IMG/VR virus record: IMGVR_UViG_3300023117_000010
Coordinates: 1 to 64,000 of that record
From: a virus
DNA length: 64,000 nucleotides
Reading direction: 5' to 3' (one strand)
Positions 1-64,000 of this stretch are shown piece after piece (position 1 is the first letter of the stretch; every line of letters begins with the position of its first letter). The translations under genes and the position numbers were made by a program. The notes under the pieces were generated by a model. It made no database searches. It saw nothing but the letters and a program-made list of their open reading frames with translations, and was not told the origin of the DNA.

Positions 1-2866
1 GAACCCAACTTTCTTCAGATCCTGCAAATATGTCTATTAAATATTCTGAGGCGTGGTCTATAAAATTATCATAAAAATCTTGAGTTTTACTAGCAGCACC
101 CACTTCGCGGTAAAGGCCGCCATAACTAGAAATGCTTTGAGATTGCATAAAATTAGGAACTATTGACAAATTATACATGGCTGCGGCTTGACCTTCCCAT
201 TTAGCCTCTTCTTGAGTGTGTTCTTCGTGTTCTTCGTTTTCAATATCATCCCAATTATCAACTGAAGTCTTTTTCCATTTAGAAGTCCTTCTCCACTTAG
301 ACAGAAGTGAAAGTTGTTGCTCATCAACTCTAGTGGGCAATTGTGAAATACCTTCTCCCTTATGTAAACCTCGTTCAAATCTTTGACGATAATCTGAAAA
401 GTCTGTTTCATCAAACTCAGACCAATTTAATAATTCGTCTTCTTCTGGATTAAACATTGAACGCAATTGATTCATTGAATTATATTTGTTTATAATTTTA
501 AGAATACTTGTTGCACGACTTTCATCTTCAGATCCTGATTCCCCCCAATTTTGATTTATTTTATTAACTTCAACAAGATTTTTTGCCAATTGTTTAGGAT
601 CTTCGCTCCAAATAGAGGATAGCCACTCGTTCCATTTTTCTTTATAATTAGGATCATTTGGATTTGTCATAGTCATCTTTTCAAAAGCATCTCTCCATCC
701 CCCACGGCGTTGATCTTCAAAACTAGGAATTATCAATAAGTCTTGATTTCTTGTTTGTTGACTTTGCATTATTTTAGCAAGTTGATCTACTTGGCCCGTT
801 CTTCTTGCATAATCTAATAGTTTTTGAAGATCTTCTTGAGAGATATCTTCTGGCAAAGAGGTTAATAATCTTGCCATATCAACAGGCTTATCTGGGCTTG
901 CTTCTGGCGGATAGATTCCATAATGCTCTGGTCTATAGTTTCTATCAAACCCCCCGGGACCGGCGTAAGGGTGTCGCCTCATATTTTCGTCATATTTTGA
1001 ATCAAATTCTTCTTCTTCATCAATAGCAATCATACTTGGATCATAGTTAGACTCTCCATCCATATTTCTAAACTCTTGCCATTCGGTTATATTGCGACCC
1101 CCGGGAAGAGTCGGTTTTTTATTAAAAAGTCGTTCAAACCCGTTGGGATCTGTCATAAATTGACGAATTCTTTTTCTATATTTTGCAAGAGGGTGAAGGT
1201 TTTGTTTTCCTTGAATTTGTTGAATAGAGCCGTCTTTATTTATTTCTAAAGTAGCGTGAGGTTTATTATTTGGACTTCTTAAAGAAACAATTTTTATTAG
1301 ACCTTGTTCTATTCTGTCTCCATATCCTTGACGACGAACACAGTGTTGCATAGTTTGACCTTCATAATCACACTCTTCTGGTGAAAGATCCCTTATAAAC
1401 CATCCATCGGGCCACTCATAAATAATTTTTTCGTCTTTTTTCTTTTCTTCATCTAAAGAAACTCCTTGAGACAGAAGTTCTAAGTCCCATTCTTGGATTT
1501 TATCAAAAATATCTTTTACTGAAAATTCCATGATGTTAACGCCACGACGAGTAGGAGAATTACTTCCATACCAATCTGCCCAATGAGAAAGAGTTGCTTC
1601 GTCTAAAAATCCTCTAAATTCAGTTCCTTCAATGGGAGTAGTTTGCATCAGTTCCACAAAAGCATCTTCGCCTTCTCCAACCATTGAAGGTTCTAATCTT
1701 TTCTTTTTATATTCTCTTACAATCCAAGGCAGAAAGTCATCAACTTTTTCGGGAAGACCTTTCATCCAGTCAAGAACCTTTTGCCCCTCTTCTGTTCTAA
1801 GCACTTTAGGATCGTCTTTAATAATCTTATCTAGTTTAGATGCGGTTACTTGTTTCCACTTAGATTGTTTTTGTTCTGGTCTATAAAAACCACAAGTGCA
1901 TGGTTTCCCTGTATGAACATTTTTATGAAGAGTAGACTTTGCAATTTTTTCACTTCTATATTTTTCTTTAGGTTTCATTTTTTTATCGCCAAGTATTTCT
2001 GATGCAGAAGGTACATAGTCGCCAGAATAGGGGCTTGCCCAATTCATTTGAGGAATAAATGGGACTTCTCCACTTTCTTCTAATTTCTTTCTTTCATTAA
2101 TTTCGTCTTGTAATTCTTGAGGGAGTTCATCTATTAATAAATCATGATCTGTTTTAAATTTAAAATTAGGAAGAGTATCTGGTCTTTGTTTTTTGGGTAC
2201 AAGAAGTTTTTTTTGTTTTCTGTTTGGAACACGCTCCCGAATTGGCGGCGTTTGTTTTTTTGTTTTTGGATGAAGCCTATGCTCCTTAAGACTTCTAGAA
2301 GGAATATTGTTTTCTTGTAAATAATTTTTAATTGCATTTGTAGAAACATTATATTTTTTTGCAAGTGATGCTACGCTTTCTCCCCCAACGTATTCAGCGA
2401 TAATATCTCTTAAAAACTCAGAACCTTTTGTGTCGCGGATTGATGGGCGCGCTGATTTTTTATCCGGCAAACTTTTATAATTTTTTTGTCCTTCAACGTA
2501 TTCACAAGCCTTAGCGCGAGTCATCCCCTTTGGAGGCTCAATAGAGCCATTACAAATACCTTGCATATATCTAAATTGGGCTTTACTACGAGCGGGCGCT
2601 TCTTTTAAAAGATAAGATTGTTTTTGATTTTGTTTCATAGAAAAAGAATAGGCAGGATACATACTCTGAAGTTCAGCAATAAGTTGTTCTCTAATTCCAC
2701 CTTCGCGCCAATACTTACGAGGAATATAGATATAATCTACAATAAGATTTTTATTATTATTATCAACTTTATAAAACAATTGACCTACCGGAAGTTGGTC
2801 TTCTTCTAAGACCGCAAATAGTTTACCATTTTGTCCTTCTTCTATGTTTTGAAAATCAACTTTCAT
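1..2866 (-). CDS. GNAT-like / HTH / PcfJ-like fusion protein, 3' end beyond window
   Basis: The reading frame is open from ATG 2866 to the left edge (955 codons, no stop), so the C-terminus lies outside the window. Residues about 1-75 look like a GNAT acyltransferase half, with YIPRKYWREGGIREQLIAEL resembling the acetyl-CoA-binding segment. Residues about 145-195 contain a helix-turn-helix (SVASLAKKYNVSTNAIKNYL). Residues about 485-555 match the PcfJ-like pattern: an E-G-x-x-M-x-HCV core (EGQTMQHCV), a Tyr, then SLR and a Q-x-x-G-x-x-N end (QIQGKQN). KWK motifs (SKWKQVTAS at about 335, TSKWKKTS near 860) resemble the linkers of the adjacent giant protein. The gap between the two genes is 37 bp and they probably share a transcript. 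The role is unknown; a virion or injected protein is a guess. Confidence 0.8.
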   Translation of the reverse strand, partial: MKVDFQNIEEGQNGKLFAVLEEDQLPVGQLFYKVDNNNKNLIVDYIYIPRKYWREGGIREQLIAELQSMYPAYSFSMKQNQKQSYLLKEAPARSKAQFRYMQGICNGSIEPPKGMTRAKACEYVEGQKNYKSLPDKKSARPSIRDTKGSEFLRDIIAEYVGGESVASLAKKYNVSTNAIKNYLQENNIPSRSLKEHRLHPKTKKQTPPIRERVPNRKQKKLLVPKKQRPDTLPNFKFKTDHDLLIDELPQELQDEINERKKLEESGEVPFIPQMNWASPYSGDYVPSASEILGDKKMKPKEKYRSEKIAKSTLHKNVHTGKPCTCGFYRPEQKQSKWKQVTASKLDKIIKDDPKVLRTEEGQKVLDWMKGLPEKVDDFLPWIVREYKKKRLEPSMVGEGEDAFVELMQTTPIEGTEFRGFLDEATLSHWADWYGSNSPTRRGVNIMEFSVKDIFDKIQEWDLELLSQGVSLDEEKKKDEKIIYEWPDGWFIRDLSPEECDYEGQTMQHCVRRQGYGDRIEQGLIKIVSLRSPNNKPHATLEINKDGSIQQIQGKQNLHPLAKYRKRIRQFMTDPNGFERLFNKKPTLPGGRNITEWQEFRNMDGESNYDPSMIAIDEEEEFDSKYDENMRRHPYAGPGGFDRNYRPEHYGIYPPEASPDKPVDMARLLTSLPEDISQEDLQKLLDYARRTGQVDQLAKIMQSQQTRNQDLLIIPSFEDQRRGGWRDAFEKMTMTNPNDPNYKEKWNEWLSSIWSEDPKQLAKNLVEVNKINQNWGESGSEDESRATSILKIINKYNSMNQLRSMFNPEEDELLNWSEFDETDFSDYRQRFERGLHKGEGISQLPTRVDEQQLSLLSKWRRTSKWKKTSVDNWDDIENEEHEEHTQEEAKWEGQAAAMYNLSIVPNFMQSQSISSYGGLYREVGAASKTQDFYDNFIDHASEYLIDIFAGSEESWV

Positions 2867-2903
2867 AATTATCCAATCTTTCTATTCTATTATTAAAACT
2901 TCG

Positions 2904-5900
2904 CTATACACATATTTCTTTTAATTTAGATTCTTTATATCCTTTTCTGTAATTTATTGCTTCTTTTAGCGAAGATTCAAAAACATCAGGGTAAATTCCT
3001 AGTTCTTCGTATTCAGGATTAAAGTCTGGATCGTGTTCTTGAAGTATTTCTTCTACAGGTCTAAGACCATCTCCATCTAATCCTTCTCCAGTTTCGGGAT
3101 TAATTAAGAAAAAGTGCCACGCCCCGTCATTTGGCCCTTCAGCAATTTTATAGATCGGCCAGCCTGTTTCTTGATGTTTTTTTATTGCAAAAAGGTCGCA
3201 GTCTCCGTGTCTCCAATTATTATTTGATTCTTTATATCCAACAGGCTGAATGATAAGATCATATGGATGCTTGCCATGATCAAAGTGGAATGACCAGCGC
3301 TTCTTTTCTTCGTAAAGTTTTAGATCTTCCATTGCATGCCCGTCTTGCTCTTTTGCTTCGGAATCAATCTTTTCATTATCATGAGGATTTTCTTTATTTA
3401 TATATCCGTCTTTAAGTTGTTTAAGCCACTTGAGGGTTTGTTTTTTTACTTCTTCCCAACTTCCAGTAGTGAGGATATCGTGGCCCATCTCTCCATCAAG
3501 AACGGCTTCCCATGCGTCTTTTTTATTTGCTGAAGTTTTGTTACCATTAAATAATCTTTTAAACTCTTCGTGATAAGTATTTTTAAATATAAGATAAAGA
3601 TTATTTTTATCATCATTTGATAAAGAATTCATCAATTCTTTTTCTGCTTGATCCATTTCATAAACAGGCATTGTATTATTAAAAAGATGATTCCACAACG
3701 CTTCTTTTGCTATTTGTAGAAGATAATAAATATAAAATTTTTCAATTGAAATTCCTTTTTCAAAAAGTTGTTTTAATCTTTTTTCTCTAAAAATGTCAAC
3801 TTGGTTTGGATCATAAAAACGATTATTAAGAGTTTCTTGAGTTATCCCAGATGAAGATAGATCTATATCATCTACAAGATATTTTAATTGTTCATTACTA
3901 CTTCCGGGAATTGCATTTCCAAATGGGTGATTTTCAAATTGTTCCCATATTTGTTTTGCTTTTCTAATCGCTTCTTTTTTTGTAACTTCTGGGAGAGATT
4001 TTCTTGCAGGAATAAGTTTTTCTCTAACAAAAGAGTCTGTAAATTCACTATTTTCAAACATAGCGGTTTTTGAATACATACCCCATTGTCCCTTTGGTCT
4101 TGCATATTCTGCTGGTTGTGGATTATGCTTAGGACGAACTATTTTCCATTTTTTATTATTAATGACTTTTTCTTCAGGCTTGTCATCTTCTTCAATAGAA
4201 TCTGGAATTCCTTCAAAGGTTGTTTCTGCAACTTCATCTCCAATTGCCATTTGTCTTTGCCCATGAGAACTTGTTTTCTTTGCAATATTAATTATTTCTT
4301 TATTATTAAGTTTATTAAAATCTATGTAGTTGTGAACTATGCCATATTCCCAACCAGCCTTATAACTCTGTTCTAGTATTTCCCAGAATTTTTCCCAGTC
4401 ATCGTTGGGAATATCTGTTTTTTCAAAAAAATGAGTATAATTTTTAACTATAATACGAACGCCTTCTCCAACAATTATTGGTTCAAAATTATTTCTTAAT
4501 CTCTCTCTAAATAATTCTAATTGGTTTGGATTGTAATGTCTATCTGGTTCAACATAATCGTCTGATTTATTAAGTTCATTATAATTAATTCTGGCTAACG
4601 CTGTTTGTGCATTATGAAATCCATTAACAACACCTTGAAAACGAATATTATCAGCAACTAAAGCATTTTTTGAAGATTTTAAGTCTTCCGACTCTTCAAT
4701 TACTTGATCTTCGTGGTCATTAAGCAAAAAGTCTATTTGAGCCTCTTCTTCATCCCAGTCAGATGAAATAATTTTCCATTTAGATAATTTTGAAGATGTT
4801 TCTTCTTTAAATGTCTCATCCCACGCTTTATAAAAAGCATTATTATAAATTAATTCATTTTCTTTTGTGTTTGTAATATCAAATATGTCTTTTAATATAA
4901 TCTTTTTTTCTAAATATCCTAACTCTAACATATAATATTCTATTCGATCCAGAATAAGCCATTGAAGTTCTGTTTTAAACGATCCAACCCAATAAACTTC
5001 ATCTTTCAAAACATTATCTGCCATAGTTCTGAGTTGTTCAATTCCTAATCCTAATTGATTTTTATTAATTAAACGATTTTCTTCCGTTTGATGAAAATGA
5101 ATCATTTTTTCTTCATATGTATTTAAAGGAGAAATTATCTCACCATCATCGTCCAACCATACTTTTTTTTCTTTATCGTAATGTTTATTTAATCTATCAG
5201 TGTTATATCTATCAATCCATGCTTTTAAAATTCTAGAGGCTTCCCACCCGGCTCTTTGAGGTAATAGAACAGGAACTTCTTCTATTATTTTATTTATAAT
5301 TTGTTTTGTACTGTCAGTATAGTCGTCATGAGAAGCGATCTTACCACGATATTGAAGATCTTCTTTTACCCAGTCATAAATTTCTTGCCAATTTATATTT
5401 TCTACTTTAAGTAAATATCTTTCAATATCTTCTGGCTCTGGTTCTCCAAAGAAACCAAATTGCATCTGTTCCATCTCTTGAACATATTGCTTTTGCTTTT
5501 GCAAACTAAACGGAAACTGTTTTCTTGCTTGCTGTTTCCATGTTTTTCTAAGTTCATTTTTTTGGGCTTCTACATCTTGTTCGTCTGATATATTTTCCCA
5601 ATTTTGAGCAATTCCTTGATTATAAGGATTAAGCACATTTTCAATCATCCAATTAGCAAGGTCTTGAACAGAGCCACCTTGACGAACAATCTTTTCCATT
5701 GTCTTAATAGAAGGACGCAATATTCTTGAGTCCGATAATATTTGTTCAACTAAAATTTCTGTTTCTGGAGTAGACCAATTTTCATATTGAGAAGCAGTTT
5801 TAGATTGTTGCCTCATCCAATCAACAACTTGTGGACTTGGAGAAGCAGGTTCTGGCTCGGGCAACTCACCCTTTACGTTATAAAGATCCATCATTTCTTG

Positions 5901-8900
5901 ATCGGGGTGAATGTTACGATCATTTTGCTCTCTCTGTCTTTGCTCTTTCCATTTTTCAAAAAATGCTTCAGCAATGTTATAACCACCTAAAACATGGTTT
6001 ATTTCTATTTCTGCTCGTCTTTCTAGTTCTCCAGTATAATCATGTGCTTCATCCCACAAATATTGTCTTATAGTATCTTCTATGTCTGCCCAATGTTCTT
6101 CATATTCTTCTGTAGTTAACTGATCTTCAATATTTATATAAAAATCAATTGCTGTTTCTACAAAATATTCAAACCAACGTCCCGCCTCTTCTGTTGCCCA
6201 TTCTATTGCAAGATTTTCTTCAGGATTTGAATTATTAACTAAGGAGTTAACATATTTTTTAAAAATTGCCTCGTCAGACCACACACCTAATGGTACTAAC
6301 TGCTCAAAAACTATATCTTCCCAGTCATAATCTTCAAGAAAAGAGGTAACAATCGAATCTCCATCTATAGTTTGAACTTCTTGAAGAATCATCCAGTCAA
6401 TTTCTGACCAGTCTCTAATATCTTTTTCCTCTTCTTCCTCTTCTTCTTCATCCCACTCATCTGCTGCAACAATCTTCCTTTTAGAACCCTTCCACCAACT
6501 TTCAGGTTCCCATTTGTCAAGATTTTTATATCTTCTTAACTCTTCTTCTTCTTGTTCATTTCTTTCTGGTTTATTTTCATAAAAGTCTACAATATCAGAA
6601 GGAGTCCACTTGGGGTGATCTTGATGGTCTAACTCGTATCCAGTTTCAGTATAAACTTCGTACAAAGCGTTATTAATAGCATAAGGACCGCCAAATGCAG
6701 TTTGACGAACATTATTATGCATTATTTCAAACTGACTATGTATTTCATCATCATCTATATACATCAATGATTCAAATATTGGCGTAAAAATATCAATAAA
6801 TGCATCTTGGATAAATGAATCAAGATCATATGCTGGGCCATTGTAACCACTTTCTTCTTTGATTTCATCAATATAATCATACCAATTATATAATATTTCG
6901 TAAGCAACTTTAACCTTTTCAAATACAGTTGCTTCAGATTCCCAATCAAACGTCGCAGTTTTCTTAAGATTTTCTATCATTGTATGATAAAGGCGAGGCA
7001 GGAACTGATTGGGCATAGCAGAAACTTTTGTTTGAAAATGTTTTTCATATCCTGCTCTAATCTCATCATCCGATTCTCCACTTAAACGCCCTTGAGAGAT
7101 ATAATTATACATGCTTTCCATTTTTTGAAGCAAGTCGGGCATTTTATTGTTAATAAATTCTTCAATTGCTATAATTCTTGTTTCGCTGAAAGAATAATAA
7201 CTTTTCTTCCAATCAGGGAATAGTGATTCTAATAATTTTTGATGATTTGTAAAGTCTATCCACGAATCATGAAGCCGTTCCATTTTTAATTGATTGGGAA
7301 CAACTTCCATTCTATCTGGATATTTTTCAACGGTAAAACCGCTTCCCATTGATGGAAGATCTTCTAAAACAACATCAAATGCATATTTTTCAATTAATTG
7401 CTTAGTTTGATTTTCGTTTTGTTCTAATTGATTGTAGTATTGAGTATATAAATCTTCAAATCCCCCTGCAATCTTCCATTTAGAAGTAAAATCCCAAGGC
7501 TTTTTAGGAAAGTCTTCTTCAGTTGCCCAATTTAAAGGCTCATCAGATCCACGCAATGTCTGAATCTTCCATTTATCTTTAATTTTCTTACGATGCTTTT
7601 TAGCCTCGTTCTCATCTGTCTCTTTGGGACCAAGATAGGCTTCGGCGTCTGAGTCTACTGGGTCATAAAAACGTTCAATGTTGTTTATTACAGTAGGCCA
7701 TAAACTTAAAACTTTACTATCATTTAATAAATCTTGAGCGTATTTGTTTAACTCGTTATACACATAGTTATTAATAGGTTCATATACACTTATCAGTTTG
7801 TTAAGTTGATCGGATAAATCATCCCAACCATTAAGCGCTTCGTCTAAGAATCCTAAAAAGTCTAAACTATTCATTTCGAAAGAAAGATACCTTTCAAGAA
7901 GCATATCTTCTTCTAACCAAATTATTTTATCATTTGTTAAATTTGTTAAATCATTGCGAATTTTTTTAACAAAATGAAATATGTCGCCTCTAACTTCATC
8001 AATAGCCTGATTTGCAAAATATCTATTAGTGTCTTCCCAATCTACATGCTCTCTTGCTAAATCTTCTATATCATAAATTAAATCTGTATCATTATCATAT
8101 AATTCTCTTAATTCTGGAGAAACGCCGCTTTGAGGGCTTTCAAGATAATCATAAATGTCTCTCCAAATTGCTTCTGATATGCTATCTTCGGCAACATAAA
8201 TTGCATCTCTATAAGTAGAGTCTTGCACAAATTCTAAATCAGAATAAGCGGTATCTTTATAAGCATCCATATAATCTATGGGATATGGAGCAACATCTTT
8301 TGCTAGTTCTTCTATTTCTTTTTGAATTTGAGTAGAGTAATCAGATGCTACCTTACTCTCCCATCTTTTTTTAGGAAAGTCGTCTTCGCTAGCCCACTCA
8401 AGTTTTTGCCCCGGCTTGCGTTCCGTTTGGATTTTCCATTTATCGGCTATATTTCTGCGATGTTTTTTAGCCTCATTTTCGTCTGTTGCTTCAGGGCCAA
8501 GATAGGGTTCTCTACTTTCTGGCACAGGATTATATAATTCGGAGATATTTGCACTCTCTGAGAATGCCGCTCTTAGCCTTTCTTCATCAATATTTTCCCA
8601 AAATCCTTCATCAACGTCAAGATAAAATTCTTCTATAAGAAAATAAGGATCTTGAATATAGGGATTAGGTTCTCCTTCTTCAATATAACCTGTTGCAGCA
8701 CGAAGTTCATTGTATGCATTAGATTCATAAATATGATCTTCTATTAAAGAAGTCTTTCCTTCTTTAAGGTTTTCTAAGTAATCAATTCTATCTTTAACAG
8801 ACCAGTACCTAACAGAATTTTCAGACAGATCCATTACATATTCAGCAAAATATTTACCCTCTTGATATCCTGCCTGATTAACAGATTCTTCAATAATCTG

Positions 8901-11900
8901 TGCATATTCTATTCCAAGATTCCGAACAGACTGTTCAATATACTCAAAAAATTCCCATCTGTTTTCTTCAGTTCTTAGTTCTTCTGGGACTGTATTATAA
9001 AAATATCTTTCTGCTTCATCAATAAGGCTTTGTTTTAGCCTTTCATACATTCCAAGGAATTGCGCTCTTTCCCAGTATGCTATATTTTTTGGATTTAACC
9101 CAAGAGATTTTCCTGCAAGATTGGCATATTCTGCTAATAAATATTCTTCTGGATCATAAAAATTATTATTTATTCTGTCGTTTGATTGTTTAGTATGAGA
9201 GCCTTTCCACCATTCTTCGGGTTCCCATTTTTCTTTTACTTCTTCTGTTTTCTTTTTACGTTCATCTTCGTTAATTTCTTGATGAAGTACTTCGTTGGCT
9301 TTTTCTTGACGCCGATCCCACTCTTCTGAAGTTTTTGCACCAGTTTCTATAATTTTTTCAAAATATTCAAAGATATCTGTTTTATTGCCAAACCAATCTT
9401 CCATAAATTGAACTTCTGGGTATTTATCAACCCATTTTTTTAATTCGTTTAAAACTTTTTGAATTTTAGGAATAGCGGAAGGAAAATATGAAAGCCATTC
9501 TTGTTTATCATATTGGCGATTAGCAAGTTGATCGTTTATACTATCAAGAATTGGATGTAAACTTTTTTTAATTTCTTTTTCAGTAGGTTCCCAATTTTTG
9601 TTTATATTTTTACCACATTCATCACATTGCTTCCACCAATCATCTTCATCGGGATATTCATCTTTAAATAACGAGGGGTAAGAACCACCTTCAAAGTCAA
9701 TATAATCTCCGGGTTTTAGATACTGCATATACTTTTGGGCACAATCTTTACATATGTCAGACCCATAATCATCTTGATTTTTAAATATAACGTAGTGTTC
9801 GTCGCGTGAGTCTAAAGGGCTACTTGTTTTAGAGGTAAAGTCCCAAGGTTTTTTAGGGAAATCTTCTTCTGTTGCCCAGTTTAATCTGTCTCCCTTTGAT
9901 CGGTCGTAATCAACCTTCCATTTGTCAGCGATATCTCTGCGATGTTTCTTGGCCTCATTTTCGTCTGTCTCTTCTGGGCCAAGGTACGGCTCTCGTGAGG
10001 GGTCAACAGGTTCATACAAATGTCTTGCGTCTGCTCCCAAAGAGTCTTCCATCTTTCGCACACTAATATTACTCCGAAATCCTTCGTCTAACCCCTCGCT
10101 CCAATCATCGTATCCGCTGTTTAGACTGGCTTCCTGAAGAACTTCAGCGGCATTGTGAAAAGAATAAACTTCATCAAAGTCCCACATATTTGCATATTCA
10201 AGAAGATTAGAATGTCCTTCTTCGATATTTTTTATTTCGTCCAGTCTAGCCGCAATCGGCCAACTTTTTACTTCAGCCGGGTCAAAATCCATAAAGTAGG
10301 AGGCAATTGTTTTTCCCACTCTTTTTGCATCTTCATAAATTGCATCATAGATATCCCTTGAATATCTATCAATAATTCCGTAAATTTCTTCTTCGACGGC
10401 TTCAATAAACTTTTCTTTTACTACTTGTTCATCTTTAATATTATATCGTTTAACAAAACTATCGGCAAAATTATGTACTTCGTCTTCAAGATAAAAAAGA
10501 TCGTTAGAAAGAAGTCTTTTATCTGTCACCAAATCACTAATAATATCGGCCTTTTCCCAGTACCGTAGATTGGTAGGGTTAACAGTTATGCTTTTGTTTT
10601 TCTGCTGCACATAACTTTCAACTATAACTTGTTCAAGATCATAGAACTTATCTTTCATCTCTTGAATTAATTCAGGGGTGGCTGCAATAACCCTTTTCCG
10701 TTTAGAACCCTTCCACCAGTCGGCTGGTTCCCATTTGTCAATAATTCTTTTACGGTGCTTTCTGGCTTCGTTCTTATCTGTTGCCTCTGGCCCCAGATTA
10801 GTTTCCATATTTTCTGGGAGTGGGTTATATAAGTCATAGAGATTAGAAGGAATATAACCCATATCATCTGGTTCTGGCTGCTCAGATTGGTATTCGAATC
10901 CCCATTGATCCCAAAGTTCTTGATAATCAACATCTTTGCGTTCAATTAAATTGACAGCATCATTTTCTTCTTCGTTCATACGATCAATAACTTTATTTAT
11001 TTCTTGAACAAAATAATCAAACGACTGGCCGTTTTCCATTATATTAAAAAATCTGTCGTAATCGTCATCATCATCGTAAGTTTCAGACCAGATTCTTTCT
11101 TGAATGTCTGGGTTGCGAGCAGAACCTTTCCACCAACTTTGCGGCTCCCATTTGTCTTGAATATTTTTTTGACGTTTTTTATTATTTTGTATATCATATT
11201 CTTCAGAACTCATATCTTCAGGCGAAATAGAAATATTTTTATTTGAATTATTTAATCTTTTTTTTATATTTATTCTGTAATTTTCTATTATGCTTTGAAA
11301 TTTATTTATGATTATTTCGTAAGCATCTTTTTTAAATTTCAAAAGAGAATTTTTTGGTATATTTTTATTTCCAAAATTGTTTATATGCCATTTAATAAAG
11401 TCGTCAAATGGTTTAAACCATTCTGGGTTTCCATATCCTAAAAATTTTAATGTTTCTTCTGCTGCGGCTTCATCTGAGTGATATCGTAAAAAAGACTTTT
11501 GATAATATTCATTAATAAAATCACTTAAAGAGATTCTAAAAAAGGCTGCTGCAAATTTTTCAGCAATTATTAATGGGTCTGTGTCTGAACTTGACCCCTT
11601 CCACCAACTAGCCGGTTCCCATTTATCTTTTATTTCTTGTTGTCTTTGTTGATTGTGTTTCTCTTGAGTCCAGCGGTTATAGAAATCTTTTTGAGCCTGT
11701 CGGTAAGATTTCTTTTTAGCCTCAATTTCAGTTTCATCAAGCCCACCAAATTCATCTTCCCAATCAACTGAAGATTCGTTTAGGAAATCGTCTACTGTTT
11801 CCCCACAATCTACACAAGTGAGCATTTGATATGGAGCATCATCTTCATGATAGTTGTACCATTCATCCCACGGAGCAATTGGGTTAGGAGAGCCATCTGG

Positions 11901-12614
11901 TTGTTGTTGAGGCCAACGACCAGATTCATCTAAGCCATACGCTTTTTCAGCACAAGAAGGGCAAAGATATTCGCCGCCATTTGTAATATACGCAATTGGG
12001 TCTAAATGACCGCTTAACTTGTTTGATTTATTTAAATTATATATATCTAACATCTCTTGATCTGGATGAACATTTCTATCTTTTTCAAGATGATGTTTTT
12101 TATATTCATCTTTTAATTTTTGGCTAACATATTCTGGAGTTAAGATATATTCAAACAATTCATCTGCTTTATCAACAAGCATTTTTTTTGCTTTAATTGC
12201 CCAGAATTTTGTTACTAAGTCTTGTATGGCATTATCAATTTCAGAAGGGTATTTTTTAATTTCTTCTGAACTTACAATATGTTTAATATTTGAATATTCA
12301 TCATAAATTTTGTAAAAACTATCTTCAAAATGGCCTAAATTTTGTTCAACCCAATTGTCTACTAAATCGTGGAAATCAGAAGTCATTGCATTATAATCAA
12401 AATTCATCATTTCTCTATAAGAAATTAAAAATTTAGTTTCGTACTCGGGGTCATCTTTTTCTGGAAAATTTAAAAAATATTTAAAAAATTTCCAAATTTC
12501 AGGTTCTCTAATTGATGGGTTAAAGTTTCCAACATAGTCGGATACTAAAGACTCTAGATCTATACTAAATTCATTTTTTATTCGTTCAACAACATCATAA
12601 ACTTCTTGGTCCAT
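2904..12614 (-). CDS. Giant 3,236-residue modular repeat-and-linker protein, putative virion protein
   Basis: This is one uninterrupted frame. It consists of acidic, helical, poorly similar modules separated by recurring linkers. One linker (DKWEPxxWWKGS) occurs near residues 331, 490, 630, 1132 and 2037. A second (DKWK[IV]) occurs near 898, 1391 and 1680, and KWKI further on. Both are often preceded by YLGPExTDENEAKKHR. Three copies continue into WA[TS]E[ED]DFPKK. NRNVHPDQEM-type and FYDP-type motifs also recur. Two CxxC...CxxC zinc ribbons lie near 215-280 and 960-1000. The C-terminus carries a possible Cys-His-Asp hydrolase domain (C3139, H3167, Asp near 3177). Sites of the form [KR]-[TIV]-A-[SAG] recur at module edges. 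I do not recognise the family. Virion polyprotein is an inference from size, modularity and shared motifs with the portal. The ATG lies just after a hairpin and T-tract. Confidence 0.9.
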   Translation of the reverse strand: MDQEVYDVVERIKNEFSIDLESLVSDYVGNFNPSIREPEIWKFFKYFLNFPEKDDPEYETKFLISYREMMNFDYNAMTSDFHDLVDNWVEQNLGHFEDSFYKIYDEYSNIKHIVSSEEIKKYPSEIDNAIQDLVTKFWAIKAKKMLVDKADELFEYILTPEYVSQKLKDEYKKHHLEKDRNVHPDQEMLDIYNLNKSNKLSGHLDPIAYITNGGEYLCPSCAEKAYGLDESGRWPQQQPDGSPNPIAPWDEWYNYHEDDAPYQMLTCVDCGETVDDFLNESSVDWEDEFGGLDETEIEAKKKSYRQAQKDFYNRWTQEKHNQQRQQEIKDKWEPASWWKGSSSDTDPLIIAEKFAAAFFRISLSDFINEYYQKSFLRYHSDEAAAEETLKFLGYGNPEWFKPFDDFIKWHINNFGNKNIPKNSLLKFKKDAYEIIINKFQSIIENYRINIKKRLNNSNKNISISPEDMSSEEYDIQNNKKRQKNIQDKWEPQSWWKGSARNPDIQERIWSETYDDDDDYDRFFNIMENGQSFDYFVQEINKVIDRMNEEENDAVNLIERKDVDYQELWDQWGFEYQSEQPEPDDMGYIPSNLYDLYNPLPENMETNLGPEATDKNEARKHRKRIIDKWEPADWWKGSKRKRVIAATPELIQEMKDKFYDLEQVIVESYVQQKNKSITVNPTNLRYWEKADIISDLVTDKRLLSNDLFYLEDEVHNFADSFVKRYNIKDEQVVKEKFIEAVEEEIYGIIDRYSRDIYDAIYEDAKRVGKTIASYFMDFDPAEVKSWPIAARLDEIKNIEEGHSNLLEYANMWDFDEVYSFHNAAEVLQEASLNSGYDDWSEGLDEGFRSNISVRKMEDSLGADARHLYEPVDPSREPYLGPEETDENEAKKHRRDIADKWKVDYDRSKGDRLNWATEEDFPKKPWDFTSKTSSPLDSRDEHYVIFKNQDDYGSDICKDCAQKYMQYLKPGDYIDFEGGSYPSLFKDEYPDEDDWWKQCDECGKNINKNWEPTEKEIKKSLHPILDSINDQLANRQYDKQEWLSYFPSAIPKIQKVLNELKKWVDKYPEVQFMEDWFGNKTDIFEYFEKIIETGAKTSEEWDRRQEKANEVLHQEINEDERKKKTEEVKEKWEPEEWWKGSHTKQSNDRINNNFYDPEEYLLAEYANLAGKSLGLNPKNIAYWERAQFLGMYERLKQSLIDEAERYFYNTVPEELRTEENRWEFFEYIEQSVRNLGIEYAQIIEESVNQAGYQEGKYFAEYVMDLSENSVRYWSVKDRIDYLENLKEGKTSLIEDHIYESNAYNELRAATGYIEEGEPNPYIQDPYFLIEEFYLDVDEGFWENIDEERLRAAFSESANISELYNPVPESREPYLGPEATDENEAKKHRRNIADKWKIQTERKPGQKLEWASEDDFPKKRWESKVASDYSTQIQKEIEELAKDVAPYPIDYMDAYKDTAYSDLEFVQDSTYRDAIYVAEDSISEAIWRDIYDYLESPQSGVSPELRELYDNDTDLIYDIEDLAREHVDWEDTNRYFANQAIDEVRGDIFHFVKKIRNDLTNLTNDKIIWLEEDMLLERYLSFEMNSLDFLGFLDEALNGWDDLSDQLNKLISVYEPINNYVYNELNKYAQDLLNDSKVLSLWPTVINNIERFYDPVDSDAEAYLGPKETDENEAKKHRKKIKDKWKIQTLRGSDEPLNWATEEDFPKKPWDFTSKWKIAGGFEDLYTQYYNQLEQNENQTKQLIEKYAFDVVLEDLPSMGSGFTVEKYPDRMEVVPNQLKMERLHDSWIDFTNHQKLLESLFPDWKKSYYSFSETRIIAIEEFINNKMPDLLQKMESMYNYISQGRLSGESDDEIRAGYEKHFQTKVSAMPNQFLPRLYHTMIENLKKTATFDWESEATVFEKVKVAYEILYNWYDYIDEIKEESGYNGPAYDLDSFIQDAFIDIFTPIFESLMYIDDDEIHSQFEIMHNNVRQTAFGGPYAINNALYEVYTETGYELDHQDHPKWTPSDIVDFYENKPERNEQEEEELRRYKNLDKWEPESWWKGSKRKIVAADEWDEEEEEEEEKDIRDWSEIDWMILQEVQTIDGDSIVTSFLEDYDWEDIVFEQLVPLGVWSDEAIFKKYVNSLVNNSNPEENLAIEWATEEAGRWFEYFVETAIDFYINIEDQLTTEEYEEHWADIEDTIRQYLWDEAHDYTGELERRAEIEINHVLGGYNIAEAFFEKWKEQRQREQNDRNIHPDQEMMDLYNVKGELPEPEPASPSPQVVDWMRQQSKTASQYENWSTPETEILVEQILSDSRILRPSIKTMEKIVRQGGSVQDLANWMIENVLNPYNQGIAQNWENISDEQDVEAQKNELRKTWKQQARKQFPFSLQKQKQYVQEMEQMQFGFFGEPEPEDIERYLLKVENINWQEIYDWVKEDLQYRGKIASHDDYTDSTKQIINKIIEEVPVLLPQRAGWEASRILKAWIDRYNTDRLNKHYDKEKKVWLDDDGEIISPLNTYEEKMIHFHQTEENRLINKNQLGLGIEQLRTMADNVLKDEVYWVGSFKTELQWLILDRIEYYMLELGYLEKKIILKDIFDITNTKENELIYNNAFYKAWDETFKEETSSKLSKWKIISSDWDEEEAQIDFLLNDHEDQVIEESEDLKSSKNALVADNIRFQGVVNGFHNAQTALARINYNELNKSDDYVEPDRHYNPNQLELFRERLRNNFEPIIVGEGVRIIVKNYTHFFEKTDIPNDDWEKFWEILEQSYKAGWEYGIVHNYIDFNKLNNKEIINIAKKTSSHGQRQMAIGDEVAETTFEGIPDSIEEDDKPEEKVINNKKWKIVRPKHNPQPAEYARPKGQWGMYSKTAMFENSEFTDSFVREKLIPARKSLPEVTKKEAIRKAKQIWEQFENHPFGNAIPGSSNEQLKYLVDDIDLSSSGITQETLNNRFYDPNQVDIFREKRLKQLFEKGISIEKFYIYYLLQIAKEALWNHLFNNTMPVYEMDQAEKELMNSLSNDDKNNLYLIFKNTYHEEFKRLFNGNKTSANKKDAWEAVLDGEMGHDILTTGSWEEVKKQTLKWLKQLKDGYINKENPHDNEKIDSEAKEQDGHAMEDLKLYEEKKRWSFHFDHGKHPYDLIIQPVGYKESNNNWRHGDCDLFAIKKHQETGWPIYKIAEGPNDGAWHFFLINPETGEGLDGDGLRPVEEILQEHDPDFNPEYEELGIYPDVFESSLKEAINYRKGYKESKLKEICV

Positions 12615-12655
12615 AAAAAACCCCCAAATCCTATTTATTAAGGGTCTGAGGGTTT
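12615..12655 (-). promoter_or_regulatory. Hairpin and T-tract directly before the giant gene's start
   Basis: On the minus strand AAACCC (12655-12650) can pair with GGGTTT (12623-12618), followed by more T residues that run straight into ATG 12614. The only Shine-Dalgarno-like sequence (GGGGG, 12625-12621) lies partly in the 3' arm, so folding would hide the ribosome site. It could equally be the terminator of the upstream small-gene transcript. The stem is only 6 bp with a long loop, so confidence is modest. Confidence 0.4.
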
Positions 12656-12673
12656 AAGCAAATAAGTGAGAAA

Positions 12674-12877
12674 TTATACATCTTCTGGCTTTTTACCGGG
12701 ATTTTTAGAACATGCTCTAACCCACCAATCGGGTGGTGGATGAATCGCTCTATTTCTTTTTTCAATATCTGGTTCTTGAGGATCTACAGTAAGTACATAT
12801 TCATTATATTGTCTGTAGAACTCTATCTGTTCTGGGGTCAGGCCAGTAGTATGGCACATCGGCGGATACTCCTTCAA
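12674..12877 (-). CDS. Small protein of unknown function (67 aa)
   Basis: Overlaps the 3' end of the glycosylase-like gene by 74 bp in another frame. A second ATG at 12859 (MCHTTGLTPEQIEFY) would shorten the overlap. The composition is protein-like, with a PPPDWWVRA segment and a basic end. No family recognised. It is the last small gene before the giant gene, and the hairpin at 12615-12655 follows it. Confidence 0.5.
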   Translation of the reverse strand: MKEYPPMCHTTGLTPEQIEFYRQYNEYVLTVDPQEPDIEKRNRAIHPPPDWWVRACSKNPGKKPEDV

Positions 12878-13253
12878 ATAGTGGACTGTAATAATCTGGA
12901 TCTTTACGAATAAGATTAGATTGATGAGAAATGTGAAGCCGCTCGTCGCCTAGCCACGGAGGGAGGACGATATATTCATTAGCAGGCATACGCTCAAGAA
13001 ACCATGCTAGTTGCGTATCATTATAGCCACGCTGAATCCACTCAGAACAAATAGCAGCGCCATACATAGCAAGAGCAGGCTCGTAGCCGCGCCACATATT
13101 AACAGCAGGGTGATTTTTCCAGCCCTTAGCCTCATCACCGCGATCAATAGTAAGAAGGATCTGCTTGGCTTCAACACGCTGCTTGCCTAGCCTACGCCAG
13201 TCAAGTACAGCAGCAGTGTCATAAAAATTGGAATGTGGAAGAAATGTTTGCAT
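12804..13253 (-). CDS. MSMEG_6728-type protein (pyrimidine-dimer glycosylase-like family)
   Basis: The 149 aa sequence follows the small actinobacterial family annotated MSMEG_6728, related to the Pyr_excise (T4 endonuclease V-like) domain. It has MQTFLPHSNFYDTAAVLD and LGKQRVEAKQIL at the N-terminus, NHPAVNMWRGYEPAL in the middle, and PPWLGDERLHISHQSNLIRK followed by a Tyr-Pro end. Family knowledge suggests DNA repair by glycosylase/lyase action on UV dimers, but activity of this branch is less certain. An AGG ribosome site precedes ATG 13253. It sits in a leftward run of small genes between the lysis module and the giant gene. Confidence 0.8.
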   Translation of the reverse strand: MQTFLPHSNFYDTAAVLDWRRLGKQRVEAKQILLTIDRGDEAKGWKNHPAVNMWRGYEPALAMYGAAICSEWIQRGYNDTQLAWFLERMPANEYIVLPPWLGDERLHISHQSNLIRKDPDYYSPLFEGVSADVPYYWPDPRTDRVLQTI

Positions 13254-13262
13254 ACACCTATC

Positions 13263-13550
13263 CTATAGGAATCTTAAATCTTTTTCAATATTATTTTTAT
13301 TTTCTAGATCTTTAACAATTTGACGCTTAAGGGCAACATTAATCTCTTTAAGGCGTCGGATTTCATAAACTAACTTTGCAACATCTTTAGCGGCATCTTC
13401 AAAAAACAAAATATCAGATTGCCGCATATTTTTTTCATCTTTTCTAGATACTAGCAGATATCGTGCATCTTGTGAAATATCTATGCTCCAAGAAGCAGGA
13501 GTTATGGCTTGAATTTTTTCGCTAATTGCATCTAAATCATTTTCAATCAT
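13263..13550 (-). CDS. Small phage protein with W-S/D-A-R-Y-L pattern (95 aa)
   Basis: The sequence follows a layout common in small actinophage proteins: an N-terminal helix (LDAISEKIQAITP), a W-S-x-D strand, D-A-R-Y-L, then helix DVAKLVYEIRRLKEIN. No biochemical role is known to me. ATG 13550 is preferred over ATG 13556 because GAGG lies 6 nt before it and 0 nt before the other. It overlaps the end of the upstream gene by 8 bp, so translation is probably coupled. Confidence 0.75.
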   Translation of the reverse strand: MIENDLDAISEKIQAITPASWSIDISQDARYLLVSRKDEKNMRQSDILFFEDAAKDVAKLVYEIRRLKEINVALKRQIVKDLENKNNIEKDLRFL

Positions 13551-13815
13551 CTTCATCCTCTTCTTCCATAAGTTTTTCTAGTTGATCTAACTCTTCATCC
13601 ACCAAAAGGAAGTCGTCAAGAGCCATTTGATAAATTGTAAGTTCTTCGTCATCTCTAATTTCTTCAAAAAGAACATCAAGTATTTCTGCTGCTTCTTGTG
13701 CTTTTATCTCAGAAAAAGAAGCATATACAATGCTTTCTTTAGTCGTAACTAAGAAAATATCATTATCATCGTCTGGATCATTAAAAATCGTATAACCGCT
13801 AAATAATGATGACAC
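13543..13815 (-). CDS. Small acidic protein of unknown function (90 aa)
   Basis: A GTG start at 13815 fits best: GGGAG sits 5 nt upstream and overlaps the stop of the preceding gene. A TTG start further up would overlap that gene by 32 bp. The C-terminus is strongly acidic (LEKLMEEEDEDD). No family recognised. Part of a coupled run of three small genes. Confidence 0.65.
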   Translation of the reverse strand: MSSLFSGYTIFNDPDDDNDIFLVTTKESIVYASFSEIKAQEAAEILDVLFEEIRDDEELTIYQMALDDFLLVDEELDQLEKLMEEEDEDD

Positions 13816-13816
13816 T

Positions 13817-14119
13817 TTATCTCCCAACTTTTGGCGGTTTACTATCAAACACTAATCTCATAAAATCAGTTCCTTCTTCAGAAATAATCCATTCAAAAAG
13901 GAAATTTTTAAGATTTTCTTTAATATCTAGTTCTAAGTCTATGTTATTAACATGAACATAAACAGGACTTACTCTGTGTTTAGATTCAGAAATACACACA
14001 TAATCGTCGTCCTCTACATATTTTGCCCGGATTCTTAAATCATCTCTTCCAGACTTTATATGTATTTCAACTAAATATGTATACAAAACCTCTTCAATAC
14101 TCATTTCAAACATATTCAT
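13817..14119 (-). CDS. Small protein of unknown function (100 aa)
   Basis: Alternating strands and helices, with a conserved-looking HRVSPVYVHVNNIDLELDI segment. ATG 14119 has AGGA 3 nt upstream and ATG 14113 has it 9 nt upstream; both are possible. The stop abuts the GTG of the next gene. No family recognised. Confidence 0.7.
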   Translation of the reverse strand: MNMFEMSIEEVLYTYLVEIHIKSGRDDLRIRAKYVEDDDYVCISESKHRVSPVYVHVNNIDLELDIKENLKNFLFEWIISEEGTDFMRLVFDSKPPKVGR

Positions 14120-14147
14120 ATATCCTACTTTACCATACTTTTATTTA

Positions 14148-14327
14148 TTAATCCAACTTAGGGAAAAACCAACCAAACACAGCCGCACATAACGTAGCAA
14201 TAGCAGCAGCAACAGTATCGGGCACAAATACACCTGTAAGAGTTATTATCCAAATAAGAATGGTTCCGATTGCTCCACCGACAGCAGTTGCCCCTACCGT
14301 TGTCCTTGGCCCGTTTCTTTTCTTCAT
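14148..14327 (-). CDS. Small holin-like membrane protein (59 aa)
   Basis: Reading from ATG 14327 to TAA 14148-14150 gives a short basic N-terminus (MKKRNGPRTT), a glycine-rich membrane segment (about residues 11-35), a turn with a Pro-Asp, and a second hydrophobic segment (VAAAIATLCAAVFGWFF) with a short charged tail. Actinophage holins often have this hairpin shape. It lies in the same leftward run as a second membrane protein and a secreted lysin, which supports a role in membrane permeabilisation at lysis (inference). The ribosome site GAGAGGG lies in the 3' arm of the hairpin just upstream. Confidence 0.7.
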   Translation of the reverse strand: MKKRNGPRTTVGATAVGGAIGTILIWIITLTGVFVPDTVAAAIATLCAAVFGWFFPKLD

Positions 14328-14332
14328 AATAA

Positions 14333-14368
14333 AACCCTCTCCCCATATTATGTCACGGAGAGAGGGTT
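14333..14368 (-). promoter_or_regulatory. Terminator-like hairpin holding the holin ribosome site
   Basis: AACCCTCTC (minus 14368-14360) pairs perfectly with GAGAGGGTT (14341-14333), followed by T-rich sequence and ATG 14327. It starts 3 bp after the stop of the upstream membrane-protein gene. As a terminator it would cut transcription before the holin-like gene; as an RNA switch it would hide GAGAGGG. The layout matches the hairpin before the giant gene. Confidence 0.55.
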
Positions 14369-14371
14369 CTA

Positions 14372-14599
14372 TTAATCTTTTGATAGAAGATATCTATAAA
14401 CAAGTCTAAATATTGGCTCAATTAGCATTGTCATTAAAAATCCTACTACCATAATAATCATTCCAATGACAAAGAAAATTGTTGCTAATTCAACGTTTAT
14501 GATTAGCACCAACAATGATCCGAGAAGTATTATCCAGCCAATTAAACAAATCATTATAGAAATCATAGTTGAGTAATCAATAATATCATCTATCTTCAT
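14372..14599 (-). CDS. Two-helix membrane protein, possible second holin or antiholin (75 aa)
   Basis: Two long hydrophobic segments (about residues 11-34 and 38-62) are joined by a very short loop (NVEL), with charged ends (MKIDDIIDY and RLVYRYLLSKD). Lying between the holin-like gene and the lysin gene, it is a natural lysis-module member, but sequence alone cannot separate holin, antiholin or another membrane role. Confidence 0.7.
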   Translation of the reverse strand: MKIDDIIDYSTMISIMICLIGWIILLGSLLVLIINVELATIFFVIGMIIMVVGFLMTMLIEPIFRLVYRYLLSKD

Positions 14600-14615
14600 A
14601 TTATCCTAACTTATT

Positions 14616-15101
14616 TTAATAGAAACAACGATGTGCGCCCCATGCCGTAATGCCGAATCTATCACGAATCGCATCACCTACAAGGATAGTTTCCCACTTA
14701 TCGCCACTCCACAGTTTGTATGGGCTACGAGCAGTATACCATGTGGATTTATAAATGCCCAAACCACCGCCCCATGTGGGTCCAGAATGTGACCAATTTA
14801 CTCCATCCTTATACTTGGAATATCCGGGCTGTTCGCATCTTCCTAATCTGACAAACCCTTTCCAGTCAGGAACTCGCTTTGCAACATCTGCCTTAGTAGG
14901 ATTGGGAGGAAACTTCATATTATCCCTCGCCCTTTGCTTCTTATAAGCCTTAAGGCATTGCTTTTTAGTTACCTTTGTCTCCGAAGTGTGCTTTAAGCAT
15001 GGCTTCGCAGTCGCGGGAGAAGCGAATCCCCCTGAGAATGCCACTAATCCCACTAGTATCATGGAAATAACGGCAAATTTGGTTCTTAGATTGGAAACAA
15101 T
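14616..15101 (-). CDS. Secreted transglycosylase/Rpf-like lysin
   Basis: The mature part resembles the lysozyme-fold transglycosylase (resuscitation-promoting factor) domain of Actinobacteria. It has LGRCEQPGYSKY with Cys-Glu (likely catalytic Glu), a GGGLGIYKSTWY motif, then VGDAIRDRFG and WGAHRCF with a second Cys. It would cleave peptidoglycan glycan strands. A signal peptide ending ASPATA-KP is clear, but ATG 15062 gives one without a charged start. Extending to ATT 15101, with AAAGGA 8 nt upstream, adds VSNLRTKFAVIS and makes a standard signal peptide. No ATG, GTG or TTG lies in between, and TAA closes the frame upstream. The coordinate given uses ATT; 15062 is the conservative alternative. 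Confidence 0.75.
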   Translation of the reverse strand: MVSNLRTKFAVISMILVGLVAFSGGFASPATAKPCLKHTSETKVTKKQCLKAYKKQRARDNMKFPPNPTKADVAKRVPDWKGFVRLGRCEQPGYSKYKDGVNWSHSGPTWGGGLGIYKSTWYTARSPYKLWSGDKWETILVGDAIRDRFGITAWGAHRCFY

Positions 15102-15156
15102 AACATCATTCCTTTCGTCGGTTTACCGCATACGCCCCGCCCGCAGTCGCGCAAAA

Positions 15157-15190
15157 AATACTTTTTGTTACAAATTTGTTACAAAGTATT
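15157..15190. promoter_or_regulatory. Tandem 11-bp repeat inside an inverted repeat, operator candidate
   Basis: TTTGTTACAAA occurs twice in direct contact (15164-15174 and 15175-15185). Each copy is nearly palindromic. The pair is framed by AATACTTT (15157-15164) and AAAGTATT (15183-15190), an 8-bp inverted repeat. It sits between the lysin gene and the gene upstream of it, about 60 bp before the lysin start, where a repressor or activator of the lysis genes could bind. No protein partner can be named. Confidence 0.5.
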
Positions 15191-15203
15191 GCACGATCAT
15201 GGA

Positions 15204-15416
15204 TTATAGATTCTTTCCCCACTTCCAACCTCTATCATATCCATATATTTTTGATATATAGACATTTGGCTGGAATGACTCGTATGCCTTGCCTATTCGT
15301 ATGAACCCGAATGGCACATGAATCTCTATATTAGGAGTTCGCAAGTCAATATGGAATCCTAAACTTATATGATATGGACTAACTAAGAAAAAATATGCTA
15401 CCCATTTTAAGCCCAT
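15204..15416 (-). CDS. Small protein of unknown function (70 aa)
   Basis: Hydrophobic and aromatic N-terminus, then HIDLRTPNIEIHVPFGF, a beta-rich segment seen in small phage proteins, and a basic Trp-rich end (DRGWKWGKNL). No clear ribosome site precedes ATG 15416, so the start is uncertain. No function assigned. Confidence 0.55.
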   Translation of the reverse strand: MGLKWVAYFFLVSPYHISLGFHIDLRTPNIEIHVPFGFIRIGKAYESFQPNVYISKIYGYDRGWKWGKNL

Positions 15417-15420
15417 AGAA

Positions 15421-15819
15421 TTAAAAAGGATAGCCCTCTACGATAACATCCTCATTATTGATAAAGAAATCCCGTAGAATCCTTCTCACGGAGCCAGAGA
15501 CAGTGTTGTAGACATTCACTTCATCTCTCCCAATTTCCTCCATTAGCAGAAGAGCATCATGGCGACACATATTGATATTGACGCGACCATCACTATTACT
15601 GACGCTAATAGTATAATCTGCTGGATTGCTTTCCTTTGCTTCCATAATCTTATCTGTCCTCTCATCTTTTACAGTATTAATAAATTCATCCCAATACTCG
15701 TCGTCGCCCTTATTTCGATCATTAAGAACGGCGTCTGTATTGCTAAACATCTTATCATAATACTTAGTCATATTTTTAGTTTCAACAGGAGAAGTGTACG
15801 GAGGAATATAATCTTCCAT
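15421..15819 (-). CDS. Protein of unknown function (132 aa)
   Basis: Acidic N-terminal half and a C-terminal half with strand-helix pattern (DYTISVSNSDGRVNINMC, then HDALLLMEEIGR). ATG 15819 overlaps the TAA of the upstream gene by one base (TAATG), a sign of coupled translation. No family recognised. Confidence 0.75.
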   Translation of the reverse strand: MEDYIPPYTSPVETKNMTKYYDKMFSNTDAVLNDRNKGDDEYWDEFINTVKDERTDKIMEAKESNPADYTISVSNSDGRVNINMCRHDALLLMEEIGRDEVNVYNTVSGSVRRILRDFFINNEDVIVEGYPF

Positions 15820-16013
15820 TATGCAATTCTCTTAAGATTATAGATTTGAATATCTTGAATATAAGCAGCATCATTAAGATTAATTTCACCGGAAGCAACC
15901 TTATTGATAAGATCCTGCTTTGCAGCGTCAATTGCAGAGGGATCATCTGATACACCTTCTGCGCTTACATTGACCGACAGAACAATATCTGCCACTGCAC
16001 GATAATCTGCCAT
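15819..16013 (-). CDS. Small protein of unknown function (64 aa)
   Basis: ATG 16013 (MADYRAVADIVLS) is chosen because AAAGGA lies 6 nt upstream; a longer reading would run into the gene before it. The sequence looks like a strand followed by helices (DPSAIDAAKQDLINKVASG). It is coupled to the downstream gene through a TAATG overlap. Confidence 0.7.
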   Translation of the reverse strand: MADYRAVADIVLSVNVSAEGVSDDPSAIDAAKQDLINKVASGEINLNDAAYIQDIQIYNLKRIA

Positions 16014-16089
16014 ATTTAATCCTTTCATTTTAGAAATAATATCACTGCTATTATTATAGCATAACAGATGATGACAGTATAGAGAAAAC

Positions 16090-16404
16090 TCATTTTCTAC
16101 TAAATAGCGATCCCAGCCAAGCAAAAAAGACCCAGATGGGATACGTCACCATCATGAGGAACGCTACAGCCCACATGAGTATAGCACCAACGATCATGAA
16201 TCCCCCAGCCAAAACAATGGCAAAGACCAATCCCCATACAAACAGATAGCCACCCATATAGAGAAGTCCCATGATGGAATTCCAATATTCACTATGCCAA
16301 TCCTCATCCTCAGCAGGCGAATTAGCCTTTTTCTCCAATTCGACCTTAGCAGGCATTTGAATACTATTTTGGCTACGAAGTGATACCAACTCCTTGTAGT
16401 CCAT
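16090..16404 (-). CDS. Membrane protein with two long hydrophobic segments (104 aa)
   Basis: A charged N-terminal third (to about residue 42) is followed by two membrane segments (about 47-74 and 78-98) and a short basic tail (LFSRK). AGGAGG stands just before ATG 16404. It follows the tiny membrane peptide at the head of the leftward transcript. Function unknown; an envelope role during infection is a guess. Confidence 0.75.
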   Translation of the reverse strand: MDYKELVSLRSQNSIQMPAKVELEKKANSPAEDEDWHSEYWNSIMGLLYMGGYLFVWGLVFAIVLAGGFMIVGAILMWAVAFLMMVTYPIWVFFAWLGSLFSRK

Positions 16405-16413
16405 ATATTCCTC

Positions 16414-16497
16414 CTATTTACCCATTACATTGAATAATACCCAACAGGATATAAGCATAGCACATATCCATATACCTAATGCTATTCCCATAATCAT
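16414..16497 (-). CDS. Tiny membrane peptide (27 aa), first gene of the leftward transcript
   Basis: ATG 16497 to TAG 16414 encodes one hydrophobic segment (MGIALGIWICAMLISCWVLF) with a short NVMGK end. AGGAAAGGAA lies 7 nt upstream, a strong ribosome site. The next gene starts 10 bp downstream. The promoter at 16523-16552 lies directly before it. The frame is short, but ribosome site, promoter and hydrophobicity agree. Confidence 0.6.
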   Translation of the reverse strand: MIMGIALGIWICAMLISCWVLFNVMGK

Positions 16498-16522
16498 TCT
16501 TATATTCCTTTCCTATTATATA

Positions 16523-16552
16523 TTTATAACATATATATATAAGCAAAGTCAA
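16523..16552 (-). promoter_or_regulatory. Sigma-70-like leftward promoter
   Basis: On the minus strand TTGACT (16552-16547), an 18-bp AT-rich spacer and TATAAA (16528-16523) stand about 25 bp before the first leftward gene. It is the best leftward promoter visible in the divergent region and would serve the small genes, the lysis module and possibly the giant gene. Confidence 0.6.
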
Positions 16553-16561
16553 ATTTAAAAA

Positions 16562-16584
16562 ATGCTTTGCGTTTTAAAAAGCAT
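16562..16584 (-). terminator. Possible leftward hairpin terminator upstream of the promoter
   Basis: ATGCTTT (minus 16584-16578) and AAAGCAT (16568-16562) form a 7-bp stem followed by a T-rich run on the minus strand. It could stop transcripts that start further right in the intergenic region, insulating the promoter at 16523-16552. The stem is AT-rich and of moderate strength. Confidence 0.4.
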
Positions 16585-17645
16585 GGGACTCCTAACTTAT
16601 ATCACATCTTGGTCTAAACAGATAGGGGGGGGTATCAACGAGAATGAACGAAGTTTGAAAAATACTCTACAGATTTGAAGGGAGGGGGACTCCTACCCCC
16701 CAGATGGGTTCCCTAAATGTAAATATGATATGGGGGGAGGGGGGTGCCCCTTGTGTATATCCAGAGAGTATGATAGGGGGCACAACTTGACGGCACAACT
16801 ACTTGGCCCTTATCACATAAGTAATATAGATGCAACTTACATATGCGGCACTACACTTGGCTACATATATGTATGTATTAGTGCTTGACATATGGGGATT
16901 CATGTAGTAGCGCACACATAAGTCCCCACTTATATCAACATTTGCCCCACATAACCCCCATTCATACATACACTTATATTACATCTATCCCCTCTATTCA
17001 TGCGGGAATACAGGTATTTGAGTTATATGTAAGTAGTGACGCATCCATGACGATTGTATTCAGTATGTTGTAAGTATGTGACATATCTATATATGTTCTA
17101 TTTGTTATGGATTCTTTATGGATTTATTAGGGCCGCGCCGTGGGTATCCCCTCATACTTTCATCATACTTGTAAGGATTGTATGAGGGCCGAGAGAATGT
17201 GATGGAAGTATTAGAGAAGGCTGAACTATTTGTGAGATTGTGATTCTGTGTTGGGGTTTGGTGAAATGTCGGTATTTGCGAACTTATCCATTTCCCAACA
17301 TGGCTAGAGAAAGTGTGCGATTTGCAGGAGGTTTGTGGGCGCTTAGATGTTATCGCAATGTAAGAACGCACAGGAAGCCTTCTATGCCCTGTTACAAGCG
17401 TTCTAGGTGTCCTTATACCTAGAGATTCCAGAATGTTGGTGTGAGCAGGCATTCTTCATACCTTTGTAAAGAGGATAAGCACCCCTTAGATTGGCTTAGA
17501 GTGATTGAGGGGCCGCTTGTGCGAATCCCGCACAAAGAGATTGAGGAAGCGGTTTACTGAACCTTCATTTGACATAGAGATTCAGATGTAGTATTTGCGC
17601 GAGTGCGTGCGCCTGTACGCGCGGATATGTTGTGGCTCAATCCTC
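16585..17645. other. Gene-free divergent region with G-runs, repeats and hairpins; origin or control-region candidate
   Basis: No convincing gene lies here. Visible elements: a run of 8 G (16625-16632); GGGGG/CCCCC hairpin (16684-16700); GGGGGG-A-GGGGGG (16732-16744), able to form a quadruplex; GGGACTCCTA twice (16585-16594, 16686-16695); and a 14-bp motif ACTTATATyAcATc three times (16595-16608, 16928-16941, 16972-16985). There are also inverted repeats CCCTCATAC/GTATGAGGG (17149-17157/17180-17188) and CTAGGT/ACCTAG (17404-17423). TTGTGCG/CGCACAA is nested in CCGCTT/AAGCGG around 17510-17550. A short G+C-rich CpG stretch lies at about 17595-17625. Divergent transcription starts on both sides. 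Confidence 0.6.
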
Positions 17646-17698
17646 TAACAAAGTCTTTACACGATACCCCTTGTGCAGAGAATCGAAAGGAGTAGTCT
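17646..17698 (+). promoter_or_regulatory. Promoter cassette A for the first rightward operon
   Basis: TAACAAAG at 17646, then 25 bp from its first base to TTGTGC (17671-17676), a 16-bp spacer ending GGAG, and TAGTCT (17693-17698). Spacing and sequence match three other cassettes. The first gene starts 39 bp downstream. The two hexamers are weak alone; the support is the repeated architecture. Confidence 0.6.
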
Positions 17699-17737
17699 CC
17701 CCGGCGTGGCAAGCAGACCCACTAAGGAGAATGACTG

Positions 17738-17977
17738 ATGGATAAAAACATGCTGAACGACCGGCGTTCCGGTGTGACTAAGTTTGTGGAGGTTCCCTGT
17801 TCGGTGAATCCTCCGCAGCGTGGCGAGACTATCGTTCAGTCTCGCGGCACCGGCACCCGTTGGTTCCATGACCCGTCGCACCGGAGTTGGCACCTGATTT
17901 CCTCGTGCCCCCGGTGTGGTAACATCCACCGCCCCGCAGGAGTCAAGGACACCCGTATCAAGAAGGAGAACGACTGA
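17738..17977 (+). CDS. Small protein with one CxxC pair (79 aa)
   Basis: First gene of the rightward arm. SCPRCGNIHRPAG carries a CxxC and a nearby His, and the preceding FHDPSHRSWH adds further His residues, so a small zinc site is possible. It begins and ends within copies of the start-associated sequence and has the shared KEND end. No family recognised. Confidence 0.7.
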   Translation: MDKNMLNDRRSGVTKFVEVPCSVNPPQRGETIVQSRGTGTRWFHDPSHRSWHLISSCPRCGNIHRPAGVKDTRIKKEND

Positions 17978-18117
17978 TGATTGACATTCTCACCCGCATC
18001 TACGGCAAGGGCTTTGTGTTCCTCGCTCCGTGGTATCTTGACAAGCCTGCGGGTTACATTACCCGTCGTGGATACCACCGCAGCATCATGTATTCGATTC
18101 AGAAGGAGAACGACTGA
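17977..18117 (+). CDS. Very small protein of unknown function (46 aa)
   Basis: ATG 17977 overlaps the TGA of the previous gene (TGATG) inside a start-associated sequence, and the gene ends in another copy with the same KEND C-terminus. Aromatic and basic composition (IYGKGFVFLAPWYL). Function unknown. Confidence 0.65.
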   Translation: MIDILTRIYGKGFVFLAPWYLDKPAGYITRRGYHRSIMYSIQKEND

Positions 18118-18287
18118 TGGAGATTCGCCCCGGCGACATTGTGCTGGTTATGGTCCACGACCGCGAGGTTTGGGCTAGGGTTGATTGGACTGACGGTTTC
18201 CACTACCTTGATGTGGAGCCGCTTACGGGAGTCCTTGCAGAGACTTCCATCGTGTGCAAGACTGACGACGTAATCACAATCGGTTAG
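18117..18287 (+). CDS. Very small beta-rich protein (56 aa)
   Basis: RPGDIVLVMVHDREVWARVD looks like the opening strands of a small barrel (SH3/KOW-like); that is inference from pattern only. ATG overlaps the previous TGA within a start-associated sequence. It ends with TAG 14 bp before the next gene. Confidence 0.65.
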   Translation: MEIRPGDIVLVMVHDREVWARVDWTDGFHYLDVEPLTGVLAETSIVCKTDDVITIG

Positions 18288-18300
18288 GAGAGAACCGAGA

Positions 18301-19116
18301 ATGAGTATCAACAAGGCAACAGAAACGCTCATCACCCGGCTTGTGGCTTCCATTGAGTCGCAGCGTAAGGCTATTGACAATACCCTTACTCAGTATGTCC
18401 AGCGCGGTGAGATTGAGCGGGCCGAAAAGGTCCACGGAGAACACCGCAACGGCGACCACGCTGTAAGCATTCGTCGCCCCCGCAAGATTCGCGTGGCTAC
18501 GATGGAGGCAGCGATTGAGTGGATTTCCGCTCATAAGCCTGCCGGTGTGAAGGACGTAATCAAGCGCACCCGTTGGCAGACGAATGGTGCCATTGACTAC
18601 TACATGCAGGTCACGTTCAACGACATTCCGGCATTCAGCGACTACTGTGGGCCGCAGGCCGCTATCATGTTCGCAGAACGGGTATCAGACCGTCGGGATG
18701 CGGCGTGCAAGGCGCGCGAGGAAGTTATGGCGTCTTATGATGCGATGAAGGATGAGGTCAGTCAGGCCGTCCGTGAGGTCACTAACCTCACTATCAAGAT
18801 GCGGCATGAGAAGCGTGACAAGGATTATCGTCGGCAGGTGACTTCGCTGAACGGTCAGATGCGTCGTGACCTTGCTCACGCCTTCGTCGCTACGACGGAC
18901 GAGGAAATCGGCTACCTGTGCGACACCGCCCGTAGCCTGTATATGCTGCTCCCTTCCGGGCAGGACGAGGCAGCGTTGCGGGCTTATCAGTCGGTCACTA
19001 GGTTCCTTGATGCTCGCAGGAGGGCGGCTAGGTTGCAGGACGAGGTTATGGAAATGACTGAGGCTTGCGACGAGTTTGAGCAGAAGATTCGTTCCGGCAC
19101 GCTGGTCGCAGCCTAA
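18301..19116 (+). CDS. Protein of unknown function (271 aa), largest gene of the early cluster
   Basis: Helical N- and C-terminal thirds flank a central part (VTFNDIPAFSDYCGP). Coiled-coil-like heptads are likely in the DEVSQAVREVTNLTIKMRHE stretch and in the last 50 residues. Basic clusters (RRPRKIRVA, MRHEKRDKDYRRQ) would allow nucleic-acid contact, but no domain is recognised. AGGAGAGAACCGAG precedes ATG 18301. GC content is high compared with the arms. Its TAA begins promoter cassette B. Confidence 0.85.
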   Translation: MSINKATETLITRLVASIESQRKAIDNTLTQYVQRGEIERAEKVHGEHRNGDHAVSIRRPRKIRVATMEAAIEWISAHKPAGVKDVIKRTRWQTNGAIDYYMQVTFNDIPAFSDYCGPQAAIMFAERVSDRRDAACKAREEVMASYDAMKDEVSQAVREVTNLTIKMRHEKRDKDYRRQVTSLNGQMRRDLAHAFVATTDEEIGYLCDTARSLYMLLPSGQDEAALRAYQSVTRFLDARRRAARLQDEVMEMTEACDEFEQKIRSGTLVAA

Positions 19117-19166
19117 CAAAGTTCTAACCTCCCTTCCCTTGATTGTTGTGGGGAAGGGAGTAGGCT
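19114..19166 (+). promoter_or_regulatory. Promoter cassette B with 10-bp inverted repeat
   Basis: The upstream element TAACAAAG starts in the stop codon of the preceding gene (19114). TTGATT (19139-19144), a 16-bp spacer and TAGGCT (19161-19166) follow. CTCCCTTCCC (19129-19138) and GGGAAGGGAG (19151-19160) form a perfect 10-bp inverted repeat across the -35 region and spacer, its right arm touching the -10. The next gene starts 34 bp downstream. Confidence 0.65.
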
Positions 19167-19200
19167 CTAGTCAAGAGAAAGAGAGAAAGAGAGAGACATT

Positions 19201-19461
19201 ATGGTTCGCAGGTTCTACTCAGGAAGCAACAAGGTGACTGCTCTTCGCACCAACGATGGGAAGTGGATTATCAACGAAATCACCAAGACCGTTCCGGTGA
19301 ATGGCTACTTCTACGACAAGCCGGGGAAGTACCTTGGCTCTGTTGAGAAGGCGGGCAGCAAGTGGAACGTCAGCAGCGCGGAGAACGGGAACGTACCGGG
19401 CTTTGGCACGCTGGCCTCAGCGGTTGCCTACCTTATGACAAGGGAGGCGCAGCGTGCCTGA
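19201..19461 (+). CDS. Small protein of unknown function (86 aa)
   Basis: First gene after promoter cassette B. Beta-rich pattern with repeated short strands (KVTALRTNDGKWIINEI, GKYLGSVEKAGSKWNVSS) and a C-terminal helix. A GA-rich run (GAGAGAGAC) precedes ATG 19201. No family recognised. Confidence 0.75.
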   Translation: MVRRFYSGSNKVTALRTNDGKWIINEITKTVPVNGYFYDKPGKYLGSVEKAGSKWNVSSAENGNVPGFGTLASAVAYLMTREAQRA

Positions 19462-19774
19462 GAACAAGGATAGCGATTACATAAACGAACACCCAGATTA
19501 CTACGGAGAGGAAGAAGGTAATCGTATGAGCAACCTTGCAGACCCGAAAGTGACCATCGCAAAGAATGACTACGGAGTGTATGTCACTATTGACTTCCCT
19601 ATTGTGGATGTTGATGGATACGAGAGTACGGCGTCTTACACCGTTTGCTTGGAGAACACCCCTTACGATGATGGTACGCCAAACGCTAGCGTTACCTTCC
19701 ATGACAATCAGCAGTTTGACGACACGCACTATCGTAACGTCCTGCCAGAGTTTCGGATGAAGGAGATTGACTGA
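19454..19774 (+). CDS. Acidic protein of unknown function (106 aa)
   Basis: GTG 19454 has GGAGG 6 nt upstream and overlaps the previous gene by 8 bp. ATG 19526 (MSNLADPKV) is an alternative start. Beta-strand pattern in the second half (GVYVTIDFPIVDVDGY). It ends in a start-associated sequence. Confidence 0.7.
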   Translation: MPENKDSDYINEHPDYYGEEEGNRMSNLADPKVTIAKNDYGVYVTIDFPIVDVDGYESTASYTVCLENTPYDDGTPNASVTFHDNQQFDDTHYRNVLPEFRMKEID

Positions 19775-20001
19775 TGGAGAAGGTTCCCGCTTACATCCTG
19801 ATTGCCCCGGTGACTGATGATGGTGATGAGTTTCGTGCTATCGTCCCCACTCACAAGGGTAAGCCGTTGGGTATGATGGAGATTCAGCAGTACGACGAGG
19901 ATGGTTGGGTGAACGTGGATTGGCTGTATGTAACGGATGAGGACGTTCAGGCTCGCTTTGAGTCTTGGCTGTCTCGCCGTAATGGGAAGGGGAACGACTG
20001 A
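19774..20001 (+). CDS. Small acidic protein (75 aa)
   Basis: Starts in one copy of the start-associated sequence and ends in the next, giving a KGND C-terminus. Strands IQQYDEDGWVNVDWLYV and a terminal helix. Function unknown. Confidence 0.75.
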   Translation: MEKVPAYILIAPVTDDGDEFRAIVPTHKGKPLGMMEIQQYDEDGWVNVDWLYVTDEDVQARFESWLSRRNGKGND

Positions 20002-20231
20002 TGGACGACAAGACTTACGCAGGGCTTATCGAAAGCATGAAGGCCATGACTATCCCGCACGCTATGGTTATCGCCGGTAACGCTTACCGTAGTGGTGGCA
20101 AGCATATGGCAGAGAACGCGGCCCTGCTTGCTATGCTTATCGCTGAGAAGGCTGGCGGCAACATGCGGGTTGCGGCTGAGACAGCATGGAACGCCGCGAA
20201 CGCGATTGAGAAAGATAGGGGGAACGACTGA
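20001..20231 (+). CDS. Small alanine-rich helical protein (76 aa)
   Basis: Mostly helical, with ENAALLAMLIAEKAGG and RVAAETAWNAANAIEK. RGND C-terminus from the start-associated sequence. Translationally coupled on both sides (TGATG overlaps). Function unknown. Confidence 0.75.
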   Translation: MDDKTYAGLIESMKAMTIPHAMVIAGNAYRSGGKHMAENAALLAMLIAEKAGGNMRVAAETAWNAANAIEKDRGND

Positions 20232-20581
20232 TGAAGAATTACGACGAGCAGTACGATGTGGTGGAGAACATGACCTTTGAGTTCGGTCATGGGACGACCG
20301 TGAGCGACGTTCCGCTGTGTGAGGACGAGTTCTACTACTTCTACATGGTTGTCGGAATGGTCAATCGGAACGGCTACTCCGTTTACTACGAGGGTTCGGA
20401 CGACCTTGACGAGTTGTACGAGCAGGCCGCAACCATCATTTACGACAATGCCTTTGACGGCGCTAACTCTTTCGTCATGGCGACCCCTATTGCTATCGTG
20501 AACACCGTGACTCACAGGATGTATGAGCCTATGCTTCCTGCTATGGTTCAGTTCCGCGAGACTACCGGCATCTTTCTTTAG
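20231..20581 (+). CDS. Protein of unknown function (116 aa)
   Basis: Mixed alpha/beta with YYFYMVVGMVNRNGYSVYYE, an acidic helix (DDLDELYEQAATIIY) and a hydrophobic second half. It overlaps the preceding stop by one base. TAG is followed by a further start-associated sequence. No family recognised. Confidence 0.75.
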   Translation: MKNYDEQYDVVENMTFEFGHGTTVSDVPLCEDEFYYFYMVVGMVNRNGYSVYYEGSDDLDELYEQAATIIYDNAFDGANSFVMATPIAIVNTVTHRMYEPMLPAMVQFRETTGIFL

Positions 20582-20598
20582 GATAGGGGAAACGACTG

Positions 20599-20808
20599 AT
20601 GAATGAGTATCAGGAGAAGGCACTTTACCGACTCAACGCTGTTGATGGGGCCGAGCCGGTCTATGAGATTGGTATGACCCCGGACGGTAATCTCCTTGTG
20701 CAAGACGAGGACGGGTGGTATTATCTTATTGACACGGATGGAGAAGTTTATGCCGCGATTTGGACTAAGGACTTACCGCAAGGGCATGTAACGAGGGAGA
20801 GTGACTAG
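20599..20808 (+). CDS. Small beta-rich acidic protein (69 aa)
   Basis: Repeated short strands with Gly-Asp turns (PDGNLLVQDEDGWYYLID, TDGEVYAAIW). The start lies in the seventh start-associated sequence. Function unknown. Confidence 0.75.
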   Translation: MNEYQEKALYRLNAVDGAEPVYEIGMTPDGNLLVQDEDGWYYLIDTDGEVYAAIWTKDLPQGHVTRESD

Positions 20809-20809
20809 A

Positions 20810-21046
20810 ATGTATTACGTTATTGCTGAGTACCCGCTTGGTCAGATGGAGGCCGTACAGAAGGTGATTGAGGAAGTTACGGAATCCTTTGGAGTGGCAC
20901 ACGATTCCGGCGCAGGGTTTGGTATTCGTGATGTATCGTTCTATACTGACGACGAGAGCGAGGCATGGGAGATTCTTTCTTTCCTGCGTGTAAGCAACCC
21001 GCAGCCTGTGAATGACTCTATTGAGTTCTACGATTGGGAGGACTAG
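20810..21046 (+). CDS. Small alpha/beta protein (78 aa)
   Basis: ATG 20810 is preferred to the in-frame GTG 20801, which would overlap the preceding gene. MYYVIAEYPLGQMEAVQKVI followed by FYTDDESEAWEILSFL suggests a strand-helix-strand-helix fold (ferredoxin-like by pattern only). Function unknown. Confidence 0.7.
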   Translation: MYYVIAEYPLGQMEAVQKVIEEVTESFGVAHDSGAGFGIRDVSFYTDDESEAWEILSFLRVSNPQPVNDSIEFYDWED

Positions 21047-21047
21047 C

Positions 21048-21242
21048 ATGTTTGTAGTTGTTACCATTACCAACACTCACACCAACGTCATTGGGCCTTT
21101 CCTGCTCCATGAGGATGCCGTAGAGTGGGCGCAGAAGTGGATGGAGCGTATCCCCGGCGTGGCTGGCGTGGCTGGCCTGCTGGATAGCGATGAGGCCGCA
21201 GGGTGGGCTGGCTTTGAGTGGACTACTGAGGAGGTCATGTAA
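21048..21242 (+). CDS. Small alpha/beta protein (64 aa)
   Basis: ATG 21048 follows the previous TAG by one base, and GGGAGGA lies upstream. FVVVTITNTHTNVIGPFL then HEDAVEWAQKWMER: strands, helix, and a terminal strand. Function unknown. A longer in-frame reading would overlap the preceding gene. Confidence 0.7.
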   Translation: MFVVVTITNTHTNVIGPFLLHEDAVEWAQKWMERIPGVAGVAGLLDSDEAAGWAGFEWTTEEVM

Positions 21243-21244
21243 TA

Positions 21245-21463
21245 ATGATTGACGAGAACATCATTGCAAGGGCAATCAACGCGGTGGATAAGGATTATTC
21301 GGTTGAGTGGGACGATGAGCAGCAGTATCCGTCCCTGATTGTGGACGAGATTGTAGATGCTATTATTGACGAGATTCGTTCCTCGTCCCCGCTCAATAAG
21401 TTTGACAAGGATGATTTCCGTTCCAAGTGCTTTGAGGCACGCAACATTCAGTACGGGAGGTAG
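21245..21463 (+). CDS. Small acidic helical protein (72 aa)
   Basis: Acidic helices (VDEIVDAIIDEIRSSSP) and a basic end (IQYGR). Two bases separate it from the preceding stop. Function unknown. Confidence 0.75.
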   Translation: MIDENIIARAINAVDKDYSVEWDDEQQYPSLIVDEIVDAIIDEIRSSSPLNKFDKDDFRSKCFEARNIQYGR

Positions 21464-21467
21464 AGTA

Positions 21468-22028
21468 ATGCCTAATTGGTGTCAGAACATTCTTACTGTA
21501 AGCGGTCCTGTGGAGGCTGTGGATAAGTTCATTGAGGTTGTCAAGACTGACGACTCTCCCCTGTCTCTTTCAACGCTGTATCCTCTCCCCGACGATGTGA
21601 AGCGTGGCGAGGTTCTTACTCACAATGGAGTGTCCATTCCCACTATGTCCGACGAGGAATACCGCTGGCATGTGAAGCATTGGGGTACTAAGTGGGATGT
21701 GTGTGATGTTATTTCACACGAAAGCGTTAGTGATGGAACCAAGACTGTCACCTATCGCTTTGACTCCGCATGGTCCCCGCCTGTTGAGTGGATGGAGCAT
21801 GTGGTAATGAATAACAATGACCTTATGGATGGTCTTTCATTCACGCTGGCATACTGTGAGGCTGGCGGGGGGTATGTTGGAGAGGCAAGCGGTGATTCCA
21901 GCGTCGGCATCTATATTGACGATATGGAAGATTTGTATGACCTTGAATTCGCGGAGGCCGCAGAGTCGGTTGGATTTGAGGGATATGTTGAGATGTATGA
22001 GGAATACGAGGGCAACACGATTTACTAA
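21468..22028 (+). CDS. Api92-like ferredoxin-fold protein (DUF1281/YubB type)
   Basis: The 186 aa sequence starts MPNWCQNILTVSGP, the family signature. It continues with HWGTKWDVCD and RFDSAWSPPVEWM, also typical of the DUF1281/Api92-like ferredoxin-domain family found in phages and plasmids. Biochemical role is not established. ATG 21468 is chosen because the family N-terminus begins exactly there and GGGAGG precedes it; a longer in-frame reading only overlaps the upstream gene. It is the last gene of the second rightward operon, and its stop starts promoter cassette C. Confidence 0.85.
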   Translation: MPNWCQNILTVSGPVEAVDKFIEVVKTDDSPLSLSTLYPLPDDVKRGEVLTHNGVSIPTMSDEEYRWHVKHWGTKWDVCDVISHESVSDGTKTVTYRFDSAWSPPVEWMEHVVMNNNDLMDGLSFTLAYCEAGGGYVGEASGDSSVGIYIDDMEDLYDLEFAEAAESVGFEGYVEMYEEYEGNTIY

Positions 22029-22078
22029 CACTTTCTTTACATCCACTCTCTTGACAAGGGTGGACAAGAGAGTAGAGT
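22026..22078 (+). promoter_or_regulatory. Promoter cassette C with 8-bp inverted repeat
   Basis: TAACACTT starts in the preceding stop codon (22026). TTGACA (22051-22056) is consensus, then a 16-bp spacer and TAGAGT (22073-22078). CTCTCTTG (22046-22053) and CAAGAGAG (22065-22072) are a perfect inverted repeat placed as in cassette B but with different sequence. The next start is 28 bp downstream. Confidence 0.7.
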
Positions 22079-22106
22079 TCAGGACAACACAAACAAGGAG
22101 TGCAAC

Positions 22107-22397
22107 GTGAACATGAGTGACCCGATGTATAAGATGGTTGTGGAGCCGATTATGGAGCGCATCATGGAGGCTAATGAGATTGGCCGCGAGTACGCGGAGC
22201 GTTACATCCGTGATACCGTGGAGAGCGCGGTAGAGGCTGAGACTTACCACATGGGCGTTGAGATTGCCGCCATGAACGAGAGGGTTTGCGAGTTGGAGGG
22301 CGAGGTTGAGTCCCTGATGCATGTTGTTTCGATGTTGGAGGACGAGCATCGCGCAAAGACGAACAAGAGTTGGCTTGACCGCCTGCTCGGACGCTAG
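22107..22397 (+). CDS. Helical, coiled-coil-like protein (96 aa)
   Basis: GTG 22107 has AAGGAG 6 nt upstream. Almost entirely helical. NERVCELEGEVESLMHVVSM has heptad spacing typical of a coiled coil, and the tail is basic (KTNKSWLDRLLGR). First gene after cassette C. Function unknown. Confidence 0.75.
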   Translation: MNMSDPMYKMVVEPIMERIMEANEIGREYAERYIRDTVESAVEAETYHMGVEIAAMNERVCELEGEVESLMHVVSMLEDEHRAKTNKSWLDRLLGR

Positions 22398-22407
22398 GAG
22401 GATTACC

Positions 22408-22572
22408 GTGAGTGAGACTTATTCTTTCGAGATTACCGCTAACCATATCTTCGATGTAGAGGCTGACAGTTTCTCCGCTGCCCTTGACGACGCGGAGGCG
22501 CAGGGCGAAAAGGTGAAGGCCGCGCTTGAGGCTTTGGGCTTCACTATCCTTGAGATTTGCGAGTTCGACTAG
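22408..22572 (+). CDS. Small protein of unknown function (54 aa)
   Basis: GTG 22408 with TAGGAGG 6 nt upstream defines the start (MSETYSFEITANHIF). A strand (YSFEITANHIFDVEA), then helices (SAALDDAEAQGEKVKAALEA) and a final strand. Function unknown. Confidence 0.7.
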   Translation: MSETYSFEITANHIFDVEADSFSAALDDAEAQGEKVKAALEALGFTILEICEFD

Positions 22573-22582
22573 GAGGATTGTA

Positions 22583-22942
22583 ATGATTACCAAGACGCTT
22601 ATCGGTCGCGTGCCGGTTGATTCCGGCCAGATTATGATTGTGGACCCTTGCTATGTCCTTGATGGTGACGTTCGTTTTGCAGAGGACAACAAGACTGTGA
22701 CTAGCGATAACCCTTACAGCCGTGCCTGCGCTGCTAGCATGGGTGGCGAAATGGCCGGTCCCTTCTCTACGCATGGTGGTAACATGGATGATGCTGTGTG
22801 CAGCAGCAGCGGCTACGGGGACGGTATGTACCCTGTGTATATTGAGTACGAGGACTGTGGTAGTTGGGGAGTCCGTGTCAAGAGCATTACCATTGAGTTT
22901 ATCAACGAGGATGACGAGTGGTATGAGGATGAAGAGGACTGA
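22583..22942 (+). CDS. Phage protein with VDSGQIMIVDPCY motif (119 aa)
   Basis: ATG 22583 follows AGGAGG at good spacing. VDSGQIMIVDPCYVL and later GYGDGMYPVYIEYEDCG occur in a recurrent small phage family; a relation to DUF4241-like proteins is possible but not certain. The C-terminus is very acidic (EDDEWYEDEED). No function assigned. Confidence 0.7.
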   Translation: MITKTLIGRVPVDSGQIMIVDPCYVLDGDVRFAEDNKTVTSDNPYSRACAASMGGEMAGPFSTHGGNMDDAVCSSSGYGDGMYPVYIEYEDCGSWGVRVKSITIEFINEDDEWYEDEED

Positions 22943-22944
22943 TA

Positions 22945-23097
22945 ATGACTAACAAGCAGCGCAAGAAGTTTCGTCAGGAGACTCGCACCAACGGTCAGCG
23001 GTTTGACGTTATGCATTCTCGCATTCATGGTGTAGAGTCCAACAAGACAAAGCGCCGCAAGGACAAGCAGCGTGCGCGTGTAAGTGGATGGGAGTGA
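22945..23097 (+). CDS. Small highly basic protein (50 aa)
   Basis: ATG 22945 to TGA 23097 gives a Lys/Arg-rich peptide (MTNKQRKKFRQETR, NKTKRRKDKQRARV). Such peptides often bind nucleic acid, but this is inference. It lies between two well-supported genes with the usual tight spacing. Confidence 0.6.
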   Translation: MTNKQRKKFRQETRTNGQRFDVMHSRIHGVESNKTKRRKDKQRARVSGWE

Positions 23098-23099
23098 AC

Positions 23100-23306
23100 A
23101 TGGATACTGACCTTATTTGGATGGACCTTGATACAGGTAGTTGGGGTGGTTGTGCAAGCGATGGTATGCTCATTGTCCAGCGTGGTATGCTTTCTGACGA
23201 GGACCGTGAGATTTTGGAGGACGACCCTAGCGAGCGCGAGGTCTATAAGATTCTTATGAAGTATGTCAGGCTCAACAAGCATTCACACATCGTTACTCTC
23301 GGCTAG
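23100..23306 (+). CDS. Small protein of unknown function (68 aa)
   Basis: ATG 23100 (MDTDLIWMDLDTG) follows GGGAG by 5 nt; an in-frame ATG at 23088 would overlap the upstream gene. Acidic centre (SDEDREILEDDPSE), helix and a final strand. Function unknown. Confidence 0.7.
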   Translation: MDTDLIWMDLDTGSWGGCASDGMLIVQRGMLSDEDREILEDDPSEREVYKILMKYVRLNKHSHIVTLG

Positions 23307-23318
23307 AAAGGAACAATA

Positions 23319-23642
23319 ATGACTACTATTCCAGAACTGACTAACGAGGTTATTCTTGGCGTTCTCCAAGAGATTGAGGACAATGGTAATTACATTTCAT
23401 ACCCAGAGGCAGATGTTCTTCTTGACCTCCGGTGCCAGCAAGACAGGCCGTGGCTTCTTGTAGAGCGTAAGCCGGGGGAGCGTGAAGTTTACCTGTCTAT
23501 GCATCGCTCTCTTGACGCCGTTGAGTGGGCTATTCAGGAGGCTATGTGGGATACTGAATGGCGTCCTGTCGCTATTTATGACACGGAGAACGGTACGCGC
23601 CATGAGATTTACCTGTCCATTCAGTTTGAGGGGATGGAATAA
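23319..23642 (+). CDS. Protein of unknown function (107 aa)
   Basis: Alpha/beta pattern: helix at the start (NEVILGVLQEIEDNG), then strands and a helix (SLDAVEWAIQEAMWDTE). GAAAGGA precedes ATG. TAATG overlap with the next gene. Confidence 0.75.
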   Translation: MTTIPELTNEVILGVLQEIEDNGNYISYPEADVLLDLRCQQDRPWLLVERKPGEREVYLSMHRSLDAVEWAIQEAMWDTEWRPVAIYDTENGTRHEIYLSIQFEGME

Positions 23643-24016
23643 TGGATTGGACTCAGGCTATTGAGCAGTACGAGGATGTTATCGTGGATTTCGATACCTC
23701 CACTAATGTTTATCGGCTCTATTGGGAGTTTATGGATGAGGGTTATTGTGGAGACTTTGACCCTAATGACGACGAGGACTCTCCGCTTCTCCGCTTCACC
23801 ATTGTCTTGGTGGACGACAAGAATGGTGAAGTTGCACTAGAGGATGCGTCTTATTGTACGCTCAACGATGTTTCTACCAATCGTGAAGATTTGGTAAAGT
23901 TGGGAACAAACATCCTTGCTACCCTTGCAACCAAGTACGACAACGACTACTCTTACAAGCATGAGTTGGAGGAAATGTCGTGGGTACGAGCGGGAGGTAA
24001 TCATGTTGGAGCCTGA
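23642..24016 (+). CDS. Acidic protein of unknown function (124 aa)
   Basis: Starts in the TAATG overlap with the preceding gene. Highly acidic (DFDPNDDEDSP) with beta strands (LRFTIVLVDDKNGEVAL) and a C-terminal helix. Overlaps the next start by 14 bp. No family recognised. Confidence 0.75.
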   Translation: MDWTQAIEQYEDVIVDFDTSTNVYRLYWEFMDEGYCGDFDPNDDEDSPLLRFTIVLVDDKNGEVALEDASYCTLNDVSTNREDLVKLGTNILATLATKYDNDYSYKHELEEMSWVRAGGNHVGA

Positions 24017-24179
24017 TTATTATTTCGATGGACGCGCTTGTTATCTTTCCTGTGATGTAGGCAGCAACGATGATTGCGGTTACAGGGACGACGAGGGACA
24101 TAAGCGCGATGAGCCGTTCAATATTTACAGCGAGATTGTTGGAATCTACGAGGATTGGAAGGTGATTGGTAATGTCTAA
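24003..24179 (+). CDS. Small acidic cysteine-containing protein (58 aa)
   Basis: ATG 24003 (MLEPDYYF) has GGGAGG upstream inside the end of the preceding gene. Three Cys (RACYLSCDVGSNDDCGY) but no clear zinc pattern. Function unknown. Confidence 0.65.
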   Translation: MLEPDYYFDGRACYLSCDVGSNDDCGYRDDEGHKRDEPFNIYSEIVGIYEDWKVIGNV

Positions 24180-24480
24180 TATTTCACCCGTTGCAAAGCA
24201 GATTATTGACTGTATCCCCGTTCTTATCCGCCCTGCACTTGGCATTGACGAGGACAGTATGGTAGATGTAGACGAGAAGCGTGGTGGTGTTCGCTTCCAG
24301 ACTGATAAGGGACTTACGTTTACTATCGTCAATAACTTTTGGGACTATTTCGACTTGACTATCACGGATGCTGATGGTAACGTGGTCAAGGCGTGGACGG
24401 AGGACGACGAGAGTATTCCTGTTCAGAGTCTCCCGAACGCTTGGAACCTGTACGAGTTTGTGATGATGGAGGTACTGTAA
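24172..24480 (+). CDS. Protein of unknown function (102 aa)
   Basis: ATG 24172 with GGAAGG upstream. Strand-rich second half (LTFTIVNNFWDYFDLTITDA) after an N-terminal helix. Overlaps its neighbours by a few bases on both sides. Function unknown. Confidence 0.7.
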   Translation: MSNISPVAKQIIDCIPVLIRPALGIDEDSMVDVDEKRGGVRFQTDKGLTFTIVNNFWDYFDLTITDADGNVVKAWTEDDESIPVQSLPNAWNLYEFVMMEVL

Positions 24481-24710
24481 TGACTGATTGGAACTCAAAG
24501 GCAGCGGTTGTTCTTACGCTGAACGAGTATGATTTTCTGCTGACGCTTCTCCGTTGGCGCATTGACGAGATTGAGGACAGCGGCATCCACGACCCTGACG
24601 ACGAGAAGGATATTGAAAACGCGCAGAAAATTATTGACACTCTTTACAAGCAGATTGGCCCGCTTATTGACGAGGCGGTTCACAACATCCTGTCGAACAA
24701 GAAGGTCTAG
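24480..24710 (+). CDS. Small helical protein (76 aa)
   Basis: Starts in a TAATG overlap, with GGAGG upstream. Predicted long helices (LNEYDFLLTLLRWRIDEIED and KIIDTLYKQIGPLIDEAV). Function unknown. Confidence 0.7.
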   Translation: MTDWNSKAAVVLTLNEYDFLLTLLRWRIDEIEDSGIHDPDDEKDIENAQKIIDTLYKQIGPLIDEAVHNILSNKKV

Positions 24711-24712
24711 AA

Positions 24713-25198
24713 ATGTTTTATGAAGGCATTGACATTTATGGTCAGGAGTGGAAGCCGGGAGACAAGGCACGCTTTATGTCAAAGGTTTACAGTCACCTTG
24801 ATGATTACCTGCATTGGGACGCCGGTATCACTTGGTATCCTTTTACTGACCCGATTGACGGAATGGTTTATGGAATCGTCGCTTATCCTGACTACAATGA
24901 TGCTATTTATGTTGGGCAGAAGTTGGGTAAGGCTATCCTTGATTTTGAGTGTGATTACTCTTACACCATGAGGGATATGTTCTTTGATGCAGAGGAATAC
25001 ATCTTTGGCCCACACATTTGGGATGGGACAGGATGCTATGCTCACGGTTGGTATGAGGATGTAAAGGCTGCTTGCATTGACACGATTATGGACTATTACA
25101 ATAATCTTTACAAGTCAAGCCTTGACAGCGACGACCCTGAGACAGTAGAATCCGCACGATTTGACCTTTACAATATCCGTAGGAGTTTGGAGGGATAA
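24713..25198 (+). CDS. Protein of unknown function (161 aa)
   Basis: Tyr- and Asp-rich. A first part with YGQEWKPGDKARFM suggests a beta start; GTGCYAHGWYEDVKAACIDT and a helical end follow. No family recognised. Two bases separate it from the preceding gene. Confidence 0.75.
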   Translation: MFYEGIDIYGQEWKPGDKARFMSKVYSHLDDYLHWDAGITWYPFTDPIDGMVYGIVAYPDYNDAIYVGQKLGKAILDFECDYSYTMRDMFFDAEEYIFGPHIWDGTGCYAHGWYEDVKAACIDTIMDYYNNLYKSSLDSDDPETVESARFDLYNIRRSLEG

Positions 25199-25199
25199 T

Positions 25200-25544
25200 A
25201 TGAGTATTGAAGATTACCTTGCAAAGACGAATGCAGCATACGACCGCTATCACGATTACCTGCGTGTTCTTTTCAACAATGCAGCCAACATGAACGAGTT
25301 TGGGCCGGGTAAGATTTTCAGCATTGTTGTTGCTGACACTAAGGCTCACTACGTTGTTACTGAGTGTGATGATAAGACCGCTACTATTGAGTATGTATGG
25401 CCGGAAGATGAAGCAGACGATGAGTATATTGACCTTTGCACCGACCCTTTTCTTGGTACGGGCGGCACTTTTGACCGTGATAGGATTGAGCCTCTTTGTG
25501 CATACAGCGACAACCTCACTAAGATTTTTGGAGGCAGCAAGTGA
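25200..25544 (+). CDS. Protein of unknown function (114 aa)
   Basis: ATG 25200 (MSIEDYLAKTNAAYDRY) with GGAGG upstream; a longer in-frame reading overlaps the preceding gene. Helical N-terminus, strands in the middle (FSIVVADTKAHYVVTECD), very acidic centre. Function unknown. Confidence 0.7.
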   Translation: MSIEDYLAKTNAAYDRYHDYLRVLFNNAANMNEFGPGKIFSIVVADTKAHYVVTECDDKTATIEYVWPEDEADDEYIDLCTDPFLGTGGTFDRDRIEPLCAYSDNLTKIFGGSK

Positions 25545-25993
25545 GTAAGACTATGAGTGAGATTGCTGATGAACTTGGCCGCTGGTTGAGCGACGATAAT
25601 AATGTTGGTAAGGAATGGTATGGGCACAACTTTGACCGCTTTGAGCGTCGGCTTACCATCATGGCCTGTGATTGGCTTCATGACGCTGTTGTGAATAACC
25701 CCGACGACGACCTTTTTGATGCAAGGCTTGACTTTTGCGAACATATGGGCTGGAATAACGGTGCAGATGTGCTAGATTGGTTCAGCAACAACCCTCGCGC
25801 AAGCGATTATGTAGATGATTATACAAGCGATTTTTACTATTTTAGCGACAACAATGACCTTGATGGAACAGGCATTATTTATCAGTTGATGAGTGGTGGT
25901 ATTTATGTCGAAGCAACTTACGCTTGGAATGCAGTAGAGGATGCAGTTAGTAAGGTTTACAACGAGAGTAATAAGGAGGGCGACAATGCCTAA
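25541..25993 (+). CDS. Protein of unknown function (150 aa)
   Basis: GTG 25541 overlaps the preceding TGA by 4 bp (GTGA), with GGAGG upstream. Acidic and helical, Asn/Asp-rich. No family recognised. Lower GC than the first rightward genes. Confidence 0.75.
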   Translation: MSKTMSEIADELGRWLSDDNNVGKEWYGHNFDRFERRLTIMACDWLHDAVVNNPDDDLFDARLDFCEHMGWNNGADVLDWFSNNPRASDYVDDYTSDFYYFSDNNDLDGTGIIYQLMSGGIYVEATYAWNAVEDAVSKVYNESNKEGDNA

Positions 25994-26240
25994 GATTATT
26001 TCAGATGAGCATTACAAGCGTATTTGTTGTGGGATTCGGGAGCGAGCAGACGCGATGTACGATATGGATACTAACGAGTTCTGGGAACTATATTATGACT
26101 CCGACTACGAGCAGGAATACGTTAATAACGGCTATGTCGGATATGATAATGATAGGGACGGAACTCTTTTTGTAGATTGGTTTATTAACCATGAGATTCT
26201 TTCTGAGATTGATTGGTTTAAGGACATTCCGCAGGACTAA
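25986..26240 (+). CDS. Acidic protein of unknown function (84 aa)
   Basis: ATG 25986 (MPKIISDEHYKRIC) with AAGGAGG upstream. Tyr/Asp-rich middle (LYYDSDYEQEYVNNGYVGY). Last gene of the third rightward operon; its TAA begins promoter cassette D. Confidence 0.7.
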   Translation: MPKIISDEHYKRICCGIRERADAMYDMDTNEFWELYYDSDYEQEYVNNGYVGYDNDRDGTLFVDWFINHEILSEIDWFKDIPQD

Positions 26241-26289
26241 CAAAGTCATTACATTTATGTCTTGACAACAAAACGTATACGAGTAAAAT
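26238..26289 (+). promoter_or_regulatory. Promoter cassette D
   Basis: TAACAAAG begins in the stop codon of the preceding gene (26238). TTGACA (26262-26267), a 16-bp spacer ending GAG, and TAAAAT (26284-26289) follow. It matches cassettes A-C in layout but lacks their inverted repeat. The gene starts 28 bp downstream. Confidence 0.75.
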
Positions 26290-26317
26290 ACTAAGCAATC
26301 TAATGAAAGAGAATGAA

Positions 26318-26719
26318 ATGAATAAGACAGTTGTTGGTAAGGTAACTGTATCTGTAAATGTTACGGACAAGTTGGTTAGTGATCTTCTTATGACGGCTTT
26401 TGATTCCCATTACGGCAGCGCAAACTATTGGGCAAACTATCTTAGTCGTGAGGGTAATAACGCAAGCGACATTCTTGATGAGATTTGGTATTCAGTAAAG
26501 TTTCGTGAGCCTGACGAGGCAGACACTATTCATGAGGTCAATGTAGATAAGGTTGTAGAGGCAATCTCTAAGATTCTCAACAACGAGGTTCAGGCTGCGG
26601 ATTATCTCGTTGAGTATCTTCGTCAGGCTGTTGCTAACGACGATTCTGGTTACGCTGATGGTGATGTTGCTGATGTTGTTGTTCAGGTTGCTACTTTCGG
26701 AAACATCGTTTACGGATAG
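26318..26719 (+). CDS. Protein of unknown function (133 aa)
   Basis: ATG 26318 (MNKTVVGKVTVSVNVTD) is preferred to ATG 26303 because the latter is too close to the predicted transcript start and lacks a ribosome site. Helical and acidic, ending with VADVVVQVATFGNIVYG. First gene of the operon that holds the ribozyme. Function unknown. Confidence 0.7.
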   Translation: MNKTVVGKVTVSVNVTDKLVSDLLMTAFDSHYGSANYWANYLSREGNNASDILDEIWYSVKFREPDEADTIHEVNVDKVVEAISKILNNEVQAADYLVEYLRQAVANDDSGYADGDVADVVVQVATFGNIVYG

Positions 26720-26764
26720 AGAACATAATGCAGATCAAGACGACTATGTTTGTGGGTTGATATA

Positions 26765-26956
26765 ATGATTACACTAAAAGAGGCACAAGAACTTGCTGAA
26801 ATTATTGGATGGCTAAATGCTATTTGCATGGACAGTCAGCCAGAGGACACTATTGTTATTACACCGGGTTTTAAGAGTGAGATTCGTAGGGCACTTGAAA
26901 TTGCTAACTTGGTTCAGTATGATCTTGAAAACAATAACCGCTCTGATGAGTCCTAA
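26765..26956 (+). CDS. Small helical protein whose 3' end overlaps a hammerhead ribozyme (63 aa)
   Basis: ATG 26765 starts MITLKEAQELAEIIGWLN; an in-frame TTG at 26750 is less likely. Two helices (TLKEAQELAEIIGWLNAIC, KSEIRRALEIANLVQYDL). The last six codons and the TAA lie inside the ribozyme (26938-26986), so the coding sequence supplies stem I, the catalytic core and half of stem II. Self-cleavage would cut the mRNA 25 nt after the stop. A 10-codon frame (26728-26760) lies just upstream and could be a leader peptide. Confidence 0.7.
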   Translation: MITLKEAQELAEIIGWLNAICMDSQPEDTIVITPGFKSEIRRALEIANLVQYDLENNNRSDES

Positions 26957-26986
26957 AGAGGACGAAACGCCGTGAGGCGTCAGCGG
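26938..26986 (+). ncRNA. Hammerhead ribozyme, stem-I-open (type I), cleavage after 26981
   Basis: All conserved elements are present. Stem I: CCGCT (26938-26942) with AGCGG (26982-26986), 5 bp. Core CTGATGA (26943-26949). Stem II: GTCC (26950-26953) with GGAC (26960-26963), loop TAAAGA. Core GAAA (26964-26967). Stem III: CGCC (26968-26971) with GGCG (26976-26979), closed by GTGA, a GNRA tetraloop; A26967 pairs with T26980. The cleavage triplet is GTC (26979-26981). Every invariant base of the hammerhead consensus is in place. Loop-loop contacts that speed natural hammerheads cannot be judged by eye. Confidence 0.92.
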
Positions 26987-27238
26987 GATTATGGGAGAGT
27001 CTAAGAGGTTGCCACCAATTAGATAATCCGAACTCCGTGGCAACGGGGGAAAGCAGGGGGCAACACGCATGGGGGTTGTCCATCTAGACCTGACATAAAC
27101 CTGCAATACGACCCATGTGATAACAACCCGAATAATGATCTGTTCGGGCTACATAATATAACTAAATATAATAACTAAAGGAATCGGTTGTCGGTGACGG
27201 GTGAGCAGGTAGGTGTAGATCCAATTTGGTGACACCAC
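26987..27238 (+). other. Structured non-coding stretch between ribozyme and tRNA-like gene
   Basis: No gene is visible in 252 bp. Strong RNA hairpins are: GTTGCCAC with GTGGCAAC (about 27008-27044); GGGCAAC with GTTGTCC (about 27057-27081, one G-U pair); CCCGAA with TTCGGG (about 27128-27149). GGGTTGT can alternatively pair with ACAACCC, so the fold may switch. After ribozyme cleavage this would be the 5' part of the downstream RNA. It might be a trans-acting RNA or a protective leader; no known family is recognised. Confidence 0.5.
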
Positions 27239-27266
27239 TTGACTTGACTGTGGAACCGTCTATAAT
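27239..27266 (+). promoter_or_regulatory. Near-consensus promoter before the tRNA-like gene
   Basis: TTGACT (27239-27244), 16-bp spacer, TATAAT (27261-27266). The best sigma-70-type match in the window. It lies 7 bp before the first base of the tRNA-like gene, so the transcript would start about at its 5' end. The other rightward promoter cassettes share the 16-bp spacing. Confidence 0.75.
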
Positions 27267-27272
27267 ATTTAT

Positions 27273-27370
27273 GCCCCTAATGGTCTAGTGGCAACGACGC
27301 CGGTATCACACAAGGACGCTTGTGATGCTTATGCGGAAGTTTATCGCGGGTTCGACTCCCGCTAGGGGCT
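27273..27370 (+). tRNA. tRNA-like gene, possible tRNA-Val(CAC) with about 20 extra bases
   Basis: Acceptor stem GCCCCTA pairs with TAGGGGC (7 bp). The D-arm GTC-TAGTGGCAAC-GAC is canonical, and the T-arm GCGGG-TTCGACT-CCCGC is perfect. CCGGT followed by loop ATCACAC gives U33, anticodon CAC and A37, which reads as valine. The expected 3' half of the anticodon stem (ACCGG) does not follow: about 20 extra bases intervene and only a partial GCGG match appears later. ATCACA and TGTGAT could form a competing hairpin there. Length is 98 nt against about 76. CCA is not encoded. It may be disrupted, inserted into, or a tRNA mimic. Confidence 0.5.
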
Positions 27371-27396
27371 ATGCTTTATCAAAGAAAGGAAATAAT

Positions 27397-27546
27397 ATGG
27401 ACAATACAGACACAATCAAATGCATGTGTGGACACACCATTCCAGAGAAGGATGTTACTTATGTCAATCCAGCAACTAAGGCTGTGACTTGGACAGAGGG
27501 GCTTCCTTACTGTGGTTCCTGCGTCCCTGAAATCAAGGAGGATTAG
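27397..27546 (+). CDS. Small zinc-ribbon-like protein (49 aa)
   Basis: ATG 27397 with AAAGGA upstream. CMCGH near the start and CGSC near the end make a two-knuckle zinc site (C-x-C and C-x2-C). First gene after the tRNA-like element. Function unknown. Confidence 0.7.
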   Translation: MDNTDTIKCMCGHTIPEKDVTYVNPATKAVTWTEGLPYCGSCVPEIKED

Positions 27547-27553
27547 AAACACT

Positions 27554-27901
27554 ATGAGTTGGTATGACCCGCCAGAATACCCATTTCAGAAGGCAGCAGA
27601 AGAGATTGATAGTCGTGGACTCTTTGGCCTTTACGAGTATGATGCCGAGGCTGAAAAGATCATAAACTATGACAGGATTCCCGATGAATTCGGCAGCAAG
27701 GAAGAAATGACAAAGTTGTATGACTCAATCGTTGAGGATGAGCCAGAGGCTGCTGATAAGTATATCGTGATCGAACTAAGTTTTGATGCGTGCTGTGAAA
27801 TGGCAGAAAGTGAGTATGAAGATGCCCTTGAAGCGCACTACGATTACAAGTATCATGCAGAGAAAGAGTCGCAGCCTTGCGACTACGATGATTACTACTA
27901 G
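27554..27901 (+). CDS. Acidic protein of unknown function (115 aa)
   Basis: ATG 27554 (MSWYDPPEYPFQKAAEEID). AAGGAGG is 13 nt upstream, rather far. Acidic helices and a Tyr/Asp-rich end (DYDDYY). Function unknown. Confidence 0.7.
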   Translation: MSWYDPPEYPFQKAAEEIDSRGLFGLYEYDAEAEKIINYDRIPDEFGSKEEMTKLYDSIVEDEPEAADKYIVIELSFDACCEMAESEYEDALEAHYDYKYHAEKESQPCDYDDYY

Positions 27902-27911
27902 GAGGATGAAC

Positions 27912-28037
27912 TTGCGTAAGACAAAGACTTCTAACTACCAAACTCCAAAGAGAATTGCTAAGGTAACTATCAGAAAGACAAAGAAGCGACGAAGCAAGGT
28001 CGGCAATACTGTTCCCAACCCAAAGAGGTTTGTATAA
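27912..28037 (+). CDS. Small highly basic protein (41 aa)
   Basis: TTG 27912 has GGAGG 6 nt upstream; ATG 27906 is in frame but would have no space after GGAGG. The product is Lys/Arg-rich (RKTKTSNYQTPKRIAKVTIR, KKRRSKVG), suggesting nucleic-acid binding (inference). Its TAA overlaps the next ATG. Confidence 0.6.
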   Translation: MRKTKTSNYQTPKRIAKVTIRKTKKRRSKVGNTVPNPKRFV

Positions 28038-28441
28038 TGTCAGAGATTCTTGAGAATTATAGTGATATTGGCCTCAAGTATGATATCTCACATATCTCTA
28101 CATACATTTTCAATGTCCCCTCATATGGGCCTATCTATCTAATTGAAAAGAGCAATTCGCCAAATGACGTTGCTAGTATGGCTATTGAGGCAATAGATCG
28201 TAGTAACGTCAGCCTGCTTGATGTTAGGGCATCAGAAGTCGTTGAGGATATTCGCGCTTGGTTTACACACCCAGAGGACGATTCATATTCTCTTAGCGAT
28301 TCTTTTTGGAATCAGGTTGAAACTTTTATTTATGATGAGCAAGATGCTGAAATGCATGAAGCGCAGGAATGGCAGCATGAAATTAGCATGATGAATGCTA
28401 GCCGACAGCGCGAACTTGTAGAGGAAATGAGAGGTTGGTAG
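28037..28441 (+). CDS. Protein of unknown function (134 aa)
   Basis: Starts in a TAATG overlap. Strands at the start (YDISHISTYIFNVPSYGPIYL), then helices, with an acidic, Met-rich C-terminus. No family recognised. Confidence 0.75.
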   Translation: MSEILENYSDIGLKYDISHISTYIFNVPSYGPIYLIEKSNSPNDVASMAIEAIDRSNVSLLDVRASEVVEDIRAWFTHPEDDSYSLSDSFWNQVETFIYDEQDAEMHEAQEWQHEISMMNASRQRELVEEMRGW

Positions 28442-28442
28442 T

Positions 28443-28955
28443 ATGTATTTCCCAAAGAAGAGGGTTTCCCTAAATATTGCAGAGACTTCCTATGTCATGA
28501 ATGCAATCTATGAACTAATCCATCAGGATAATAAGAATTATCAAATTTCAAGCAATTATCATCAGAGTCTTTTGGACCTATTCAATGGTTGCAAGTATCT
28601 TTGGAGCGATCATGAGTGGGAAGTCTATAAGTATGTCGTTACCTTTGAGAAGTCTCAGCGGGGGTGGGAGATAGATCGGGATGCAGAGTGGGAAATCAAT
28701 ATCTTGGATTGCGATTCTATTATATTCACCCTACAGCATACTTTTATGCGAGCATCTAAGGACTTCATCAACGGAGACAAGGATTGTAAAAGGCTGATGG
28801 AAGTAATGAGCGAAATCCTCATTCCTCGGTTCACTAATACTTTCAACGATGATGAGTGGAAGTATTATTTTTCTCTAATTGAAGATAATGATTCAGACGA
28901 TGAAGTTAGTCAGCCACTTGATATTCACAATCAAGATACCCAAGAGGTCAGATAA
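28443..28955 (+). CDS. Helical protein of unknown function (170 aa)
   Basis: Mostly helical, aromatic-rich (SYVMNAIYELIHQDNKNYQI, LWSDHEWEVYKYVVTFEK) with an acidic end. One base separates it from the previous stop. No family recognised. Confidence 0.75.
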   Translation: MYFPKKRVSLNIAETSYVMNAIYELIHQDNKNYQISSNYHQSLLDLFNGCKYLWSDHEWEVYKYVVTFEKSQRGWEIDRDAEWEINILDCDSIIFTLQHTFMRASKDFINGDKDCKRLMEVMSEILIPRFTNTFNDDEWKYYFSLIEDNDSDDEVSQPLDIHNQDTQEVR

Positions 28956-29014
28956 TGTTTGTTGTTTTTTGTATCCTGTTTGTTTTGGCACCACTTTTAT
29001 TTCTAATAAGATAG
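28955..29014 (+). CDS. Tiny single-span membrane peptide (19 aa)
   Basis: ATG 28955 overlaps the TAA of the previous gene, and the peptide is a single hydrophobic stretch (FVVFCILFVLAPLLFLIR). It may be a real membrane micropeptide or a translational spacer that delivers ribosomes to the next AGGAG site at 29014. Confidence 0.45.
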   Translation: MFVVFCILFVLAPLLFLIR

Positions 29015-29022
29015 GAGAAGTT

Positions 29023-29229
29023 ATGAACAATCAAATCTCAATCACTCTCTATGATGGGCGCGTTGCTCATGTTGAGTCAAGAGAAGATGTAAATGTTGTT
29101 ATTTTTAATTATGGAAATGTAAAAAAGAATAAGTTTTCAAAGAAGAAGTTTGATATCATTTCTATTGAAAATCATCATGTTGAAGGAAAGGGTGATGATG
29201 CAATTGTAGGAGTTAGTGATGAAATTTGA
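29023..29229 (+). CDS. Small protein of unknown function (68 aa)
   Basis: ATG 29023 with AGGAGA 5 nt upstream. Beta pattern with a basic middle (NVKKNKFSKKKFDIISIE). Function unknown. Confidence 0.7.
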   Translation: MNNQISITLYDGRVAHVESREDVNVVIFNYGNVKKNKFSKKKFDIISIENHHVEGKGDDAIVGVSDEI

Positions 29230-29437
29230 TGAAGCAATCCCCTGTATGACAATGGGAAACATGGTTTCTAACGATTCTCTTACATCTAGTGTCTCAAAAT
29301 CTAATTCAAGGTGCTATACTTGTGGGTGTAAGGTAAGCATATACAACCCAAGAAAGCGTTGCTTCCCTTGTCGAAAGAAAGAAGTAGAGATTATTTCTAA
29401 TTCTATTGATTCTATATTTGAAGGAGGTCAGAAATGA
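29219..29437 (+). CDS. Small zinc-finger-like protein (72 aa)
   Basis: ATG 29219 with AGGAG 6 nt upstream. CYTCGC and CFPCRKK, 15 residues apart, form a likely four-Cys zinc knuckle in the centre; helical end. Role unknown, perhaps nucleic-acid or protein binding. Confidence 0.7.
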   Translation: MKFDEAIPCMTMGNMVSNDSLTSSVSKSNSRCYTCGCKVSIYNPRKRCFPCRKKEVEIISNSIDSIFEGGQK

Positions 29438-29610
29438 CAAAGACGAATTTTGCAGATCCTTATGATGATTTTGATGATGAGTTTGTTGAGTGGGTTGCTG
29501 AACTGTTGAAAGACTTTGATGATGTTGATAGTTTTTCCGATTACGACAACTCACAGGACGATTTCTTTTGGATCAAGGAATTGAAGGGGGTAGACTTTGA
29601 TGATGAGTGA
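29434..29610 (+). CDS. Very acidic small protein (58 aa)
   Basis: ATGA overlap with the previous stop and GGAGG at good spacing. About 21 of 58 residues are Asp or Glu against 4 Lys (DPYDDFDDEFVEW, KDFDDVDSFSDYD). Small, highly acidic phage proteins sometimes mimic DNA or bind host factors; nothing here proves that. Confidence 0.65.
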   Translation: MTKTNFADPYDDFDDEFVEWVAELLKDFDDVDSFSDYDNSQDDFFWIKELKGVDFDDE

Positions 29611-30196
29611 AACTGATCTTTGGTCTGTTATTTATCCCGATGATTATGTTCCCGTTCGTGGAGACACTATTCGTTATTATGATTTGAATTGGCGTTCTGC
29701 TGTAGTCTTGAACTCACAAGATGATGAGGTAACTTTTCTTACTCCTGAAAATAAGACTAGGACATTCAACAAGAGTAATGTTAAGGTTGCTCACGATATG
29801 CGTATGCGACTTCTCGCAATGCTCAACGATGATGATGCTGCAAAGAACCGTCAGCAATTTCTTGATGAGTATATTGCTAAGGCAGCAAAGAACGAGAAGA
29901 ACGCATTGGAGGCCAAGGCAGAAGCCTCTCAGAAGCGTTCTAACGGCAAGGGTAAGGTGGCCCGCATGGAGCCTAACCGCGCACAAGAAGTCTCACAACT
30001 TGTCAAGGCCGTGACAGAACTGATTGAGAAGTCAGACAAGCCTATGTATAAGAACGATATTGTTAATTCTGTCAAGATGAACCCCACTACCTATTCTCTT
30101 GTTATGAAGAAGGTTATCGGAGGCCACAAGATCATTAAGGCTGGCAAGAAGAGGGGAACCAATTATCGCGTTGCTGGACGCACATACGGCGAGTAA
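29600..30196 (+). CDS. Two-domain protein with C-terminal winged-helix-like region (198 aa)
   Basis: N-terminal part (PVRGDTIRYYDLNWRSAVVL, then VTFLTPENKTRTFNKSNVKV) looks like a small Tudor/SH3-type barrel. A basic, Ala/Lys-rich linker (residues about 90-130) follows. The C-terminal 65 residues (LIEKSDKPMYKNDIVNSVKM, then GGHKIIKAGKKRGTNYRV) look like a winged helix. A DNA-binding regulator is a fair inference. ATG 29600 or 29603 is possible. It is the last gene before the strong terminator. Confidence 0.7.
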   Translation: MMSETDLWSVIYPDDYVPVRGDTIRYYDLNWRSAVVLNSQDDEVTFLTPENKTRTFNKSNVKVAHDMRMRLLAMLNDDDAAKNRQQFLDEYIAKAAKNEKNALEAKAEASQKRSNGKGKVARMEPNRAQEVSQLVKAVTELIEKSDKPMYKNDIVNSVKMNPTTYSLVMKKVIGGHKIIKAGKKRGTNYRVAGRTYGE

Positions 30197-30212
30197 ATAA
30201 AAGTATAAAATG

Positions 30213-30237
30213 AGAGGGGGAGCAATCCCCCTCTTTT
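30213..30237 (+). terminator. Rho-independent terminator of the rightward operon
   Basis: Stem AGAGGGGG with CCCCCTCT (8 bp), 6-nt loop AGCAAT, followed by TTTT. It lies 16 bp after the stop of the winged-helix-like gene. Confidence 0.9.
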
Positions 30238-30265
30238 ATGTCATTTTAATTGAGAAGGACTTTAT

Positions 30266-30556
30266 ATGAATTCAAGTAAAGCAAATCACTTCTATAAAGC
30301 ATGGGAAAAGTTTGTAGAACTAACAGACTCGGCTTATGCTGATTACGTTGTTGCATCTGACATTGTTAGTCTTGTAAAGAAACCATCTTTCAATGACCCG
30401 ACCGTTGATAATAATATTATTGCTGTCCAATATCAGATATACAGCAAACTAAATCAGCGTCTACGTTTTTACAAAACACGATATAAAACACTAGAGAATA
30501 CTAGAGATAATGCATTTAAGATATGGATAGAACTCAAAAAGGAGGAAAAGAAATGA
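30266..30556 (+). CDS. Helical basic protein (96 aa)
   Basis: GAGAAGGA precedes ATG 30266. Helical and Tyr/Lys-rich (YQIYSKLNQRLRFYKTRYKT). It lies beyond the terminator, so it needs read-through or its own promoter; none is obvious. ATGA overlap with the next gene. Confidence 0.7.
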   Translation: MNSSKANHFYKAWEKFVELTDSAYADYVVASDIVSLVKKPSFNDPTVDNNIIAVQYQIYSKLNQRLRFYKTRYKTLENTRDNAFKIWIELKKEEKK

Positions 30557-30801
30557 GTGAGTCAATTAGAAACATTAATGCTGGAGATACAATTATCTAT
30601 AAGGGTTTTAGTGAAGAGATAAAGTATTTTGTGACAAATAAAAAGACCACAGAATCTTTTAACCCAAAAAATCGGGAAGTTAAAATAAGTGGAACTCTTG
30701 CTTGCAAGTCTTTAAAAGAAGATTCAATTGATAGATATAATAACTTTTATTGCGTGGCAGATGGTATGATTCCCAACGTGCAAGTAATTAGACGAGCATA
30801 A
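30553..30801 (+). CDS. Protein of unknown function (82 aa), last rightward gene
   Basis: ATG 30553 with AAAGGAGG upstream. Beta-rich (INAGDTIIYKGFSEEIKYFV, NREVKISGTLACKSL). Its TAA ends at 30801 and the facing gene's stop begins at 30802, so the two transcripts converge with no spacer. Confidence 0.7.
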   Translation: MSESIRNINAGDTIIYKGFSEEIKYFVTNKKTTESFNPKNREVKISGTLACKSLKEDSIDRYNNFYCVADGMIPNVQVIRRA

Positions 30802-31257
30802 TTAACTTAATAATTCATCAGGAGAATCAGGAATAGAGTCTACGAATTCTTGTATAAAACTTTCTTCCTGTTCATGTAGTCTTTGTTTGACATTTGTTCT
30901 GAACTCTTTAACGAACTGATCGAATTCATCAAAGTTTTCTTTTAGATGATTTATAGATTCAATAATCATTACTATTGAGTCTCCAAAGATAGAAACAAGG
31001 CGCATCATTTCGCTGCCCGGCTTTGTCTTGGCTATTTCAGACATTTCTTCAGCATCAACTTGCATAATAAATGAGTCTATCTCTTCTCCAACGCTCATGC
31101 AGAGGCGATAGATGCCTTCAGCAACAACAGCACTTGTCTTTTCCATAGACATAGTTTTCGCTTCATCTGAATTAGCCTTGACAAACATCATAAACTGTTC
31201 TTGATTTAGTGGGCCAATTTGTGGTTCACTATCTTCGTTTTGAAAATCATCATTCAT
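30802..31257 (-). CDS. Helical acidic protein (151 aa), last gene of the right arm
   Basis: ATG 31257 (MNDDFQNEDSEP) with AGGA 8 nt upstream; an in-frame ATG at 31272 overlaps the upstream gene further. Long helices throughout (DSIVMIIESINHLKENFDEF). No family recognised. End of the long leftward array. Confidence 0.75.
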   Translation of the reverse strand: MNDDFQNEDSEPQIGPLNQEQFMMFVKANSDEAKTMSMEKTSAVVAEGIYRLCMSVGEEIDSFIMQVDAEEMSEIAKTKPGSEMMRLVSIFGDSIVMIIESINHLKENFDEFDQFVKEFRTNVKQRLHEQEESFIQEFVDSIPDSPDELLS

Positions 31258-31528
31258 AATTCTGTTCCTCACTTATTTCTAAATTAACCATTAGACTTTC
31301 TATTTGTTGATTTATTATCCCAACATTGTCAAGTATAACTTCTTTTATTCTTTCTGTTTCTGCTGTTGCAAGCCTTCTCATGGCTTCATCCCTTTGGATA
31401 AATAGATTGATTAGTTGAGAATATATGAACAACTTGTTCTCAATAATTTCTTTTTTTTCTGAAACTTCTATCAATCTATTCCAAAGATGTTCAGCAGTAT
31501 AGAACCGCCAAGGATTATCTTCTGACAT
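31250..31528 (-). CDS. Helical protein of unknown function (92 aa)
   Basis: Nearly all helix (LWNRLIEVSEKKEIIENKLF, RDEAMRRLATAETERIKEV), likely a coiled coil. No clear ribosome site, so it may depend on coupling to the gene that ends one base upstream. Function unknown. Confidence 0.65.
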   Translation of the reverse strand: MSEDNPWRFYTAEHLWNRLIEVSEKKEIIENKLFIYSQLINLFIQRDEAMRRLATAETERIKEVILDNVGIINQQIESLMVNLEISEEQNYE

Positions 31529-31792
31529 TTACTTTAAGAATTCGTTATTCTCATTCCAATGTTGTTTTTCTTGATCAGAACGAGAAGCAAGTTTATATAA
31601 ATCACCATCTGACTTTTCGGAAGCCCAAATAGAAAGACCCTTCTTCTTTGTCTTGGCGATTACATGAAGTTTATCTCCCTTGATATGACACTTACCGGGG
31701 ATATGCCTTTCGTCTGCCTGCCAAGCACTTCTGTTCATCCATCCCTTTAACTCTTCTTCTGGGTTCCTACCTTCTCCCATAGGTTCCATCAT
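31529..31792 (-). CDS. Small basic protein of unknown function (87 aa)
   Basis: ATG 31792 (MMEPMGEGRNPEEEL), just beyond the ThyX stop, is the natural start; the frame stays open further but only over the thyX gene. Basic centre (HIKGDKLHVIAKTKKKG). Function unknown. Confidence 0.65.
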   Translation of the reverse strand: MMEPMGEGRNPEEELKGWMNRSAWQADERHIPGKCHIKGDKLHVIAKTKKKGLSIWASEKSDGDLYKLASRSDQEKQHWNENNEFLK

Positions 31793-31793
31793 A

Positions 31794-32648
31794 TTACCCA
31801 CGTTCTTCCTCCTTAAATATGTGAGGCGCAATTCTTGCGAGGCGCGATTGTACAATTCTTGCGACTTCTTGGAAGGTTGCGTCTGCTTCCGGTGTATTTC
31901 TTTTTTGTAGATACTCGTACCATGATCGGAAGTTTCCTGTGACCACGATTTTAGTTTCTGTACATTCTGGTAATATTGCTCTGGCTGCTTCTCTACTCTT
32001 CTTTTTGAGAGAAAAAGACTCCGTACCAATAAGGTTATAAAGATCATTAAGTTTACCAAAATACTTCTTGCCCAAACTTTCCCCATATTCATGAAACTCC
32101 TGTTCAATATCTTTTTCTTCCCACAAAGCAGGAGGGATAACTAACTCAACCTTGTCTGGAACATAAAACCTTTGAGACAACTGAGAATAATTGAAATGAC
32201 GATGCCTTACTTGTTCATGGCTCCAAAATCTAGGAACACGATCAAAATATAATGTAACACTTGAATGCTCTAGAATAGAGTAATGACCAACTTCCATAAT
32301 ATGCTCTAGATATTCAGAAGCACTTTTGCGTCCTGCCTTGTCCCCAAAGGATTGATAACAAACCCTTCCGGCAAATACAGGAACCTGCTCTTCTAGAGTG
32401 GCATCATATTCAATGCTATGATCAAACTCTGCCGACAACTGTTTAAAAGATGAAGGGATTTCATTTAGATCCCAATAAGGTCTTGAAGTTTGAATAGGAA
32501 CAATTCTAGGATGCCCCATAAAGATTCTAGAATATTTTCCTTCAATAACAGTTCTATATGTTATAGGACTTGTATCTGAATAAATATCTGATTCAATATG
32601 TTTAGAATAATTCAGTTTTTTATTATTAATGAACTTATCCCAAATCAA
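31794..32648 (-). CDS. thyX: Flavin-dependent thymidylate synthase ThyX
   Basis: The ThyX signature RHR-x7-S is present (RHRHFNYSQLS, residues 148-158), with upstream EHSSVTLYFDRVPRFWSHEQ and the downstream RAILPECTETKIVVTGNFRS region typical of the family. The enzyme makes dTMP from dUMP with FAD/NADPH and methylene-folate. At 284 aa it is longer than usual: about 85 extra N-terminal residues precede the core that begins PVFAGRVCYQS. ATG 32648 overlaps the preceding gene by 4 bp. With the dNMP kinase nearby it would supply dTTP for replication. Confidence 0.95.
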   Translation of the reverse strand: MIWDKFINNKKLNYSKHIESDIYSDTSPITYRTVIEGKYSRIFMGHPRIVPIQTSRPYWDLNEIPSSFKQLSAEFDHSIEYDATLEEQVPVFAGRVCYQSFGDKAGRKSASEYLEHIMEVGHYSILEHSSVTLYFDRVPRFWSHEQVRHRHFNYSQLSQRFYVPDKVELVIPPALWEEKDIEQEFHEYGESLGKKYFGKLNDLYNLIGTESFSLKKKSREAARAILPECTETKIVVTGNFRSWYEYLQKRNTPEADATFQEVARIVQSRLARIAPHIFKEEERG

Positions 32649-32917
32649 AATGGCCTCCTATCGCCACATTTAGAACAACGAGTTAAATAATGTCTGTGTG
32701 GTCCAGCACAGTCCTCTCTGTTACAAAACCATTCTTCTTTAGGTAGAGCATCTTTACCAAAATTACGGGGAGCAACATTAGAAAAGAATTTACCTTCCAT
32801 AATCTTGCGAGAATGCATATCTGTTCCAAGATATTTCAAAGGACCATTAGTAGTTCCTTCTGGAATACCATCCCTAACAGGATCTATGTCTCTTACTCTA
32901 ATCTCTTTATCACTCAT
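32645..32917 (-). CDS. Small protein with C-terminal zinc finger (90 aa)
   Basis: CNREDC and, 12 residues later, CSKCGDRRPF form a C-x4-C...C-x2-C zinc site, with two His in between. AAGGA precedes ATG 32917. Coupled to thyX by a 4-bp overlap. Function unknown. Confidence 0.75.
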   Translation of the reverse strand: MSDKEIRVRDIDPVRDGIPEGTTNGPLKYLGTDMHSRKIMEGKFFSNVAPRNFGKDALPKEEWFCNREDCAGPHRHYLTRCSKCGDRRPF

Positions 32918-32926
32918 CTTAATTCC

Positions 32927-33187
32927 TTATGGTGAAATAATTTTAGGGTCTGCGCCTACTCCTTGCATCAATGAAGCAATTTGACTTAACACAAATGAAA
33001 GATTTGCAACACTTGAAAATCTTCCAGCAAGGTTTATTGCTTCATCAACAGTAAGAAATACTTCGCTCTTATTATTATTTATATCTGTAACCATAAGCCT
33101 TACACCTAATCCGTACAGAGGATGTTCTGTAATGCCTACGGAAACGTTTTTACCGCCTAACTCTTCCTTGTTCTCTTCTTCTGACAT
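32927..33187 (-). CDS. Protein of unknown function (86 aa)
   Basis: Beta hairpin at the start (YGLGVRLMVTDINNNKSEVF), then a helix (TVDEAINLAGRFSSVANL). AAAGG precedes ATG 33187. No family recognised. Confidence 0.7.
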   Translation of the reverse strand: MSEEENKEELGGKNVSVGITEHPLYGLGVRLMVTDINNNKSEVFLTVDEAINLAGRFSSVANLSFVLSQIASLMQGVGADPKIISP

Positions 33188-33199
33188 ATTTACCTTTCT

Positions 33200-33424
33200 T
33201 TATATCTGCCAAGGCTTGCTTGAAAACAATTCCAACTGATTGTCAAAAACAACATCTGGATAAACAGCCTCTTCTTTTATTGTATCAAATTTTTCACCAT
33301 CTGACCTTGCTCTTACACCATATTCATCTATAATAACTTCAATACGGTCTGTGGCATCTACAGTCAAGTGATGAGGTAGTTCATCATCTAATTGATTATC
33401 AACAACAATATTTATTCTACGCAT
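33200..33424 (-). CDS. Protein of unknown function (74 aa)
   Basis: ATG 33424 (MRRINIVVDNQLDD) with GGAGAGG upstream; an in-frame start at 33439 is less likely. Beta-rich (ATDRIEVIIDEYGVRARSDG). Coupled to the preceding gene by overlap. Confidence 0.7.
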   Translation of the reverse strand: MRRINIVVDNQLDDELPHHLTVDATDRIEVIIDEYGVRARSDGEKFDTIKEEAVYPDVVFDNQLELFSSKPWQI

Positions 33425-33803
33425 AATCCTCTCCAACATTTCTCCAAAATTGGAATACCGAACTTAAAAGGCCAGCGCGAATAGCAGCGGCAACTGCTTC
33501 GGCTGGCACACCAATTGACATATATTCTTCAATTTCATTTATACTAATTTGTTCTACTGATTCTTTATCTTTTATTCTTGTCAAGAGTTGAACAAAGATA
33601 ATATCTTCTTGTTCTTCTGTCCTATGAAAAACAACACCCTGAGTACCTAGTGCAGAAGCAAAATCTACAAACCATTTTTCTTCAGGATTGTTTTCATAAA
33701 TCTCTTTTTGTCTTTCTAGTTGTAATTCATTAAATTGACTTCTAAACTCATGAACCATTTCTGGATCAAACATTTTATCGAATTCATTTCCATCTATAGA
33801 CAT
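33417..33803 (-). CDS. Acidic protein of unknown function (128 aa)
   Basis: Helical N-terminus rich in Glu/Gln (FRSQFNELQLERQKEIYE), then a mixed C-terminal half with GVPAEAVAAAIRAG. No family recognised. Confidence 0.7.
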   Translation of the reverse strand: MSIDGNEFDKMFDPEMVHEFRSQFNELQLERQKEIYENNPEEKWFVDFASALGTQGVVFHRTEEQEDIIFVQLLTRIKDKESVEQISINEIEEYMSIGVPAEAVAAAIRAGLLSSVFQFWRNVGEDYA

Positions 33804-33829
33804 TGTAAGTACCTAGATAAATAATTGAA

Positions 33830-34396
33830 TCAATCCATAATATCCTCAACTATTTTAATTGCCCTTTCTTTTAACTGCTCCAAAGAACCATCGTTTACCA
33901 ATTCATAATCAACAAAGTAGTTATTTAAACTGTTCTCTGAAACATGATTGTCAATATTTTGTAGATCAGGTCTTTTTAAACTAACTATCTTCCCACCTAG
34001 TTCTCTAATTCTTAACGCTTCATTAGAAAAACGAACATCAGTAATGATCCACAATTTATTATTATGAGATTTTATTCCTCTTTTATTAGGGCGAGGCAAA
34101 ACTTTATCTACCCAAAAATCTTCACCAAAGATTTCTCTATGTGCTTCGGTTCCATATCTTTGAGCAAAACTTCTCCAAGTATATGAATGTTCGTAGTTTT
34201 CACTTTCAACTTTAAACATTGCGCCTTCTCTTTTTAGAATATCAATTTCTCTAACTGAAATTCCAAACAGAGCCGCTAGACTTTCTTTAATCTTATCTGC
34301 AAAAGCAAATCTAATTGCATCAGGATACTCTGACTGTATTAAATTATACACAGTATCTTTTCCTGCTCTTTGCACCCCATGCAATCCGATTATCAT
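33830..34396 (-). CDS. Deoxynucleoside monophosphate kinase (T4 gp1-like)
   Basis: P-loop GVQRAGKDT (residues 6-14) near the N-terminus, then RFAFADKIKESLAALFG and WITDVRFSNEA, a layout typical of phage dNMP kinases and P-loop nucleotide kinases such as T4 gene 1. It would phosphorylate dNMPs to dNDPs. 188 aa is close to family length. ATGA overlap with the preceding gene. A role with ThyX in dNTP supply is likely. Confidence 0.85.
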   Translation of the reverse strand: MIIGLHGVQRAGKDTVYNLIQSEYPDAIRFAFADKIKESLAALFGISVREIDILKREGAMFKVESENYEHSYTWRSFAQRYGTEAHREIFGEDFWVDKVLPRPNKRGIKSHNNKLWIITDVRFSNEALRIRELGGKIVSLKRPDLQNIDNHVSENSLNNYFVDYELVNDGSLEQLKERAIKIVEDIMD

Positions 34397-34665
34397 TCTT
34401 CGCTCTCACCCGCAGTCATGTTCTCATAAAAGTCATCAATTTCATTCTGAATAGATTGTTCAGCATGAACCCTAAGTTCTTCTTCAATCTCTGCACGACG
34501 AACACGAACATACTCATCATAAGTTACTTGATCCTCTGGATCATCAGGTCTAGGAGCCAAAGGCTCTTCGTGCCCAAATGTCCTTGAAAAAACAACATTC
34601 TCATACTGATTACGAGGATTTGTAACCTTTGAAGTTAACCCAACACTAACTTTAATAACTGTCAT
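34393..34665 (-). CDS. Protein of unknown function (90 aa)
   Basis: A beta start (VIKVSVGLTSKV), a charged Pro/Asp-rich middle and an acidic helix (RRAEIEEELRVHAEQSIQNE). Coupled by ATGA to the dNMP kinase gene. No family recognised. Confidence 0.7.
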   Translation of the reverse strand: MTVIKVSVGLTSKVTNPRNQYENVVFSRTFGHEEPLAPRPDDPEDQVTYDEYVRVRRAEIEEELRVHAEQSIQNEIDDFYENMTAGESEE

Positions 34666-34671
34666 TTTTAC

Positions 34672-34881
34672 TTATCCTTTGTTTACAGCAATAGCAAGAC
34701 TATTAAAATTATCTGACTTAATTGAATCTTCTGCGTGGGAAACAATCTTTTTTACAATATCATCTGAAATTGGATTCCCTTGCATATCGTAAACTGTAAT
34801 ACAGACAGAACGAGGGTACTGTTTGTATGCTGTCCAACCTTCGTTCTTACGACGCTTACGATTATTGTTATTATTACTCAC
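34672..34881 (-). CDS. Small protein with basic Asn-rich start (69 aa)
   Basis: GTG 34881 with GGAG 6 nt upstream. NNNNRKRRKNEGW is basic and disordered; a strand (SVCITVYDMQGNPI) and helices follow. Function unknown. Confidence 0.65.
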   Translation of the reverse strand: MSNNNNNRKRRKNEGWTAYKQYPRSVCITVYDMQGNPISDDIVKKIVSHAEDSIKSDNFNSLAIAVNKG

Positions 34882-34889
34882 TATAACTC

Positions 34890-36188
34890 CTAACTAATTG
34901 AACCGAGATTAATACGTTCGAAAGATGTAATACCATGACGCCGATTAATAGTAATAAGCGCCTGTTGTGCCTCATCGCCAGCATGCATTGTATCGAATGC
35001 ATACTCATCTGGCCCCTTAATAGAACCATTGACAATAAGATCACACCCACGACCGGGCCACCAAAGCAATTGGTGGAAATGCCCCATCATGAGCATATCT
35101 ACGGGAGGCATTCCAAGACTCTTAAGACCTTCTTGGAATGCCGCCCGCTTTCTCGCAAGACCGTAAAACGGAATGCCTGCGAAACTTGTAGACTTATATC
35201 CATCGCCATGAGTGAACCCAACCTTGTGTCCCTCAATGTCGTGAACATAAATCAAATCCTTTGGTACGATAACTTTTACATTATCAATATCACGGACAAT
35301 GGCCTTAACCATTTCACCCATGATATATTCTAGGTTATCATACTTTCGCTTATGGCGTGGCTTCTTTGTTAAGCGTGGGTGATTACCGGGCATAACAATA
35401 ACCTCAACCTCTGGAAAGTTCTCAGAAAGCGAACCAATAACATCAACCATCAGATGCGCCATGCGAACTAGTTGATCTGAAACAGGAGACTCATTTGATT
35501 CAGCCAACTCTTCATGAATATTACCACTAATCATATCGCCAAGAAACACAGCGACAATCTTATTGATTGGATGATCTTGACTGTTAAGTTGACGAAAACG
35601 TATAATTTTCTGAGTAAGAAACTCTATACGACGCTCACAAACATCCATGTTATATCTAATGTCATACATATCTACAGTCTCTCCGTAATGAGCATCGGAG
35701 ATAAGCGCAACCATCGTGTGTGGGTCATCACCTTCTGTTGGAGAAGGACCGGCTCTAAAGATTGGTTCATAAGGATTAGTTTCCATAGCACCGATTATCT
35801 TTTGAGCGACACGATCATCTGCATCTAAGACTGATTCATAATCTTTAATAAGTTTAACAGAACGCTTTATGTCAGTTGACTGTCTAAGCAGTTCACGGTT
35901 TGCTTCAACTAACTCACGACGCAAACGATCTTGTTCTGTATCTTCATTATTAAGACGCCTATTAGCAGAAGCAATAGGAGACTTATTTACATCAAATGTA
36001 TAAATCTCACTATCCCAACGATCAATAGCCCTGCGAACAGAACGCTCTGACGTTGAAATGCCATAACGATCAACAAGAAGCCGCGCAATAGCAGTCATTC
36101 CCATTCCGGCTAGGTGAGCATCTATGATGATATCTTTGAAATCATCAAGAGGCGAACCTGACACACCTGAAGGTTCATTAGTACCCAT
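34890..36188 (-). CDS. Calcineurin-like metallophosphoesterase with N-terminal HTH
   Basis: All metal motifs are visible: SDAHYG (D165, H167), LGDMISG, PGNHPR, THGDG and MGHFHQ. The first about 60 residues form a helix-turn-helix (ISTSERSVRRAID) and a helical linker follows. Enzymes of this fold cut phosphodiesters, including the Mre11/SbcD nucleases; the substrate here is unknown. The HTH suggests DNA contact. The gene lies just downstream of the portal gene, with AAGGAG before ATG 36188. Confidence 0.9.
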   Translation of the reverse strand: MGTNEPSGVSGSPLDDFKDIIIDAHLAGMGMTAIARLLVDRYGISTSERSVRRAIDRWDSEIYTFDVNKSPIASANRRLNNEDTEQDRLRRELVEANRELLRQSTDIKRSVKLIKDYESVLDADDRVAQKIIGAMETNPYEPIFRAGPSPTEGDDPHTMVALISDAHYGETVDMYDIRYNMDVCERRIEFLTQKIIRFRQLNSQDHPINKIVAVFLGDMISGNIHEELAESNESPVSDQLVRMAHLMVDVIGSLSENFPEVEVIVMPGNHPRLTKKPRHKRKYDNLEYIMGEMVKAIVRDIDNVKVIVPKDLIYVHDIEGHKVGFTHGDGYKSTSFAGIPFYGLARKRAAFQEGLKSLGMPPVDMLMMGHFHQLLWWPGRGCDLIVNGSIKGPDEYAFDTMHAGDEAQQALITINRRHGITSFERINLGSIS

Positions 36189-36197
36189 TAAAACTCC

Positions 36198-38318
36198 TTA
36201 CTCGTTTGTGTTATTAGTTTCTTCTTGAGGTTTTTCGGGTTTTATATCTTCTCTAATTAAAGAAATTTTCTTAGAATTCTTAGGTAGATTTAACTTCTCT
36301 ACCAATCTTCCTTCTTTTTCTTCAACGACTTTACTCATACTAGATCTACCACCGGGAGGTTGAATCGGAGTTCTTTCATTAGAAATTTCTGGCATTCCAC
36401 CCGGAGTTGTTGACATAGGTGCTGCTGCTGGAGGTAATCCACCCGGCTCTGGAGGCATCTCAATACCCATAGGACCAGAGACAGGACCAGCCTGACCCAT
36501 ATCACCCATCATAGCATCCATTCCCATTTGATTCAAGCCCTGATCCATTGCGGGGAATTCATTTGGATCTAATCCAGCATTTGGATCAAGTCCTGCTGCC
36601 ATAATTTCTTGTAATAGATCCGCAGGGATAGGTAGGTTCTTAGCCTTAAGTAATCTGTAAATCTTAACTTTGGCTTCTTGTTGTGCAACTGTCTTTTCAA
36701 TTGCTTCTTCTTCAAATTTAGCAAGTTCTTCTTTGAATGTATAGGGCAAGCCAACCATGAATGTTTGATCTGATATTGGAACACCAGAAGACTTGAGTTG
36801 TGCAAGGAATTGACGTTGAGTTGCTTCATCACGAAGATCAAGAACTTTCATATTAATCTCTGGAATGAGCAATTTGTGTCTTTCAACAACCATGATGTTT
36901 CCTTCTTCATCATATTCAACATGCTCTTCCATTATTGGGACTCTAGTATCTCCGCGTTGTTCATAGTCATAATGTTCATTTGCTTCAGCAACAACTCTTG
37001 CTCTTTCCATAAAATGTCTTTTTAGGAAGTTTTGGTATGTGCGGAGAATTTGATTTAAGAACTCAGCCTGCAATGCTGAAGATGCGTATGGTTGAGAATT
37101 AGAACCAGCAGATAGTAGACTTGGATTAACTCCAAACAACTGCATCAATCTACGCTCAATACGATCAAAATCCTCGCCTAGATTTGGCATTTGTTCACGA
37201 CCAAATACGTTTTGAATATCTACTCCAAAGTGGTGAACAAGAACTCGGAAATCAGAAGCAAGAGCGATATCAATATCATCACGGAATGCTTCACACTCAT
37301 CTGGACCGGGCATCCACGGCACACCATCACCGATATCTTGAACACCCAACTTAGCAAGAATCAGCGGAGAATAAAGACGTTCAGCAATAGCATCCTGTGA
37401 AGCCATTAACTTCTCTTCATGGATAAGTGTACGCAATCCTCTTAACAGAAGCGGAGTGCCATGAACATCCCAATCATTAATTTTAAATGCTACTTGCTTC
37501 ATAAGAATATTAGAAACAGGAATGTTTTCATTCTTAGTAAGATAAGGGATTAGTTCCGGCCAATCTCTTTCAAGAGTAGTATAATCTTGAGTAGGGCTTT
37601 TCTTTGTTGCTAGTTCTCTTAAGAATTCAGGAGGCTTAATCTCAAACTGTTGAGTACCAAGAAGCGGATATTGTTTAAGAACAACATCTTCTGGGTTAAT
37701 CAGTTCTTCCCTTTCCCAAATACCTAAAGTATCATTAAAAGATCCTAGCGGGAAAGCCTGTCCTACGGTCCAGTATTCACGACCCATTCGTACAAGAAAC
37801 TCTTGGTAATCAAGACGGTCAAAGAAAAGATCTTCATACCATTGAGTAAGTTTTGGATCTTTTGATGTTAGTTCAATTCCTACTAGGGGGAATCTAGTAA
37901 AAATATCAATAAGAATAGGAACTAAGTAGTGTGTCATATAATACAGACGCAACCACTGATACAATTTACGACGGTGAGTATCGTTTTGAATATTCCACGG
38001 AATCCCAGAAAGTTCCCAATACTCTACAGGATCATAGAAACGAGGGATAGCAGCAATATAATCACCACCACCGGCTGCTGTCTTTTGAACAGAAGATACT
38101 CTTCGATTGCGAGCAAATTCAGAGGCAAGCGCTCTATTAGCCCTCATATCTCCAATTGTTGCTTGGAGTCCATCTGGGCCGTTTGGGTCACTTCCTGCAA
38201 GGTTATAAGCCTCCCAAGCAGCCATTTTCTTACGAATATCATGCTTGGGAAGCGTACCACCTAATTCTTTAATTACTCTTGCTTGCTCTTCTGGAGTTAA
38301 TTTAGGGAATTCTGGCAT
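36198..38318 (-). CDS. Portal protein
   Basis: 706 aa. The core (residues about 90-520) has portal character: DTHRRKLYQWLRLYYMTHYL, IFTRFPLVGIEL, EYWTVGQAFPLG, then LIHEEKLMASQDAIAERLYS and FGVNPSLLSAGSNSQPYASS, the last resembling portal wing and stem segments. A Met/Pro/Gly-rich tail (about 570-660) is probably disordered. The portal forms the dodecameric DNA-entry ring. Near the N-terminus QKTAAGGG (K79-A82) matches the putative processing motif, and RFYDP follows, a motif shared with the giant protein. Terminase lies two genes upstream in the same array. Confidence 0.85.
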   Translation of the reverse strand: MPEFPKLTPEEQARVIKELGGTLPKHDIRKKMAAWEAYNLAGSDPNGPDGLQATIGDMRANRALASEFARNRRVSSVQKTAAGGGDYIAAIPRFYDPVEYWELSGIPWNIQNDTHRRKLYQWLRLYYMTHYLVPILIDIFTRFPLVGIELTSKDPKLTQWYEDLFFDRLDYQEFLVRMGREYWTVGQAFPLGSFNDTLGIWEREELINPEDVVLKQYPLLGTQQFEIKPPEFLRELATKKSPTQDYTTLERDWPELIPYLTKNENIPVSNILMKQVAFKINDWDVHGTPLLLRGLRTLIHEEKLMASQDAIAERLYSPLILAKLGVQDIGDGVPWMPGPDECEAFRDDIDIALASDFRVLVHHFGVDIQNVFGREQMPNLGEDFDRIERRLMQLFGVNPSLLSAGSNSQPYASSALQAEFLNQILRTYQNFLKRHFMERARVVAEANEHYDYEQRGDTRVPIMEEHVEYDEEGNIMVVERHKLLIPEINMKVLDLRDEATQRQFLAQLKSSGVPISDQTFMVGLPYTFKEELAKFEEEAIEKTVAQQEAKVKIYRLLKAKNLPIPADLLQEIMAAGLDPNAGLDPNEFPAMDQGLNQMGMDAMMGDMGQAGPVSGPMGIEMPPEPGGLPPAAAPMSTTPGGMPEISNERTPIQPPGGRSSMSKVVEEKEGRLVEKLNLPKNSKKISLIREDIKPEKPQEETNNTNE

Positions 38319-38350
38319 CTATCTTATATCCAAACTGTAGTTTACAAATT

Positions 38351-38380
38351 TATTATATCAGATATAATAGTTTTTGTCTA
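38351..38380 (-). promoter_or_regulatory. Promoter with palindromic -10 region before the portal gene
   Basis: TAGACA (minus 38380-38375), 17-bp spacer, TATAAT (38357-38352). TATTATATC and GATATAATA (38351-38369) form a 9-bp palindrome around one base, overlapping the -10. This is the only clear gap and promoter in a long run of overlapping leftward genes, so the portal may be transcribed separately. Confidence 0.55.
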
Positions 38381-40792
38381 ACGCTCTTCATAAGGAGAGC
38401 GATAGACCTCATCGTATACTTCCTGTGGAGATTGGTGATCAAGGAAGTAATCGTCTTCGACACCTTGCTTCTTATCTATCATATAATCTGCATATTCTAT
38501 TGCAAGATCATGAGCATCATCTTCCCCATGCCCCTCTTCTATAAGTTCTGGATATCTTTCGTTGTAGTAGTCCATCCATTCTTCGCTAGAATCTGATATT
38601 TTTCTAGAAGATTGCTTTGGGACATTATCCTCTTGCTTAACACCTTTACCATCCATCTTTGAACGGTCGGCTTCACCCTTGTACTTATCTTTATTCTTTT
38701 CAGTACGTTCATCGTTGTCAGCGTATGGGGCTTCGCCACCCGGCTGTACAAACTCACGAACATCTTCATACTCAGGGCCGGGGTCTTGATGTTCTACACC
38801 GATAGCCTTTGAAGTTTCTTCAACATTAATGTTGCGATACTTATCTCCTTCTTTGCCACCGATTTCCTTATCAATGTTTACGCTATCTGAATCTTCAGAA
38901 GCAACAGGCAGGCCGGGCGCACTTACTTGAAGTTGAGCCATTTCGCCTACTGATTCTACAATAATTGAAGCGTATTTTTCATTTAAGCCTTTATTCATGT
39001 AAACCTCTATTAATTTCTCTTCAATTGGAGTGAGTGAGGATGTGGCAGTTAAACCTTCCATCATCTTCTTTCTTCTTTTAGGATTCATTGTTTGATTTGG
39101 TGGCGGGTTTCCTTGTAGACCTTTTACCATTTGATCATTATTTCTACCGTCACCTTGTCCTCCAGCACCAGACATATCTTGTGTTATTTGATCGTCTGGA
39201 TTATTATTGTTTACATTTGGGTTATTATTCATATTTGGAGGAAGTGGCCCTCTATCTGCATCAACTCCCTTTGAACGCAAAGGATAACCTTTTTGTCCAT
39301 AAAGATTACTTCTCATAATATAGTCATGCCATGTTTGATTAGGAATTTCATACTGTTGTCTCTTATTGGCTCCAGCAGGATATGGGTCTGGTCTACCAAC
39401 GGACTTTTCAACTTCTTGAAGAGGTTGGCGCCCGTCTGGACCTACTGGATATGATTGCCATCTTCTTTTGAGTTCATCCCAAATAGGACCACTGTATAAC
39501 TGCATTGCTTCTTTTTTGATAAACTCGTCTTCAATTCCAATAAACTTTGAAACAGACGCTTCTCTAGTTGAGATTCTTTGAGGATTAATTTCATAAGCAA
39601 TTAAGTTTGCTTCTGTCATTAAATCTACTAGTTCATTTTTATTATTGCTATAAAATTCTCTAACTTCAGGACGCCTATCTCCTTTAAGAACTTCCCAGAG
39701 TTGTCTAGCAGCACTTGCAATTTTTTCATGAGCGCCTTCTGCGCTTGTTTCAGGGTTCATCCAATCTTCAACCCATTTGTCTGCAAGTTTAGAGTGACCA
39801 GACTGTTCTGCCATAGAAATTAATTTTTGACCGATAGGAAGAAGCGAGTTTTCTACACTCGCTTCTCTTTGTTTATCAATCAAATCCATGCCACATTGAT
39901 CACACTTGCCTGAATGTCCTGTGTATTTAGAAATGTCTGACATTTCCATTTGACTTATTGGAGATAAAGAATCTTCCCATTCTAAATTATCTCCTGTCAT
40001 TTCTTGAGCGCAATGAGGACAGAGGAAGTGATCGTTACCTTTGATCTGATAAGCAGCATAATTACCTGCACCAGCGGTCTTCTCTTCCTTATTTTCTTCA
40101 TCAGTTTCTTCAGAAGACTTGTTGCGATTTCTCCACTTATCTCCGTGACCCGAGCGGTCCCAAAGTTCTTGATGGAGTTCTTCTAGATCTTCACCCATAG
40201 GCTCTTCAAGTCTCTTTAATTGTTGAACAAGGTTTTTAATTTTATTCAGCAATTCTTCATCAGAAAGATCTTTATGAGCAGAAGCAGTTCTGTCCCATTC
40301 TTCGTATTGATTAGGATCGTTTTCCCACATATCAGTTACAGGGCGAGATTCTACAGCCTCAACAAAAGAATCAACTATCTCTCCATAAAGATCTACTTGA
40401 TTTTGCATATCTAGTGAAGATAACTTTTGTTCCCAGTCTGTTGCTAACTCTTCAAATCCTGCTTCTTTCATTACTTTAAGATAATCTTCAATACCCGGGG
40501 CAATAACTGGTCCTTCATTTTCTTCGGGCATAAAGTTCTCTGCATTTTTAGTTAAGTAAGAAACAGTGGCTTCGTAAACCATTTTAGGATCTACATCATA
40601 TTGATAAGCAAACTTATCAGTAACGTCTTTAATTTCCTTTTCAATAATACTAACTCTGTTAACATTTTCATCAATAAAGTTGCCAAACCTTTTTTCTGTT
40701 TCCATCTGAGATGCAAGGATAGCACTACGAGGATTTTTCTCTTTTGCGTCTGCTTGCATTTGCAATTCTATATTTTCAAATAAATCGCTCAT
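38378..40792 (-). CDS. Large putative virion protein with zinc ribbon (804 aa)
   Basis: ATG 40792 overlaps the preceding TAA (TAATG). A zinc ribbon (CPHCAQEM... CDQCGMDL, residues about 260-305) closely resembles the first ribbon of the giant protein. A central region (SGPIWDELKRRWQSYPVGPD) precedes a Pro/Asn/Gly-rich low-complexity segment (about 520-580). Sites such as RTAS, KTAG, KIAS and REAS (twice) resemble processing sites. The C-terminus is acidic. Placement between portal and terminase suggests head or scaffold function, but no family is recognised. Confidence 0.8.
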   Translation of the reverse strand: MSDLFENIELQMQADAKEKNPRSAILASQMETEKRFGNFIDENVNRVSIIEKEIKDVTDKFAYQYDVDPKMVYEATVSYLTKNAENFMPEENEGPVIAPGIEDYLKVMKEAGFEELATDWEQKLSSLDMQNQVDLYGEIVDSFVEAVESRPVTDMWENDPNQYEEWDRTASAHKDLSDEELLNKIKNLVQQLKRLEEPMGEDLEELHQELWDRSGHGDKWRNRNKSSEETDEENKEEKTAGAGNYAAYQIKGNDHFLCPHCAQEMTGDNLEWEDSLSPISQMEMSDISKYTGHSGKCDQCGMDLIDKQREASVENSLLPIGQKLISMAEQSGHSKLADKWVEDWMNPETSAEGAHEKIASAARQLWEVLKGDRRPEVREFYSNNKNELVDLMTEANLIAYEINPQRISTREASVSKFIGIEDEFIKKEAMQLYSGPIWDELKRRWQSYPVGPDGRQPLQEVEKSVGRPDPYPAGANKRQQYEIPNQTWHDYIMRSNLYGQKGYPLRSKGVDADRGPLPPNMNNNPNVNNNNPDDQITQDMSGAGGQGDGRNNDQMVKGLQGNPPPNQTMNPKRRKKMMEGLTATSSLTPIEEKLIEVYMNKGLNEKYASIIVESVGEMAQLQVSAPGLPVASEDSDSVNIDKEIGGKEGDKYRNINVEETSKAIGVEHQDPGPEYEDVREFVQPGGEAPYADNDERTEKNKDKYKGEADRSKMDGKGVKQEDNVPKQSSRKISDSSEEWMDYYNERYPELIEEGHGEDDAHDLAIEYADYMIDKKQGVEDDYFLDHQSPQEVYDEVYRSPYEER

Positions 40793-43632
40793 TATAGTAA
40801 CCATCCTTCGTCTTCTTCATCATCATTTTTATAAAAATCAGAATTATTTAATCTTTCGTATGAATCCCAATAGTCTTTATATTTACCTTCTGGACTGTCT
40901 CTAAATTCATCATCTTTTCGCCACTGTTCTTCCATTTCTTCATGTTCTGCTCTATATAAAGGATCTTCTTCAAGTCGTCTTTCGTGTTCTTCATCCCAAG
41001 CCCTATTTGCGGCTTCCATTTCTGGAGTTATTTCACTATCTGAAAGTTCTCCAAGATATTCATTCAAAAGATCCATCAAACTTTTTTCTCCTGCGTAAGA
41101 CTCAATTGCAAAATTATTAATACCGGGCAAAAGGTTTTCAAGTTCTTGAATAGAAGTTATATTATTATACTTAGGATTTAAGGACTGAATTTTTAGTACA
41201 GCATTTTGAATGGCTTCTTCTTGATTTAATCCCACTTCTTTTCCTCTTTTAATAATTCCATTAATAAGCATAAATGCAACTTCTTCAGGCCCCCGAGAGG
41301 CAGTCTTAACATCTGCAACAACTTTTCTTCTGACATTTTCTACATTTTTCATAAATTCAGATATAAGATCTTGTCTCTTACCATCTTCTACAAAAGCAAC
41401 CTTTTGTGAAAATTCATTAAATGCCATCTTAGCAACTTCTTGAGCATCGCTAAGAATTGATGTAGATAGATTATTAACAAACCCAATTGAATCTGTAATT
41501 ACTACCTGATTCCAATCAATTGAAGCGGCTTCTTTTTCCATCTCATCAGCAATAATAACCATAGATTCTCCACCACCGGGACCGACTTGACTGCCGAGGG
41601 AGGCTTCTCTGGCAAATTCGTATTTCGGCAAAGAGTCTACATATTCTTGCTCGCCCATAAATTGATCATTAGAAAGGCTTGCTTGACAAAATAGGATTTC
41701 ATTATTAATAGCATCTCTTGCTTCAACAAGCATTCCTACTTCGCCAACATTTTTAGTAATGGCAAGTTTATTATTGATTTCGCTAAGTAAAGCGCGTGAT
41801 TCCTTAATTCTATCTGAGTAAGTATTACGGTTCTTAGAATTCTGCAAAGAATCAAACCACTCTCCATCTAGATGAGAGGTTATCTTAATAAATAAATCTT
41901 CGTTTGCAGAAGATACTTTTTGATCCTCTACAACTTCTACATCTTCAAGCATAAATTCATATTCGGAACCATTTTCAGATACAACACTTGCCATTTTGCC
42001 ATACAGGGTTTCCCAAACATTTGAAACCTTGCCGACTCCGACGTTGGATCTGACAAATACTCCCGGTCTGATGGAAGGATCATCTTCCAACTTTAGTTTG
42101 TCAGCCACTTCATCTGCCTCCTGTTTATCAGCGCCTTCATTTTTTAATATTTCTACAATATCCCCTCTAGTCATTTGAGGATCTTTTGCAACATAATCTT
42201 TTGCCATATCTTCAAAGAATCCATCCGAATCAGATTCAGCAAAAAAGTCTCCATCAGCAGTGTCACCCGGGGCACTCATATATCCGCCACCAGTTCCGCT
42301 AAAATCGTTTGGACCGGGAGCGCCCTCTAAACTATCATTCAGACCACCCGGACCATCTATATCCATACCAGCACTATATGGGAAATCTCCACTTGCACCC
42401 AAATCTAAATCTTCTGGGGCATCGCTTGGAGCGCCTGACATTTCTTCTTCACCCGCACCTTCTGCTCCATCTCTTGGAATAGCAGCAGCATGAGCCTCTT
42501 CATCAGAAGCCCCATTTTCTTTTAGAATTGTAATAATTTGATCTTTATCAACTCCAGAATCTTGTAGGGCTAAACCAATTTCTCTCCATGATAGATCAAC
42601 TGAAGTTTTTACACTTGAAAATCTCCAAGGCTCTTCATAGTAACGATCATAAAATTCTGGGTCTGCCCCCATATACAAAAATTGTTTTTTATTACCCTCT
42701 TCGTCAAATTCTGGCTCTACAAGACGATTTTCAAACTTTTGTTTTTGTGAAGCCCAATATCTTTGAACATGATCAATCATCCATTCCCAGATTTCTTGCC
42801 AATTAATCATATTTTCTTGAATAGCATGTTGAGGGTGTGTTTCTTCAACAGATTGATTATATGGCTCTACCGCCATATGCATTACTTCTTTTACAAAATC
42901 TTCTGGGTTTCTAATCATATGATTAGTGATCATAGCAAATAAAACATCATAGGGGCGAGAGCCGCCGTTCATTCCACCCATCATAATAGCCTCAACATCT
43001 GGGTTTAAGGCGTCCCCTTTGCCCATAATAAGATCTTTGATCATCTCTGTACTATCATTTGAGGCGGCTTCTTTAGCAAAAAGTTCTTTATTGAGTTGTG
43101 ATATGGAGTTTTGAGAAACATCAAACTTTTCAAGGATATTTCTTAAAGTTTCAGGATTCATATTAGCCTTGTCTTCTTCAGCAGAATTGATTAATTCTTT
43201 AATTGCCTCTGGAGGAATATCGTCATATTTATAACCGGGATCAGCATAATCAGCATAAGCATTATCTTCATGAGGTTTTTCTGTAAACTTATTTACATCT
43301 TGATCACCTTCATCAAGATTAATATTTTTAATAGCATCTACGGCCTCATCTCTTAGATATCCTATTTCAAGTAATTTATCTAAGATTTCTCCCATATCTA
43401 TATTAGCCTCATACATGGCTTTGGCTGCTTGTAGTGCGTTTACCCCAGAAGACTTTAAGTTTTCTTTAATATGAGGATTTTCTTTAAATACAAGCATTAT
43501 AGCCATTTTTGCTATTTTGGGATCAAAACCTGCTGCTACCATTTCATTTGAAATGTTACCAATATTACTATATCTAATTTCGGGCAATTGACTAGCATAA
43601 TTTATTGCGCTAGATAAATCGTATTTAGCCAT
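40792..43632 (-). CDS. Large acidic putative virion protein with repeated helical modules (946 aa)
   Basis: No family recognised. UBA-like three-helix motifs recur: LLEIGYLRDEAVDAIKNI near residue 90, TILKENGASDEEAHAAA near 370, and EILKNEGADKQEADEVA near 490. A KOW/SH3-like strand segment follows (FVRSNVGVGKVSNVW). Putative processing sites include KEAAS (twice), KMAS, REAS and KTAS. The end is highly acidic (KNDDEEDEGWLL). AAGGA precedes ATG. Adjacent to terminase and portal; scaffold, head or injected protein are all possible. Confidence 0.8.
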   Translation of the reverse strand: MAKYDLSSAINYASQLPEIRYSNIGNISNEMVAAGFDPKIAKMAIMLVFKENPHIKENLKSSGVNALQAAKAMYEANIDMGEILDKLLEIGYLRDEAVDAIKNINLDEGDQDVNKFTEKPHEDNAYADYADPGYKYDDIPPEAIKELINSAEEDKANMNPETLRNILEKFDVSQNSISQLNKELFAKEAASNDSTEMIKDLIMGKGDALNPDVEAIMMGGMNGGSRPYDVLFAMITNHMIRNPEDFVKEVMHMAVEPYNQSVEETHPQHAIQENMINWQEIWEWMIDHVQRYWASQKQKFENRLVEPEFDEEGNKKQFLYMGADPEFYDRYYEEPWRFSSVKTSVDLSWREIGLALQDSGVDKDQIITILKENGASDEEAHAAAIPRDGAEGAGEEEMSGAPSDAPEDLDLGASGDFPYSAGMDIDGPGGLNDSLEGAPGPNDFSGTGGGYMSAPGDTADGDFFAESDSDGFFEDMAKDYVAKDPQMTRGDIVEILKNEGADKQEADEVADKLKLEDDPSIRPGVFVRSNVGVGKVSNVWETLYGKMASVVSENGSEYEFMLEDVEVVEDQKVSSANEDLFIKITSHLDGEWFDSLQNSKNRNTYSDRIKESRALLSEINNKLAITKNVGEVGMLVEARDAINNEILFCQASLSNDQFMGEQEYVDSLPKYEFAREASLGSQVGPGGGESMVIIADEMEKEAASIDWNQVVITDSIGFVNNLSTSILSDAQEVAKMAFNEFSQKVAFVEDGKRQDLISEFMKNVENVRRKVVADVKTASRGPEEVAFMLINGIIKRGKEVGLNQEEAIQNAVLKIQSLNPKYNNITSIQELENLLPGINNFAIESYAGEKSLMDLLNEYLGELSDSEITPEMEAANRAWDEEHERRLEEDPLYRAEHEEMEEQWRKDDEFRDSPEGKYKDYWDSYERLNNSDFYKNDDEEDEGWLL

Positions 43633-43665
43633 TAAGAATCCTTAAATAAATGCATTTACTACCAA

Positions 43666-45600
43666 TTATAGTGTCGGACGACGGGTTTTACTGTAACCGA
43701 ACCTACTAGGAGTTTGTTTTGCACTTCTTGTTCTCATAGGTTTAGGCTTTTTTGAATAAAAATGAGCAAAAGATTCGGGAGTTTCAGCACCGATTGCGTT
43801 TTTAGTATAACCTCCCATAGCACCCATCGCCATCCCCGAAGATAGACCTTCTAGATTAATAAAATCACCTACTAGGTAGTCTACAACTTCCATTAAACAG
43901 TCTGCGATATCCTTTGTGGTAACAGGACCAACATTTTGTTTTACGACACGATTTCCCTTTTGCTGCAAGAACTTTAATTCATTTTTAGTAAGTTCTAGAA
44001 GAGGAAAGTCAGCAGGAGCATGTACAAGACCTAAATTGATAGCAGTTTTAAATCTTTCCGCTCTAGCATAATTAAGTTTTTCAGTAGCGACAACCTCTCT
44101 AATCATAGTATCGCCAACTTGGTTTCTACGAGTCTGCTTTCTTAACCATTGAATTAAACCTTTTGATTGGAATTGGTCGAAACTAAAATCTTTTGGTCTA
44201 AAATTAATAATATTTTCAAGAATTTCATCTTGAACATCCAAATAGTTAATAGTATGATCTGGAAAGTCAGCAGGAATCCACGCATGGATATAATCAAAAA
44301 ATACATGAGGTACATTTCTTCCCTGATCATCTAAATGATGTTCAACATGCCCAATAGCAAGACCAAAATTAGCAGTAGTTGTTGAAGGGTCACAATGTCC
44401 CTTAAAAAGAACTTCTGGACCATAACCAGAACGATCTTGCTTTGTCTTTAATGTTCTTCCATTCCAAGTCTTAAACACATCGTCAACTTTATTAGGATCT
44501 AAGAATCCATCTACAACTTCTGCAAACTTGGAACGACGTTCAACTGAAAACTTTTCTGGGTTACGCTCTTCTTCAAGAGCCATTGCCTCATCCTCTACTG
44601 GAGAAAGCACGATTGCATTTTTAAATCTTCTTTCGGGATCTTTGTCCCAATCTTTATACAATTCCCAAGAAGGAAATTGAAAACCCATCATTCTATAGTC
44701 CAAAATTTCAGAAGACTTTTGTTCTTGTTCAGGCAAAATATCCATTGCAACAAGATAATTATTATAAAACTTACCGACTTTTGTATATGGAGAAGAATTT
44801 TCAAAGATAAGAGCATCTTCTTTAAACTGGTCAAGAGCGGGTCGCGCTGCTTCTATGATTTCATCTGCTCCCGATTTACTATTAATTCCTTCCATCATGT
44901 GAGCCATCTCATCCATAATAAGAACCATTGTAGCCTCTCCACGAATAGTAGAAGCGTTAGCAGCCGATGGTTTTATTCTAATCGAAGCCAAATCGCGTTC
45001 ACTTTTAAAAGCACTTCTTGCTTTTAGTTGATTTGCTTTTTCAATATCTGCGGGAGTCATGAGACTAATTTCTTTTTCAAGAAATTTAGACCAATAAGGT
45101 TTTAATGCATCGCATGATGTGATAGATCCTGTGATATCTGCAAACTGATATCTTTTTGCTTGGTCTTCTGATGCAGCAATCGTTGTTACCCAAATTGCTT
45201 TATCTCGGTCAATACCATACTTATCTTGAGGATTGTCCATGTTAATTAAATCATAAATCTTTTTAGCAACGGCAAGACCTGTTATGTGGCCCTTAGAAGA
45301 ACGACGCCCTCCAATCAACATCACTTCTCTAAAATGATTATATCCACGGTCCCTTAGAATTCCAACTCTTTCTCTTATCTGCGGAGAAAGCATAACTTCG
45401 CCAGACTTATTATAAACCCATTCGTCAAGGATATCTTCCTCAAAAGGAGTAAGTTCTTCTAAAAAGATTAATTTTAATAAAACTCTTTGTCTTGGATAAA
45501 GAGGTTTATTACAGTACTCATCTGATTCAGCAAATTCTACAATTGAAACTTTCTTGTCTTTAAGATTTAAAGAAAAGAAATCAATAAGATCAGTTCCCAT
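43666..45600 (-). CDS. terL: Large terminase subunit
   Basis: 644 aa. The ATPase domain carries a P-loop-like GGRRSSKG (97-104) and Walker B VLIMDE (226-231, D230 and E231). The C-terminal half has the nuclease-type CDPSTTTANFGLAIGH and later FDYIHAWIP segments with conserved acidic residues. TerL pumps DNA into the prohead through the portal and cuts the concatemer. The P-loop has Ser-Lys-Gly where Gly-Lys-Ser/Thr is usual; terminases tolerate variation. Preceded by the small-terminase candidate and followed by the putative virion genes. Confidence 0.92.
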   Translation of the reverse strand: MGTDLIDFFSLNLKDKKVSIVEFAESDEYCNKPLYPRQRVLLKLIFLEELTPFEEDILDEWVYNKSGEVMLSPQIRERVGILRDRGYNHFREVMLIGGRRSSKGHITGLAVAKKIYDLINMDNPQDKYGIDRDKAIWVTTIAASEDQAKRYQFADITGSITSCDALKPYWSKFLEKEISLMTPADIEKANQLKARSAFKSERDLASIRIKPSAANASTIRGEATMVLIMDEMAHMMEGINSKSGADEIIEAARPALDQFKEDALIFENSSPYTKVGKFYNNYLVAMDILPEQEQKSSEILDYRMMGFQFPSWELYKDWDKDPERRFKNAIVLSPVEDEAMALEEERNPEKFSVERRSKFAEVVDGFLDPNKVDDVFKTWNGRTLKTKQDRSGYGPEVLFKGHCDPSTTTANFGLAIGHVEHHLDDQGRNVPHVFFDYIHAWIPADFPDHTINYLDVQDEILENIINFRPKDFSFDQFQSKGLIQWLRKQTRRNQVGDTMIREVVATEKLNYARAERFKTAINLGLVHAPADFPLLELTKNELKFLQQKGNRVVKQNVGPVTTKDIADCLMEVVDYLVGDFINLEGLSSGMAMGAMGGYTKNAIGAETPESFAHFYSKKPKPMRTRSAKQTPSRFGYSKTRRPTL

Positions 45601-45926
45601 TATTCAATTTCCTCAATGTCTTCATTTAATTCTTTTGCTTTCTTGACTTCATACTGCTTTTTATCGAAATCAAAGCCAGATATAGGATCAACCCGATCAA
45701 TTATATTAACAATAAGTTTCGGGTAGTCATCTCCTTCTTCAAGGTGCCAATCTGCGTCTGCTTCAAACCCGGCGTCATGAAGTTTACCTTCTAACTCAAC
45801 AATCATATTCCACATATTTTCAAAGTTACCAGTGGCATCTTTATATTTATATTCAATTCTGCCAACCACATCTTTGATTTTTATAATCTCTTCATCATAA
45901 AGATTAATCGCACTACTCTGTTCCAT
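45600..45926 (-). CDS. Acidic protein of unknown function (108 aa)
   Basis: ATG 45926 with GAGG 6 nt upstream; ATG 45929 also possible. Strand-helix pattern (KIKDVVGRIEYKYKDATG, NMIVELEGKLHDAG) and acidic C-terminus (ELNEDIEEIE). It lies between the small- and large-terminase candidates and shares bases with the terL start. Confidence 0.7.
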   Translation of the reverse strand: MEQSSAINLYDEEIIKIKDVVGRIEYKYKDATGNFENMWNMIVELEGKLHDAGFEADADWHLEEGDDYPKLIVNIIDRVDPISGFDFDKKQYEVKKAKELNEDIEEIE

Positions 45927-46638
45927 CATCAACCTCTTCCTGTTCTACTGTGACTATTTCTTTATAGTCACCCAAATCTTGTGGCATTTCTGGCTCTCCT
46001 ACGGAAGCCTTAGTATTCTCTGCTTCAATGGCTAAAGTCTCTCCTTGAGCAATTTCTTTTGCTCTTGCCGCTACTTCAGCATGTAGTTCTGGAGGGACTA
46101 TTTCCCTAATTGCTTGAACCATTGACTTAACTTGAAGCATCATCTTTTCTTCAAGAACAGAATACCCTCCACTCATTAATTCTTCACGCAATTCAATTGC
46201 TTTAATAATATCTTTAGGTTCTACATGAAAGTCTTCATATATTAATTGATCCCATCCTTTTTGAATAAAAACATCTAAGTAAGCCTTCCCAGAAATAATT
46301 CGAATATCATTTTCGGCATTTGCCTTTTCATATTCTTCTGCATGTTTATCAATAATCGCACGATAAGCAGACTTTTCTAAATTAAGATGAGATTCTTTAT
46401 GCCGTTGCACAGAACGATAACTAATATCTTCTCCTGCTGATTGCAAAGACTCAGCAATTTTGCGAACACTAAATCCACGAATTAACATCATATCAACATT
46501 AACGCGCCATTTAGATTGACATACTTTACAACGACTAGATGTGAAAACATCAAAGAGTTCATTATCTCCTGCTGCTGGTAGTTTTCCTCCATCTTTATTA
46601 TTCTTTTTTTCTGGCTTATTATTTGGAATCTTTGGCAT
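45913..46638 (-). CDS. Small terminase subunit candidate, HTH protein (241 aa)
   Basis: A CxxC (CKVCQSKW, residues about 37-44) is followed by a helix-turn-helix (FSVRKIAESLQSAGED, then ISYRSVQRHKESHL). A long helical middle suits oligomerisation, and the tail is acidic. Position two genes before terL, DNA-binding N-terminus and helical core fit a small terminase that recognises the packaging site. Direct family proof is not visible; a regulator is the alternative. Confidence 0.6.
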   Translation of the reverse strand: MPKIPNNKPEKKNNKDGGKLPAAGDNELFDVFTSSRCKVCQSKWRVNVDMMLIRGFSVRKIAESLQSAGEDISYRSVQRHKESHLNLEKSAYRAIIDKHAEEYEKANAENDIRIISGKAYLDVFIQKGWDQLIYEDFHVEPKDIIKAIELREELMSGGYSVLEEKMMLQVKSMVQAIREIVPPELHAEVAARAKEIAQGETLAIEAENTKASVGEPEMPQDLGDYKEIVTVEQEEVDDGTE

Positions 46639-46644
46639 AATTAA

Positions 46645-46983
46645 TTACCTATAAAAACTTGCACCATTAACTTTACGCTGATGTTCGCTGTTAACTTTGC
46701 GACCTTCAGGATGAGTTCTATTATACATTCCTTGTTCTACAGAAGGATCTGGCACCCCACTATTAGGATAGATTTCTCTCCTATACCTAGTTCTCATATG
46801 TTCTTTAAAAAGAATAGGATTCTTATGATGAATTCTGTTACCTGCTCTTACATCTGCTTTTAAGATCATATCGGTAATGTAATCTAATTGAGCAGGAGTT
46901 AGAGTAGGATCATTAATATCAAATTCATAATATTCTTCTTCAAAAGTTAAATCTTCAAATTTATTATTAACTTCTTCACTCAT
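46645..46983 (-). CDS. Protein of unknown function (112 aa)
   Basis: ATG 46983 (MSEEVNNKFEDLTFE) with GGAGAG upstream. Acidic first half; basic second half with RTRYRREIYPNSGVPDPSVE and HRKN-like stretches. Overlaps the end of the sigma-like gene by 8 bp. No family recognised. Confidence 0.7.
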   Translation of the reverse strand: MSEEVNNKFEDLTFEEEYYEFDINDPTLTPAQLDYITDMILKADVRAGNRIHHKNPILFKEHMRTRYRREIYPNSGVPDPSVEQGMYNRTHPEGRKVNSEHQRKVNGASFYR

Positions 46984-47314
46984 CAGACTCTCCAAAGTAT
47001 ATATCCGCTAACTGCTTTGATGCCGCTTCAACATACTGCCCGACAGACACTGTAGTTATACCCATAATTTCAGCAACATCTTTTTGTTTTTTATCTAAAA
47101 TAACATTTAAATAAAAAGCCTGTTTCTTTCTTGGACTCAATTCATTAAGACCCATTCCTAAGTCATAAAAAGAAATTGCAACATTTTGATGTTCAATTAC
47201 TGTTTCCCCAGTTGACCTAACATACTCTCTAAATTGCATATAGTTTCTATACAATTCTCTCATAACTTTATGCTTACTAACTGGTTCTATTTTTCTTTTT
47301 TTAGACTTTTTCAT
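46976..47314 (-). CDS. Sigma-70 region-4-like protein (112 aa)
   Basis: The C-terminal half (LNELSPRKKQAFYLNVILD, KKQKDVAEIMGITTVSVGQY) has the four-helix region 4/HTH pattern of sigma factors. No region 2 is present and the N-terminus is basic. It could redirect host RNA polymerase to late phage promoters or act as a simple activator (inference). AAAGGAG precedes ATG 47314. Confidence 0.75.
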   Translation of the reverse strand: MKKSKKRKIEPVSKHKVMRELYRNYMQFREYVRSTGETVIEHQNVAISFYDLGMGLNELSPRKKQAFYLNVILDKKQKDVAEIMGITTVSVGQYVEAASKQLADIYFGESDE

Positions 47315-47846
47315 TACTCTCCTTTACCTCAAAATGAAATCTAGGAAAGTAACTCATGCCAACAGCAATAGCGTCTGTTTCGTCAAAGGGTATATCAGTT
47401 AACTTCCGCCCCTGCACTATTTCAGGGTATTGATCTATAACTAATCGTCTGATAATTGCTTTACTTACTGAAGAATCTCCAGTTAAAACATTTTTAACTG
47501 ATCTGGCAGATATATCTATCCACTCTAATTCATCTTCATATGCCATCACCTTACAAACTGCCATAACAGATAGAACTAATGGGACTTGTGGAGAAACACC
47601 AAAATTCCCTTTATTTGAAATTGGAGGAACAATTTCAGATATCACTCTTGTTATATTATTTTCTTCTAACAAGTCTCCAAACCAGTGGTACATATCATAT
47701 ATACCAGAATTTAAATACTCTTGATACTTTTCTTCTTTCTTTCTCTCTCTAGTTGAGTAGACTCCATGTTTTTTAATAACAGTACCTTCATCAAAGATAC
47801 AATACCCGAATCTTTTAAATCCGGGGTCAATCGAAAGTAGTCTCAT
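47301..47846 (-). CDS. ruvC: RuvC-like Holliday junction resolvase
   Basis: RNase H-fold acidic residues are visible in order: LSIDPGFKRFGY near residue 5, ISEIVPP near 75, and FDETDAIAVG near 155. RuvC enzymes cut Holliday junctions with two metals; phages use them to clear branched DNA before packaging. 181 aa is close to bacterial RuvC. ATG 47846 is preferred to 47876 because GAGGGGAG lies just upstream. Two further nuclease genes follow upstream. Confidence 0.85.
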   Translation of the reverse strand: MRLLSIDPGFKRFGYCIFDEGTVIKKHGVYSTRERKKEEKYQEYLNSGIYDMYHWFGDLLEENNITRVISEIVPPISNKGNFGVSPQVPLVLSVMAVCKVMAYEDELEWIDISARSVKNVLTGDSSVSKAIIRRLVIDQYPEIVQGRKLTDIPFDETDAIAVGMSYFPRFHFEVKESNEKV

Positions 47847-48535
47847 TGGCTCCCCTCTGTAATTATTCGTTCCCAAACTCTAGTCCATTTTGCATATATG
47901 TCATCCAAAAGAGACTGATCATATTGAATGCTTATTTCTCTGATATCGTGAGCAGGTAAACCACCTTTACCGGGAGTTCCACCTTTCCTAATAGCAAGAA
48001 TAAAAGCCTGATCTATTCCTGTCCAATGCATATAGCAATTTAATTGGGCTGTCCATTTTGCTAATGTTGGAGGATAGGGGCCAGTATCAAATTCAATATC
48101 GTTCATAGTTTTCATATCCACTATAAACGTTCCTTTGTTTGGGAATTCTGCAATGGTATCTACAGTGCCCTTCCCTGTCCATCCAGATTCATGATGATAT
48201 GTATATGTTCTTTCTACATTTTCTGGTTTTGCATAACCCATATCAACAATAATATTTTGATAGTAAGCGTGCCAGAAATGACCACAATCAAAGACTCTTC
48301 TTAATCCTGCTGATATTCTTTTAGACTCTTTTCCTGTAAGCCTTTTGTATAATTCTTCCTCTGAAGCAAAGCAATCACCAGAAGGGTGAAAACATTGATC
48401 TGGTTCTTTGCGACGATCATTTTCTATTTCAATGATCCATTTGTCAGGGAATTCCCCCTTATTCTGATACATCTCAATTCTAGAGGCTAAGATACTTCCA
48501 TCTGACAATTTTTTCATGAGTTTAGTGTCTAACAT
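47843..48535 (-). CDS. PD-(D/E)XK exonuclease, RecB/Cas4-like fold (230 aa)
   Basis: A typical core is visible: FWHAYYQNIIVDMG (helix with His), GKGTVDTIAEF (metal Asp), FIVDMKTMND (D-x-K catalytic pair) and KWTAQLNCYMHWTG (QxxxY-type motif). Such proteins degrade or trim DNA ends in recombination. Function with RecA and RuvC in the same array is likely. Overlaps both neighbours by a few bases. Confidence 0.85.
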   Translation of the reverse strand: MLDTKLMKKLSDGSILASRIEMYQNKGEFPDKWIIEIENDRRKEPDQCFHPSGDCFASEEELYKRLTGKESKRISAGLRRVFDCGHFWHAYYQNIIVDMGYAKPENVERTYTYHHESGWTGKGTVDTIAEFPNKGTFIVDMKTMNDIEFDTGPYPPTLAKWTAQLNCYMHWTGIDQAFILAIRKGGTPGKGGLPAHDIREISIQYDQSLLDDIYAKWTRVWERIITEGSQ

Positions 48536-48881
48536 CTTCCACCATTTCTAAGTCATCGTGAATTGATCTAACTACTAAATCAATCATTTTGCCAGACTCA
48601 TCTTCAAACCGTATAAACATACATGGCCTCCTGCCTTGTTCTTGCGCTTCTTCAACAATTTTATTCCAAGTCTCTTTTTTAATAGAAAAAGATTTCTTTT
48701 CAGTTGTTTTACATTCAGCAGTATAATTATACGTTTCTATTTCAAAACGAACATCTCCCCGATCTACCCAAGAAGCCCCGGATGATGGAGAGCGCTTTCC
48801 TTTATACATTTTTGCTATATAGTTTTCATGATTTTGCGCTCTAAGCGTTTTTGTTTTACTCAAGATTTTGTCCCCCATCAT
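48522..48881 (-). CDS. PD-(D/E)XK endonuclease, Holliday-junction-resolvase-like (119 aa)
   Basis: SPSSGASWVDRGDVRFEIE then YTAECKTTEKKSFSIKKETW: an Asp after the Gly-rich stretch and E-x-K, as in archaeal Hjc-type and related phage nucleases. EEAQEQGRRPCMFIRF continues the fold. Substrate unknown. ATG 48881 or 48878. Confidence 0.8.
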   Translation of the reverse strand: MMGDKILSKTKTLRAQNHENYIAKMYKGKRSPSSGASWVDRGDVRFEIETYNYTAECKTTEKKSFSIKKETWNKIVEEAQEQGRRPCMFIRFEDESGKMIDLVVRSIHDDLEMVEDVRH

Positions 48882-49050
48882 CTGCCCAATTTAATAGTTG
48901 GGTTGGATAATCTTCTGTCCAATACTTGTTTTCTTTTTTATATTCTATTAACATATTATCATAATTTGAGTTTTTTGTTAAGTTTTTAAAAAATTTTAAA
49001 GTATTTTTATTTATTTCTTTTATCTGGCTAGAGTCATAATAATAAATCAT
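48856..49050 (-). CDS. Small protein of unknown function (64 aa)
   Basis: Tyr/Asn/Lys-rich with a helical middle (NKNTLKFFKNLTKNS). Overlaps the recA stop by 4 bp and the nuclease start by 26 bp. Local base use is very AT-rich. Function unknown. Confidence 0.6.
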   Translation of the reverse strand: MIYYYDSSQIKEINKNTLKFFKNLTKNSNYDNMLIEYKKENKYWTEDYPTQLLNWADDGGQNLE

Positions 49051-50045
49051 TTTTCTAAAAAGATTTCTTCTTTTAGTTTATCTACCTGATCTGGGTTTTC
49101 CTTAAAAAACTCAACAACTGCATTTCTGCCCTGAAAAGATTTGTCTGCAATGTCATACCAAGCACCACGCTGATTAATAACTCCAGATCTAAGACCAACA
49201 CTAACAATAGATTCAATTATATCTATGCCAACTTCGTTATCTTCTGTTTTAGTATGATATAAATCCCATTCAGCGTTTCTCTTTGGAGGACTTACTTTTG
49301 ATTTTGTCACAGTAGCAACTGGCCTAAACCCAATCTCAACTGGTTCAGTTTCGCCGGGAACTTTTGCCTTCTTGATTCCCTCGCTCTTCCCCTTCTTAAC
49401 TTGAATAATTACAGCGCAAGCATGATGAAGGGCGTGACCACCCGGAGCGTGTACAATTGGAAGTCCTTGACGATTTGCAGTATCTCTAACTTGGTTTAAT
49501 AATAGACATACTTTTTTAGTTTCAGCAACGCGAGGAAGTAATTGCTTGACCATCTGAGTAATCAACCCAGATTGTCCATAAGCCTGCTTTTTCCCATCTT
49601 CATCTAATTCTCTTTCTGAAGCCATTGCTCCAATGGAGTCTACTACAACTATGTCTAATGCAGGCTCGTTTGCAAAGTAAACCGCTTGCTTTGCAGTATC
49701 TTCTGCTGACTTGGGGGTGCTAACAATTAATCTGTCAGTATCTACTCCAAAATGTCTAGCAAACACAGGATCAAAAGAGCCTTCAAGATCTACATAGCCA
49801 GCATAGCCACCCTTCTTGTGAACTTCAGCAATAGCCATACATGCCATTACGGATTTACCCACACTTTCTGGGCCAAATACCATCGTAATACCACCTTTAG
49901 GGTATCCACCAATTCCTAATGCATAATCAAGAGAAGGGATACCACTTGAAGAGGCTTCTATGTCCACTTTTTGACTCGCAATTCTAACATAGTCTGTTCC
50001 AAACTCTTTCGTTGCTTTCTTCAATAATTCTTCAACAGCACTCAC
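49047..50045 (-). CDS. recA: RecA recombinase
   Basis: Walker A GPESVGKS (58-65), Walker B LDIVVVDSIGAM, L1/L2 surroundings and the LLLNQVRD motif identify RecA. It forms filaments on ssDNA and pairs homologous strands. 332 aa, slightly short of the bacterial length, as expected for phage RecA. GTG 50045 has GGAGG 7 nt upstream and overlaps the dnaE stop by 4 bp. It lies between the polymerase and the nuclease genes. Confidence 0.97.
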   Translation of the reverse strand: MSAVEELLKKATKEFGTDYVRIASQKVDIEASSSGIPSLDYALGIGGYPKGGITMVFGPESVGKSVMACMAIAEVHKKGGYAGYVDLEGSFDPVFARHFGVDTDRLIVSTPKSAEDTAKQAVYFANEPALDIVVVDSIGAMASERELDEDGKKQAYGQSGLITQMVKQLLPRVAETKKVCLLLNQVRDTANRQGLPIVHAPGGHALHHACAVIIQVKKGKSEGIKKAKVPGETEPVEIGFRPVATVTKSKVSPPKRNAEWDLYHTKTEDNEVGIDIIESIVSVGLRSGVINQRGAWYDIADKSFQGRNAVVEFFKENPDQVDKLKEEIFLEK

Positions 50046-53000
50046 ACAAGTTCCTCCAAATTAGTAAGATTAACTCCACGGTTGGTTGATTTAACGCTTG
50101 CAATTACCGGAGTACACTCCTGTAGTATATCAGAAAATGCCAATAGATGTTGCTCAAATACCGCAAACTCCAGAGTCTGATCACCATATTCTAGAGTAAC
50201 GAAAGCCATATCTTGCCCCTTTTTTGTTTTTAATTCTCTTATTGATTTAATCTCACCCGCAACAATATAATTGCCCGGAGTTTTTAACTCACCAAAATCA
50301 ATAACACATTCTTGCTGAATAACTTCTTTATATTTATCCAAGACTTTAGGTGCATCATTAGTTAAAATGATACCAAGTAACTCTTTTTCAAATTCTCTTC
50401 TTTCTCTTTTTGAAAGTTGTCTTGTTTCAAGAAAATCAAACGCTCCAGCATTAAACAATGCTTTTGCTTTATTTGCGCCAAGACGCTGCTTAGGAGAAGG
50501 ACCATCTACTTCACCGTTCTTCTTTTTAGAAAGAAACTCTTTGTTTTGACTTTCTAACAAAGCAAGCATTTGGTCATAAGATTCAAATGGACGATTCTCA
50601 ATTACCCATTCTGCGCCCTTTGATACTCCCTTAATATCTTTTAAACCAAGATAAATCTCTCCGTCAATAATATCCGTCTGAAACATAGACTTATTAACAT
50701 CTGGTGGGTTTACTTTAATACCCATACGTTGTGCTTCCGCGATGAAGCGAGGAACATCATCTCTTGTATCTTCCTTCCGAATACATGCAAGTAAATATTC
50801 AGCAGGATACATATATTTAGTCCAAAGAGTCCAAAGAGTGATAATTCCATACGCAACAGAATGTGCTTTATTAAAGGCATACTTAGAAAACCCAAGAAGT
50901 TCGTTCCACAACTCGTTTGCAGACTTTTCATCCATGTTTTGGATGGCCTTTTCCATGTAACGAGGATAGAACTCTTCCATTTCTTTTACTTTCTTTTTAC
51001 CCATAATTCGACGCACATCATCTGCCTCTTCAAGAGTAAAACCCATCTTTGTAAACAAAGAGATTACCTGCTCTTGATATACAAAAACGCCGTATGTATC
51101 TTCAACAATGTCTGCAATAAAGGGATGAAGAACTTCATAATCAGTTCCCCCTCTTCTGTCTATATACATATCAACATATCCGGCTCTAAGGGGGCCGGGT
51201 CGGTTAAGTGCAACAAGCACAGCGAGGTCTTCAATATTTCGACACTTCATATGAGAAGCAATCCTTTTTGCAATACCTCCATCTTCTACTTGGAAAACTC
51301 CAATAGTTAGACCACGATCTAGAAGATCCCAAAACTTTTTATTCTCTAGATCTTCGTTATGATGTAACTTCTTGAAATCCCAATCAACATCATGATTTCT
51401 TTTAATTAACATCTGTGCTTCTTTAAGAACAGAAAGATTCTTAAGGGCAAGAAAATCTAATTTCATAAACCCAAGACTTTCAATTTCATGCATATCGAAT
51501 TGAGTTGCAATTTCGCCATCTTTGCGACCCGCGCTTTTATCTAATCTAAGAGGACAAATAGCAGCAAGAGGTTCATCGCCAACAACAAAACCACTAGCAT
51601 GAACACTGCTGGCAAATATTCGACCATGCAAGTCTCCTGCGAGATTAAATAGATCTGGATACTTTGCAATCCAGCCTTGTAGTTCGCCAACTTCTACAAT
51701 ATCATCCCAATCAGCCATAAGGCCAGCATCTGTAGTTGTATCAACAATGTTTTTAATTTCTTCAATATCTCTAATAGGTATTTCTAGAAATTTACCAACC
51801 CTTTCTAGGGCAGACTTACCATGCAACTTCATAACAGTGCCGATATGAGTTACACAATCTTCGCCAAAGGTATCACGCATAAATTGCTTGATCTTGTCAC
51901 GATCTTCAATAGCAAAATCTGTATCAATATCAGGCAGACCACCCTTTTCACGACCTTTATTATAAAAGCGCTCAAAGATAAGTCCATACTTAATTGGATC
52001 AATATCTGTAATCCCAAGAAGATATGCGACAAGGCTGCCGCCTACAGAACCACGACCCGGACCTCTAAGAACATCGCTATTTTCAGCATATTCATTAACA
52101 AGATGTTCAATCAAAAAGAAATCAGACAGTTCTGCTTCAAAAATAGCGTCAAGTTCTTTTTCAACTCTTTGCATGTAAATACTTTCAGTATCTAATTCTG
52201 ACACCTTCTGATAATAACCTTCTTCTACAAGACCAACCAGTTTTGAAGGACCGTCTTGCCCCCAAGTTGGAATTCTTTTTCTTTTCATTGGAAGTTCAAC
52301 TTCACTCATTTCAGCAATAATATGAGTATTATTAATTGACTCTTCAACCACACTTTTTGGAAGGTAGTTTAAAGATTCACGAATCCCATCTTCATCCATG
52401 ATCCACATGCAAGGTGGGTGATTTCTATCTACTTCTGAAATCTTCTTTCTCATTGACATATTGACAAATGCTTCGTGATTATGATATTGATCACCACAAG
52501 CATAATGAGCATCAGTAGCATAGACAAAAGGAATCCCCTTCTTTTGTCCAAGACGTACTAATTCAGTATTTACTTCTCTTTGATTATCACTGTCATATGT
52601 ATGAAGTTCTATGTAAAATTTATCATCAAAAATATTTAAATATTGATCTAATATTGACTCTGCATTTGCTTCTTCAAGAATGGCAGAAGATACTTTACCG
52701 CCCATACAAGCAGAAGTCAGAATAAGCCCCTCTTTGTGTTGTTCAAGAATCTCCCAGTCAACGCGAGGCTTATGATAAAACCCCTCAAGGTATGCGCGAG
52801 TTGATAGTGTCCAAAGATTATTAACGCCTTCTTGATTATAAGCAAGAATAATCAAATGACTTCTATCATTTTTTGGACGATTACCTTTAAGATCAGATTT
52901 GTGATGATTTAATCTGCTATCTCTAGCCTGATACGACTCAATACCGAGGATTGGCTTTATTCCACGCTCTGTTGCTTTTCTATAAAACTCCACATGCCCA

Positions 53001-53131
53001 GCCACAGTTCCATGATCAGTTAATGCAACAGCGTTAGAACCAATCTCTTGAACACGATCAAGAATTTCTTCTACTGTTGCATAACCATCAAAAATAGAAT
53101 AATGGCTGTGTTGATGAAGTGGTACGGCCAA
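50042..53131 (-). CDS. dnaE: DNA polymerase III alpha subunit, DnaE type
   Basis: The N-terminal PHP domain starts HQHSHYSIFDG and contains ALTDHGTV. The polymerase palm shows PDIDTDFAIEDRD (near 395, catalytic Asp). MKLDFLALKNL, LVALNRPGP, EQVISLFTKMGF and FNKAHSVAYG are standard C-family segments, and an OB-like domain ends the protein. It replicates the phage genome. 1,029 aa is about 130 shorter than bacterial DnaE. The start is TTG 53131 with AGGAG 5 nt upstream. No phage sliding clamp is seen in the window. Confidence 0.97.
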   Translation of the reverse strand: MAVPLHQHSHYSIFDGYATVEEILDRVQEIGSNAVALTDHGTVAGHVEFYRKATERGIKPILGIESYQARDSRLNHHKSDLKGNRPKNDRSHLIILAYNQEGVNNLWTLSTRAYLEGFYHKPRVDWEILEQHKEGLILTSACMGGKVSSAILEEANAESILDQYLNIFDDKFYIELHTYDSDNQREVNTELVRLGQKKGIPFVYATDAHYACGDQYHNHEAFVNMSMRKKISEVDRNHPPCMWIMDEDGIRESLNYLPKSVVEESINNTHIIAEMSEVELPMKRKRIPTWGQDGPSKLVGLVEEGYYQKVSELDTESIYMQRVEKELDAIFEAELSDFFLIEHLVNEYAENSDVLRGPGRGSVGGSLVAYLLGITDIDPIKYGLIFERFYNKGREKGGLPDIDTDFAIEDRDKIKQFMRDTFGEDCVTHIGTVMKLHGKSALERVGKFLEIPIRDIEEIKNIVDTTTDAGLMADWDDIVEVGELQGWIAKYPDLFNLAGDLHGRIFASSVHASGFVVGDEPLAAICPLRLDKSAGRKDGEIATQFDMHEIESLGFMKLDFLALKNLSVLKEAQMLIKRNHDVDWDFKKLHHNEDLENKKFWDLLDRGLTIGVFQVEDGGIAKRIASHMKCRNIEDLAVLVALNRPGPLRAGYVDMYIDRRGGTDYEVLHPFIADIVEDTYGVFVYQEQVISLFTKMGFTLEEADDVRRIMGKKKVKEMEEFYPRYMEKAIQNMDEKSANELWNELLGFSKYAFNKAHSVAYGIITLWTLWTKYMYPAEYLLACIRKEDTRDDVPRFIAEAQRMGIKVNPPDVNKSMFQTDIIDGEIYLGLKDIKGVSKGAEWVIENRPFESYDQMLALLESQNKEFLSKKKNGEVDGPSPKQRLGANKAKALFNAGAFDFLETRQLSKRERREFEKELLGIILTNDAPKVLDKYKEVIQQECVIDFGELKTPGNYIVAGEIKSIRELKTKKGQDMAFVTLEYGDQTLEFAVFEQHLLAFSDILQECTPVIASVKSTNRGVNLTNLEELV

Positions 53132-53139
53132 GTTTTCTC

Positions 53140-53682
53140 CTAGATATTAGTTATTGGGATTGGATCACCTTGACTCTTGCGAGCCTCTTTAGCAAGTTTA
53201 TCACAATAATCGTTTAACTTATCACCACTATGGGCTTTTACTTTTATAAACTCAACATCGTTTATATTCAACAAATAAATTAACTCTTTCCAAAGAACGG
53301 CATTTGGTGTAGCCAATCCATTTCTTTTAACCCAATTATTTTTTTCCCAGTCTTTCCACCAAGAATTTTTAAGGGTGTTAATCATATAAGCAGAATCAGA
53401 GTAAAGTTCTATTTGACACTTTTGATTTACAAGAGACTTTATGCCCTCAATTGCTGCTTTAAGTTCCATGCTGTTATTTGTAGCACCAATCTCATAGCCA
53501 TAGTTTTGGTTAATAAAGCCTTCTTCGCCTAAAATAATATAAGCCCAACCACCTTCATTGGTAACATGCGAAGAAGAACCGTCTGTATATAAATAGTAGA
53601 GGGGGAGGTCTTGCCTCCCCCTCTTTTTGTTTTTACTTTGCTGCTGCTTGTCGCTTAATCCGTTCGAAAGCAGATTCTGCAT
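53140..53682 (-). CDS. rnhA: Ribonuclease HI
   Basis: LYTDGSSS (first Asp), MELKAAIEGIKSL (Glu), ELYSDSAYMI (Asp) and KVKAHSGDKLNDYCDKLA (His and final Asp) give the complete RNase HI active site. It removes RNA primers and R-loops. ATG 53682 is the most downstream usable start. The first about 35 residues overlap the upstream gene and a strong hairpin (53598-53624), so the start and its translation are uncertain. The core begins near 53605. Confidence 0.92.
   Translation of the reverse strand: MQNLLSNGLSDKQQQSKNKKRGRQDLPLYYLYTDGSSSHVTNEGGWAYIILGEEGFINQNYGYEIGATNNSMELKAAIEGIKSLVNQKCQIELYSDSAYMINTLKNSWWKDWEKNNWVKRNGLATPNAVLWKELIYLLNINDVEFIKVKAHSGDKLNDYCDKLAKEARKSQGDPIPITNI
53598..53624 (+). 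terminator. Perfect 11-bp hairpin with T-tract on the plus strand
   Basis: AGAGGGGGAGG (53598-53608), loop TCTTG, CCTCCCCCTCT (53614-53624), then TTTTTGTTTTT. In plus orientation this is a textbook intrinsic terminator, but all genes here run leftward. On the minus strand the same hairpin follows the ssDNA-binding gene stop by 8 bp, with A-runs before it and no T-tract after it, and it is part of the RNase H reading frame. Confidence 0.75.
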
Positions 53683-54484
53683 CCTCTTCTGCTTCTGCGT
53701 TTTCCTTCTTGCGGATTGGACCACTATTATTCTCTTCCTTGTTTACATACATTTGCTTTTGAGTTTGCCAAAGGTCTTCGTTTCCAAGATACATCTCATA
53801 CCTCTCCTTAGAACCAAGTCCTTCAAGAATCTCATTAATTGAGGGAATGTTTATATCACGATAGTCAATCAATTCTGCCTTATCAACTTCATACCCATGA
53901 TAAGTTGTTGACTGATCTGCTCCTTCACGAATGATCTTCCAAGGATTGGCAGTAATAGGGCCAATCTGATCACTGTGGCTAGTGAACTGCTGCCAGAAGT
54001 TTTGAGCAGCCTGAAATACAACGACGTACTCAGGGAAAAAGATTTCTGTACCATCCTTAGTAGTATACTCATTTCCACGAATGTTAAAAGAAGCAATATC
54101 TGAAATTCTTTTAGTTGACGCAGATGAATCGTATACAGGATCAAGCAATACCGCTACAGCAGCAAAATTTTCCTTCGGAACGTGACCAATCTTGTCACAA
54201 AGAATACAGGAACCATCTCCATCATCCCAAGCATCCATCTTGCGACAGGCAAAATCACGATAACCCGTCTTTGTTTCTCCATTCTGTTCCCAAGAAACCT
54301 TCACATAACGGTGAAGGCTCACTAGAGGCACTTCATCAATATCAGTAAAAAATTGAAGGAAAGCCTCTTCTCCATCCTTAAGGGAAAGGAAGGGAACAAA
54401 GTCAGTTGCACGATGGGTTCTTGCACCACCGCCACCTTGACTCTTCTGCTTAATCAAATCACTACCTGTTTTAAATGTCGGCAT
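53633..54484 (-). CDS. Putative ssDNA-binding protein with zinc site (283 aa)
   Basis: The layout fits phage single-stranded-DNA-binding proteins: a flexible N-terminus (KQKSQGGGGARTHRATDFVP), an OB-like strand region (EEAFLQFFTDIDEVPLVSLH), a zinc-type CILCDKIGH with an upstream Cys, then YVVVFQAAQNFWQQF. The tail is charged and disordered. Position beside the primase, helicase and polymerase genes supports this, but homology is judged by eye only. It would cover ssDNA at the fork and load RecA. Confidence 0.65.
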   Translation of the reverse strand: MPTFKTGSDLIKQKSQGGGGARTHRATDFVPFLSLKDGEEAFLQFFTDIDEVPLVSLHRYVKVSWEQNGETKTGYRDFACRKMDAWDDGDGSCILCDKIGHVPKENFAAVAVLLDPVYDSSASTKRISDIASFNIRGNEYTTKDGTEIFFPEYVVVFQAAQNFWQQFTSHSDQIGPITANPWKIIREGADQSTTYHGYEVDKAELIDYRDINIPSINEILEGLGSKERYEMYLGNEDLWQTQKQMYVNKEENNSGPIRKKENAEAEEDAESAFERIKRQAAAK

Positions 54485-54539
54485 TATGTCTCACTTTCTT
54501 TCGTGTTTTTGACTTGCCATAAAACATATTATATCAAAT

Positions 54540-54695
54540 TTATTCTTTATTTTCATTTAATTCTTTATTAAGTTCTTCTTTTTCTTCCTTAGTCAATTGA
54601 TCATAATTTACTTTACCAACTCTTCTAAAGTAATTTTGAACTTTTTCAGTTTTGACTGTAAGAGATTCAGAATTTGTAAACTTTGTAAAAGCCAT
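54540..54695 (-). CDS. Small charged protein of unknown function (51 aa)
   Basis: ATG 54695 (MAFTKFTNSESLTVK) with GGAGG 5 nt upstream, overlapping the primase stop by one base (TAATG). The C-terminus is a charged helix (LTKEEKEELNKELNENKE). Function unknown; a small replication partner is possible. Confidence 0.65.
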   Translation of the reverse strand: MAFTKFTNSESLTVKTEKVQNYFRRVGKVNYDQLTKEEKEELNKELNENKE

Positions 54696-55672
54696 TATTT
54701 CCTCCAGTGGACGTAATATTCTGCTTTGTTCAAATACTTCTCCCACTCATCGTAGGGGATATCAGCAGGGTCGCCCTTCGGTACTTCAACAGGAGGGACT
54801 ATATAAACTTCGCAATAGTCCTTCAGATAATTAAGTGCCGTTAAAGTGGCTTTTGCTCCTGCTTCATCGTTATCAAACCATAAAAATATATTCTTATAGT
54901 CCCACAACAAAGACATTTGCTCTTCTGTTATTGAAGCCCCAAAAGTGGCTACAACATTATGATAACCAACACCCCACATTATTGCAGCCGTCTTTGGTGA
55001 CTCAACAACAATTATATAATCTGTATCATTATTGCATTTACAATCTTTATGATAAAGGGTAGTTGCCTTTGGAAAATCAAGAGTATTTATATACTTTGCT
55101 CTTTTTGTTCCGCTCAAATCTCTCGTTTGCCAACCGACAATTTGATTATTAACCATATGAGGGAAAATAACACCGTCTTGCTTTTCATCATAGGTAATCA
55201 TAAAATGCTCTATTGCCTCGTCTGTTAAACCTTGGGTATACATCCACGGATGCTTTTTATTTTCGTGTGATATTTTATAAAAAGGAAGTTCTCTTTTCCC
55301 AATAGTTTTTCTTGGAGGCTCTTCTTCTAAAACTCTAGCAAGAAGTTCTTCTTTATCCCAATCATCATCAAGTATATTAAAATAATTAGATTCAATCCAT
55401 TTTTCCGATTCATCATAAGAATCGAATCCTTTGATTTGATAAACCATATTAACAATGTTTCCACCGCCACATGCAAAACAGTGGTACAAACCATACTTAT
55501 TAGAAGTTGGATTAATGTTTATACTAAAACTTGGATTACTATCATCATGAAAAGGACAACGGCACCATAGTTCGCCGCGAGAGTCTTCATAAAACTCTTC
55601 GTCAGGAAGGATATCTTTAACAATATTTTCTACCGGGATTTTATTCCGATGCTCTTGAAACAACCGGGCCAT
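54695..55672 (-). CDS. dnaG: DnaG-type primase
   Basis: A CHC2-type zinc finger is clear (CRCPFHDDSNPSF, residues 37-49; CFACGG, 65-70). The TOPRIM region carries IIVVESPKTAAIM and WFDNDEAG, the catalytic Glu and Asp motifs. It makes RNA primers for the DnaE polymerase. 325 aa is short because the helicase-binding C-terminal domain of bacterial DnaG is missing. The start overlaps the helicase gene end by 32 bp, implying coupled synthesis. Confidence 0.93.
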   Translation of the reverse strand: MARLFQEHRNKIPVENIVKDILPDEEFYEDSRGELWCRCPFHDDSNPSFSININPTSNKYGLYHCFACGGGNIVNMVYQIKGFDSYDESEKWIESNYFNILDDDWDKEELLARVLEEEPPRKTIGKRELPFYKISHENKKHPWMYTQGLTDEAIEHFMITYDEKQDGVIFPHMVNNQIVGWQTRDLSGTKRAKYINTLDFPKATTLYHKDCKCNNDTDYIIVVESPKTAAIMWGVGYHNVVATFGASITEEQMSLLWDYKNIFLWFDNDEAGAKATLTALNYLKDYCEVYIVPPVEVPKGDPADIPYDEWEKYLNKAEYYVHWRK

Positions 55673-56882
55673 TGAATGTAAATTCTGTTTTGTTTTGCAA
55701 GTTTATCTTTATACCCCACATAGCGTTACTTTTACAGTATCTTCCTTCAAGGATTCTCATTCTTACCATATTCAAATCTGCTTCGTCCTCATTTCTATGA
55801 AGAGCAATAAGAAGATCTGCTGTTTCTTCAATTGAACGAGACAAACCGATCTTATCTGCGCCAGCAAGATCTTCTACTTGAGCGGCTTCACGATTAAACT
55901 GACAAACACAAATATATGGAATTTCTTGTTTTGTAGCAGCAACCTTCATTGCATGAACAATTGACTTGGTATTCTCGTCTGTTCTGCCAGAGTTATTTTC
56001 TGGATGGACAAAAGAAAGTTGATCAACTAGAACAACATCGGCATCTACCTTAGTTGATTCAAGAACAAAATTCGAAACCTTACGCTCTTCAAATCCGGGG
56101 TGAACAATATAAGCGGGACCAAGAGCATTGAACTCTTCCATTGCTGTTTCAATCTTTTTCCATTCTGAAGGCATCAATGAATTCTTTACCATCCTGCTAT
56201 AACTTACTCCACTTACCATGCACATCAAACGCTTATACATATCTTTTTCAGTGAGTTCTAGAGTAAATAAGATCGGCACAAGCCCTTGTCTTCTCTGTTC
56301 AACAAAAGCATTTAGTAAAAACCAAGACTTAAATCTTTTAGGACGAGCCACAAAGAATGTTAGATGGCCCGGGCCTGCGCCACCTGTATGCTCATCAACA
56401 TCCGGGAATCCATATGTAGCGCCTTGCTCGCTATTTTCAGCAGACTGCTTAAACTCTTCAATAACCTCTTTATAGTCTTCAGAAGAAAGAATATGCTTCT
56501 TACTGCTTACTTGTGACCACATATTGTGAGCATTAGAGATTAGAGTTTCAACAAAATGCTCTGGCTCTCTAGCGTCTGCCAAGTCATTAAGAATAGACTT
56601 ATGACGAGAACGGATAAACCTCTCCTTAAGTTTATCCGCAAGAAAAGCAGGCTCTACGCTTGGGCCTGTCTTTTGGATATTCTCAAACTCGTAATCAATA
56701 ACCTTTTCATTAGGTGGAGTTCCATACTCTGTTAGATAGTTAAAGATGAATTGTACAAATGGTTTCAGGTTGGTATCTCTAACCATATGAGGACCAACAC
56801 CAGCATTCTTAAGTTCAATAAGGTTTTCTGGAACTAGAATTTGTTGAACAAGTTCGTTATCAAGATCAATTCTATCACTCAT
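55641..56882 (-). CDS. dnaB: DnaB-like replicative helicase with degenerate P-loop
   Basis: The RecA-like core follows DnaB: GGAGPGHLTFFVARP, then LFTLELTEKDMYKRLMCMVSG, VVLVDQLSFV (Walker B) and YICVCQFNREAAQ. DKIGLSRSIEETADLLIALH and a C-terminal strand pair close the fold. The usual Walker A GxxxxGK[ST] reads ARPKRFKS (179-186): both Gly are replaced while Lys and Ser remain. The first about 130 residues would be the N-terminal domain. ATGA overlap with the loader gene. It unwinds DNA at the fork and pairs with the primase next to it. Confidence 0.88.
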   Translation of the reverse strand: MSDRIDLDNELVQQILVPENLIELKNAGVGPHMVRDTNLKPFVQFIFNYLTEYGTPPNEKVIDYEFENIQKTGPSVEPAFLADKLKERFIRSRHKSILNDLADAREPEHFVETLISNAHNMWSQVSSKKHILSSEDYKEVIEEFKQSAENSEQGATYGFPDVDEHTGGAGPGHLTFFVARPKRFKSWFLLNAFVEQRRQGLVPILFTLELTEKDMYKRLMCMVSGVSYSRMVKNSLMPSEWKKIETAMEEFNALGPAYIVHPGFEERKVSNFVLESTKVDADVVLVDQLSFVHPENNSGRTDENTKSIVHAMKVAATKQEIPYICVCQFNREAAQVEDLAGADKIGLSRSIEETADLLIALHRNEDEADLNMVRMRILEGRYCKSNAMWGIKINLQNKTEFTFNGPVVSRASE

Positions 56883-57655
56883 CGAATGGGCCTTACCTCT
56901 TTGTTTGTAATTAACATATCAACTATATCTTTTGCTTGTGATGCTCTAACATCTGAACCAGAAACTTGTATCGGAATCTGAACCATATTCAGTAGACTCC
57001 ATACTCTAGGATACCATTTTTCATGCTGTTCTGTATCCAAGTTCGTGCCAATAAGCGTTGGCAAAGAGTTTTCTACTCTGTATCTTATCACACTTTCGTA
57101 TACTTCAGAAAAATATTCGTGCTGACGAGAAGACATAGGTTCAATAACCTCATCAAGTGCAAAAATTTCAGCAGAACGAACGTTGTTCATTAAATACTTC
57201 TTACTATCCACTTCAGAGTATTGGGTAACAACGTTTGTAAAGGAATCAAACCAAGCCTTATAACCTTCTTTGATAAGAGACTTGAGTATAAGTATTTGAG
57301 CAAACGTTTTGCCTGTTCCTAGTGGTCCATAAAAAGTTACACCACGGCCATATCTTGCATTAGAATCAAAGTTTTCTATGTACTCTTCCAAGAAGAGTCT
57401 AAGATCATCTTTTTCTTCATATAGATCATCAAAAGAAAGAGAATGATATCTGATCCCGATATTTGCATAAAGATAATGTCTTCTTAGGCCCCTCTGAACA
57501 TCACAATCACATATATGTTCTTCACCTTCGAAAACATACTTTTCATTATCATTACAAGTTGGGCAAACATTTGCTGTCGCTCTTAAAGTGGGGAATCTTT
57601 CCCAAAGATTCTCATATTCACTGTTTGAAATATTTCTCCATACTATATTAGTCAA
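56879..57655 (-). CDS. dnaC: DnaC-like helicase loader (AAA+)
   Basis: A zinc ribbon (CPTCND... CDCDVQRG, residues 31-55) precedes the AAA+ core with Walker A GPLGTGKT (110-117), Walker B IFALDEV and LPTLIGTNL (sensor region). It would load the adjacent DnaB-like helicase. The start codon is TTG 57655; AAGGAG lies 12 nt upstream, a little far. Overlaps its neighbours by 4-8 bp. Confidence 0.88.
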   Translation of the reverse strand: MTNIVWRNISNSEYENLWERFPTLRATANVCPTCNDNEKYVFEGEEHICDCDVQRGLRRHYLYANIGIRYHSLSFDDLYEEKDDLRLFLEEYIENFDSNARYGRGVTFYGPLGTGKTFAQILILKSLIKEGYKAWFDSFTNVVTQYSEVDSKKYLMNNVRSAEIFALDEVIEPMSSRQHEYFSEVYESVIRYRVENSLPTLIGTNLDTEQHEKWYPRVWSLLNMVQIPIQVSGSDVRASQAKDIVDMLITNKEVRPIR

Positions 57656-58124
57656 TTGTTATTATCTTCTCCTTAAGATAAAACTCTTTAATTGCATTCT
57701 TAATACATCTGTCCATATAGAAAGAAAAAGTATCCTCTTCTTTTTTATAAGGCAGATAATATATCTTATCATACCACAAAGAGTCTAGTGCTATTCTACC
57801 CATCGCCATCATATGCCATAAAATATCAAATTTTTTCTCTGTATCTTCTATAAGAGTTGCTTTATATGCAAAATGACAATATGTATATAGTGGCCCGGCT
57901 GTTATTATATAATCTTCTTTTTCATATTTATATTCCTTAAGAAGAACATCTCCAGCGAATATAAAATCTGTTCTATAATCACTAAATTGACCTAATGCAA
58001 GATCAGTCTTTTTTACAAATTTTTGAGGAAGCCGATCTAAGATTTTTAAATTTCTTTCTTGACTTATTTTTTTAGCCATCTTACTTTTTCCGCTTCCGGG
58101 CGCACCTAACATTAAAATCTTCAT
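57648..58124 (-). CDS. P-loop NTPase or nucleotide kinase-like protein (158 aa)
   Basis: N-terminal P-loop GAPGSGKSKM (residues 7-16) within a strand-helix start (MKILMLGAPGSGKS). The rest suits a small kinase/AAA-type fold (YIITAGPLYTYCHFAYKATL, KIYYLPYKKEED), but substrate residues are not recognisable. ATG 58124 abuts the preceding stop. Confidence 0.75.
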   Translation of the reverse strand: MKILMLGAPGSGKSKMAKKISQERNLKILDRLPQKFVKKTDLALGQFSDYRTDFIFAGDVLLKEYKYEKEDYIITAGPLYTYCHFAYKATLIEDTEKKFDILWHMMAMGRIALDSLWYDKIYYLPYKKEEDTFSFYMDRCIKNAIKEFYLKEKIITID

Positions 58125-58654
58125 TAGTCTTCTTTTTTCCTTGATTTAGAAACAACAAAAGAAACAGAAGGCTTATCCATTTTAATAGTTTCTTCTAACA
58201 CATTAAGAAATTCTGGATTTTCTTCCAATCTTTGATTGATTTTTTCTTCGTTTATTTCAGGAACCATCATTACAATATCTGAAAAGATTTCTGGATAGCC
58301 TTTTTGTAATTCCCAAAGGTCTACCCTAACCTTTCCTTTTGATATTCTTCGATAAGCCTGCCCTCCATCTGAAAATTCCATCTTTTTAGGAACAAACTCA
58401 TCTTTCTCTTTTATTGTAGCAGTTCTATTGTCTTCATTAATTTTTACAATTTCATATGAAGGAAATCTTCCTTCAAGATATGAATTTGTATTTTCTACAA
58501 ACTCTGGAATAAAAACAACTTTAATTTCAGCATCTCTTGCTGAATCTACCAATTCTTCAAGTTCTTTTTTAAATGTTTTTATTTCTTTATCAATTTCAGA
58601 TTTTTTATCTTGAAGTTCTTTGATTTTTTCGTAAATATCATTTTGTTCACTCAT
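58124..58654 (-). CDS. Protein with N-terminal coiled coil (176 aa)
   Basis: ATG 58654 (MSEQNDIYEKIKELQDKK) with GGAGG 6 nt upstream; the longer reading overlaps the next gene. Residues about 5-45 are a coiled coil (KSEIDKEIKTFKKELEEL). The rest is alpha/beta and basic at the end. No family recognised. Confidence 0.75.
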   Translation of the reverse strand: MSEQNDIYEKIKELQDKKSEIDKEIKTFKKELEELVDSARDAEIKVVFIPEFVENTNSYLEGRFPSYEIVKINEDNRTATIKEKDEFVPKKMEFSDGGQAYRRISKGKVRVDLWELQKGYPEIFSDIVMMVPEINEEKINQRLEENPEFLNVLEETIKMDKPSVSFVVSKSRKKED

Positions 58655-58835
58655 AATCTTCCTCCAAAATTTTTTTAACATGAGAACAAGTTCCATTAAA
58701 GCGAAACCCCCGGCAATCACAAAAAGGATCGCACAAGGGGTAGCCTATACCTACAACTGTATATACGTTTCCTCTTGGAGAAACGACTTTTACTTCATTT
58801 GGATAATCTTCAATTATTTTCGGTTTTTGATTCAA
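58647..58835 (-). CDS. Small SWIM-like zinc-finger protein (62 aa)
   Basis: CDCRGFRFNGTCSHVKKIL matches the SWIM pattern C-x-C...C-x-H. A beta start (EVKVVSPRGNVYTVVGIG) precedes it. SWIM domains bind DNA or proteins. The start is a TTG at 58835 without a good ribosome site, inside the end of the upstream gene, so it is uncertain. Confidence 0.65.
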   Translation of the reverse strand: MNQKPKIIEDYPNEVKVVSPRGNVYTVVGIGYPLCDPFCDCRGFRFNGTCSHVKKILEEDYE

Positions 58836-59187
58836 GTACAGTCTCTTTATAAGATTCGTATTTTACATTAATATGTTTTAAATATTCTTGCATAAGCGTA
58901 ATTAATCTGAAAGTTATAATTTGACTAACAATATCATGTAAATTATATTTTCCACCTTGTTCAAATTCAACTATATCATACATCATATCTTTATCTTCTA
59001 CAACAACATCAAGTAAATTTACTTGTTCTATAATTTCAGATTCAAACAAAGCCCCAACAGCAATATCTAAAAGCACATTAAATTTAACTGGAAGGTCTAT
59101 TTGTTTAGAGTTCAACAAGTTTTCTAACGTAGTGAGAGTTTTTTTTGAAATTTCAAATAAAGTTTTTTGTTCTATTATTTCACTCAT
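58810..59187 (-). CDS. Helical protein of unknown function (125 aa)
   Basis: ATG 59187 (MSEIIEQKTLFEISK) with GGAAGAAG upstream, overlapping the preceding small gene. Long amphipathic helices (LPVKFNVLLDIAVGALFESE, IVSQIITFRLITLMQEYL). No family recognised. Confidence 0.7.
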   Translation of the reverse strand: MSEIIEQKTLFEISKKTLTTLENLLNSKQIDLPVKFNVLLDIAVGALFESEIIEQVNLLDVVVEDKDMMYDIVEFEQGGKYNLHDIVSQIITFRLITLMQEYLKHINVKYESYKETVLESKTENN

Positions 59188-59290
59188 CTTCTTCCCAAAA
59201 AAGGTCTTCAAATGGACAGTCTGTATTGCCACAGTACATTGGATTTAATTCATTACACTTGGAGCAAACAATACTGTTTTGATCGTTCAT
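59180..59290 (-). CDS. Tiny zinc-ribbon protein (36 aa)
   Basis: ATG 59290 with GGAGG 9 nt upstream; TGA 59180-59182 overlaps the next gene. CSKCNELNPMYC and CGNTDCPF give two Cys pairs (C-x2-C and C-x4-C), enough for one zinc. Acidic end (DLFWEEDE). Too short to classify further. Confidence 0.65.
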   Translation of the reverse strand: MNDQNSIVCSKCNELNPMYCGNTDCPFEDLFWEEDE

Positions 59291-59291
59291 T

Positions 59292-59579
59292 TTATTTTTC
59301 CTCCGTTTTATGTCCGAATGCAAATTCTCCACACTCTTCGCATAAAGAAATAAATCTATTTTTAGAATCTATAGCCCAAAGAACATCGTCATGAGAACAC
59401 TTTTCTGTTTCATCGTTAGGCCAAATTTTTTTTAAATTAGAGTCGGTTGCAATCATTCTCCACACAAATGTTTTACCAAACTCTTGTGTTTTTTGACCTT
59501 TGAGTTCTAATAAAACATCTCCTTTTGATGGAGAAAATTTTTTAATACCACAATCTTCATTATGGTCTTCTTCAGACAT
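59292..59579 (-). CDS. Small protein with CxxC motif (95 aa)
   Basis: Beta-rich first half (KGDVLLELKGQKTQEFGKTF) and a C-terminal SLCEECGEFAFGH, preceded by KCSHDD, giving a possible four-ligand zinc site. AAGGA precedes ATG 59579. Function unknown. Confidence 0.7.
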   Translation of the reverse strand: MSEEDHNEDCGIKKFSPSKGDVLLELKGQKTQEFGKTFVWRMIATDSNLKKIWPNDETEKCSHDDVLWAIDSKNRFISLCEECGEFAFGHKTEEK

Positions 59580-59587
59580 AAAAATCC

Positions 59588-62500
59588 TTAGATAAATAAA
59601 TCAAAATCTTCTATAAAAAAATCTTTTAGAGGAATTTCTTCTAGATCTATTTTATCATTTTTGCTTGTTTGCATCAATGTTGGATAATGCGTACCTTCTA
59701 AATTTAAGCGATCCATATTGCGAGCAATACCTTGTTCTTCAATAAGCGCCCTTTGCTCGTTTGTACTTAAGGTGGACTCAGATAGGAAAGAAGTTTTTTG
59801 AGAATCTTTTTCAATTGGCTCAAAACTATAATTTGATTGCCTTATTTCTGATTCACTAAGACTTACATCTAAGTCGCCTCTTGGGATATATAGATCCAAA
59901 CGAGTTCCATTGTTTACTATTCTAACATAGTCAGGAATTTCATAATCAGATGAAGTCATCTTATACAATTTATCTTTAACTAAAACATTTCCTCTTACGT
60001 CTTTCCATGCAGCAACTTTTGAAGTTGTTGCTGAAGAAAGCCCTTGACCAGCGTTAGTGGCTGTTTGACCGGCAGAAGACTGTTGTTCAGCAGTTTGCAT
60101 TGGGTGCCCCGATGACTGTTGTTGCTGTTGTTGTCTTTGCAACCACTGTCTTGTCATATCAGTTGGCACGTTTGGATACATTTCTTGCAATTGCGCCTCT
60201 TCTTCTTGTTGCTGTTGAAGTTGCCCAAGAACGCCGGGATCTGGAGTCGCATCAGAACCTGCTTGATAGGCTTGCTGTGTCATAACAGCATCGCCCATTT
60301 GAGATGTTTGTTGAGCAATCCCCATTGTCTGATTATACGATTGATCGTAAGGAGATGGAGTTTGTGCTAACGTATTGTTGGGTAATGATGTGAAATCAGA
60401 TTCTTTTTTTTTAGATTCTCTTGGTAAATCTATTCCAAACTGCCCTAACGCTCTTCTGTCTCTTTCATCCATTTGAAAATCTTCTGGGTCTTTAATAATT
60501 GTTCTGGGATCTGCAAAAACACCTTGCTCTTCTTGCAGTCTTTCTGACTTTTCGATATCTTCAGGAAGAAAACCAATTTCTGGACCAATGTTGTCTTTAA
60601 ACATTCCAGAAACTCCTTGAATTTCATCAATTATTGCTTTTATTCCAGCATTAAACTCTTCTACACCCATGCCTAATGAGTCTAACTGTTGCATCATAGC
60701 GTCTGTATTACCCATTATCTCTGGAGGCATAACTTCAGCAAGCATTTGAAGTCCTTGTTTTATTCTTTCATTTTGTGCCTGAAGACTTCTAATGGCTAAC
60801 ACAAAAACTTCTTCAACTAACTCTTTTGCTTCCATAGGGTCTATATCTCTTCCACTTTGTTCGATAGATTCTTCAACTACTTCATCTGAATAAACATTAT
60901 TTATTGCAGTTTCAAGATAGTTTTCAGCATAATCTTCAATAAATGCTTCAATATTTTCTAGATCGGCCATAGCCTTTCTTGAATCTCCAGTATTTACGAC
61001 TTCTTGTGCAAGAAAATGGTAAGGATAGAACAATTTTTTTTCTAAATACGCTTGAGGCATTAATTGCAATGCATCTTCATCATGTTGCAATTCTTGATTC
61101 ATAAGAAGATAATCAGCAGCAGCAACTTTTTCTTGTTGCGGAGTAATCATTCCAGAAGTTTCTTGCTGATTAATCTTTTCTTCAGAATTTGCTCCTACAT
61201 TTTCTCCTTTTGAGGGGAATTTGTTATTAGTTCTTTCTTTCTTTGCTTTTTCTTTTTTCTCTTTTTCAACATCTTCAAGCACTTCCATGATATCCATCTG
61301 ATGCATACCTTCTGGTAAATCATGCGGGTCATTCCCTGCTTCTTTCCATTCAATTCCCATATTAACAATTGAAGGATCTACTAGCGGATCATTGCTGGCT
61401 ACTCTCTTTACCTGTTCAAGCGCCCAAATAGTATATTCGTGCCCATATGATGGATAAAGAGTATTAATAATATCGCTTTCGTGAGTTCCCGCTTCCATAA
61501 AAGCCGCTACTCTTGCGAGAACTGGACGGTCTTCTTCTACATAACCATCAAATTTTGATTCATCAAGAGAAGCAAAAACTGGCTTTACTCTAAGAGAATC
61601 GTGAGATGCCGCTACTGCTCCGGGAATAAGAGTTTGTTGGTTTTGAGGCATCTTAGGTGGCGTTCCTACTCCATCAATCGGAATAGGACTCATATTTGTA
61701 TTTGTTGGAGACATAGCATCTGTGGGAGATGATGGTTCTGGCAATCCAGTATTTCCTTCTGGGGGAGCCTCTTCCTCTAACCCAACAGGGGTATTCAAAA
61801 CAGAATTGTGATATTGTTCTGGAACAGCAGTTAAAATAGAAGAAAGTTCAGCAATTGTTTCCGCTTCGTGAGCATAACTATAAAGTGCCCACCAGACAGC
61901 GCGGTTCTCTGTAACTTCACCAGATTTTGCCCATTGAGTTAACGCAGAATTAACTTGCGCTCTTAATGATTCAATATCTGAATCCTTCTTCTTAATTCCT
62001 GAAGCGGCTTCAAACATTAAATTATCTGAGATGTGATCAAATGGCATATCAGAACGGCTTACTGATGCTTGTGGAGCCATACCCGGGGCTGTTGTATTCA
62101 TCATTTGAATTGGTTGAACGGCTTCCTCTTGTCCACCACCACCAAACAAATTACCAACAATTGGAACGTTACGAAGAGCATTACTAAGACCTACTGCTGA
62201 AAGACCCTTTTTTACATATGGCATAATTTTGGGCAAACCAGATTTAACCAATTGTGGGCCAAATACGGCGGCAGCAGCCGCTAGGGGTAGAGCAGACTCT
62301 TTTTGATAATTAGAAACAGAACTAATTCCGTTATAATTTTTATCTTGCGTATTCATCACTTCAATAATAAAACCAGTTCCGGGTAGATCTTCTTCTCCCA
62401 ATTCTGGGTCTGAACAAGTAGTTAAGAAATCCATAAGATAGCCCTCAAATTCATCAACATCTTCAGTCTTAAACTCTTCTTTTCTACGAAGAGAGTTTAC

Positions 62501-62656
62501 ATTCTGTAAAAGTTGCTGAACAAAACTATCTGGCTCACTTAGGGGGTCGGGCCATTCCTCTCCCTCTGGATCATAATTTTCATCGGCTGGACTTACTTTT
62601 TCACCCATTGCTAATTTTCTATCTTTCTTGGACATTTTAAACGCGAAATCAGACAC
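59588..62656 (-). CDS. Large putative virion protein with Gln-rich tail (1,022 aa)
   Basis: GTG 62656 has AAGGAG 5 nt upstream. The N-terminus is acidic; an Ala-rich hydrophobic segment (LPLAAAAAVFGPQLV) lies near 127, and a Gly-rich one (GNLFGGGGQEE) near 170. Pro/Thr/Ser-rich linkers and a Gln-rich region (about 820-880) separate helical blocks. Sites like KVAA (twice), RVAS and EAAS resemble the putative processing sites of the other large proteins. No family recognised; a virion or injected protein is inferred from these shared features. Confidence 0.75.
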   Translation of the reverse strand: MSDFAFKMSKKDRKLAMGEKVSPADENYDPEGEEWPDPLSEPDSFVQQLLQNVNSLRRKEEFKTEDVDEFEGYLMDFLTTCSDPELGEEDLPGTGFIIEVMNTQDKNYNGISSVSNYQKESALPLAAAAAVFGPQLVKSGLPKIMPYVKKGLSAVGLSNALRNVPIVGNLFGGGGQEEAVQPIQMMNTTAPGMAPQASVSRSDMPFDHISDNLMFEAASGIKKKDSDIESLRAQVNSALTQWAKSGEVTENRAVWWALYSYAHEAETIAELSSILTAVPEQYHNSVLNTPVGLEEEAPPEGNTGLPEPSSPTDAMSPTNTNMSPIPIDGVGTPPKMPQNQQTLIPGAVAASHDSLRVKPVFASLDESKFDGYVEEDRPVLARVAAFMEAGTHESDIINTLYPSYGHEYTIWALEQVKRVASNDPLVDPSIVNMGIEWKEAGNDPHDLPEGMHQMDIMEVLEDVEKEKKEKAKKERTNNKFPSKGENVGANSEEKINQQETSGMITPQQEKVAAADYLLMNQELQHDEDALQLMPQAYLEKKLFYPYHFLAQEVVNTGDSRKAMADLENIEAFIEDYAENYLETAINNVYSDEVVEESIEQSGRDIDPMEAKELVEEVFVLAIRSLQAQNERIKQGLQMLAEVMPPEIMGNTDAMMQQLDSLGMGVEEFNAGIKAIIDEIQGVSGMFKDNIGPEIGFLPEDIEKSERLQEEQGVFADPRTIIKDPEDFQMDERDRRALGQFGIDLPRESKKKESDFTSLPNNTLAQTPSPYDQSYNQTMGIAQQTSQMGDAVMTQQAYQAGSDATPDPGVLGQLQQQQEEEAQLQEMYPNVPTDMTRQWLQRQQQQQQSSGHPMQTAEQQSSAGQTATNAGQGLSSATTSKVAAWKDVRGNVLVKDKLYKMTSSDYEIPDYVRIVNNGTRLDLYIPRGDLDVSLSESEIRQSNYSFEPIEKDSQKTSFLSESTLSTNEQRALIEEQGIARNMDRLNLEGTHYPTLMQTSKNDKIDLEEIPLKDFFIEDFDLFI

Positions 62657-62699
62657 TTTAACTCCTTGTTATGAAGATCTACCCTTTATTATCAGGAAA

Positions 62700-64000
62700 C
62701 TACAACAATACAGGTTCCGTACCACCAACAGATATATCAATTATATCACCCGTTACGCTGCCATGAACAGTTGGAGTGTCATTAACATTTAATACAATAG
62801 GAGCGGCTGTTCCAATTGCAGTTTTTTCTTTAAATGTAATCAATTGGATAGTGTTTGGGCTTATACTTATATTAAAATCAGTGACTACAAAAATATCAAA
62901 ATCTTCTTTAAGAATTGTTGCCCGAGCAATTTCAGATATTAAGAAAAAATAGTCTAATCTTGAATAATTTGCATCATAATATGGGATTTCTATTAATGTT
63001 GCTGTTTCTTTAACGTTTAATAACAATCCATTATTAATTTCTGTCAATTGTCCAACATCATCTGTTGATGCGGATACTTCGACTCCGACAAAATCTTGCA
63101 ATGTGCTGATATCAGAAGCAATCGCTCCAATTATTGGAGTGTCTGTAAGATTTGATTCATCTAAAGATGATAAAGAATTAGAAACTGCTTCAAATAGTGT
63201 AATATTTTCAATTACATAAACTTCAATTGATACATTTTCAGATAGTTGAATTTGCTCCAACCCAATAGCATCGGCTTCTAATGAATCAAATTGATCTGAT
63301 GCTGACGAGGTATCTGAACTTCCAATATCATTAGATATATTAGGTGTTTCTATTAAAGATGAAGAATCTGAACTTTCAGCATTTACATTTGACAAAGTAG
63401 ATTCTGAAAGTTGTGCATCGTCGCTGATTTCAGGGGCTATTTCAACAAACTCTGCAAGATTTGACTGATCTTGCGATCTAAACCCGATGTTAGAAGTATC
63501 TTCAAAAAGATTTGAAAGGTCATCAGATGACAATTCAGCAGATATTAAAGGAATATCCGTTGTAGAAATATTATCAGTTCCGGGCGCTTCTGCTGCAACA
63601 AAATTGCTTGATTCTAGTAGAAAACCATCTGAATCAGAGGCTACTAGATCTGTAAAGACTTGAACGTTTTCAGATTCAATTCCTGAGTCAAGAGCATTTA
63701 GATCTATTGTGTTGACAAACTCAGATAATGTAGAAAAATCTTGTATATTGTCTAATAATATTTGAGTTATTTCTACTAATAGAGAACTATCACTAGAACT
63801 CAATGATGCTGCAATAGATTCAGAAAGGGCTATGCTATCTTGATTTGTAAGAAACAAGCCACCGTTTGAATCTGACAACGATAAACTATCGCTAGAAGAT
63901 AGTCTTATATCAATGAATTCATTAAAAGTTACACTATCTATGTTTGCAACTGAAACAGAAAGTGTAAGTAAAATATCTGTTAAAGATAAAGAATCAACAA
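62700..64000 (-). CDS. Ser/Asp/Leu-rich repeat protein, N-terminus beyond right edge
   Basis: The frame is open from TAG 62700 to the right edge, so the 5' part is missing; the TTG near 63878 is internal. Most of it repeats a pattern of D-S/D-x-x-x-L with acidic residues (SSSDSLSLSDSNGG, LSESIAASLSSSDSS, SSDTSSASDQFDSLEA). The last about 120 residues are different and beta-rich (RLDYFFLISEIARATI, NTIQLITFKEKTAIG). A stalk or fibre with a C-terminal tip is a reasonable guess. Confidence 0.7.
   Translation of the reverse strand, partial: VDSLSLTDILLTLSVSVANIDSVTFNEFIDIRLSSSDSLSLSDSNGGLFLTNQDSIALSESIAASLSSSDSSLLVEITQILLDNIQDFSTLSEFVNTIDLNALDSGIESENVQVFTDLVASDSDGFLLESSNFVAAEAPGTDNISTTDIPLISAELSSDDLSNLFEDTSNIGFRSQDQSNLAEFVEIAPEISDDAQLSESTLSNVNAESSDSSSLIETPNISNDIGSSDTSSASDQFDSLEADAIGLEQIQLSENVSIEVYVIENITLFEAVSNSLSSLDESNLTDTPIIGAIASDISTLQDFVGVEVSASTDDVGQLTEINNGLLLNVKETATLIEIPYYDANYSRLDYFFLISEIARATILKEDFDIFVVTDFNISISPNTIQLITFKEKTAIGTAAPIVLNVNDTPTVHGSVTGDIIDISVGGTEPVLL

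Follow-up and report, generated by a model that had tools for sequence, protein, structure and literature searches.

Hammerhead ribozymes have been described from intergenic regions of phages and prophages, including PaP3, Bcep176 and the ardA cluster of A. tumefaciens. They were proposed to split long transcripts, and self-cleavage was demonstrated for some, both in vitro and in E. coli (Perreault et al., 2011; PMC3088659). The function of bacterial and phage hammerheads was considered an open question in a 2017 review (PMC6155905). Theta HDV-like ribozymes, a different class of self-cleaving RNA, adjoin real tRNAs in gut phages (PMC10879173).

Here we describe a type I hammerhead in a window of 64 kb (the whole stretch of DNA analysed), which belongs to a 92-kb phage contig in IMG/VR. 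The terminase of this phage is distantly related (36-38% identity) to those of Rhodococcus phage E3, Gordonia phages and a large group of mycobacteriophages. Like type I members of Rfam family RF00163, the element has a complete catalytic core, three stems, an open stem I and a GUC triplet; unlike them, it scores below the gathering score of the family and is located at the border between a phage gene and a non-coding RNA rather than in eukaryotic repeats. The intergenic phage setting is shared with the hammerheads of Perreault et al. (2011), but those flank protein genes, whereas this ribozyme stands at the head of a conserved non-coding module that includes a tRNA-like element. The proximity of a self-cleaving RNA to a tRNA-like gene in a phage also recalls the theta ribozymes, from which the locus differs in ribozyme class, in its distance of about 290 nt upstream, and in that the tRNA-like element has no normal anticodon arm. 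The core is the same as that of RAGATH-1 hammerheads (RF03152), but the alignment to that model is weak (22.2 bits, far below the gathering score of 56.3). The ribozyme belongs to a known class; the non-coding module appears to be undescribed.

Identification of the hammerhead

The whole canonical type I hammerhead occupies 49 bases of the window and includes the following elements:

26938 to 26986, forward strand: type I hammerhead ribozyme, predicted cleavage between 26981 and 26982
26938 to 26942 (CCGCT) and 26982 to 26986 (AGCGG), forward strand: stem I
26943 to 26949, forward strand: core box CTGATGA
26950 to 26953 (GTCC) and 26960 to 26963 (GGAC), forward strand: stem II, with a fifth pair between T26954 and A26959
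26964 to 26967, forward strand: core box GAAA
26967 to 26971 (ACGCC) and 26976 to 26980 (GGCGT), forward strand: stem III, with loop GTGA
26981, forward strand: C17 of the GUC cleavage triplet, in which T26980 and C26981 form the UH

The preliminary description of this DNA had reported every invariant hammerhead element in these positions, and the predicted fold, the Rfam alignment and a motif scan all agree with it. When the surrounding 75 nt are folded, the minimum-free-energy structure is precisely the hammerhead, with stem I open and stems II and III closed. A scanner that requires the invariant core and stems of at least 5, 4 and 5 bp found the element at 26938-26986 as its sole match in the window. 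Applied to simulated sequence with the dinucleotide content of the window, it returned 4 matches in 623 Mb, a chance expectation of about 4e-4 motifs of such quality per 64 kb.

The covariance-model search that had been proposed as a check agreed in one respect and fell short in another. RF00163 aligns end to end at 26937-26987 (28.5 bits, E = 9e-5 for 801 nt), but the gathering score of 34 was not reached here or by any other match in the window. This score is a curation threshold and not a biochemical feature. It is reached by only 2 of 18 other loci with phage type I hammerheads, and the cut-off is therefore not informative in this case; most of the phage type I hammerheads tested go undetected with it.

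Conservation among related phages

Searches with the terminase identified a near-identical contig (G005) and three relatives with 83-84% identity in this protein (G001, G002 and G003), of which G002 and G003 are identical in the hammerhead region. All are metagenomic contigs, possibly incomplete, and the set provides three independent sequences. The hammerhead is present in every relative whose contig holds the region (G001, G002/G003 and G005), and the region was not found in G004, which is a short contig. Searching for the wider phage family by terminase alignment added only one short fragment.

Across the three distinct hammerhead sequences the core bases are all intact, and loops II and III vary. 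One pair in stem I and one in stem III change from C-G to U-A with compensation; stem II is invariant. In these sequences 45 of 45 pair cells are intact (100%, versus 33-51% when the partners are slid) and 54 of 500 shuffles match the two compensated pairs, counts that are small because only three distinct sequences exist. Covariation among homologues thus lends the helices modest support from three distinct sequences. The compensatory changes support the view that the hammerhead is kept by selection. From sequence and covariation we infer that the element is an active type I ribozyme; that it is a real one, located at the 3' end of a gene, was the central proposal of the preliminary description and is borne out by the changes in the relatives.

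The score below the Rfam threshold could be taken to indicate an inactive relic or a chance motif. Given the low chance expectation per window, the 16 of 18 other phage type I hammerheads that the same cut-off misses, and conservation with compensatory changes across phages with about 84% identity in their terminase, we regard this as highly improbable.

The gene upstream

The ribozyme is preceded and overlapped by a small open reading frame:

26765 to 26956, forward strand: ORF of 63 aa, with its stop codon TAA (26954 to 26956) in loop II of the ribozyme

The ORF ends inside the hammerhead, as had been noted earlier. It has no PHROG match and is not similar to its positional counterpart in G002. 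That counterpart, an unrelated ORF of about 57 aa, likewise extends through the ribozyme, stops in loop II and ends in RSDES. The ORF in G001 is similar to that of G002, and its TAG stop is immediately before stem I. The shared C-terminal RSDES is merely the ribozyme read as codons. Because the upstream ORFs differ and the stop in G001 precedes the ribozyme, we conclude that the ribozyme constrains the RNA and that the protein tail follows. The same observations lead us to reject the earlier suggestion that coding and catalytic constraints coincide here; the overlap of gene and ribozyme is incidental. Loss of the core bases in phages that keep the protein had been named as evidence that would count against the ribozyme. 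The relatives show the reverse, a core that is kept and a protein that is different.

The RNA directly downstream of the cleavage site

Two structured RNAs were identified at the cleavage site, one in the relatives and one in the window:

L030 1366 to 1506 (G002) and L033 1373 to 1506 (G001), reverse strand: covarying multibranched RNA of about 130 nt that starts at the cleavage site
26982 to 27105, forward strand: predicted folded domain of the window (fold z-score -3.55 versus shuffles)

Between G001 and G002, the hammerhead and the RNA that follows are about 82-96% identical per 50 nt, versus about 50-68% in the upstream coding DNA; for the roughly 130 nt that begin at the cleavage site the range is 84-96%. 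The genes downstream of the RNA do not align meaningfully. The RNA has the same minimum-energy structure in both phages (z = -3.34 for a longer stretch of G001, -4.79 for G002). Three of its pairs are doubly compensated, four changes are one-sided, and no pair is broken. It has no Rfam match up to an E-value of 5 and no blastn match better than 0.4 in 50,697 phage records, and its assignment to a known family was rejected on this basis.

The domain in the window is otherwise known only from the near-identical contig. The 3' strand of hammerhead stem I takes part in its predicted closing helix (GCGGG.UUAUG with CAUAA.CCUGC), as in the RNA of the relatives. A covariance model of the G001/G002 RNA (R1) gave no convincing match, either in the window or over the full contig, and homology between the two structured stretches was rejected. 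Thus, the RNA behind the ribozyme is replaceable, or is not the point.

We also considered a kinetic switch, in which the downstream closing helix displaces stem I. Folding at full length disfavours stem I in all three sequences. This is no evidence for a switch, because shuffled downstream sequence disfavours it nearly as often (22-46% of shuffles are as low), and the idea was rejected.

The tRNA-like element and its promoter-like sequence

Further downstream, the module includes a conserved block, a promoter-like sequence and the tRNA-like element:

27173 to 27209, forward strand: conserved non-coding block AACTAAAGGAATCGGTTGTCGGTGACGGGTGAGCAGG, from alignment with G002 and in part with G001
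27239 to 27266, forward strand: sigma-70-like promoter sequence TTGACT-16-TATAAT
27273 to 27370, forward strand: tRNA-like element with normal acceptor stem, D arm and T arm and a replaced anticodon arm
L030 1162 to 1257 and L033 about 1097 to 1194, reverse strand: tRNA-like element in the relatives

The preliminary description had placed one tRNA-like gene downstream of the ribozyme, and the element at 27273-27370 is that gene. Its acceptor stem is 7 bp long, the loop of its D arm contains GG, and its T arm contains TTCGACT. The canonical anticodon arm (5 bp with a 7-nt loop) is absent, and its place is taken in all three sequences by a long arm with a conserved CAAG-GACG-CTTG hairpin. ARAGORN predicts tRNA-Cys(ACA) at these coordinates, a call that requires a mismatch in the anticodon stem and an unusual anticodon, and the gathering score of the Rfam tRNA model (RF00005) was not reached there. 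The element is among the most conserved DNA of the neighbourhood. Searched as an exact pattern among 2.9 million viral contigs, it was identified only in this phage family, and searches of viral contigs for homologues of the module by DNA pattern gave the same family only. The pattern of the element had no match in 84,980 species genomes.

The sequence GTGGAACCGTCTATAAT, which includes the promoter-like -10, is invariant in all relatives, and the -35 is found only in the window and G002. The tRNA-like element thus seems to own a promoter, and a transcript shared with the ribozyme would not be required. Within the conserved block at 27173-27209 (CTAAAGGAATCGGTTGTCGGTGACGG), GACGG can pair in all relatives with a CCGTC that overlaps the start of the TATAAT box region.

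The retention of the tRNA-like element in both G001 and G002 would fit a ribozyme for tRNA maturation, analogous to the theta ribozymes, which the preliminary description had cited in favour of an RNA-processing role. However, theta ribozymes are described as cleaving adjacent to the tRNA, with a proposed role at the 3' trailer (PMC10879173), whereas here the cleavage site (26981/26982) is about 290 nt from the 5' end of the element (27273). Since this element has a replaced anticodon arm and is immediately preceded by a promoter-like sequence of its own, we consider processing of this kind very unlikely. Nor are phage hammerheads enriched near tRNAs (4 of 113, versus 2.2 expected), and an association with tRNAs as a general feature of phage hammerheads was rejected. 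In G001, at least 10 ordinary tRNAs are clustered about 70 kb from the hammerhead, with no hammerhead match near them.

Linkage through gene reordering and proposed role

In the window, the order of transcription is p24713, p26303, the segment from the hammerhead to the tRNA-like element, p27397 and p27554. In G002 it is p27397, p27554, the same segment, p26303 and p24713. The hammerhead and the tRNA-like element, about 290 nt away in the window, keep the same orientation. The neighbours have thus been reordered around a hammerhead and a tRNA-like element that stayed together on one strand. As judged from these sequences, the linkage survived both the reordering of genes and the exchange, or extreme divergence, of the intervening RNA, and it is our best argument that the ribozyme may serve the downstream RNA.

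Cleavage by hammerhead ribozymes leaves a cyclic phosphate on the upstream product and a 5'-OH on the downstream product. In the mechanism that we propose, a read-through phage transcript would be cut at 26981/26982, where the last codons of the upstream gene give way to the conserved non-coding module. On the upstream mRNA, the body of the ribozyme would remain as a short, structured 3' terminus that carries a 2',3'-cyclic phosphate. The RNA downstream would begin with a defined 5'-OH at AGCGG, right at the closing helix of the folded RNA, and would extend towards the tRNA-like element; a 5'-OH RNA heading into a structured stretch and a tRNA-like gene is the product that had been predicted earlier. 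We infer that the ribozyme is catalytic in vivo, that gene and module are co-transcribed, and that the products have these fates.

As the upstream gene is exchanged but the hammerhead remains linked to the downstream elements, the main selected role of the ribozyme is probably to define where the non-coding RNA begins at its 5' end. Trimming of the upstream mRNA would be a by-product or a second benefit. More tentatively, the hammerhead may replace a promoter or a nuclease as the maker of this 5' end and may be inherited with an undescribed tRNA-like RNA, the RNA between them and the surrounding genes being swappable. A ribozyme that is kept with its downstream non-coding RNA as the upstream gene changes offers a comparative handle on 5'-end definition of phage RNAs.

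Hammerheads in other phages

A degenerate hammerhead pattern identified at least 119 stretches in viral contigs (L034-L151). Complete type I hammerheads account for 119 of the 124 matches examined, this phage family included; parts of stems II and III are prescribed by the pattern, which biases the sample. Among 94 non-redundant phage type I hammerheads, 74 have a same-strand ORF of at least 60 aa with its stop no more than 25 nt from C3, compared with 13 expected for random positions. After clustering, such a stop was found in 62 of 74 clusters, and 46 clusters have the stop 5' of the core. The stops are located at the 5' edge of stem I (most commonly 4-5 nt before C3), in the UGA of the core or in loop II. 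Stops internal to the ribozyme end any frame that enters it, an effect that is inapplicable to the 46 clusters with a stop 5' of the core. Given this frequency, the position of the stop codon in the window is ordinary for the class. We did not find the regularity described in the mainly open-access literature searched.

These counts favour a general maker of mRNA 3' ends, in which a hammerhead at the stop codon would cut polycistronic mRNA and give the upstream gene a structured, cyclic-phosphate 3' end, the module being the next transcription unit. Also consistent with this is that a type I hammerhead leaves nearly its whole body on the upstream product. In most other phages a protein gene begins shortly after the hammerhead, and there 3'-end formation or separation of mRNAs is the simpler role. 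In this phage family, however, it is the downstream elements that are conserved and not the upstream gene. As the main role here we therefore consider 3'-end formation rather unlikely, and rank it next after definition of the 5' end.

The sites of the stops, at the 5' edge of stem I, in the UGA of the CUGA core and in loop II (the position in both the window and G002), would also suit a switch coupled to translation. Terminating ribosomes would keep the ribozyme unfolded, and cutting would wait until translation of the upstream gene stops. The position of the stops may, however, simply reflect compact genomes, and internal stops would arise in any entering frame; we regard such a switch as most improbable. 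The clustering of stops at precise positions relative to the core makes ideas of mRNA 3'-end formation and ribosome coupling directly testable.

Several other arrangements were observed. On the reverse strand of L057, around 4050-4200, 41 nt separate a type I hammerhead from a downstream tRNA-like sequence whose anticodon loop is defective (6 nt); this may be another, independent pairing of hammerhead and tRNA-like element. In the cultured Agrobacterium phage OLIVR1 (L155, 2496-2545), a type I hammerhead lies between the hypothetical genes gp12 and gp13. Type II-like arrangements were recognized by eye in the cultured phages R4 of Streptomyces (L160), Spernnie (L158), Wentworth (L156) and Yara (L159). 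In these, the order is GAAA, stem III, GTC, a stem I hairpin and CTGANGAG, and the arrangement either lies a short distance upstream of a protein gene or coincides with its start; the gene in R4 encodes an acetyltransferase.
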